Part shown: positions 1-24,252 of the stretch, in pieces
Position numbering within the stretch: the first letter of the stretch is position 1
Layout of the letters: each line of letters begins with the position of its first letter
DNA from: a virus
Virus record (IMG/VR): IMGVR_UViG_3300047560_000067
Location: 1-24,252 of that record
Direction: 5' to 3' (one strand)
Length of the DNA stretch: 24,252 nt
Made by a program: the position numbers and the translations under genes
Notes under the pieces: generated by a model
Database searches by the model: none
Seen by the model: the letters and a program-made list of their open reading frames with translations, nothing else
Told to the model about the DNA's origin: nothing

Positions 1-663
1 ATTTATGCGGGTTCTATTGGCATATTGCCCTATGTTTCAGGCGGCGGCAGTGCTTTGTGGAACCTGACACTCGAATATTCGAGCGATAACATCACTTGGG
101 AGACCTTGGATGACCTCGGAGCGGTCACTGTGACCGATAACGAGTGGATTTGGACGGATATTAACCCCGGTCAGCTCGTGCAGTACTACCGAGTGCGTGC
201 ATCTGGCGGTACAACGCTCGCTTTGCGTGAGTTTTACGTCGGAAACAACTCAACCGAGATCACAATGTCTCGTTTGAACCGCGACGACTATACAAACCTG
301 CCAAACAAGAACTTCACATCGAACCAGCCCTTCCAATTCTGGTTTGATCGCACAATTCCCCAGCCAACTTTGTATTTGTGGCCAGTTCCAAGTGATCCGT
401 TCGTGCAAGTAACGGTGTGGTACAGCAAACAAATCATGGATGTGGGTGCTTTGACTGACGAGCTGTACATCCCAACACGCTGGTACGAGGCCACTTTGAT
501 GATGCTGGCTCACCGCATGAGCCTTGAGTTGCCCGGTGTCGATATGGCGCGTGTGCAGTACCTCGAAGGCCAAGCTGAAAAGTATCTGAATCAAGTTGAG
601 CAAGAAGAGCGCGACAAGTCGCCGATCTACTTCGCACCGAATATTTCGGTGTACACGAGGTAA
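1..663 (+). CDS. Head-tail adaptor-like protein with beta-sandwich region, 5' partial
   Basis: The frame is open from base 1, so the protein begins outside the window; 220 residues are visible. Visible residues 1-85 look like a discoidin-type beta-sandwich, with LEYSSDNITW, YYRVRASGG and REFYVG in the order and spacing typical of such folds. Residues about 88-205 resemble the second half of P22 gp4 / SU10-type phage adaptors: a hydrophobic strand pair (LYLWPVPSD, VTVWYSKQI) followed by two long helices (PTRWYEATLMMLAHRM, then an acidic helix ending EQEERDK). The adaptor at 12215 shares this strand-pair, turn, helix layout. Such proteins form the ring below the portal. The product stops at TAA 661-663, preceded by GAGG that serves the next gene. 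The adaptor assignment is by pattern only. A fibre-attachment or other virion protein is the main alternative. Confidence 0.6.
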   Translation: MYAGSIGILPYVSGGGSALWNLTLEYSSDNITWETLDDLGAVTVTDNEWIWTDINPGQLVQYYRVRASGGTTLALREFYVGNNSTEITMSRLNRDDYTNLPNKNFTSNQPFQFWFDRTIPQPTLYLWPVPSDPFVQVTVWYSKQIMDVGALTDELYIPTRWYEATLMMLAHRMSLELPGVDMARVQYLEGQAEKYLNQVEQEERDKSPIYFAPNISVYTR

Positions 664-666
664 GCC

Positions 667-1014
667 ATGCCGATCTTTTTGGACACCCGTGGAAATGCTA
701 CTTTATCGATAGCGATCTGTGATCGATGCAAGATGAAGCGCGCCCACGACGAGATGCGTCCAGATCCCAATTTCCCGGGTCTCCAAGTCTGTGGCCAAGG
801 GTGCGCAGATGAAAAAGATCCCTATAGACTTCCAGCCCGAAAAACTGAGAGAATAACGATCAGATTCCCACGTCCTGACGTGAGTGTTGCCGCCAATGAC
901 AACAACATTGTTACGACCCAAAATGGCGTGACTGGTGGTAGCTTCATCATCTCGACTGAGGGTAACACTCAGGATCCTGAGAATAATGGTAACAATGACC
1001 AACTGAGCCCATAA
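667..1014 (+). CDS. Small four-cysteine (zinc-ribbon-like) phage protein
   Basis: A 115-residue protein. Its N-terminal half holds a CX2C pair (Cys18, Cys21) and a CX3C pair (Cys42, Cys46), followed by the charged segment DEKDPYRLPAR. The layout CDRC-x20-C-x3-C and then a DPY/HP-type motif is familiar from short uncharacterised phage proteins beside head-tail genes, and suggests one structural zinc site. The C-terminal 45 residues are Asn/Thr/Gly-rich and probably disordered. The gene starts 3 bases after the adaptor stop, with GAGG at 657-660 as ribosome binding site, and ends 1 base before the fibre gene, so it is likely co-translated with both. Role unknown; a tail or connector assembly factor is a guess from position. 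The coding call is firm, the zinc site moderately so. Confidence 0.7.
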   Translation: MPIFLDTRGNATLSIAICDRCKMKRAHDEMRPDPNFPGLQVCGQGCADEKDPYRLPARKTERITIRFPRPDVSVAANDNNIVTTQNGVTGGSFIISTEGNTQDPENNGNNDQLSP

Positions 1015-1015
1015 T

Positions 1016-3199
1016 ATGTCCGCACAAGTAACGATCACGCAATTACCATCCGCTGGCGCTATTACGGGCTCGGAGCTCGTGCCAATCGTCCAGAATGGCC
1101 AAACCGTCAAGACCACGACAGGCGCTATTGCCGCCTCTCCAGCTCAGACACAGACGTTCCTGACCCTCAATCAAGAACCAACACTTCCCAACAGCCGTGC
1201 ATTGGCTGGCAGTACTGGTGTTGGTTTGGTCGATGGTGGTGCGCAGTCTACCCTTCAGATCACCTTAAATGGGGTCTCAGGAAGCCTTGAATCGTCCTCT
1301 AACGGCATTATTGCCAAGACTGGGGGCTCGGTAACAGGACGCACGTTTCAGACGTCTGGAAGCGGTTTAGGCATCTCTAATGCTGATGGCGTATCAGGTA
1401 ACCCAACATTTGCTTTGACAGGTGTTGCGGCTTCCGTTGCCGCGCTGTCTGGCACGGGCATGTTGGCCATGACTGGTGGCGGCACAACAGTGTCTGGCCG
1501 TGACCTTACAGGAACCGCAAATCAGATCACCATCACAAACGGTGACGGCGCTTCTGGTAACCCAACTTTTTCGATTGCAACTAACCCCGCGTTGCCCGGC
1601 ACTGGGGGTGTTGGCCTTCCCACTGGCACGACAGCACAAAGACCTGCATCTCCAAGCAACGGAACATTCCGCTACAACTCGACCACAGGCTTGCTGGAGT
1701 ACTACTCAGCAGGTACTTGGACAGCTCTTGCGGCTGGCTCTGGTGTAACCTCTGTTGCAACTGGTACAGGTCTGACTGGTGGCCCGATCACTTCGACAGG
1801 CACAATTTCAATTGACAATACAGGCGTGACTGCTGGCTCATACGGCGCCGCATCTAAGACATTGACAGCTACGGTCAACGCGCAAGGTCAATTGACAGCG
1901 ATGGCTGAGACCTCTATTGCAATTGCCAATACACAAGTCACTGGCTTAGGGACGATGTCCACGCAGAACGCAAGTGCAGTAGCAGTTACTGGTGGAACGA
2001 TCAACGGAACCTCAATTGGAGCGACTACACCGTCTACTGGTGCGTTCACATCGGTGTCGATGACATCTGGCACGATCACTACAGCTCCAACAAACGGTAC
2101 TGACATTGTCAACAAGGACTATGCAGACTCGATTGCATCTGGTTTGAACTATCACCAGCCAGTCAACTACGCATCGACCACTACACTACCTGCGTACACC
2201 TACAACAACGGCACAGGCGGTATTGGCGCGACCATTACAGCGAATGCCAACGGTGCATTGTCTTTGGGTGGTGGATCACCAACAGCGACTCAGCGTGTTT
2301 TGGTTAAAGATGAAGCTGGCGGCAATGCGGCTTACAACGGTGTGTATGTTGTCACGCAAGCTGGTACTGCTGGCACACCGTTCATTCTGACTCGCGCAAC
2401 AGACTACGACTCATCAGGTTCTGGAACCAATGAGATCGATGCAGGCGACTACGTTTTGGTGATCTCTGGAACACTGGCCTCTACTGCTTGGGTTCAGCAG
2501 ACTGCCCTTCCAATTGTTGTTGGTACGACAGCGTTGTCATTCGTGCAGTTCAATGCACCGATCACGTACTCTGCGGGTACAGGTCTGACGTTAGCGTCTA
2601 CAACTTTCAGCATCACCAACACAGCCGTTACTTCTGGTTCATACGGTGGCGCGGCAACTGTTCCTACATACTCAGTTAACGCTCAAGGTCAACTGACTTC
2701 AGCTACTGACGTTGCAATCGCTATTGCAGGCTCTCAGATCACTTCTGGAGCTGTGGCCATAGCAAACGGTGGTACAGGTCAAACAACTGCCTCTGCTGGC
2801 TTTAACGCGCTTTCTCCGATCACCACGACAGGTGACCTGATCATCGGTAACGGAACCAACAGCGCAACCCGCTTGGCTATCGGAACAAATGGTTATGTTC
2901 TAACATCCAACGGAACCACAGCTACTTGGCAAGCATCTACAGGTGGTGTCACTACCTTCAGTGGCGGAACAACAGGATTGACTCCTGCAACCGCAACCGC
3001 AGGTGCTATCACACTGGCAGGAACCCTTGCTATCGCTAACGGCGGCACAAACTCAACCGCTACACCGACTGCTGGTGGAGCTACTTACGGCACGGGTACA
3101 GCCATTGCATATACAGCGGCTGGCACAGCAGGTCAGGTATTAACATCAGCGGGTGCAAGCGCCCCAACATGGTCTGGAATTAACGGAGGAACTTTCTAA
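1016..3199 (+). CDS. Modular tail fibre protein
   Basis: A 727-residue Thr/Ser/Gly/Ala-rich beta protein typical of phage fibres. The N-terminus (about 1-40) has ITQLPSAGAITGSELVPIV, a frequent opening of environmental phage fibres and a likely virion anchor. A repeat containing NADGVSGNPTF / NGDGASGNPTF follows. About 200-235 is a segment ending RYNSTTGLLEYYSAGTW. Two related modules at about 248-312 and 519-580 each carry GTGL, SGSYG-like and VNAQGQLT motifs. Between them, at about 375-515, lies a compact domain with RVLVKDEAG, NGVYVV, TRATDYDSS and FVQF, known from many fibres. The C-terminus carries IANGGTGQTTAS and ends GGTF. No intramolecular chaperone or collagen-like segment is visible. 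The stop overlaps the next start (TAATG). Start at ATG 1016 has a weak ribosome site and is probably reached by coupling. Confidence 0.85.
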   Translation: MSAQVTITQLPSAGAITGSELVPIVQNGQTVKTTTGAIAASPAQTQTFLTLNQEPTLPNSRALAGSTGVGLVDGGAQSTLQITLNGVSGSLESSSNGIIAKTGGSVTGRTFQTSGSGLGISNADGVSGNPTFALTGVAASVAALSGTGMLAMTGGGTTVSGRDLTGTANQITITNGDGASGNPTFSIATNPALPGTGGVGLPTGTTAQRPASPSNGTFRYNSTTGLLEYYSAGTWTALAAGSGVTSVATGTGLTGGPITSTGTISIDNTGVTAGSYGAASKTLTATVNAQGQLTAMAETSIAIANTQVTGLGTMSTQNASAVAVTGGTINGTSIGATTPSTGAFTSVSMTSGTITTAPTNGTDIVNKDYADSIASGLNYHQPVNYASTTTLPAYTYNNGTGGIGATITANANGALSLGGGSPTATQRVLVKDEAGGNAAYNGVYVVTQAGTAGTPFILTRATDYDSSGSGTNEIDAGDYVLVISGTLASTAWVQQTALPIVVGTTALSFVQFNAPITYSAGTGLTLASTTFSITNTAVTSGSYGGAATVPTYSVNAQGQLTSATDVAIAIAGSQITSGAVAIANGGTGQTTASAGFNALSPITTTGDLIIGNGTNSATRLAIGTNGYVLTSNGTTATWQASTGGVTTFSGGTTGLTPATATAGAITLAGTLAIANGGTNSTATPTAGGATYGTGTAIAYTAAGTAGQVLTSAGASAPTWSGINGGTF

Positions 3200-3510
3200 T
3201 GGCACAAACAGGCTACACACCCATTCAGCTCTATCGCACAACGACTGCGGGAGCGGCCCCAACCTCTGGCAATCTAGCCGCTGGTGAGTTGGCGATCAAC
3301 ATTGCAGACGCTGACATGGCGCTCTATTCAAAGAACAACACTGGCACGGTAAAACGTCTCATCAACAATCCTGCGGGTTTAAAATATCCAACGGCTGATG
3401 GTACGAGTGGACAAGCTGTTGTGACTGACGGCGCAGGTAATCTGTCATTTGGCACTGCGGGTATTACAACAGGCAAAGCTATCGCGATGGCGATGGTGTT
3501 CGGTTTTTAA
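3199..3510 (+). CDS. Small fibre-type virion protein
   Basis: A 103-residue protein whose N-terminus (PIQLYRTTTAGAAPTSGNLA, then GELAINIADADMALY) matches the common opening module of environmental phage fibres, in which the stretch from LAAGELAIN to the sheet-forming KNNTGTVKRL caps a trimeric shaft. The middle has TADGTSGQAVVTDGAGNLSF, another widespread fibre motif, and the C-terminus is hydrophobic (GKAIAMAMVFGF). It starts in a TAATG overlap with the 727-residue fibre, and a strong GGAGG at 3185-3189 lies 9 bases upstream of the ATG. Probably a short fibre, fibre tip or trimeric connector that acts with the preceding fibre; exact role unknown. The hydrophobic tail resembles endings seen in several phage fibre sets. 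Confidence 0.7.
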   Translation: MAQTGYTPIQLYRTTTAGAAPTSGNLAAGELAINIADADMALYSKNNTGTVKRLINNPAGLKYPTADGTSGQAVVTDGAGNLSFGTAGITTGKAIAMAMVFGF

Positions 3511-3519
3511 GGAGCTAAC

Positions 3520-3894
3520 ATGGCGAATCCAAACATTGTCAGCGTTACCAAGATATACGGTAACACGACATACATCGTCGCAACGACAAGTGCTGTCGCA
3601 TGGACTGCACTAACGCCAGCGACCAACTACGTCAATAAAGTTGACAACATTGTTGCGGCTAACGTCACAACAGCGGCGGCAACAATTACGGTGTCAGTCA
3701 ACAGCGCGGTTTCTGGTGGCGGTACGGCTTATCGTATTGCTTACCAAGTCTCTGTGCCACCTAACGCATCCGTGATCATTGTTGACAAGACGACAGCTTT
3801 TTACGTAGGTGAAGCTCAATCTGTTGTAGTTACTGCAAGCGCAAATAGCTCAATTGAATTGACAGCGTCCTACGAAAACATGACAGATACCTGA
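3520..3894 (+). CDS. Beta-rich virion protein of the cyanophage structural type
   Basis: A 124-residue all-beta protein: NPNIVSVTKIYGNT at the start, then ANVTTAAATITVSVN, YRIAYQVSVPPNASVIIVDK, YVGEAQSVVVTASAN and the ending ELTASYENM. From memory this order (NIV..TTI.GKT, VPA.A..VVIDK, IYLEE..S, VTASAN, SYEEI) is that of a small structural protein common in T4-like cyanophages; this identification has not been searched. A jelly-roll or Ig-like virion surface protein is likely. The stop of the preceding gene is fused to its Shine-Dalgarno (TAAGGAG at 3508-3514), with ATG at 3520. It lies between fibre-type genes and the glycine-rich adhesin array, which fits a tail or capsid decoration role. 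Confidence 0.65.
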   Translation: MANPNIVSVTKIYGNTTYIVATTSAVAWTALTPATNYVNKVDNIVAANVTTAAATITVSVNSAVSGGGTAYRIAYQVSVPPNASVIIVDKTTAFYVGEAQSVVVTASANSSIELTASYENMTDT

Positions 3895-3906
3895 TAGGAG
3901 GCTTTT

Positions 3907-4767
3907 ATGTCTCTTATGAAAGTTGGCGGAGTTCTCTCCGTTGGACGTGATGGCATCAATTCACCTGTAACGCAGGTGGAGTACCTTGTCGTGGCTGGAG
4001 GTGGCGGGGGTGGTGGCACTCGAAACAATAACGGAAATGGAATGAGTGGCGGTGGTGCTGGTGGTTTGTTGACTGCACAAGGCTATCCCATAACTATCGG
4101 TTCTTCTATTACTGTGACCATTGGCGCTGGTGGTGCAATTTTAACGAACGGTACTAATACCGTTTTTGGGAACATTACTGCTTCTGGTGGTGGTTATGGT
4201 ACTGATGGTGGTGGCGGTACTGGAGGTTCTGGCGGTGGCGCTGGTGCTGGCAGTGGTCAACCTACAGGAGCATCAGGTGTTGCTGGTCAAGGTAATGCAG
4301 GCGGTGGGCAAAGTACTGGCGCTGGAGGCGGAGGTGGCGCAGGCTCAGTTGGATTAACTGGAAGTGTTAGTAATGGTGGTGTAGGCGGTGCAGGCATTAC
4401 TTCTAGCATTACAGGCTCACCAATTCAATATGCTGGAGGCGGCGGTGGTGGCGGAAACGGTACTGGCAATGGGTATCTTGGCGGTTTGGCTACTGGTGGT
4501 GGCGGTAATGGCGGCGACTCTGCATACAGTTTTACGACATTTGCACAGAATGGATTAGCAAACACTGGTGGCGGTGGGGGCGGTTGTGCGGGTTCGGGTT
4601 CAACTAATTACAACGGTTATGGTGGTGCAGGTGGTTCAGGTATTGTGATCATTCGTTACCCATCGTATTTAAATGCCGCCGCATCAACAACAGGTTCTCC
4701 TGAAACATACATTGCAGGTGCATGGCGCGTGTACAAGTTTGTTGCCTCTGGCACTATCACATTCTGA
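3907..4767 (+). CDS. Glycine-rich tail fibre/adhesin, copy 1
   Basis: A 286-residue protein. A short anchor of about 25 residues leads into a glycine-rich domain. Anchor motifs in order are VEYLVVAGGGGGG, GGGAGGLL, TVTIGAGGA, a VFGNITASGGGYG segment, GGSGGG, GQGNAGG, GGGGGAG, YAGGGGGGG, NTGGGGGG and SGIVIIRYP. The C-terminal part has TTGSPETY and a closing strand YKFVASGTITF. Such domains can pack as polyglycine-II helices, as in the phage S16 gp38 receptor-binding adhesin, so a surface-exposed host-binding role is likely but not proved. AGGAGG at 3896-3901 precedes the ATG. It shares the domain with the genes at 4774, 6235 and 7768. The single cysteine in the late GGGGGGC segment is unusual within the set. 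Confidence 0.8.
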   Translation: MSLMKVGGVLSVGRDGINSPVTQVEYLVVAGGGGGGGTRNNNGNGMSGGGAGGLLTAQGYPITIGSSITVTIGAGGAILTNGTNTVFGNITASGGGYGTDGGGGTGGSGGGAGAGSGQPTGASGVAGQGNAGGGQSTGAGGGGGAGSVGLTGSVSNGGVGGAGITSSITGSPIQYAGGGGGGGNGTGNGYLGGLATGGGGNGGDSAYSFTTFAQNGLANTGGGGGGCAGSGSTNYNGYGGAGGSGIVIIRYPSYLNAAASTTGSPETYIAGAWRVYKFVASGTITF

Positions 4768-4773
4768 GGTTTT

Positions 4774-6225
4774 ATGGCAAACGGTTTATTTAATCTCAAA
4801 CAAGTCGTTCAAGCTGTTCAGCAAGGTGGATGGCCTGCTCAAAAAACTCCAGCAGTTGAATATTTAGTTGTCGCTGGAGGTGGCGGTGGTGGTAATGGCG
4901 GCGGCGGCGGAGCTGGTGGCTTACTCGCTGGCGTTAGGTCTGTGGCTAATGGGCAATCACTTTTAGTTACCGTTGGCAGTGGCGGAAATGGTTCAACGAC
5001 AGCCGCCGCAGGGGTTACTGGTGGTAACTCAGTATTTGGAAATATTTTAGCCAACGGTGGTGGTGGAGGCTCTGGCTATCAAACCGCTGGAGCGGCAGGT
5101 GGCTCTGGAGGTGGTGGTGGTCGTTCTGATGTAGCTGGTGGTTTGGGTGGCTCTGGAATTTCTGGACAAGGAAATTCAGGTGGCAAAGGTTTAGACACAT
5201 CAAACAATGCTTCTGGAGGTGGCGGCGGTGCTGGAACAATAGGTCGCCCTGCTCTTTTTTCTGGATATTCTGGAATTGGTGGTACTGGAACAGCGTCTGC
5301 TATTTCTGGAACTGTTACAACTTATGCTGGTGGCGGCGCTGGATATGGCGCAACAAGCGGAGCGGTTCAAGCAGGTGCGGGTGGCGGAGGTTCAGGTGCG
5401 GCTGGAACAGCCAATACTGGAGGCGGTGGTGGCGGTAGTGGTTCTGGCACTGGATACAACGGCGGCTCTGGTATTGTCATTATTTCGTACCCAGACGTAT
5501 ATGCGGCCCCAACAGCTACAACAGGTTCGCCAACTGTAAGTACAAGTGGATCGGGTAGTGTTAACTTTGCAACTGCTGGATATTTCAGTACAGGCACTGG
5601 AACCGCTCCATCACAATCTGGTGACTTTACACTTGAAGGTTGGTTCAATCTTTCTACATTTAACCCCGGAGGTGGCGGTTATGCTTTGTTTGGGGGGACA
5701 ACTTCAGGAGCAAATTACTTTGGTATTAAGGGTACAAACATTGTCATTAACAGCGCCACAACAAGCGCAGAAAAGTTAATTGCTTGCACTTTGCCTTCTA
5801 CAAATACTTGGTTTCATTATTGCCTGATGAGGTCTGGATCAACTTTGTATGCTTTTTTAAATGGCGTATTACAAGGATCATCTACTTGGACTGATGTTTT
5901 GTTTTCTGCTGGAAGTTTGTTAGTTGGTGGCTATGGTTCTGCAACTTATATTTGCCCCGGTTATATGTCAAATTTAAGGTTGACAAATACGGCGGTGTAT
6001 TCAACATCTGGCTTTACTGTACCAACATCGCCTTTAACCAGAGTAACAGGAACAGCCCTTTTAATGAACACTGTGTCAGGCGCATATGCCGCTGATTCAA
6101 CAGGAACATGGTCTTTTCTTAATCTTTACACTGCTCCAACATGGAACGCTTTGTCACCATTCACAGGTACAGGCTACAAAAACCGTGTGTACACTTGGAC
6201 ATCCAGTGGTTCAATCACCTTCTAA
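4774..6225 (+). CDS. Glycine-rich adhesin with LamG-like domain
   Basis: A 483-residue protein with three parts. Residues 1-28 are a short anchor (LFNLKQVVQAVQQGGW) of the kind also at the start of the 7768 gene product. Residues about 29-245 are a glycine-rich domain with the same motif order as its neighbours, from VEYLVVAGGGGGG to SGIVIISYP. Residues about 260-430 look like a LamG / concanavalin A-type sandwich: FTLEGWFNLS, a short GTTSGANYFGI segment, NTWFHYCLMRSGSTLYAFLN, LLVGGYG, GYMSNLRLTNTAVY and ALLMNT. This order (EGW, WxHxxxxR, YxNG, xxIxxxR) is typical of the Laminin_G_3 family, which usually binds sugars or proteins. The last 20 residues return to the YTWTSSGSITF strand that closes the other copies. 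TGA 4765-4767 overlaps a GAGG ribosome site. Confidence 0.8.
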   Translation: MANGLFNLKQVVQAVQQGGWPAQKTPAVEYLVVAGGGGGGNGGGGGAGGLLAGVRSVANGQSLLVTVGSGGNGSTTAAAGVTGGNSVFGNILANGGGGGSGYQTAGAAGGSGGGGGRSDVAGGLGGSGISGQGNSGGKGLDTSNNASGGGGGAGTIGRPALFSGYSGIGGTGTASAISGTVTTYAGGGAGYGATSGAVQAGAGGGGSGAAGTANTGGGGGGSGSGTGYNGGSGIVIISYPDVYAAPTATTGSPTVSTSGSGSVNFATAGYFSTGTGTAPSQSGDFTLEGWFNLSTFNPGGGGYALFGGTTSGANYFGIKGTNIVINSATTSAEKLIACTLPSTNTWFHYCLMRSGSTLYAFLNGVLQGSSTWTDVLFSAGSLLVGGYGSATYICPGYMSNLRLTNTAVYSTSGFTVPTSPLTRVTGTALLMNTVSGAYAADSTGTWSFLNLYTAPTWNALSPFTGTGYKNRVYTWTSSGSITF

Positions 6226-6234
6226 GGAATTAAC

Positions 6235-7383
6235 ATGAGCGATAGATTGGGTGGTTATATTGCAGGACAGAACATCAATGTAGGTATTGGTACGTTCACG
6301 GCTGTAACTTCACCGACATTCACATTTGCTTCAACACAGGCTACACCTGATGTTGGTCAACCTGTTCAATTCGTGACTACTGGCACATTGCCAACTGGCT
6401 TGTCATTGAACACGACATACTATGTCATTAGTAAAAGTACAAATACTTGCCAATTCTCCACAACTCAAGGTGGTTCTGCTGTCACGTTCACAAACAGTTC
6501 AGGTTCTGGCACTCACACTGCTGTAACCCAACGCGCATTTAATCCTTACGCTGGCGCACCTGATACCGTAGAGTATTTGGTGGTTGCAGGCGGTGGCGGT
6601 GCGTCTAACTCTTATAGTTCAGGTGGCGGTGCTGGTGGTTTACTAACCGCCACTTCATTTGCGGTACCTACAGGAACTGCACTAACTGTAACTGTTGGTG
6701 CTGGTGGTGCTGGTGGTGTTGGTGGCTCTAGTGGAAGTCTTGGAGCCCAAGGAAGCAGTTCAGTATTTAGTTCAATAACTGCTACTGGTGGCGGTTATGG
6801 TGTTTACGGCAACTATGGTTCTGCTGGCGGTTCTGGCGGTTCTGGTGGTGGTGGCTCAGGTTACGATGGTGGTGTAGGTGGCGCAGGAACATCTGGACAA
6901 GGTAATGCTGGTGGTCAAGGCGCGGGCAGTCTTGTAAAAGGCGGCGGTGGTGGCGGCGGTGCAGGCGGTGTTGGCGGTAATGGCTCAAACCTTGGAAGTG
7001 CAGGCAATGGTGGGACTGGTATTTGTTCAACTATTACTGGTTCAAGAGTTTTTTATGCTGGCGGTGGCGGTGGCGGTGCTGAAACTACTGGTGGCACTTA
7101 TAACGCAGGTTTGGGCGGTGCTGGTGGAGGTGGCGCAGGCGTAGCTGGTGCAGGCGCTAATCCCCCAGTAATAAGTCCTAATAACGGTGTAGCCAACACT
7201 GGTGGCGGAGGAGGCGGTGCGCCTCAATACTCTGCTGGTGGCGCAGGCGGTTCTGGCATTGTTATCGTGCGTTACCCACAAATTAACTCAGCCCCAGCAA
7301 TGGTGACAGGTTCGCCTCAAGTGAGCTATGCTGACGGTTATCAAATTTACACTTGGACTTCTTCTGGTTCAATCATTTTCTAA
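6235..7383 (+). CDS. Glycine-rich adhesin with N-terminal beta module
   Basis: A 382-residue protein. Residues about 15-100 form a small beta module with DVGQPVQFVTTGTLPTGL, LNTTYYVISKS and a GGSAVTFTNSSGSGTHT ending; a related module lies inside the nozzle protein at 14106. Residues about 113-345 are a glycine-rich domain (VEYLVVAGGGG, GGGAGGLL, TVTVGAGGAGG, SVFSSITATGGGYG, GQGNAGG, FYAGGGGGG, NTGGGGGG, SGIVIVRYP). The end carries VTGSPQVSYADGY and the closing strand YTWTSSGSIIF. The beta module replaces the short anchors of the other copies, so it may mediate attachment or add a second binding surface. TAAGGA at 6223-6228 fuses the previous stop to the ribosome binding site. Host receptor binding is inferred from domain type and context. 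Confidence 0.78.
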   Translation: MSDRLGGYIAGQNINVGIGTFTAVTSPTFTFASTQATPDVGQPVQFVTTGTLPTGLSLNTTYYVISKSTNTCQFSTTQGGSAVTFTNSSGSGTHTAVTQRAFNPYAGAPDTVEYLVVAGGGGASNSYSSGGGAGGLLTATSFAVPTGTALTVTVGAGGAGGVGGSSGSLGAQGSSSVFSSITATGGGYGVYGNYGSAGGSGGSGGGGSGYDGGVGGAGTSGQGNAGGQGAGSLVKGGGGGGGAGGVGGNGSNLGSAGNGGTGICSTITGSRVFYAGGGGGGAETTGGTYNAGLGGAGGGGAGVAGAGANPPVISPNNGVANTGGGGGGAPQYSAGGAGGSGIVIVRYPQINSAPAMVTGSPQVSYADGYQIYTWTSSGSIIF

Positions 7384-7392
7384 GGAGCAACT

Positions 7393-7752
7393 ATGAGCCA
7401 TTTCGCAAAAGTAGAAAACGGTGTAGTGACGCAAGTCATTGTCATCGAGCAGGACGTTTTAAATCTTGGTCATTGGGGAGACCCAGCATCTTGGGTTCAG
7501 ACCTCATACAACACACAAGGTGGAGTTCACCGTCAAGGCGGTACACCATTGCGTAAAAATTACGCTGGCATTGGTTACACATACGATTCTGTTCGTGATG
7601 CGTTTATACCTCCCCAGCCATACGCTTCATGGGTATTGAACGAAGATACTTGCTTGTGGGATGCCCCTACAGCTATGCCAACCGATGGCAAAATGTATAC
7701 ATGGGACGAACCCACAACTGCATGGGTTGAAGTCGTAGCCCCAACAGCCTAA
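7393..7752 (+). CDS. Conserved phage protein of unknown function, cyanophage type
   Basis: A 119-residue protein, aromatic-rich and not repetitive, unlike its neighbours. Visible motifs in order: FAKVENGVVTQVIVI (an opening strand pair), WVQTSYNTQGG, GGTPLRKNYAGIGYTYD, RDAFIPPQPYASWVLNEDT, CLWDAP and a closing DGKMYTWDEPTTAWVEV. From memory this series of motifs occurs in a small uncharacterised protein common in marine cyanophages and other environmental phages, often beside tail-fibre genes; no function is assigned to it as far as I know. TAAGGAG at 7381-7387 fuses the upstream stop to its ribosome binding site. Its place between two glycine-rich adhesin genes suggests a fibre cap, fibre chaperone or accessory virion protein. 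The coding call is firm, the role open. Confidence 0.75.
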   Translation: MSHFAKVENGVVTQVIVIEQDVLNLGHWGDPASWVQTSYNTQGGVHRQGGTPLRKNYAGIGYTYDSVRDAFIPPQPYASWVLNEDTCLWDAPTAMPTDGKMYTWDEPTTAWVEVVAPTA

Positions 7753-7767
7753 TCTTCGGAGCAAAAG

Positions 7768-9501
7768 ATGCCAACATACAACGGAATGTGGACACTGAGT
7801 CAAGTCAGTCAGGCGGTCAAAAACCTGAATTGGACGGGTGTGCCTCCGTCTGTTGTAGAGTATCTTGTTGTTGCTGGCGGCGGTGCAGGTGGTTGGAGTA
7901 TTGGAGGCGGCGGAGGTGCGGGCGGCCTTCTGGCTGGATACGCTGGTATTACATCTGGCACTTCTTATTTTGTAACCATTGGTGCTGGTGCTACTGGTGT
8001 AAGTTCGGGTACAACTAGACCAAGTGGCAATGATTCTGTTTTTGATGCTACAAGTAATGGAGCATACACAGGACGCATTGTTGCTTCAGGCGGAGGTGGT
8101 GGCGGTATTTATGCTACACAGCAATTTGGAGTTGCTGGCGGCTCTGGTGGTGGCGCTGGTGGTGGCACTTACCCAAATTATGCAGGCGGTGCTGGAGTTG
8201 TAGGCCAAGGAAATGCTGGTGGAATAAGTCGAGATGGTGCTACCGTTTGGCAAGGTGGCGGTGGCGGTGGCGCTGGTACTGTGGGTATGAGTGCAACTGT
8301 AAACGCCTCGTATAACCCATTAAATGGCGGCGCTGGAATTGCATCTGCTATTTCTGGCGCTGTAACAGCATACGCTGGTGGTGGTGGCGGTGCAAACTAT
8401 GCTGGCGGTGCAAATGGTCTTGGCGGTGTGGGCGGTGGTGGAGCATCTGGCGGAACAGGTGGGCCATCGACTGGGGTCAGTGGTACTGCCAATACAGGCG
8501 GTGGTGGAGGCGGAGGTACATTTAATGGAACTGGCGGAAATGGCGGTTCAGGCATTGTCATTGTTCGCTACCCCGGCTCAATTCAATATTTCACTGGTGG
8601 CACAGTAACTTATGCCGCTGGTTGTGTCGTTCATACATTCACATCATCGGGCACATTTGCTCCAACAACGCCAACTAACTTGCTTCAAGCTAATACAGTT
8701 ATTTTCTTCTCGTCAAACACGTGGACAGCCCCTGCTGGTGCAACTCAAGTTCAGTACTTAGTTGTTGGCGGTGGAGGTGGTGGCGGAAGTTTAATTGGTG
8801 GCGGAGGTGGTGCTGGTGGTTTCCGTACTGCTACAGGCTTCTCTGTTACTGCTGGCACAACTTACACAGTTACTGTGGGTGCTGGTGGCAATGGTAATGG
8901 TTATACCAATACTGGTGGTCGTGGTGTCAATGGTACCAATGGCGGAGATTCTGTTTTTAGTTCAATAACTTCTACAGGCGGTGGCGGTGGTGGCGGATAC
9001 AACTATTTAGGAACTTCTATTGGTAGTGCTGGATCTGATGGTGGTTCAGGAGGTGGTGGTGGCGCAAGTGACTCCACAACACCAGCAGGTGGCGCGGCTA
9101 CCCCAGTAACTAGCCCAGTACAAGGCTATGCTGGCGGCGCAGGAAAACAAGGAACTGGCGTTTGGGTTGGCGGCGGCGGCGGCGGAGCAAGTGCGGCTGG
9201 TACTGCTGGTAGTAGTACACCTAATGGCGGCGCTGGTACAGCCTCTTCTATCACTGGCACATCTGTAACTTATGCTGGAGGCGGAGGCGGTGCCGCTTTG
9301 GGAGGCTCTTCTGGTGGGGCTGGTGGTTCTGGTGGTGGCGGTGCAGGTGCAATATCAGGAGCGGCTACTGGCGGTTCTGGCTCTCAATATGCTGGCAACG
9401 GTACTGCATTTACTGGTGGTGGTGGCGGCGGTGCGGCATATACAGATGGTGGACGTAGCGGCAACGGCGGCTCAGGCATCGTAATTCTCAAATGGAGTTA
9501 A
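7768..9501 (+). CDS. Double glycine-rich adhesin
   Basis: A 577-residue protein with two tandem glycine-rich domains. Residues 1-28 form a short anchor (MWTLSQVSQAVKNLNW) resembling that of the 4774 product. Domain A, about 29-270, runs from VEYLVVAGGGAGG to SGIVIVRYP and is followed by a partial closing segment, VVHTFTSSGTFAP. A linker with NTWTAPAGATQ leads to domain B, about 330-577, from VQYLVVGGGGGGG to SGIVILKW, where the protein ends without a closing strand. This looks like fusion or duplication of two adhesin genes. Domain B ending at LKWS, rather than RYP plus the cap, marks it as a shortened copy. A GGAG ribosome site lies at 7758-7761. Probable tail-associated receptor binding by analogy to polyglycine adhesins. 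Confidence 0.8.
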   Translation: MPTYNGMWTLSQVSQAVKNLNWTGVPPSVVEYLVVAGGGAGGWSIGGGGGAGGLLAGYAGITSGTSYFVTIGAGATGVSSGTTRPSGNDSVFDATSNGAYTGRIVASGGGGGGIYATQQFGVAGGSGGGAGGGTYPNYAGGAGVVGQGNAGGISRDGATVWQGGGGGGAGTVGMSATVNASYNPLNGGAGIASAISGAVTAYAGGGGGANYAGGANGLGGVGGGGASGGTGGPSTGVSGTANTGGGGGGGTFNGTGGNGGSGIVIVRYPGSIQYFTGGTVTYAAGCVVHTFTSSGTFAPTTPTNLLQANTVIFFSSNTWTAPAGATQVQYLVVGGGGGGGSLIGGGGGAGGFRTATGFSVTAGTTYTVTVGAGGNGNGYTNTGGRGVNGTNGGDSVFSSITSTGGGGGGGYNYLGTSIGSAGSDGGSGGGGGASDSTTPAGGAATPVTSPVQGYAGGAGKQGTGVWVGGGGGGASAAGTAGSSTPNGGAGTASSITGTSVTYAGGGGGAALGGSSGGAGGSGGGGAGAISGAATGGSGSQYAGNGTAFTGGGGGGAAYTDGGRSGNGGSGIVILKWS

Positions 9502-9503
9502 TC

Positions 9504-9677
9504 ATGGCTACAAAATGGATTCAAAAAGCGATCAGCAAACCCGGTGCTTTGAAGAAAGCTCTTGGCGTGCCTGCTGACAAAAAGATCCCTGCGTCCAAGC
9601 TCACGGTGAAGTCTACTGACTCACCCAAGATGGCCAAGCGTAAGAATTTAGCCAAGACCCTTAGAGGTTTTGACTGA
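9504..9677 (+). CDS. Small basic phage protein
   Basis: A 57-residue, lysine-rich protein with the motif KWIQKAISKPGALKKALGVP followed by DKKIPASKL and a basic helix to the C-terminus. Short proteins with a KPGAL-x3-LGVP-type motif and a KIP segment recur in many phages as uncharacterised ORFs. I choose ATG 9504 over the in-frame ATG 9492, because 9504 lies just after the stop of the adhesin gene (9499-9501) and has GGAG at 9494-9497 at proper spacing. The 9492 start would lie inside the upstream gene and lacks a ribosome site. Nucleic-acid or capsid binding is suggested only by charge. Its stop overlaps the next start (TGATG). Confidence 0.7.
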   Translation: MATKWIQKAISKPGALKKALGVPADKKIPASKLTVKSTDSPKMAKRKNLAKTLRGFD

Positions 9678-9871
9678 TGGATTCAGTAGAAACAAAATTG
9701 GCTGTCCACGAAGCCATCTGCACGGAGCGGTACAACAACATTGACCGCTCTTTGCGTGATGGGGACAAGCGCATGACCAAGATTGAATACCTCTTGTATG
9801 GGGTGATTTTGTGCGTGCTTTTTGGCCCCGGTGTGGCGGCGGACTTTGTGAAGAAACTTTTGGGGTTGTGA
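9677..9871 (+). CDS. XhlA-like small membrane protein
   Basis: A 64-residue protein. The N-terminal half is a charged helix (ETKLAVHEAICTERYNNIDR, then DGDKRMTKIE), and the C-terminal half is one membrane helix, about residues 37-55 (YLLYGVILCVLFGPGVAADF), followed by a basic KK pair. This is the layout of XhlA / haemolysin-like lysis accessory proteins, which act with a holin at the inner membrane. It overlaps the upstream stop by one base and has AGAGG at 9663-9667. It opens the membrane-protein run that ends with holin and endolysin, supporting a lysis or superinfection role. A generic membrane-anchored tether is the alternative. Confidence 0.65.
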   Translation: MDSVETKLAVHEAICTERYNNIDRSLRDGDKRMTKIEYLLYGVILCVLFGPGVAADFVKKLLGL

Positions 9872-9872
9872 C

Positions 9873-9968
9873 ATGTGGGACTGGGTGGAAGGTTTGTTAG
9901 CCGCCACCGCAGTCACCTGTTTTGTCATCTTTTGTACTTACATGATTATTTGGTGTGGATTATGGTGA
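9873..9968 (+). CDS. Micro-ORF for a 31-residue membrane peptide
   Basis: ATG 9873 opens a 31-codon frame that ends at TGA 9966-9968. The peptide starts MWDWVEGLLAA and continues as one hydrophobic helix (TAVTCFVIFCTYMIIWCGLW), with three cysteines and three tryptophans. It begins one base after the stop of the XhlA-like gene, and the following gene's ATG (9962) lies inside its last codons, so it exactly fills a gap of about 90 bases that would otherwise be the longest in the window. That fit, and the absence of a better reading, support a real gene. Ribosome binding is weak and coupling is likely. It could be a holin accessory, antiholin or lysis regulator; no family is recognised. Confidence 0.55.
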   Translation: MWDWVEGLLAATAVTCFVIFCTYMIIWCGLW

Positions 9969-10651
9969 CAAAAAAAGCCCCAGCTAAGGTAGCTCCAGTC
10001 AAACGCTCAACCCCTAAGCCCCGTCCCAAGGTCGAAGCTAAGCCCGTTGCAAAGAACCAAACCACTGCTGACAAGATCATTGACCTGATCAAGTGGGTGG
10101 ACAACCCCTTCAAGCTGTTTACAGTCATTCTGCTGGGTTTTTTGGCCTTTGCTGGATACTTTGCTTGGGATAGCCGTCAGGTCATCCTAGGAGCGATTAC
10201 AAGCTCTTCACACCACTCTTCCTTACGCGAGGTGCCAGTGCTCGAGAAAATCGCTCTGAGCTTGTCTAAAGACCTCGAAGCTGAGACTGTGGTGGTTCAC
10301 AAAGCTAACCTTGTGGTCAATGGCCGCACTACGCTACTTGCGTATGGCCCAAAGGGACGCGAAACCGCATTCGATGGCTACAACTCCACCCTGTTCAACA
10401 AAGATCCCGTGCGCAACGCCGCCATGATCGCCATGATGAACGGCGAGGTCTATTGTGGGAAACAAGAAGTGGCCAGTAAGACATCAGATTGGGAACAAAA
10501 ACAAGGCGTGGCGTTTGTTTGCTGGGCATCCATTCCCCCTGAAATTGGTGAATTTGAAGGTTATATCTCATTGGGCTTTTCTAAGGAGCCGTCAGACCTG
10601 ACGGTTGTGAAGACCCGAATGAACTTGGCAAGCACAGAGATGGCGAAATGA
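9962..10651 (+). CDS. Single-pass membrane protein in lysis cassette
   Basis: A 229-residue protein. Residues 1-35 are Lys/Pro/Ala-rich (VTKKAPAKVAPVKRSTPKPR), about 40-50 have DKIIDLIKWVDNP, and one membrane helix lies at about 52-72 (FTVILLGFLAFAGYFAW). A soluble domain of about 150 residues follows, with two cysteines and motifs VNGRTTLLAYGPKGRE, EVYCGKQEVASKT, VAFVCWASIPPE and YISLGFS. Topology is probably N-in with the globular part in the periplasm. An in-frame GTG at 9875 would extend it, but that stretch overlaps the micro-ORF in another frame, so I choose ATG 9962. The domain is not recognised; it may form a disulphide. A spanin-like, superinfection or envelope-sensing role is possible. 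I cannot assign it. Confidence 0.65.
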   Translation: MVTKKAPAKVAPVKRSTPKPRPKVEAKPVAKNQTTADKIIDLIKWVDNPFKLFTVILLGFLAFAGYFAWDSRQVILGAITSSSHHSSLREVPVLEKIALSLSKDLEAETVVVHKANLVVNGRTTLLAYGPKGRETAFDGYNSTLFNKDPVRNAAMIAMMNGEVYCGKQEVASKTSDWEQKQGVAFVCWASIPPEIGEFEGYISLGFSKEPSDLTVVKTRMNLASTEMAK

Positions 10652-10654
10652 TAA

Positions 10655-10939
10655 ATGCGCTGGCTCTTACTTCCACTGTTGCTGGTTTTGGCAGGCGCGA
10701 CCGCGAATGAGCGGTGCATTGTTGCGGACTTTTATGGGCTGAGTTGGATCGGAGACCCCGGCATTCGGCATTCGCAGTTGTCCATGTGGCTGACTACGAA
10801 CGGGAGCAGTTGCAGTACTGAGCAGTTGCTGGTGATCTGGAACAACTTGGCCATGTGGGCTGGTACGGCGGATTCGTCAGAGATCAGAGCAAAGGTTTTG
10901 CACTTTTATGCAAAGGCGGCAGAGCGGGAAAAGAAATGA
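10655..10939 (+). CDS. Small secreted protein with signal peptide
   Basis: A 94-residue protein with a classic signal peptide: Arg2, a leucine-rich core (LLLPLLLVL) and an Ala-x-Ala-type site before NERC, giving a mature protein from about residue 18. It holds two cysteines (21 and 53), likely a disulphide in the periplasm. No lipobox is seen, so it is not an outer-membrane spanin lipoprotein. The rest is small and mixed helix/strand, with ADFYGLSWIGDPG and a C-terminal charged helix. It is 3 bases after the preceding gene and its stop overlaps the next start (ATGA). A periplasmic lysis or superinfection factor is plausible. Function unknown. Confidence 0.7.
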   Translation: MRWLLLPLLLVLAGATANERCIVADFYGLSWIGDPGIRHSQLSMWLTTNGSSCSTEQLLVIWNNLAMWAGTADSSEIRAKVLHFYAKAAEREKK

Positions 10940-11175
10940 TCCAGCTTCACAAGTGGTTTCCGTTTGTACTGCCGGGGCCGCACGACATTCGGGCCATCGC
11001 TGTTGAGCGCCGTGCTGAAAGATTGGAATTTGAGCAGTTGCAGGAAGAGAAAGCAGAGAAGGTGCGCAAGGCTGTTGAGACGTACGACCTAGAGCTGTAC
11101 AACAAAAAAGCCAGAGAACACACGATTGAGCTTGAAATATTCAACGACCGCAAGCGGTTTGACAGATTTGTATAA
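10936..11175 (+). CDS. Small helical charged protein
   Basis: A 79-residue protein. I choose ATG 10936, which overlaps the preceding TGA (ATGA) and follows a purine-rich GCGGGAAAAG; the upstream in-frame ATG at 10855 lies within another gene and adds an odd leader. After MIQLHKWFPFVLPGP, which is too short and proline-rich for a clear membrane helix, it is one long charged helix (about 25-75, with ERRAERLEFEQLQEEKAEK) likely to form a coiled coil. Its gene pairing with the secreted protein and holin invites comparison with a spanin component, but there is no transmembrane or signal segment of normal length. A soluble scaffold or regulator of lysis is as likely. Confidence 0.55.
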   Translation: MIQLHKWFPFVLPGPHDIRAIAVERRAERLEFEQLQEEKAEKVRKAVETYDLELYNKKAREHTIELEIFNDRKRFDRFV

Positions 11176-11184
11176 GGAGCACCC

Positions 11185-11700
11185 ATGCTGACACTACTTT
11201 CAACCCTGATCTCGTTTTTGATGGGTGGTTTGCCTAAGATTTTGGAGTTTTTCCAAGACCGCCAAGACAAGGCTCACGAGCTGGCGCTGGCTCAAATGCA
11301 GATTACCCGCGAGTTGGAGCTCCGAAAGGCTGGTTTTGAGGCTCAGGAACGCATAGAACACATTAAATCAGAGCAACTGGCCACAGAGAGCGCGGCAAAC
11401 ACCCAGCAAGCTTTGATTGGCGCCCAGCAGGCTGAAATGCAGGCCATTTATGCCCATGACATGAGCCTGAACGAAGGAACCAGCCAGTGGATGAAGGACC
11501 TCAGAGCCTCTGTTCGCCCTGTGATCACCTACGGTTTCTTCTTTTTGCTGATGTTTGTGGACATTGCAGGCTTCTGGTACGGCTATTACATGGGCGTTGG
11601 CTTCGACGACATGCTGAACATGCTGTGGGACTCTGACACCCAAGCCTTGTTTGCTTCCATCATTGCTTTTCACTTTGGCGGCAGAGCCTTCGGCAAATGA
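11185..11700 (+). CDS. Three-TM holin candidate (GTA-holin-like)
   Basis: A 171-residue protein. A hydrophobic N-terminal helix (TLLSTLISFLMGGLPKILEF, residues 3-22) is followed by a long charged, alanine-rich coiled-coil segment (25-100, QDRQDKAHELALAQ onward). A strong membrane helix sits at about 112-133 (ITYGFFFLLMFVDIAGFW) and a third at about 151-166 (ALFASIIAFHFGGR). The last residues, FGGRAFGK, match the FGGR-type ending of the three-TM holin family named from gene transfer agents. It directly precedes the endolysin, with the stop overlapping its ATG. TAAGGAG at 11173-11179 gives good initiation. Its position and topology support a role in forming holes for endolysin export. Confidence 0.75.
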   Translation: MLTLLSTLISFLMGGLPKILEFFQDRQDKAHELALAQMQITRELELRKAGFEAQERIEHIKSEQLATESAANTQQALIGAQQAEMQAIYAHDMSLNEGTSQWMKDLRASVRPVITYGFFFLLMFVDIAGFWYGYYMGVGFDDMLNMLWDSDTQALFASIIAFHFGGRAFGK

Positions 11701-12173
11701 ACGTCAGTCCCAAAGCCATTGAGATGATCAAGCACCACGAGGGTGTACGGCAAAAGCCGTATCAGTGCCCTGCGCGGCTGTGGACGATTGGCGTTGGCCA
11801 TGTGATGTACCCCCAGCAGGGCAAATTAAAGCTGGAAGACAGAAACGCTTTCCAGACTAACGCTCAAGACATGAGAACCTATTCGATGGAGGAAGTCGAT
11901 GCAATACTTCGGGCAGATCTTGCTAGGTTTGAGAAGGGAGTGGCTACTTATTGTCCTGTTCCTCTTACTCAAGGACAGTTTGACGCGCTGGTTTCCTTTT
12001 CTTTCAATGTAGGGCTTGGCACGCTTCAGAGGTCAACCCTGCGCCAAAAGGTGATCCGTGGCGACATGGCTGGGGCATCTGACGAACTTTTGAAATACTG
12101 CATGGCTGGCGGGAAAATCCTCAAGGGATTGCAGAAACGCCGTATGGACGAACGGGCGTTGTTTTTATCTTAA
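11697..12173 (+). CDS. GH24 endolysin (phage lysozyme)
   Basis: A 158-residue muramidase that cleaves the glycan chain of peptidoglycan. The active-site loop is clear: HHEG (Glu15), PYQCP (Cys24) and LWTIGVGH (Thr30). These align with T4 lysozyme Glu11, Asp20 and Thr26 at the same spacing. Cys in place of Asp is typical of a large endolysin branch with a CPA-xxWTIGxGH pattern, and T4 Asp20Cys variants are reported as active. The later GQFDALVSFSFNVGLG and LKGLQKRRMDERALF are the usual GH24 C-terminal helices. There is no signal or SAR helix, so it should depend on the holin. It overlaps the holin stop (ATGA). Its length is normal for the family. Confidence 0.93.
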   Translation: MNVSPKAIEMIKHHEGVRQKPYQCPARLWTIGVGHVMYPQQGKLKLEDRNAFQTNAQDMRTYSMEEVDAILRADLARFEKGVATYCPVPLTQGQFDALVSFSFNVGLGTLQRSTLRQKVIRGDMAGASDELLKYCMAGGKILKGLQKRRMDERALFLS

Positions 12174-12214
12174 AGGCATACTAAAATGTCCCAACGAATC
12201 TACGAGGTGAACGC
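12174..12214 (+). promoter_or_regulatory. Widest gap, ribosome binding site before second adaptor
   Basis: This 41-base interval is the largest non-coding gap. It holds GAGG at 12204-12207, 7 bases before the ATG of the adaptor. It also has a 10-codon frame from ATG 12186 whose stop overlaps that ATG (ATGA). I see no hairpin terminator and no convincing promoter, so transcription probably runs through from the lysis genes. Confidence 0.4.
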
Positions 12215-12850
12215 ATGACGACCGCAAGTGTTATGACCTATGACAGTTTGGTCGAGAACATCCAGTCTTATCTGGAGCGTACAGACGCCGCCACGCTGGA
12301 CAAAATCCCCCTTTTCATCATGTTGGCCGAGCAGGTCATTGCCTCCCAGATCAAATTCTTGGGCAACCTGACTGTCAACACCAGCACAATGACAGCCGAC
12401 CAGAACGTCATTGACAAGCCAGCTCGTTGGCACAAAACCGTCTCCATGAACATCACAGTTGCTGGCCAGCGCCAGCCAGTTTTTAACCGCAGGTACGAAT
12501 ACCTCCGTGAATATTGGCCAGACCCTGCCGCAACGGACGTTCCCAAGTTTTACTGCGATTACGACTACACCCACTGGATGGTGGCGCCCACCCCTGACGT
12601 GGCCTATGATTTCGAGGTTTTGTACTACGAGCGGGTCCAACCCTTGGACAGCTCCAATCAGACCAACTGGTTCACCATTTACGCCCCTCAAGCACTGCTG
12701 TACGGCTCACTGCTTCAGGCCATGCCTTTCCTCAAGAACGACGACCGCATTCCCATGTGGCAGGCGCAGTACAAGCTGATCATGGACGTTCTGACAGCAG
12801 AGGACAAGTTGCGTATTGCAGACCGTCAGGCGGTCGCCAATGACAGTTAA
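12215..12850 (+). CDS. Head-tail adaptor, SU10/P22 gp4-type
   Basis: A 211-residue protein with the layout of phage adaptors. The N-terminal half has MTYDSLVENIQSYLERTD, then a PLFIMLAEQVIASQIK helix that packs on the portal and a strand-rich region with TVNTSTMTADQNVIDKPARW. The second half has YCDYDYTHWMVAPTPDVAYD, FEVLYYERVQPLD and the helix pair TNWFTIYAPQALLYGSLL / WQAQYKLIMDVLTAEDKLR. The order (helix, PxRWHK, WP-type strand pair, APQALLYGSLLxA) is that of the SU10-adaptor/gp4-like family that forms a ring between portal and nozzle. The next genes are a fibre and the nozzle, as expected. A related protein is encoded at 1-663. Confidence 0.75.
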   Translation: MTTASVMTYDSLVENIQSYLERTDAATLDKIPLFIMLAEQVIASQIKFLGNLTVNTSTMTADQNVIDKPARWHKTVSMNITVAGQRQPVFNRRYEYLREYWPDPAATDVPKFYCDYDYTHWMVAPTPDVAYDFEVLYYERVQPLDSSNQTNWFTIYAPQALLYGSLLQAMPFLKNDDRIPMWQAQYKLIMDVLTAEDKLRIADRQAVANDS

Positions 12851-12858
12851 GGACTAAC

Positions 12859-14106
12859 ATGAGCTACAACTCACCATTCACAGGCAACGTCGTCCAGCCG
12901 ACGGACGTTTCTTACCGTGCTGTTACGCTGAGCGCTAACACCCAGTTACAGTGGCCAATCAACGGTAACGCTACCGACGACTACGCCGCTCGCATCATGC
13001 AGGTTACGGCCACCACAACGGGCCTGAGCCTGTATATGCCGCCTGCAAACCAAGCTTCTGTCGGTAACGACGCGATGATCCGCAACATTGGATCAAACAC
13101 GTTCACTGTCAAAGATTTTGGCGGCGCAAACACCATTGTTTCTATTGCCGCTGGTGAGTCAAAATACGTCTACATCACAGCAAACCCCACAACAACGGGT
13201 ACATGGGGCAATATCGCTTTTGGTGCTGGTACATCCTCTGCCGATGCTGGAACTTTGGCTGGACTTGGTTTAGTTGCAAGTGGCCCAACCCTGAATGTCA
13301 GCCACCCTGCTCAGGCCTTGGTGAACGCTGGGACCTTTGCAACTACTGATCGTGCCCAGACATCGATCTGGACTGGCGGTGCAGGTACGTACACATTGCC
13401 TTCTGTTTCAACTTTAGGCAACAACTGGTTTACGCTGTTCAAAAACAGTGGCACGGGCTCCATGGTGATCTCAGCCGCTGACAACATTGATGGCGCCTCT
13501 ACCAAGACTTTTGCACCGACTGAGTCTGCATTTATTGTATGTACAGGCACAACCTATATCACTGTCGGTTACGGTGTCAGTTCACAGTTCTTCTACACCT
13601 CTTTGGTGAAATCTGTTTCAACTGGTACATACACGTTGAGCGCCAGCGAAGCATCAAACACCATTCAGACCTTCACAGGAACCTTGACTGGTAACGTGAC
13701 AATCGTTTACCCACCTGTGGTGAACTTGTATGTGATCAAGAACGCGACAACGGCTGGTGGGTACACCTTCACCGTGGGTACTGGTTCTGGTACGTCTGTG
13801 ATCATTCCTTCTGGCCAACAGGTGACTTTGGCTTGCGACGGAACCAACTTCTTCAACGCCAACACCTCTCAAGCTGGTGCTGTAACCACCCTCAGTTTGG
13901 CTGATGGTTCTGTTGCTGTCCCCTCACTGAACTTTGGTTCTGAAACCAGCACTGGTTTGTACCGTCCAACGGCTGGTACGTTAGGTATTGCTGTGCTTGG
14001 ATCTAACGTTGTGGACATCGATGCTACGGGTATGAGCGTCACTGGCAACGTATCTGCCTCTGGCACAGGCACTTTTGAGGCAGGCATCTCAGGCGGTACA
14101 TACTAA
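12859..14106 (+). CDS. Tail fibre with three beta modules
   Basis: A 415-residue beta protein rich in Thr/Gly/Ser. Three related beta modules lie at about 20-118, 169-237 and 251-335. Each has a TYTL-like opening, a Leu/Tyr strand with a proline pair, an N(S/A/I)G/T-type turn and a GQ or GES-type strand (AAGESKYVYITAN; PTESAFIVCTGTTYI; PSGQQVTLACDGTNFF). A distinct fibre motif follows (about 350-405): LADGSVAVPSLNFGSETSTG, then LYRPTAGTLGI and VDIDATGMSVTG, seen in many fibres as the (A/V)PS-F-GS-TG(I/L)Y-P segment. It ends GISGGTY, like the GINGGTF end of the 727-residue fibre. The stop overlaps the nozzle start (TAATG). TTAAGGA at 12847-12853 precedes the ATG. Confidence 0.82.
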   Translation: MSYNSPFTGNVVQPTDVSYRAVTLSANTQLQWPINGNATDDYAARIMQVTATTTGLSLYMPPANQASVGNDAMIRNIGSNTFTVKDFGGANTIVSIAAGESKYVYITANPTTTGTWGNIAFGAGTSSADAGTLAGLGLVASGPTLNVSHPAQALVNAGTFATTDRAQTSIWTGGAGTYTLPSVSTLGNNWFTLFKNSGTGSMVISAADNIDGASTKTFAPTESAFIVCTGTTYITVGYGVSSQFFYTSLVKSVSTGTYTLSASEASNTIQTFTGTLTGNVTIVYPPVVNLYVIKNATTAGGYTFTVGTGSGTSVIIPSGQQVTLACDGTNFFNANTSQAGAVTTLSLADGSVAVPSLNFGSETSTGLYRPTAGTLGIAVLGSNVVDIDATGMSVTGNVSASGTGTFEAGISGGTY

Positions 14107-16349
14107 TGACAAAAAAAGTCTTTGCCCTTGACACGAAGCCGGGCATCCAGCGCGATGGTACGGTGTTCGACAAAGACTTCTACAACGATGGCCGCTGGGT
14201 CAGGTTTCAGCGTGGCCGCCCTCGTAAGGTAGGTGGCTATACGCAGATCACGGACGGCTTGTCTGGACCTTCTCGCGGCATCTACGTCAACCCACAGCAG
14301 AACTTCAACAACGTCTTCAGTGGTCACTCACAGGGCTTGCAGGTTGTTCCTATCGACAACAACGGTGTGGGTGCTGGCGTGACTGACATGACGCTGTCTA
14401 ACTTCACTTCGTCTGACAATAACTTGTGGCAGTTTGATACGTTCTATGACGTTAGTGGTTCTGGTAACAATTTGTTGCTTGCGCACCCCGGCCAGAATCT
14501 CTCCCTAATTGACAACAACGTCAACACCCCCGTATTGGGTGGCTCAATCACTGGCACAACCCTGTCTGAAATTGGCGTGTTTACTGAGTCGGTGTATTTG
14601 AACAGCACCACGACCATGTATCTGTCAACGACAAGCCTTTTGATTGGGGCTGGCCAGTCCATCTCTGGTACTGGCATTCCATCAGGCACGACTGTCGTTT
14701 CTTCAGCCCTTGCTGTGCCCATTTTGAATGCTGTGGCCGTGACTGGCACGGCTGGCCAGTGTTCATGCACAGCAACAACAGGCCTATATGTTGGCCAAAC
14801 TGTGGCTGTTACTGGTACTTCAACTGGAACTGCAACAGGCCTTACATCTGGCGTGACGTACTACATCATCGCCACCAACTACTCGACAACTTTCACGCTG
14901 TCTGCCTCATCTGGCGGACCAGCAATCACGACAACTGCTGGCTCAACCACAGGTCTAGTTTTCACAATTAGCCAGATCCAAAACGTGACAATTTCAGCCG
15001 CGGCCACAACTTCTGGCGCGTCTACGATCACGTTCAACAACAACATTTCCGTCTCTGGCGGCGTTGTTTCTCTGCACCCATACGTGTTTGTCTACGGTAA
15101 TGACGGCCTGATCAAGAATTGCTCAGCAGGCAATATCCAAGACTGGGTCTCTGCGGACGCAAATGAGGTCTCTGTGGCCACAGGAAAGATTGTCCAAGGC
15201 CTACCAGTGCGCGGCGGCTCAAACGCGCCTTCTGGGCTGTTTTGGAGCCTTGATAGCCTAATCCGCGTGTCCTACATCGGCGGATCTGGTACTCCCCCCC
15301 AGTATTGGCGTTATGACTTGATCTCTTCTCAGTCCTCCATGCTGTCTTCTCAGTGTGTGATTGAGTACGACGGTATCTACTACTGGATCGGTGTTGACCG
15401 TTTCTTGCTTTACAACGGTGTTGTGAAGGAAGTCCCAAACAACATGAACCAGAACTACTTCTTTGACAACCTGAACTACGACGAGCGCGAGAAGGTTTGG
15501 GTGTCCAAGGTTCCTCGTTACGGCGAGATCTGGTGGTTTTACCCACGCGGAAACGCTACGGAGTGCACAGATGCAATCATTTACAACGTGCGTGAGAACA
15601 CTTGGTACGACGCAGGCCAAGCTCTTGGTGCTCGTCGCTCTGCTGGTTTCTTCTCTCAGGTCTTCCACTATCCAGTGGCCGCGTCTTGGGAACTAAACGC
15701 GATTGGTGGCGTGAATGCCATCACCAAAACCGCAGGCGGAACGCTTTACACCAACGGAACCTACACAAACCAAGCGCTGACAGGCGGAAGCGGATCTGGT
15801 GCTACAGCAACGATTGTGGTGGCTGGTGGAACCGTTACGTCTGTCACGATTTTCAGCAAGGGCAAGGATTACGTAGTGGGGGACACCCTCTCCGCTACTC
15901 TGCCTGCTGGCTCAGGTTTGATCATTACGGTCAATCAAGTCGTTAATTTTGTATCGTTGTGGCAACACGAGATTGGTACTGACGCTGTGCAGAACACCGA
16001 AGTGTTGGCCATCGAGTCTTACTTTGAGACGAATGACCTTGGCTGGGTTTCTGGTGGACCTTCACAGCCTGCCCCAATAGGTGATAACAAGTGGATTCAC
16101 TTGGAGCGCCTAGAGCCTGACTTTTTGCAAGACGGCGAGATGGAGCTGTACGTAACTGGCCGCCCATTTGCTCAGTCTGATGACAAGACGACTGGCCCCT
16201 ACGTATTTGAGCCCAACACGAACAAGATTGACCTGCGCGAACAGCGCCGCGAACTTCGCTTGAAGTTTGTTTCTAACGTGGCTGGTGGAAATTATCAGCT
16301 CGGCAAGATCCTGATCGACGCAGATACAGGAGACGTGCGTGGCTACTAA
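14106..16349 (+). CDS. Tail nozzle/hub protein, gp10-like beta-propeller
   Basis: A 747-residue protein of the P22 gp10-type class, the propeller below the adaptor that completes and closes the tail. The N-terminus has DGTVFDKDFYNDGRWVRFQR and KVGGYTQITDGLSG, then propeller-type repeats (RGIYVNPQQNFNNVFSGHSQ). The propeller resumes at about 325-533 with YVFVYGNDGLIKN, SIDW-like QDWVSAD, YWRYDLISSQSSMLSSQ, YYWIGVDRFLLYNG and IWWFYPRGN. Two stretches look inserted. About 150-320 carries SISGTGIPSGTTVVSS and GLTSGVTYYIIATN modules; about 534-615 carries GGTLYTNGTYTN, GSGSGATATIVVAGG and YVVGDTLSAT. The C-terminus has KWIHLERLEPDFLQDGEM and RELRLKFVSN. Its place after adaptor and fibre supports the call. 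Confidence 0.78.
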   Translation: MTKKVFALDTKPGIQRDGTVFDKDFYNDGRWVRFQRGRPRKVGGYTQITDGLSGPSRGIYVNPQQNFNNVFSGHSQGLQVVPIDNNGVGAGVTDMTLSNFTSSDNNLWQFDTFYDVSGSGNNLLLAHPGQNLSLIDNNVNTPVLGGSITGTTLSEIGVFTESVYLNSTTTMYLSTTSLLIGAGQSISGTGIPSGTTVVSSALAVPILNAVAVTGTAGQCSCTATTGLYVGQTVAVTGTSTGTATGLTSGVTYYIIATNYSTTFTLSASSGGPAITTTAGSTTGLVFTISQIQNVTISAAATTSGASTITFNNNISVSGGVVSLHPYVFVYGNDGLIKNCSAGNIQDWVSADANEVSVATGKIVQGLPVRGGSNAPSGLFWSLDSLIRVSYIGGSGTPPQYWRYDLISSQSSMLSSQCVIEYDGIYYWIGVDRFLLYNGVVKEVPNNMNQNYFFDNLNYDEREKVWVSKVPRYGEIWWFYPRGNATECTDAIIYNVRENTWYDAGQALGARRSAGFFSQVFHYPVAASWELNAIGGVNAITKTAGGTLYTNGTYTNQALTGGSGSGATATIVVAGGTVTSVTIFSKGKDYVVGDTLSATLPAGSGLIITVNQVVNFVSLWQHEIGTDAVQNTEVLAIESYFETNDLGWVSGGPSQPAPIGDNKWIHLERLEPDFLQDGEMELYVTGRPFAQSDDKTTGPYVFEPNTNKIDLREQRRELRLKFVSNVAGGNYQLGKILIDADTGDVRGY
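16328..16341 (+). promoter_or_regulatory. Ribosome site and GTG start for the 87-residue gene
   Basis: AGGAG at 16328-16332 lies 6 bases before GTG 16339. The GTG is within the last codons of the nozzle gene (TAA 16347-16349), so initiation is coupled and the unusual GTG is preferred over any internal ATG. Confidence 0.6.
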
Positions 16350-16602
16350 TCCTCTGAACGTTGGCCTGATATACGACCCGCGTTATCATACGTTCGACTC
16401 GTGGGCTTGCCTCATGGTTGAACTGTATGGTGCTCAGAACCTGCCTATTCCTACTCCAACGACTGATTGGAAAGAGTGGGGCGCTGGTTTAAAGGCCATT
16501 GACGTGTTCACCAATGAGGGCGTCCCCGGACCTTATAACTTTAACGATTGGCAAGAGTGGGCAGAAGCTGTTGTCAATGCTGTTAACCCGTCGGTGAACT
16601 AG
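16339..16602 (+). CDS. Small Trp-rich conserved phage protein
   Basis: An 87-residue protein with YDPRYHTFDSWACLMVELYG, PTPTTDWKEWGAGLKAID and GPYNFNDWQEWAEAVVNAVN. Two DW-x-EW patterns (DWKEWG and DWQEWA) suggest an internal repeat of two similar helix hairpins. A GTG start overlaps the nozzle stop, with AGGAG at 16328-16332. It stops immediately before the giant gene, with no gap. From memory, small proteins of this style accompany nozzle genes in some environmental phages; function unknown. A tail plug, needle or virion-assembly factor is possible. The coding call is firm. Confidence 0.7.
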   Translation: MATNPLNVGLIYDPRYHTFDSWACLMVELYGAQNLPIPTPTTDWKEWGAGLKAIDVFTNEGVPGPYNFNDWQEWAEAVVNAVNPSVN

Positions 16603-19600
16603 ATGGCACTTTACGAATCACTTTCATCTTCAAGCACGCCTGAAGAAATTGCCGCCGCATACAAAGAATTTGCTGGCTTGGCTGGCGGGGATACTGCCGC
16701 CGTTCAGAAGCAGGCTGTTGATTATTTGAGTGCTTTGGGCGTTGCCGCACCAGCCATTACGCAAGCCTATAACATCTACACAGCGCCGCCAACAAATACG
16801 GGTGCATTGTCTTCTGTAGATACTGGTAAAGGTGACATTCTTAACGACACGTCTGGTGTTGTTAATAACGCAGGCACTGGCGCTTTATCTAAGGCTACAG
16901 GCACCACTGGGGGAACAAGTGGGGGAACAACTGGCGCGCTGGAAACTGCAACAGGCACCAGTGGTTTAGCCTCGACCACCAACCCATACGACTTGATCAA
17001 CAGCGCGTGGATGAATGGTGACTTTGCTGGCACGTCAAACATTATCAAATCAGCTGGTTTAACGCCAGCTCAAGTCAAGGCCTATTACGGGCTAGATGAC
17101 GCAACAATGAACTACGTGATGGGCACTGGTGTGTTTGGAGCACCAACGCCTACACCTGTTGTTCTTGCTCCAACGCCAACACCTAGCGCGCTTACCCCAA
17201 CTCCAACCCCAAATGCTTCTGCGGTTGTTACTGGCGAAACAAAGACTTATACACAGGCCGAAGTCAATCAAGCGCTAAATGACTTATTAGCAAAAGATCC
17301 AAAAGCCAGTAAAGCTGACATTCTGGCCGCGGCGGCGGCTTTGGGAATTAGTGCTGATCAAGTAAATGCCGCGTTCATTACTCGAGACGCAAATAGCCTT
17401 AAATCAACACCAACACCGACACCAACGGCAACCAGCAAGCCAGAGGACTTGGTCACCTATGGCAATTTGAATATAAAGCTTGATAAGAATGTCCTGTCAA
17501 ACCTGACAAGCCAAATTCAAACCATCACCAATTTGACTGGTGCAAATCAGTATTGGAATGGTGGTGCTTTTTCTGCTGGACAAGGTGCAAACATTGGTTT
17601 TGATGCAACTACTGGCGCAAATATTTTGGGTCTGGACAGCATCAACAATCAACAGCAAGTTGCATTGGACATGGCGGCTTTCTTGGCCTCCAAGGGCATT
17701 ACAAACCTAAACCAAATTGGCTACGGCGACATCATGGGCAACGTTAATGTTCGTCAAGAATATGACGACAACGGCCAGCCAACAGGTAAATATTTTAAAT
17801 GGGACACTAAAACTGACACGTGGGTTCCTGTTGACGAAAAAGATGTTCGACATGTCACCAACTACAAGGCGGATGGTGAAGAAGACACATTAGTTACAAC
17901 TGGCAGGGTTGGCGAAGGTGTTATCAACAAAAAAACTGGAGAAGCTGTAACCGACGGAACAGGTAAGTTTGGTGCAACTTATACAGGTGACGGTGGTACA
18001 GAGTACAGAATTCAAGTTGACAAAAGTACAGGCCTGCCAATCTTTTACACAAACGGTGTAAGCAGTAACACGCTTGCTGGCATCATGTCAGACCTAGGTC
18101 CAATCGGACAAATTGGTCTTGCTATTGCCACCAGTGGCATGTCTATTCCTGCTCAAATTGGCACACAGTTTGCCCTTCAGGTTTTGAGTGGTCAGGACGT
18201 TGGAGCCGCAGTTAAAAATGCATTGGCCTCTTACCTTGGCAACGAAATTCTAACCACCACTAGTATTGCTGACATTACCAAACAGCTCAATGCAATTGAC
18301 TCTTCAGGTATGTTGGCAAAGGCATTCCAAGGATCTGTTGTTGGTGCAACCAAAGGCGTGGTGACTGGCCAAGACGTATTCGACTCAGCCAAGATTGGTT
18401 TTATTCAAGGCGGAACGAGTGGCGCCGCTGACGCTATCTTGGCCAACTTTGGTGATCAGTTGAGTGGTTTGTCAAAGACACAGCAAGCCGCACTGAAGAC
18501 ATTGATCACTGGCACGCTAAGCAACAAGCCTTTAGATCAAACTTTGATTGACAGTATTATCAGTGGCGTAACAACACAGATAAAACAAGACAAAGCTACA
18601 AATAATGAAATAAAAACAAAGAATGCAGGAATTGTTGTTGGTACTGACTCCAGCGGCAATCCAATTACTCTTGATCAGACATTGTCGAATTTAGACTCAA
18701 TGTTGGCATCAAGCGCAAACTTGGGTACTTATGCGGCCATAAATAATGGCGTTGTCAGTGATGCTGGCGGTGGAAATAAACCAACACTTCCAATTGCTGA
18801 AATTACAAATACTGCCAAGCAAGGCGAACCCGGATACGGTTGGAAGTATTACAGCGACGGCACAGCCATCTCTCCAAATGGTACGTATTACTATGAAGGT
18901 GAAGTTGTATCTTTGTCTGACCAAGACAAGGCCCAGTACTTAGCAGGATCAGCGGCAAAACAAGCCGCCGCCATGCTGGTAAATAGCCCACAAATGGTCA
19001 ATACTTTGTCGGGAAAAATATCTGCAACAGAATTGCCCGGCGTCCTTGATACTCTCAAAAATTGGTGGGCTATTAACCCAGCATCTCAATATAAAAATGC
19101 CAATGAAGTTGACACTGATGCATTCAGAAGTTATTTAAAAGCTCAAGGAGTTTCAGAGTCAAACATTAACTATATTGCTGATGCGGCAAAAACTGCTGTT
19201 GGCGAGCTTATTGATAAAACAAAAACCGATACAGAAACATCAAAATCTAAAGCAACTGACGTTTTAAAAACGATTGGTGATAAAGCCGCCACAACTGAGG
19301 CTGATGCGGCGACTACCGCACAAAATCTTCTTAAAACAATTAGTTCAAATTCTTTGGCCGCTTCTACCCAAGCACAGCAAGACGCAACTCGTATTTTGCG
19401 AGATCTTGCAATTAAGTCTGGTCAAGGCGGTTTTGTTAGCACAGACATAATTAACGGTTTATTTAACGCTTTTAGTAGTACAGCTAAAGCTGGATCAAAT
19501 GACCCAGTAGAAATTGTAAAAAATCTGTTTACAAATGCAGATGCTTCTGCCCTTCAACGTTTTGGCCCGGGCGTGGTAGATGACTTAATTGGTGTTCTTG

Positions 19601-21312
19601 GTTCTGATTGGGCAAGATCTGGCGGTAATGCTCAGTTCATTAACGAGTTAACAAAAACTATTTTGACGGACCCATCTAATCAAGATTGGCAAGATGCTTT
19701 TACAAAAGCAACTGGTTACGATTGGACTGAAACGCCAGAAGGTAAGGCTTGGGCAAACAGAACAACACTTGCTCCAGAGGGCAGTATTCCAGCAGACCTT
19801 GGTGAAGGTTTAAAGGGGTACTACGATCCAAAAACTGGCAACTACTATACCCTTGACGGTAAAAAATGGTATGGCGAAATTACAGTTATTGGTACACGAG
19901 TAACACCTGCTGTCACACCAACACCAACTCTTAAAGCGACAGACCTTGATCCAAATATCATTGTCTTGCCTACTGTTAAGCCAACTGTCACGCCAGTTGT
20001 GACGCCTGTTTCTACACCCTCCGTCACGCCTACTGCAACTCCGAAACCTGCGGTGGAGCCAAACGCTACGCCGACACCTAGCTCGACGCCTACACCTACG
20101 TCCACGCCTTCTGTAAGGCCAACGCAGATACCAACGCCCACGATTGAGGTTACGCCTACAGTCAAGCCTACCGTTACCCCAACGCCAAGCGTGACCCCTA
20201 GCGTGACCCCAACACCGAGCACAACGCCCAGTGTTACACCCACGCCTAGCATTACACCGACTCCAAGCGTAACGCCCAGCATTACGCCTACGCCGTCTGT
20301 AACCCCAAGCATTACCCCAACACCAAGTGTCACCCCAAGCGTAACTCCTACGCCATCAGTGACACCGAGTGTCACGCCGAGCGTTACGCCCACAACAAAA
20401 GTTACACCGACCGTGACGCCAACTGTCACGCCGCCTACGCCTACGCCTACGCCGCCAGTCACTCCGACGCCTACGCCTAGCATTACGCCGACGCCTACAC
20501 CGCCTAAGCCAACGGTGACGCCTACAGTTACGCCTACAGTAACTCCTACTGTCACGCCTACGCCAACGCCAACGCCTACTCCTACACCAAAGACTTCTGC
20601 GCCGTCATCGGCTGGCTTGCAGGCGGCGATGACATCTCCCGGTGTATCTGGGACAATTGAGCCATTGAAAGCTGTAATGCTTCAGGCATTCATGACCAGA
20701 GACAAATTCAAGGACCCTCTGGAAAAATTGCATTTAATACAGGAAGCCTCTGGTAAGGCTGAGCAAAATATGATCGATCAAGGTATTAACCCAAGACTGG
20801 CCCAGATCATGGCTGACCGCATGACTGACGACGTGTCCAACCAAGCTGGTGTTGAGTCCCCTGTGGATAACACATGGCGATATGGCCAAGCACCAGAAAA
20901 CCTTGACGATCTGTTTGGTCAAAAACAAGAGCTGGCATTCAAGCAGGGTGGCTTTGTAGCCCCCTTGCAGATGGCCTCTGGCGGTGCTATGCCCCTACCC
21001 CTGCTGGTCAAGTCTGGTGGCGCTCTGGGGGCTTTACCAAGAAGCGATGGCAGATTAGACTTCAGGCATGGCGCTCACGTTGCTGGTGAGGGTGACGGGC
21101 AGTCTGATGACATTAAAGCAATGCTGGCTGATGGCGAGTTTGTGTTCCCCGCGGACGTGGTTTCTGCGCTCGGAAATGGCTCAACGAAGGCTGGATCAGA
21201 TAAACTATACGAAATGATGCATTCAATTCGAGAACGCGCACGATCCAAGGGCCCCAAGGACCTGCCGCCACCTGCATTGAAGTCACCACTTGATTACCTG
21301 AAAAAACGGTAA
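16603..21312 (+). CDS. Giant internal/ejection-type virion protein with Thr/Pro rod
   Basis: 1569 residues. The N-terminus has three related helical segments (about 13-58, 129-172, 217-257) with a LG(V/I)-xx-(V/I)-xx-A(F/Y) core, separated by TPTP linkers at about 180-205 and 268-276. Residues 280-480 are a mixed domain with a [14 protein letters not shown] segment. About 495-625 is Gly/Ala-rich and hydrophobic ([34 protein letters not shown]), as in membrane-active ejection proteins. A coiled, Ala/Lys/Thr region spans 850-985. A Thr/Pro rod of about 230 residues (1101-1330) repeats TP(S/T)(V/I)TP units. The C-terminus has a [13 protein letters not shown] stretch and [20 protein letters not shown], a C-terminal tag seen in many phage proteins. 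Its start follows the previous stop directly, with a weak ribosome site. An ejection or internal virion role is inferred from position. A fibre-like rod is the alternative. Confidence 0.65.
19903..20595 (+). repeat. Thr/Pro repeat-coding region
   Basis: About 230 codons encode tandem TP-x-x-TP units, with variants [18 protein letters not shown] and TPTPTP. The DNA is an array of ACG/ACC/ACA, CCT/CCA/CCG and GTC/GTT/ATT triplets with degenerate copies, densest at 20160-20590. Expected to be a stiff, extended linker. It is flanked by ordinary coding sequence within one frame. Confidence 0.9.
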
Positions 21313-21323
21313 GGAGCTAGAAA

Positions 21324-22301
21324 ATGGGATTATTCCAAGGCGAAGCGCCACCAAATGTAGAGACGTTCAAGTCAACGGGCGTCACGGCTCCTCAGTACCT
21401 GACCGACTATCTCACCCAGCTTGCACAGCAGGGCCAGCAGTCTTTGGGTACCAAAGATCCCACGACTGGAGCATACACAGCCCCCACCTATGAGGCTTTG
21501 AAGACCGCAGGTGCTCCGTACGTTGCGCCGCTGACCACGCTACAAAAGAGCGCGGCCACGAACGCACCTACAGACCTGTATCGCTATCAATCCCCAATGG
21601 ATTTGGCCTACTCAACAGGTCAAGAGGCCACTGGCATCACTCCAGCTGACATCTCCAAGTTCTACAACCCTTACGAAAAGGCCGTTGTGGACCAGATGGG
21701 CGCCGACAGCATGGCGCAGTTCCAGAAGAACATCCTTCCACAGTTGAAGGCAGGTTTTGTAGGTACTGGCGGTTTGGGTGGCCAGCGTTATGCAAACGCC
21801 GCAGGTCAATCTGTGACGGACATGAACACCGCTTTGCTTGAAGCTCAAAACAAAGCTCGCTCTGCTGGCTACCAGTCTGCCCTTGATGCCGCCATCCGCG
21901 AGATGAGTGGCCAGACACAAGCGACCCAAGCTCTGGGCACTTTGGGTGCACAAGAACAGCAGGCCGCTACAACAGGCCTGAAGTCACAAGCTGACATCGG
22001 CGCTATTGAGCAGGCTCAGAACCAAGCGATGATCAACGCGCCCACCACGATGGCTGGCAACGTTGCGCAGATCCTACGTGGTTATACGTACCCCACGACA
22101 ACAGAAGAAACCTACAAGGGCCCTGCGTCCTCTTACGGTCCATCCATCTTGTCTCAAATTGGTGGCCTTGGTTCGTTCTTGGGTAGCGGAACAAACGCGA
22201 CCAATAGTGGCTGGCTTGATAAAGCTAGCGCATGGGCAGGTAAGCTGTTTGACAGCCCAACCGTTGCACCAGCCGACCTCCAGAACTGGAACCCACCCTG
22301 A
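21324..22301 (+). CDS. Internal virion/ejection-type protein
   Basis: A 325-residue, helix-rich protein. The N-terminus has QGEAPPNVETFKSTGVTAPQ and YLTDYLTQLAQQGQQSL. About 100-190 has ITPADISKFYNPYEKAVVDQ, QKNILPQLKAGFVGTGGLGG, QRYANAAGQ and LEAQNKARSAGYQSALDAA. This NPY - LPxLxAxFVxxGxxGGxR - GYxxAL order occurs in short-tailed phage internal or ejection proteins. The C-terminus is Gly/Ser-rich (SILSQIGGLGSFLGSGTN) with a last KASAWAGKLF helix. TAAGGAG at 21310-21316 fuses the previous stop to its ribosome site. It lies between two other probable internal proteins. DNA ejection or head-neck assembly is likely; the exact partner is unknown. Confidence 0.65.
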   Translation: MGLFQGEAPPNVETFKSTGVTAPQYLTDYLTQLAQQGQQSLGTKDPTTGAYTAPTYEALKTAGAPYVAPLTTLQKSAATNAPTDLYRYQSPMDLAYSTGQEATGITPADISKFYNPYEKAVVDQMGADSMAQFQKNILPQLKAGFVGTGGLGGQRYANAAGQSVTDMNTALLEAQNKARSAGYQSALDAAIREMSGQTQATQALGTLGAQEQQAATTGLKSQADIGAIEQAQNQAMINAPTTMAGNVAQILRGYTYPTTTEETYKGPASSYGPSILSQIGGLGSFLGSGTNATNSGWLDKASAWAGKLFDSPTVAPADLQNWNPP

Positions 22302-22310
22302 AAGTAAGAC

Positions 22311-24086
22311 ATGGCAACAGCACCAAATTTGGCATTGGGTTATGGCTCGGATGCCTATACCAAATACGAAGACGCTCAGAAGCGCCTTGACGACATCCTT
22401 TCTCAGCGTGAGAATAGGTTGTTTGACCCTGTTATGTTGGCGATGTCGCAAGGCTTTCTTGCGCCCACAAAAACGGGTTCTTTTGGTGAGTCCCTTGGTA
22501 ACGTAGCCGCCGCAGTTGGTCCAGCGCAGGCCGCTGAAGACAAGCGCATGATGGACATGGCCAAGATGCGTTTGGATGTTGCTCAGCAGGGATTGACGAC
22601 TGACATTGGTTTACAGCAACAAAAGAACATTAACGAGTGGATTGCCAAGAATACTGCTGGCGCTACGCCTGAAACGACAGCCCCAGCCGCTCCCTCTGCC
22701 GTTCAAGGCACGCAGGCCGCTGGCGCTAGTGTGGCCGCACCCTCTATCACTGCTGGAGCTACCCCTCCTGCCGCTTTGCCTGCCACTGGTGGAGCTCTGC
22801 CTTCCGCCCCAGTCTCTCCTGCCGCACCAGCCGCGGCGCCACAAGGACCACTGTCTACCGTTGCTCAAGCTCCTGTTCAAGCTCCTGCTCAACAGCCAAG
22901 CACTGGCATTCTGGGTGGCATTCCCTTGGGCCTGCCAGCAGGCGGTGGTGGCATGAACATGTCTCCCCAAGAGGCGTCGCTGTTTAAGATTGGCATTTCC
23001 CAAGGCAAGACTGTTCCTGACATGGTAAAGATGATCAACGACCAGCGTAATGACGACACAGTGTGGAAGGAAGGGTTTGGTGTTCACCGCCCAACCAATA
23101 CGTTCATCCCTGCGCCTTCTGCTGATCAGGTTGAGATCCAGTTGCCCGGGGACAAGTCCCCACGCAAAGTATTCAAGAGCGACTCAATGGCTCTTCAGTA
23201 CTACGCAAACACAAACGATCCTCGCTACAACGAAGTGCTGGACCGCATCAAAAATGGTCCACAGGTCGCGCGCCAGCCAGTTGTTCAGACGGGAAGCCAG
23301 CCCGGCACCACGCCGCCTTCAACTGCCGTGCCAACAACCACCGATGTGGCCGCAGAGAAGTCTCGCGCAGAGGCTGAAGCTTCAGAAGCAGGTAAAGGTG
23401 CAGGCAAGCGTACCAGCGCGGCCATGGACAAGTACGAGCAGGCGATGGAGTCTAAGAACGCCGCCATCTCTGTGAAAGAGCTGATTGCACAGCCCGGGGC
23501 CGACCTAACGATGGGCGTCTTTGAAAAGCCCACAGTCAAGGCCGCCATCGCTGGCATGGTCAGCAACAAAGCTTTCGATGAAGACAAGTTCCGCGACGCT
23601 TACACCAAGCTGAACATCAAGTTCAACGTGCCAAGACAGCAGGGCGAGTCCAAAGAAGATTACGACCAACGCAAGCAGGACATCTTTGATCGCGCTCGCG
23701 AAGTCGCGTCACAGGCGGCCATGTTGCAGTTCCAAGTCAGTATGCTGGCCAAGGGTCAGGGTCAGATCTCCAACAACGAGCGTCAGTTGTTCGCCAACAC
23801 GACACTCGGTGTGAAGGATTCTGTCAACACCATGAACCGCAAGGCTGACATGATCATTGAGCGCTCCAACTTTGCGCAGAAGGTCTCGAACGCAATCAAC
23901 GAAAAGGGTATTTCCCTTGATCAGTTCAAGCTCACGCCTGAGTACAAAAATATGGAAAAGGCTTACGAAGACAAGTTGCGCAGTATCTGGAACCCAAATG
24001 CTAAACCTTCTGGTGGCGCACCTAACGTTCCAAATACCCCTGATCTCGAGGCCGCACGTAGAAGACTTCAGGAAAATCTTAAATGA
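22311..24086 (+). CDS. Probable internal virion protein with Ala/Pro linker
   Basis: A 591-residue protein. The N-terminal 100 residues are helical (SDAYTKYEDAQKRLDDILSQ, then LFDPVMLAMSQGFLAPTKTG and MDMAKMRLDVAQQGL), a layout common in phage internal virion proteins. Residues about 115-205 are an Ala/Pro/Thr linker. A small mixed domain follows (DTVWKEGFGVHRPTN, QLPGDKSPRKVFKSD). The last 250 residues are charged helix (AAEKSRAEAEASEAGKGAGK, YDQRKQDIFDRAREVASQAA, MIIERSNFAQKVSNAINEKG) and end in RLQENLK. Its stop overlaps the ATG of the transglycosylase. A scaffold for, or partner of, that enzyme in the ejection apparatus is plausible. No catalytic motif is visible in it. Confidence 0.62.
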   Translation: MATAPNLALGYGSDAYTKYEDAQKRLDDILSQRENRLFDPVMLAMSQGFLAPTKTGSFGESLGNVAAAVGPAQAAEDKRMMDMAKMRLDVAQQGLTTDIGLQQQKNINEWIAKNTAGATPETTAPAAPSAVQGTQAAGASVAAPSITAGATPPAALPATGGALPSAPVSPAAPAAAPQGPLSTVAQAPVQAPAQQPSTGILGGIPLGLPAGGGGMNMSPQEASLFKIGISQGKTVPDMVKMINDQRNDDTVWKEGFGVHRPTNTFIPAPSADQVEIQLPGDKSPRKVFKSDSMALQYYANTNDPRYNEVLDRIKNGPQVARQPVVQTGSQPGTTPPSTAVPTTTDVAAEKSRAEAEASEAGKGAGKRTSAAMDKYEQAMESKNAAISVKELIAQPGADLTMGVFEKPTVKAAIAGMVSNKAFDEDKFRDAYTKLNIKFNVPRQQGESKEDYDQRKQDIFDRAREVASQAAMLQFQVSMLAKGQGQISNNERQLFANTTLGVKDSVNTMNRKADMIIERSNFAQKVSNAINEKGISLDQFKLTPEYKNMEKAYEDKLRSIWNPNAKPSGGAPNVPNTPDLEAARRRLQENLK

Positions 24087-24252
24087 AAAAAGAACTCACC
24101 TTCATTAAGAGCCTCGACGAAGAGCAGATCAAGTACGCCATGATGGTTCGCCAAGCGGCTGAGGCGGCTGGCGTGAACCCAACATTGGCTTTGGCCATTG
24201 CTTACCATGAAGGCCGCTTCAGGCCTAACGCGCCTCGAGGTGAAGACGGTGA
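24083..24252 (+). CDS. Lytic transglycosylase, SLT-type, 3' partial
   Basis: The first 56 codons are visible before the window ends. After a helical lead (KKELTFIKSLDEEQIKYAMM) the sequence has VRQAAEAAGVNPTLALAIAY, then HEGRFRPNAPRGEDG. This matches the SLT / lysozyme-like entry helix with the catalytic Glu (Glu43) in (Y/Q)(H/E)EGxFxPxA, as in transglycosylases that phages carry in the virion to open peptidoglycan during DNA entry. It overlaps the previous stop (ATGA) and has AGGA at 24070-24073. The lead region is short, so this could be a whole domain at the front of a larger ejection protein. The enzyme fold call is good; full length unknown. Confidence 0.75.
   Translation, partial: MKKELTFIKSLDEEQIKYAMMVRQAAEAAGVNPTLALAIAYHEGRFRPNAPRGEDG

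Follow-up and report, generated by a model that had tools for sequence, protein, structure and literature searches.

The window analysed here is the whole of a linear IMG/VR record (IMGVR_UViG_3300047560_000067; 24,252 bases), in which frame +1 runs uninterrupted from base 1 to a stop codon at 661-663, over 220 codons. As the record is linear and the frame is open from its very first base, the gene is truncated at the contig end, and window positions 1-663 hold the 3' part of an adaptor gene. The features on which the argument turns are these:

1-255, + strand: C-terminal 85 residues of an inserted F5/8 type C (discoidin/CBM32) domain, placed by register to residues 137-221 of the intact relative L004, by the CBM32 fold match of the model and by absence from insert-less relatives.
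256-660, + strand: adaptor scaffold 3' of the insert, namely beta region (EITMSRLNRDDYTNLPNKN...), two C-terminal helices and tail, placed by PF24175, by hhalign with an insert-less homologue and by the matches of that homologue's model to phage portal-tail and neck chains.
613-660, + strand: conserved, low-confidence C-terminal tail (DKSPIYFAPNISVYTR), with pLDDT <50 at residues 341-356 and low entropy.
1016-3199, + strand: fibre-like protein downstream of the insert-bearing adaptor, 727 aa, in the same place as the 'phage-related tail fiber protein' of MW202545.
12215-12850, + strand: second, canonical insert-less SU10-type adaptor, 211 aa (PF24175, E 2.7e-24).
14106-16349, + strand: probable nozzle protein, 747 aa (phrog_3287, 'head and packaging, virion structural protein', E 2.7e-30).

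The intact form of the cut gene can be read from its relatives, of which tblastn finds at least 595 among 599 pattern-matched stretches. One of them, L004 (9593-10660), encodes 356 amino acids; the window protein begins at its residue 137 and so corresponds to residues 137-356 in L004 numbering. The intact relatives, 16 of which were aligned, share one order: helices at about 1-92 together with the first strands, an F5/8 type C domain at about 93-221, what remains of the beta region plus the C-terminal helices at about 222-340, and a tail at 341-356. Past the contig end lie the N-terminal helices and the first 44 or so domain residues. The first-pass annotation of this DNA had taken window residues 1-85 (nucleotides 1-255) to be discoidin-like, and that extent stands, but the N-terminal third of the domain is missing from it; the full gene, recovered from relatives, runs to about 356 codons. 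The last 17 residues have low mean entropy in three of four clades, and by analogy with SU10 (PMC9509320) the tail DKSPIYFAPNISVYTR is a candidate for one that embraces the portal.

The scaffold is that of an adaptor. Residues 73-206 of the window protein match PF24175 SU10_adaptor (E 1.9e-6; 28.9 bits, cut-off 27), as do 15 of the 16 intact relatives at E <= 1, with L004 itself scoring 25.4 bits, slightly below the cut-off of 27. Relatives that lack the insert occur in Roseobacter phage CRP-901, ct2G2228, ct7L0027, Alcaligenes phage QDWS535, Planktothrix phage Pag-Yong1 and a Bealeia plasmid. hhalign joins the insert-bearing proteins to the CRP-901 type with 99.9% probability (E 5e-33) and leaves the insert as a gap, which falls between strands 80-90 and 102-104 of the insert-less model. 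That model, of moderate confidence (pLDDT 74.6), has the helix bundle, beta region and C-terminal tail of the adaptor fold, and at E <= 0.001 it picks out 15 PDB chains, each belonging to a phage portal-tail, neck or tail structure. The highest-ranking VIA row is 9k09_d (Z 12.7, rmsd 6.2, 192 residues aligned). Since the insert-less form exists in other phages and matches solved portal-tail and neck chains, the gene encodes a portal-tail adaptor in which one beta-hairpin has taken up an extra domain; the usual beta region is retained and the F5/8 domain is an addition to it. A fibre or baseplate protein, the outcome that would have told against the first-pass annotation, was rejected on the same structural rows. 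In MW202545 the insert-bearing adaptor gene lies between the major capsid and fibre genes, as in SU10, while the upstream side of the window is truncated.

The insert itself, about 130 residues long, is a complete F5/8 type C domain in the intact relatives and retains the invariant core residues. AlphaFold2, run on 38 aligned sequences, gave a model with a mean pLDDT of 80, in which the ten-residue blocks of the insert (residues 91-220) reach 88-94; this model and the insert-less one are both of monomers. VIA-align superposes model residues 91-219 on the CBM32 7d2a_A (Z 16.5, rmsd 2.3, 123 residues), and the best structural rows for the insert are CBM32, CBM62 and other sugar-binding modules. 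The best Foldseek rows are likewise carbohydrate-binding modules (2jda_B, E 3.7e-7), and APC10/Doc1 is also among them. F5_F8_type_C is matched by 15 of the 16 intact relatives (best E 1.8e-5), although L004 (21.0 bits) and a Megaera protein, L228 (24.6 bits), do not reach the curated PF00754 cut-off of 28.2 bits. Searches of PDB sequences gave only weak matches with a profile, the best being a CBM32 at E 0.019, and nothing useful with query A8. The recurrence of F5_F8_type_C in 15 of 16 relatives, together with the structural match to CBM32 and CBM62, rules out a chance resemblance; the insert is assigned by its predicted fold, without certified membership of PF00754. The proposal of the first-pass annotation, a discoidin-type beta sandwich fused to a gp4/SU10-type adaptor, is thus borne out by the fold prediction and CBM32 match of the insert and by the portal-tail and neck matches of the scaffold, the N-terminal part of the window protein being a beta sandwich by prediction, and we regard the anatomy of an adaptor with an inserted F5/8 domain as close to certain. 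A BFVD search with the whole protein gave A0A6J5RSL2 (TM 0.73) and, lower down, a tail tubular protein A. Over its full length the model also aligns there with other uncultured-phage proteins, about 300-455 residues long, so adaptors bearing additional or different inserts may be widespread.

The combination of adaptor and F5/8 domain is common, being found on hundreds of environmental viral contigs, in cultured Caulobacter phages and in phage-like blocks on Rickettsiales plasmids. A search for adaptors with the same insert, which the first-pass annotation had suggested, brought out four insert-bearing clades: the window's own type (g1), the Caulobacter RW-type, the Megaera-type and the L314-type, the last three with relatives in 178/179, 89/98 and 129/142 of the stretches scanned, respectively. 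Named members are MW202545 and four Caulobacter phages. Two plasmids of Candidatus Megaera polyxenophila (CP113869.1 and AP017967.1) carry the insert-bearing adaptor, in one case annotated 'Discoidin domain-containing' and lying inside a terminase-to-adaptor gene block. It also occurs in three MAG contigs labelled Betaproteobacteria or Burkholderiales (3/113 stretches), where binning is weak evidence of the host. A scaffold tree of 28 rows, built without five intended rows that were missing from the alignments used, needs three changes, two of them forced by well-supported branches, and long branches meet in it; the insert may have had one origin or more than one.

Each clade collection held the best loci of a scan, at most 80 per scan, and counts were made on full-length distinct proteins only: 125 full-length of 140 loci and 98 distinct for g1, 78/80 and 56 for RW, 71/79 and 47 for the Megaera-type, 74/80 and 51 for the L314-type, and 79/80 and 46 for the insert-less CRP type. 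Among near pairs (scaffold distance <= 0.10) the insert diverges faster than the scaffold in all four clades. Divided by the scaffold distance, the insert distance comes to 1.82 in g1 (bootstrap 1.66-1.96; 597 near pairs), 2.29 in the L314-type (2.00-2.66; 432), 4.68 in RW (3.67-5.94; 207) and 6.67 in the Megaera-type (5.95-7.63; 801), and none of the four bootstrap ranges includes 1. Codon statistics, taken from 600 random pairs per clade, show pN of the insert elevated in 4/4 clades, with the insert in frame and pN/pS < 0.6. The median synonymous divergence of the insert in near pairs is 1.97-fold in the Megaera-type, 1.38 in RW, 1.15 in g1 and 0.69 in the L314-type, the g1 and L314-type figures coming from 11 pairs each; the raised values are as expected from recombination, and that of the L314-type is not raised. 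The insert-less clade has no comparable hot spot, its most variable 20-residue block standing at 0.14 and the hairpin block at 0.10.

In the window's own clade the contrast is mild. A hypervariable insert was looked for in g1 and not found: a first entropy count, on a set built by a different rule (127 full-length, 100 distinct), gave no excess, and near pairs gave the 1.8-fold difference. By entropy the g1 insert is conserved nearly like the scaffold, certain stretches of the scaffold are as variable as the insert, and the insert is under purifying selection (pN/pS 0.26).

In the Megaera-type clade the insert is swapped or mosaic and moves as a cassette. At scaffold identities of at least 95%, inserts are less than 65% identical in 159 of 327 Megaera-type pairs; with the limit at 80%, this holds for 76/152 RW pairs, 6/146 L314-type pairs and 0/268 pairs in g1, where no swapping is seen. 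When loci with the two main Megaera insert types are compared (3 x 3 mixed pairs), DNA identity, about 0.9 along the locus, drops at the insert to about 0.45 and is regained beyond it, while pairs of the same type (4 and 4) keep 0.91-0.95 across it. The converse is seen between L389 and L316, whose inserts are 77% identical between flanks of 45% and 33%, the edges being marked by a sharp rise in DNA identity near codon 97 and a sharp fall at about codon 228-229. One protein has half its insert from each Megaera type; three records (L349-L351) carry it in identical form, so a single misassembly does not account for it.

The window holds further genes around this locus. The second adaptor matches SU10 gp11 (7z47_A) at E 5.7e-5, or 1.1e-9 by profile, and lies close to the probable nozzle gene, whose role is suggested by its occupying the position of a gene annotated 'phage stabilization protein' in MW202545. 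A profile of the second adaptor matches 39 of 41 records, including 33/33 of the insert-bearing ones (one of these 33 matches is a 46-residue stub at a contig edge); the two records without a match are ct2G2228 and QDWS535. SU10 itself gives two matched pieces, both in one gene. Both window adaptors match PF24175, and hhalign between them (A4, A6) finds no significant match (probability 0.14). Ralstonia phage GP4 has two adaptor proteins, gp81 and gp82 (cited in PMC11945409), and crAss001 stacks several paralogous rings (PMC10172136); by analogy, the two adaptor genes make a two-ring stack plausible here. On the Megaera plasmids CP113869.1 and AP017967.1 the second-adaptor match carries an in-frame TAA, so these phage-like blocks may be decaying.

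Beside these, the window encodes at 667-1014 a 115-aa protein with paired cysteines and no Pfam or PHROG match, which from its sequence looks like a small zinc-binding protein. At 16603-21312 lies a 1569-aa protein, likewise without a Pfam match, that has a long threonine-proline repeat region at about 20.0-20.6 kb. Four closely spaced glycine-rich proteins (3907-9501; PF21722 Gly_rich_2, E 2.6e-20, 1.4e-16, 1e-19 and 1.1e-44), one of them with a Laminin_G_3 domain, may form a tandem array of alternative adhesins. At the loci L389 5316-6377 and L229 26111-27199 a patatin gene is of note: in L389 the gene after the insert-bearing adaptor has a patatin-like start, a name we give by inference, and a patatin-annotated gene lies downstream on AP017967.1.

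What might such an insert do? The adaptor would form a ring, probably of 12 subunits, beneath the portal and would thereby display about 12 lectin-type domains around the neck, presumably facing outward. Each could then serve as an exposed recognition module that binds a putative host-surface glycan weakly, with avidity, during adsorption, and that is exchangeable as a cassette on an unchanging structural scaffold. We hold this mechanism, a ring-displayed exposed domain whose ligand is most likely a host-surface glycan, to be about evenly balanced between right and wrong. Against it, F5/8-type folds also bind proteins, as in the case of APC10, which is among the Foldseek rows; relaxed constraint, or co-evolution with a partner in the virion, could likewise lie behind the fast change; and in g1 the acceleration is mild, 0/268 near pairs have inserts below 80% identity and purifying selection acts. 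Because the g1 insert is only mildly accelerated, recognition in the window's clade would be inferred from homology. A further step, in which the ring is a neck-mounted receptor-binding device whose exchangeable lectin-type cassette aids host recognition independently of the tail fibres and is traded at domain edges, is possible, if decidedly tentative.

The main rival to recognition is fibre docking: the insert would hold the N-terminus of a tail fibre or spike in the manner of the SU10/T7-type dock domain and co-vary with the fibre. The long fibres of SU10 do sit on a dock domain of the adaptor (PMC9509320), the insert here lies within the beta region, and a fibre-like gene follows soon after the insert-bearing adaptor in both the window and MW202545, although the window product (1016-3199) matches chiefly phrogs without function and the L228 copy of the variable downstream gene in the Megaera-type clade has no Pfam match. 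At 36 Megaera-type loci, in a test on this one neighbouring gene, a putative fibre, the insert is weakly associated with the first 200 columns of the downstream gene (scaffold-corrected partial r 0.11; 11/999 permutations as high), and for the remaining columns, where the variable part lies, no clear association is seen (partial r 0.04; 105/999). Strong co-evolution was thus looked for at these loci and not found. The downstream protein, moreover, opens with much the same motif whichever Megaera insert type stands before it, and with the ordinary beta region also in place docking need not involve the insert. The idea of the first-pass annotation that the sandwich might dock fibres is consequently not supported, and we consider docking doubtful.

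Two other readings fare less well. The insert could act structurally, as a brace resting on the capsid vertex or on the second adaptor ring: the adaptor of roseophage R4C has an N-terminal Ig-like domain that touches the capsid (PMC10276861), and the g1 insert is nearly as conserved as its scaffold. If it braced conserved partners, however, the insert would not be expected to outpace the scaffold in divergence by a factor of 4.7 to 6.7, nor to be swapped, and many relatives manage without any insert, which makes a brace unlikely. It could also be a passenger tolerated at an exposed hairpin and changing under relaxed constraint, as the raised pN in 4/4 clades would allow and as the alignment of other viral proteins of about 300-455 residues with the whole model suggests, since the hairpin may accept inserts. 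The insert, however, stays in frame with pN/pS < 0.6 and its invariant core residues, and among full-length members each clade shows a narrow length range and no loss of the insert, within collections that required full-length matches; a mere passenger seems very improbable.

Adaptors are regarded as conserved parts of the head-tail junction, and here such a part bears a fast-changing lectin-type cassette. If the insert binds host glycans as proposed, host recognition would be partly encoded in the neck and would be missed by host-range models that read only fibres and spikes. The cultured Caulobacter phages (RW and relatives) make the recognition idea testable, and the Megaera-type alleles offer natural domain swaps for comparison. 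The literature searched, mainly openly accessible papers, describes neither a portal-tail adaptor with an F5/8 domain nor the exchange of such a domain; the parts are already known, and within that literature the combination and its exchange are what appears new.

Among known systems, SU10 gp11 and the T7/KP32-type adaptors (PF24175; PDB 7z47, 5mu4) share with the present protein the helix bundle, beta region and C-terminal tail, and SU10 also shares the gene order, after the major capsid gene and before the fibre gene. They differ in that here a domain of about 130 residues of F5/8 type C sits in a hairpin, sequence similarity is low and the genome has a second SU10-type adaptor gene. The premise of the first-pass annotation that adaptors consist only of helices and short strands is too narrow: those of SU10, T7 and KP32 carry a fibre dock domain (PMC9509320), and the ring proteins of crAss001 have a beta-sandwich domain (PMC10172136). 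Roseophage R4C likewise adds a beta-sandwich domain to a dodecameric adaptor, as the present protein would if it too is a dodecamer, but the R4C domain is an N-terminal Ig fold bound to the capsid, whereas the F5/8 domain here is internal, and the available part of PMC10276861 reports no exchange. More than one adaptor-type protein per virion, which the two adaptor genes here suggest, is described for crAss001 and for GP4 (gp81/gp82); the adaptor-type chains matched in that group have about 200-240 residues, too short for the insert, and stacking in the present phage would be by analogy. CBM32 and F5/8 type C domains, finally, have the fold in common with the insert (Z 16.5 to 7d2a_A; Pfam matches under the cut-off), but this one sits inside a phage adaptor and not in a glycan-acting enzyme.

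Follow-up and report, generated by a model that had tools for sequence, protein, structure and literature searches.

The four adjacent glycine-rich genes described here encode tips of the Pam3 fibre type, set in four ordered slots together with an unrecognised partner protein, and with bodies that are interchangeable. The best reading of the locus is a receptor-binding block that can move, whose tips can be exchanged and whose assembly proteins are matched to the tip. With a probability of roughly 0.7, it is the receptor-binding block of a tailed phage, in which four slot tips are accompanied by an assembly protein (D119) and a possible socket (g5), and in which diversity comes from loops, tips and exchange of the block. 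The domain family, the predicted fold, the slot order, the gene linkage and the replacement of the block are established by computation, whereas receptor binding, the chaperone role of D119, the docking of the peptides and the socket role of g5 are inferred.

Five copies of one glycine-rich domain

The sequence analysed, hereafter the window, is the 24,252-base IMG/VR virus record IMGVR_UViG_3300047560_000067 (positions 1 to 24,252). Glycine makes up 25–35% of four adjacent genes (3907–4767, 4774–6225, 6235–7383 and 7768–9501), all of which belong to PHROG family 2295, annotated as function unknown. All four exceed the curated cut-off of PF21722 (Pfam Gly_rich_2, Glycine-rich domain), scoring 61.7–153.6 bits against a cut-off of 24.3 (E 1e-16 to 1e-44), and the gene at 7768–9501 contains two matching stretches. 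The resulting five modules align with a mean column identity of 54% and carry their anchors in fixed order, namely VEYLVV(A/G)GGG, GGGAGG(L/F), V(T)xGxG, VF..I and GGSGGG, followed by QG.(A/S)GG, GGGGGA, GG.G..S.I.G....YAGGG, TGGGGGG and GGSGIVI. When a profile of four modules was scored against the fifth, each module reached 109 to 163 bits, whereas the top score among 2000 composition-preserving shuffles per module was −18.5 bits. The modules are therefore real and no artefact of glycine composition. The glycine-rich profile was seeded with the window's own modules, so that Pfam serves as the independent check.

These results bear out the initial annotation in its claim of five copies of one domain with ordered anchors. 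Its further claim that the segments between anchors vary also holds. Among 81 relatives, these segments differ in length (e.g. 3–16 and 8–25 residues), whereas the loops of the base are near-constant (exactly 3 residues in one case and 9–13 in another). The annotation had, however, filled positions 3907–9501 with four adjacent genes; the four glycine-rich genes are there, but so is a fifth, non-glycine-rich gene at 7393–7752.

Four slots and their N-terminal peptides

All four tip proteins are encoded on the plus strand. The slot 1 protein (3907–4767, 286 aa) consists of the peptide MSLMKVGGVLSVGRDGINSPVT, a module at 3958–4659 and the closing strand VASGTITF. In slot 2 (4774–6225, 483 aa), the peptide MANGLFNLKQVVQAVQQGGW precedes a module at 4852–5490, and a concanavalin A-like lectin domain (Laminin_G_3, 5572–5994, plus strand) is inserted between the module and the closing strand SSGSITF. 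The insert was also found in six slot-2 homologues scanned; L051 does not have it. In another relative (L158:4825-6600), the slot-2 protein has a run of VGTAR-containing repeats in place of the lectin domain. The slot 3 protein (6235–7383, 382 aa) starts with MSDRLGGYIAGQNINV and a small beta-type module, followed by a glycine-rich module at 6562–7275 and the strand SSGSIIF. Slot 4 (7768–9501, 577 aa) combines the peptide MPTYNGMWTLSQVSQAVKNLNW with tandem glycine-rich modules at 7849–8571 and about 8713–9495. Three of the genes thus share the closing strand, as had been noticed earlier; module 4a has an internal version of it and module 4b has none.

The fronts of the proteins do differ, as the initial annotation held, but they are not random, each being a slot-specific short peptide conserved in other phages. 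The conserved patterns are MSL..GGILSVGLDGINSPVT for slot 1, MA.GLF.LKQ..QA..GGW for slot 2, MS.RLGGFIAGQN or MS..LGGFISATFNPL for slot 3 and MP.YSGMWTLSQVSQAVKNLNW for slot 4. The slot order GR-GR-GR-D119-GR recurs in 14 distinct arrays, and the N-termini are slot-specific in nearly all of them. From their position, conservation and co-occurrence, these are probably docking peptides.

Predicted fold of the tips

The fold was predicted for slot 1, and the remaining modules were assigned to it by sequence. The AlphaFold2 model, built from an 81-sequence alignment of the window protein and its relatives, has a mean pLDDT of 90.2 and a pTM of 0.88. It shows strands at both ends and, between them, long extended glycine-rich stretches with neither helix nor strand. 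Compared with the PDB, the model is closest to a protein of the Bxb1 tail tip (9d93 chain Qa, Z 13.1 over 166 residues) and to the Pam3 fibre (7ypx, Z 12.8; 7yfw, Z 12.3). The next row is the ALK glycine-rich domain with a Z of 4.7, and all others lie below it. Sequence searches of the PDB with the five modules gave chance-level matches only; with the 81 relatives, the Pam3 fibre came first but weakly, with an E of 0.045. As the sequence match is weak, the fold match is taken as the evidence for kinship with Pam3.

The glycine-rich domain of Pam3 gp24 is made of six glycine-rich loops stacked in layers, its distal end is hypervariable and proposed to be the receptor-binding part, and gp24 is folded by the chaperone gp25 (PMC9608196). 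Variable segments between anchors on a steady base, as found in the window, fit fingers with variable ends. The N-terminal helical shaft domain of gp24 is absent from the slot 1 model, in which about 22 residues of low confidence and without helix precede the module. Structure prediction thus gives one shared fold close to the Pam3 gp24 tip, for slot 1 by model and for the others by sequence, but does not recover Salmonella phage S16 gp38, the analogy drawn initially. The latter (6F45) is not among the listed rows of the fold search and was not found by sequence; the two may nevertheless be related.

D119, a probable assembly partner

Between slots 3 and 4 lies D119 (7393–7752, plus strand, 119 aa, PHROG 7759), which is not glycine-rich. 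Among the loci listed, a glycine-rich gene stands directly upstream of D119 homologues in 67 of 76, with a median gap of 10 bp, compared with 77 of 823 for other genes (P 4e-50). These loci were collected with D119 itself, and the collection comprises the matches listed. In relatives sampled by unrelated genes, 8 of 9 blocks that contain glycine-rich genes also contain D119, compared with 0 of 23 blocks that lack them (P 9e-7), the relatives in these linkage counts not being independent samples. In phiPsal1, HTVC025P and CRP-207, the ORF directly before the D119 homologue is glycine-rich and of the same family, while in Synechococcus phage S-SSM5 the homologue lies about 3 kb from a glycine-rich gene. 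Set against 95 upstream genes that fit, the exceptions among the loci listed comprise 9 other genes and 2 unclassified glycine-rich ones. Nine to eleven D119 homologues stand behind a gene in which no domain of this family was recognised. In several of the exceptions, the upstream protein terminates in a FAENPFKYANAR-like motif. A further client of D119 may be the proteins that have FAENPFKYANAR or FAESPFKYSLAR at their end: in L224, L407, L409, L009 and L253 they lie immediately before D119 or are joined to the rear of a slot-2 module.

The D119 model (pLDDT 95.1) divides into an N-terminal half with a modest resemblance to the fibre-binding beta-sandwich of Pam3 gp25 and a Trp-rich C-terminal half that is common to the partners of other tip types; after residue 60 it contains strands and coil only. 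Its top Foldseek match in the PDB is 7ypx chain a (E 0.12), the sole chain with a Z of 2 or more. The match to this 162-residue chain is modest, covering residues 3–56 with a Z of 5.6 and an rmsd of 2.2 Å over 53 residues. The protein gp25 has 162 residues, and its fibre-binding beta-sandwich occupies residues 1–55 (PMC9608196). Gene position and fold, each modest alone, are two independent lines that lead to the same partner of the same fibre. A profile of D119 found no relative among PDB sequences, neither Pfam nor PHROGs gave a match to the Tfa family, and the C-terminal helical trimerisation domain of gp25 is absent from the model. Collectively, D119 is most likely an assembly chaperone for glycine-rich domains and not a member of Tfa as now defined.

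Those named phages that carry D119-like genes have them annotated as hypothetical or unknown. The annotation of Pontimonas phage phiPsal1 (MG835450.1) lacks the glycine-rich gene (L275:5162-6001) that precedes its D119 homologue and shows two small genes, phiPsal1_022 and _023, over this stretch. D119 homologues adjoin 2OG-Fe(II) oxygenase genes at L278 and L416 (Synechococcus phage S-SSM5 and phage DSL-LC04). A search of bacterial and archaeal genomes for D119 returned metagenome bins only.

Borders and replacement of the block

The left border is formed by g4 (3199–3510, plus strand, 103 aa), whose first ~50–95 residues form, in relatives that have no array, the N-terminal end of long fibre proteins reaching 1234 aa; g4 is probably a virion-side adaptor. 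It is followed by g5 (3520–3894, plus strand, 124 aa), for which family searches returned no informative family. In relatives sampled without regard to g5, it is present in 14 of 14 blocks with docking-peptide proteins and in 0 of 18 without (P 2e-9), which holds whatever the tip type, and it also occurs beside both other types of partner protein described below. We infer that g5 is part of what the docking peptides bind, a candidate socket or hub. The phiPsal1_021 protein, annotated as virion structural, was considered as a g5 relative and rejected, as the g5 profile did not match it. In DSL-LC04, the g5 homologue is annotated as a putative lectin.

On the right, three small conserved genes on the plus strand (9492–9677, 9677–9871 and 9875–10651; together 9492–10651) persist where relatives have another block between them and g4. 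Relatives were found through two unrelated genes (12215–12850 and 9875–10651), and the stretch from g4 to the right border is highly variable among them. L066 has a wholly different block though its right-hand genes are 98%, 92% and 87% identical (s64, m258, v211). Other relatives carry one long fibre of 900–1234 residues with an N-terminus homologous to g4. L197, part of a 335-kb contig, contains g5, slots 1–4 and D119 in order, with no other window gene within its 16 kb. No match came from searching the window's DNA directly in phage genomes or from tblastn with slot 4; glycine-rich queries are probably masked by the low-complexity filter. Elsewhere in the window, a 1569-residue protein (16603–21312) contains dense Pro-Thr coding repeats at 20068–20590 (PTPTPT, VTPSVTP), which adjoin a drop in GC to 0.41 at 19–20 kb.

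Other tips and their matching partners

Some proteins share only the C-terminal part of D119 and have other N-terminal domains; PHROG 7759 confirms the common C-terminus. Partners of one type (at least 46 loci) stand behind a second glycine-rich tip whose end reads GAVRIIWPG..FPST; this holds in all 28 readable cases, of which 27 were recognised by pattern and one, a near miss, by eye. For the other type (at least 80 loci), the preceding tip is of the Lcl_C kind in 48 of 48, with 46 recognised by pattern and two near misses by eye. Since tip types were recognised by sequence patterns, both counts are approximate. Three Lcl_C-kind tips were checked in Pfam, and one of them scored just under the cut-off.

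Strict patterns of the slot peptides missed homologues, and profiles were used instead. These match the N-termini of RCC1 propeller, TGNATDFGDL repeat, Lcl_C and glycine-rich type 2 proteins. Judged by sequence, relatives thus carry other tips on peptides of this kind, namely propellers, Lcl_C domains and glycine-rich type 2, which suggests that phages exchange tips behind a short peptide and not inside glycine repeats. Lcl_C tips behind the same docking peptide are found at L326:2294-3979 and L058:4922-5587. C-type-lectin-like domains are frequent targets of diversity-generating retroelements.

Alternative explanations

The initial annotation attributed the array to recent duplication, with modules shuffled by in-frame recombination within GGN codon runs. 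Such a cassette would agree with five related modules in a row, and short imperfect GGN repeats with units of 6–18 bases are present in the genes. Further, module pairs 1–3 and 2–3 share codons at identical residues slightly above chance (0.50 and 0.48 versus 0.38; P 0.004 and 0.02, uncorrected for the ten comparisons made). However, codon sharing ranges from 0.36 to 0.50 over all pairs and is near the chance value in the other eight, and the longest DNA common to two modules is 18 bases. In a tree of the modules from 14 distinct arrays, slot labels change 11 times, compared with at least 35 times in 1000 label shuffles, and the nearest relatives of the window's modules are almost all same-slot modules from other phages. 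As modules group by slot across genomes, the array reads from its sequences as an old set of paralogues that has descended in place in four ordered slots, and a recently shuffled cassette is highly improbable. Comparison across genomes supports exchange at two levels, entire blocks and the tips borne on the peptide, but no shuffling in GGN runs.

Two other explanations concern function. The glycine-rich proteins could be decoration or structural fibres without receptor specificity, such as a sticky brush for non-specific contact. Mycobacteriophage glycine-rich brushes are presumed to contact lipid-rich outer layers and not a specific receptor (PMC13243795), and the modules are very widespread. 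However, the variable loops, the linked lectin domain and the replacement of the whole block in close relatives, by long fibres or lectin-like tips, indicate host recognition, making the brush improbable. For D119, the alternative is a component of the virion, perhaps a cap or linker remaining attached to the glycine-rich tip. While the chaperones of Ur-lambda and Mu were reported in mature phages, Pam3 gp25 was undetected in virions by mass spectrometry (PMC9608196). The lack of a helical trimerisation domain in the D119 model would suit a virion part; the combination of a matched N-terminal with a common C-terminal part, in contrast, is the logic described for fibre chaperones. A virion part is thus unlikely, and an assembly chaperone is preferred.

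Proposed mechanism and significance

A receptor-binding role for the glycine-rich array is likely, and the earlier suggestion of a variable block for host recognition gains from the Pam3 gp24-like fold, the replacement of the block in relatives and the other tips found behind the peptide. Each slot protein would consist of a short docking peptide and one or two Pam3 gp24-type glycine-rich domains, in which a beta base carries glycine-rich fingers that probably contact the host receptor with their variable ends. A lectin domain is added in slot 2. D119 would help the glycine-rich domains to fold, as gp25 does for gp24, and g5 may provide the shared component that the docking peptides attach to. 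Diversity would have three sources: variation of the loops inside modules, different tips carried on one sort of peptide with the partner that matches them, and the replacement or transfer of entire blocks.

A broader reading is tentative. Here, aquatic phages would share a plug-and-socket system with g5 as the socket, A and B peptides and at least five unrelated tip types, each with its own assembly protein, and the block would move between small and jumbo phages. In each such assembly protein, the N-terminal domain would be matched to the tip and the C-terminal domain shared by all.

It is difficult to detect glycine-rich tips by searching sequences (PMC13243795). If the pairing with D119 is true, this small partner gene is a marker for receptor-binding genes in unannotated phages and for their type of tip. 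Further, the four-slot block with its probable folding helper recurs in very different phages.

Comparison with known systems

The best fold match, the Bxb1 tail tip glycine-rich protein (9d93 chain Qa, with the Z of 13.1 given above), belongs to the tip of a long-tailed mycobacterial phage. S16 gp38 (PDB 6F45) likewise has a tip of glycine-rich motifs according to the literature, but differs in its base domain and in its attachment to gp37. Like D119, the Tfa chaperones (phage Mu) are encoded by a gene tied to the fibre gene and combine a variable N-terminal with a common C-terminal domain; unlike them, the D119 model has a different C-terminal fold. Pam3 gp25 is a dedicated chaperone, and its fibre-binding domain bears a modest likeness to the N-terminal half of D119, but gp25 ends in trimerising helices, whereas D119 ends in a Trp-rich beta region. 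Pam3 gp24 (PDB 7YPX) shares with the slot 1 model the same glycine-rich-domain fold on a beta base (Z 12–13). However, gp24 is a single protein whose N-terminus is a helical bundle, whereas the block described here has four paralogues with short N-terminal peptides, a lectin insert in one slot and a tandem pair of modules in another.
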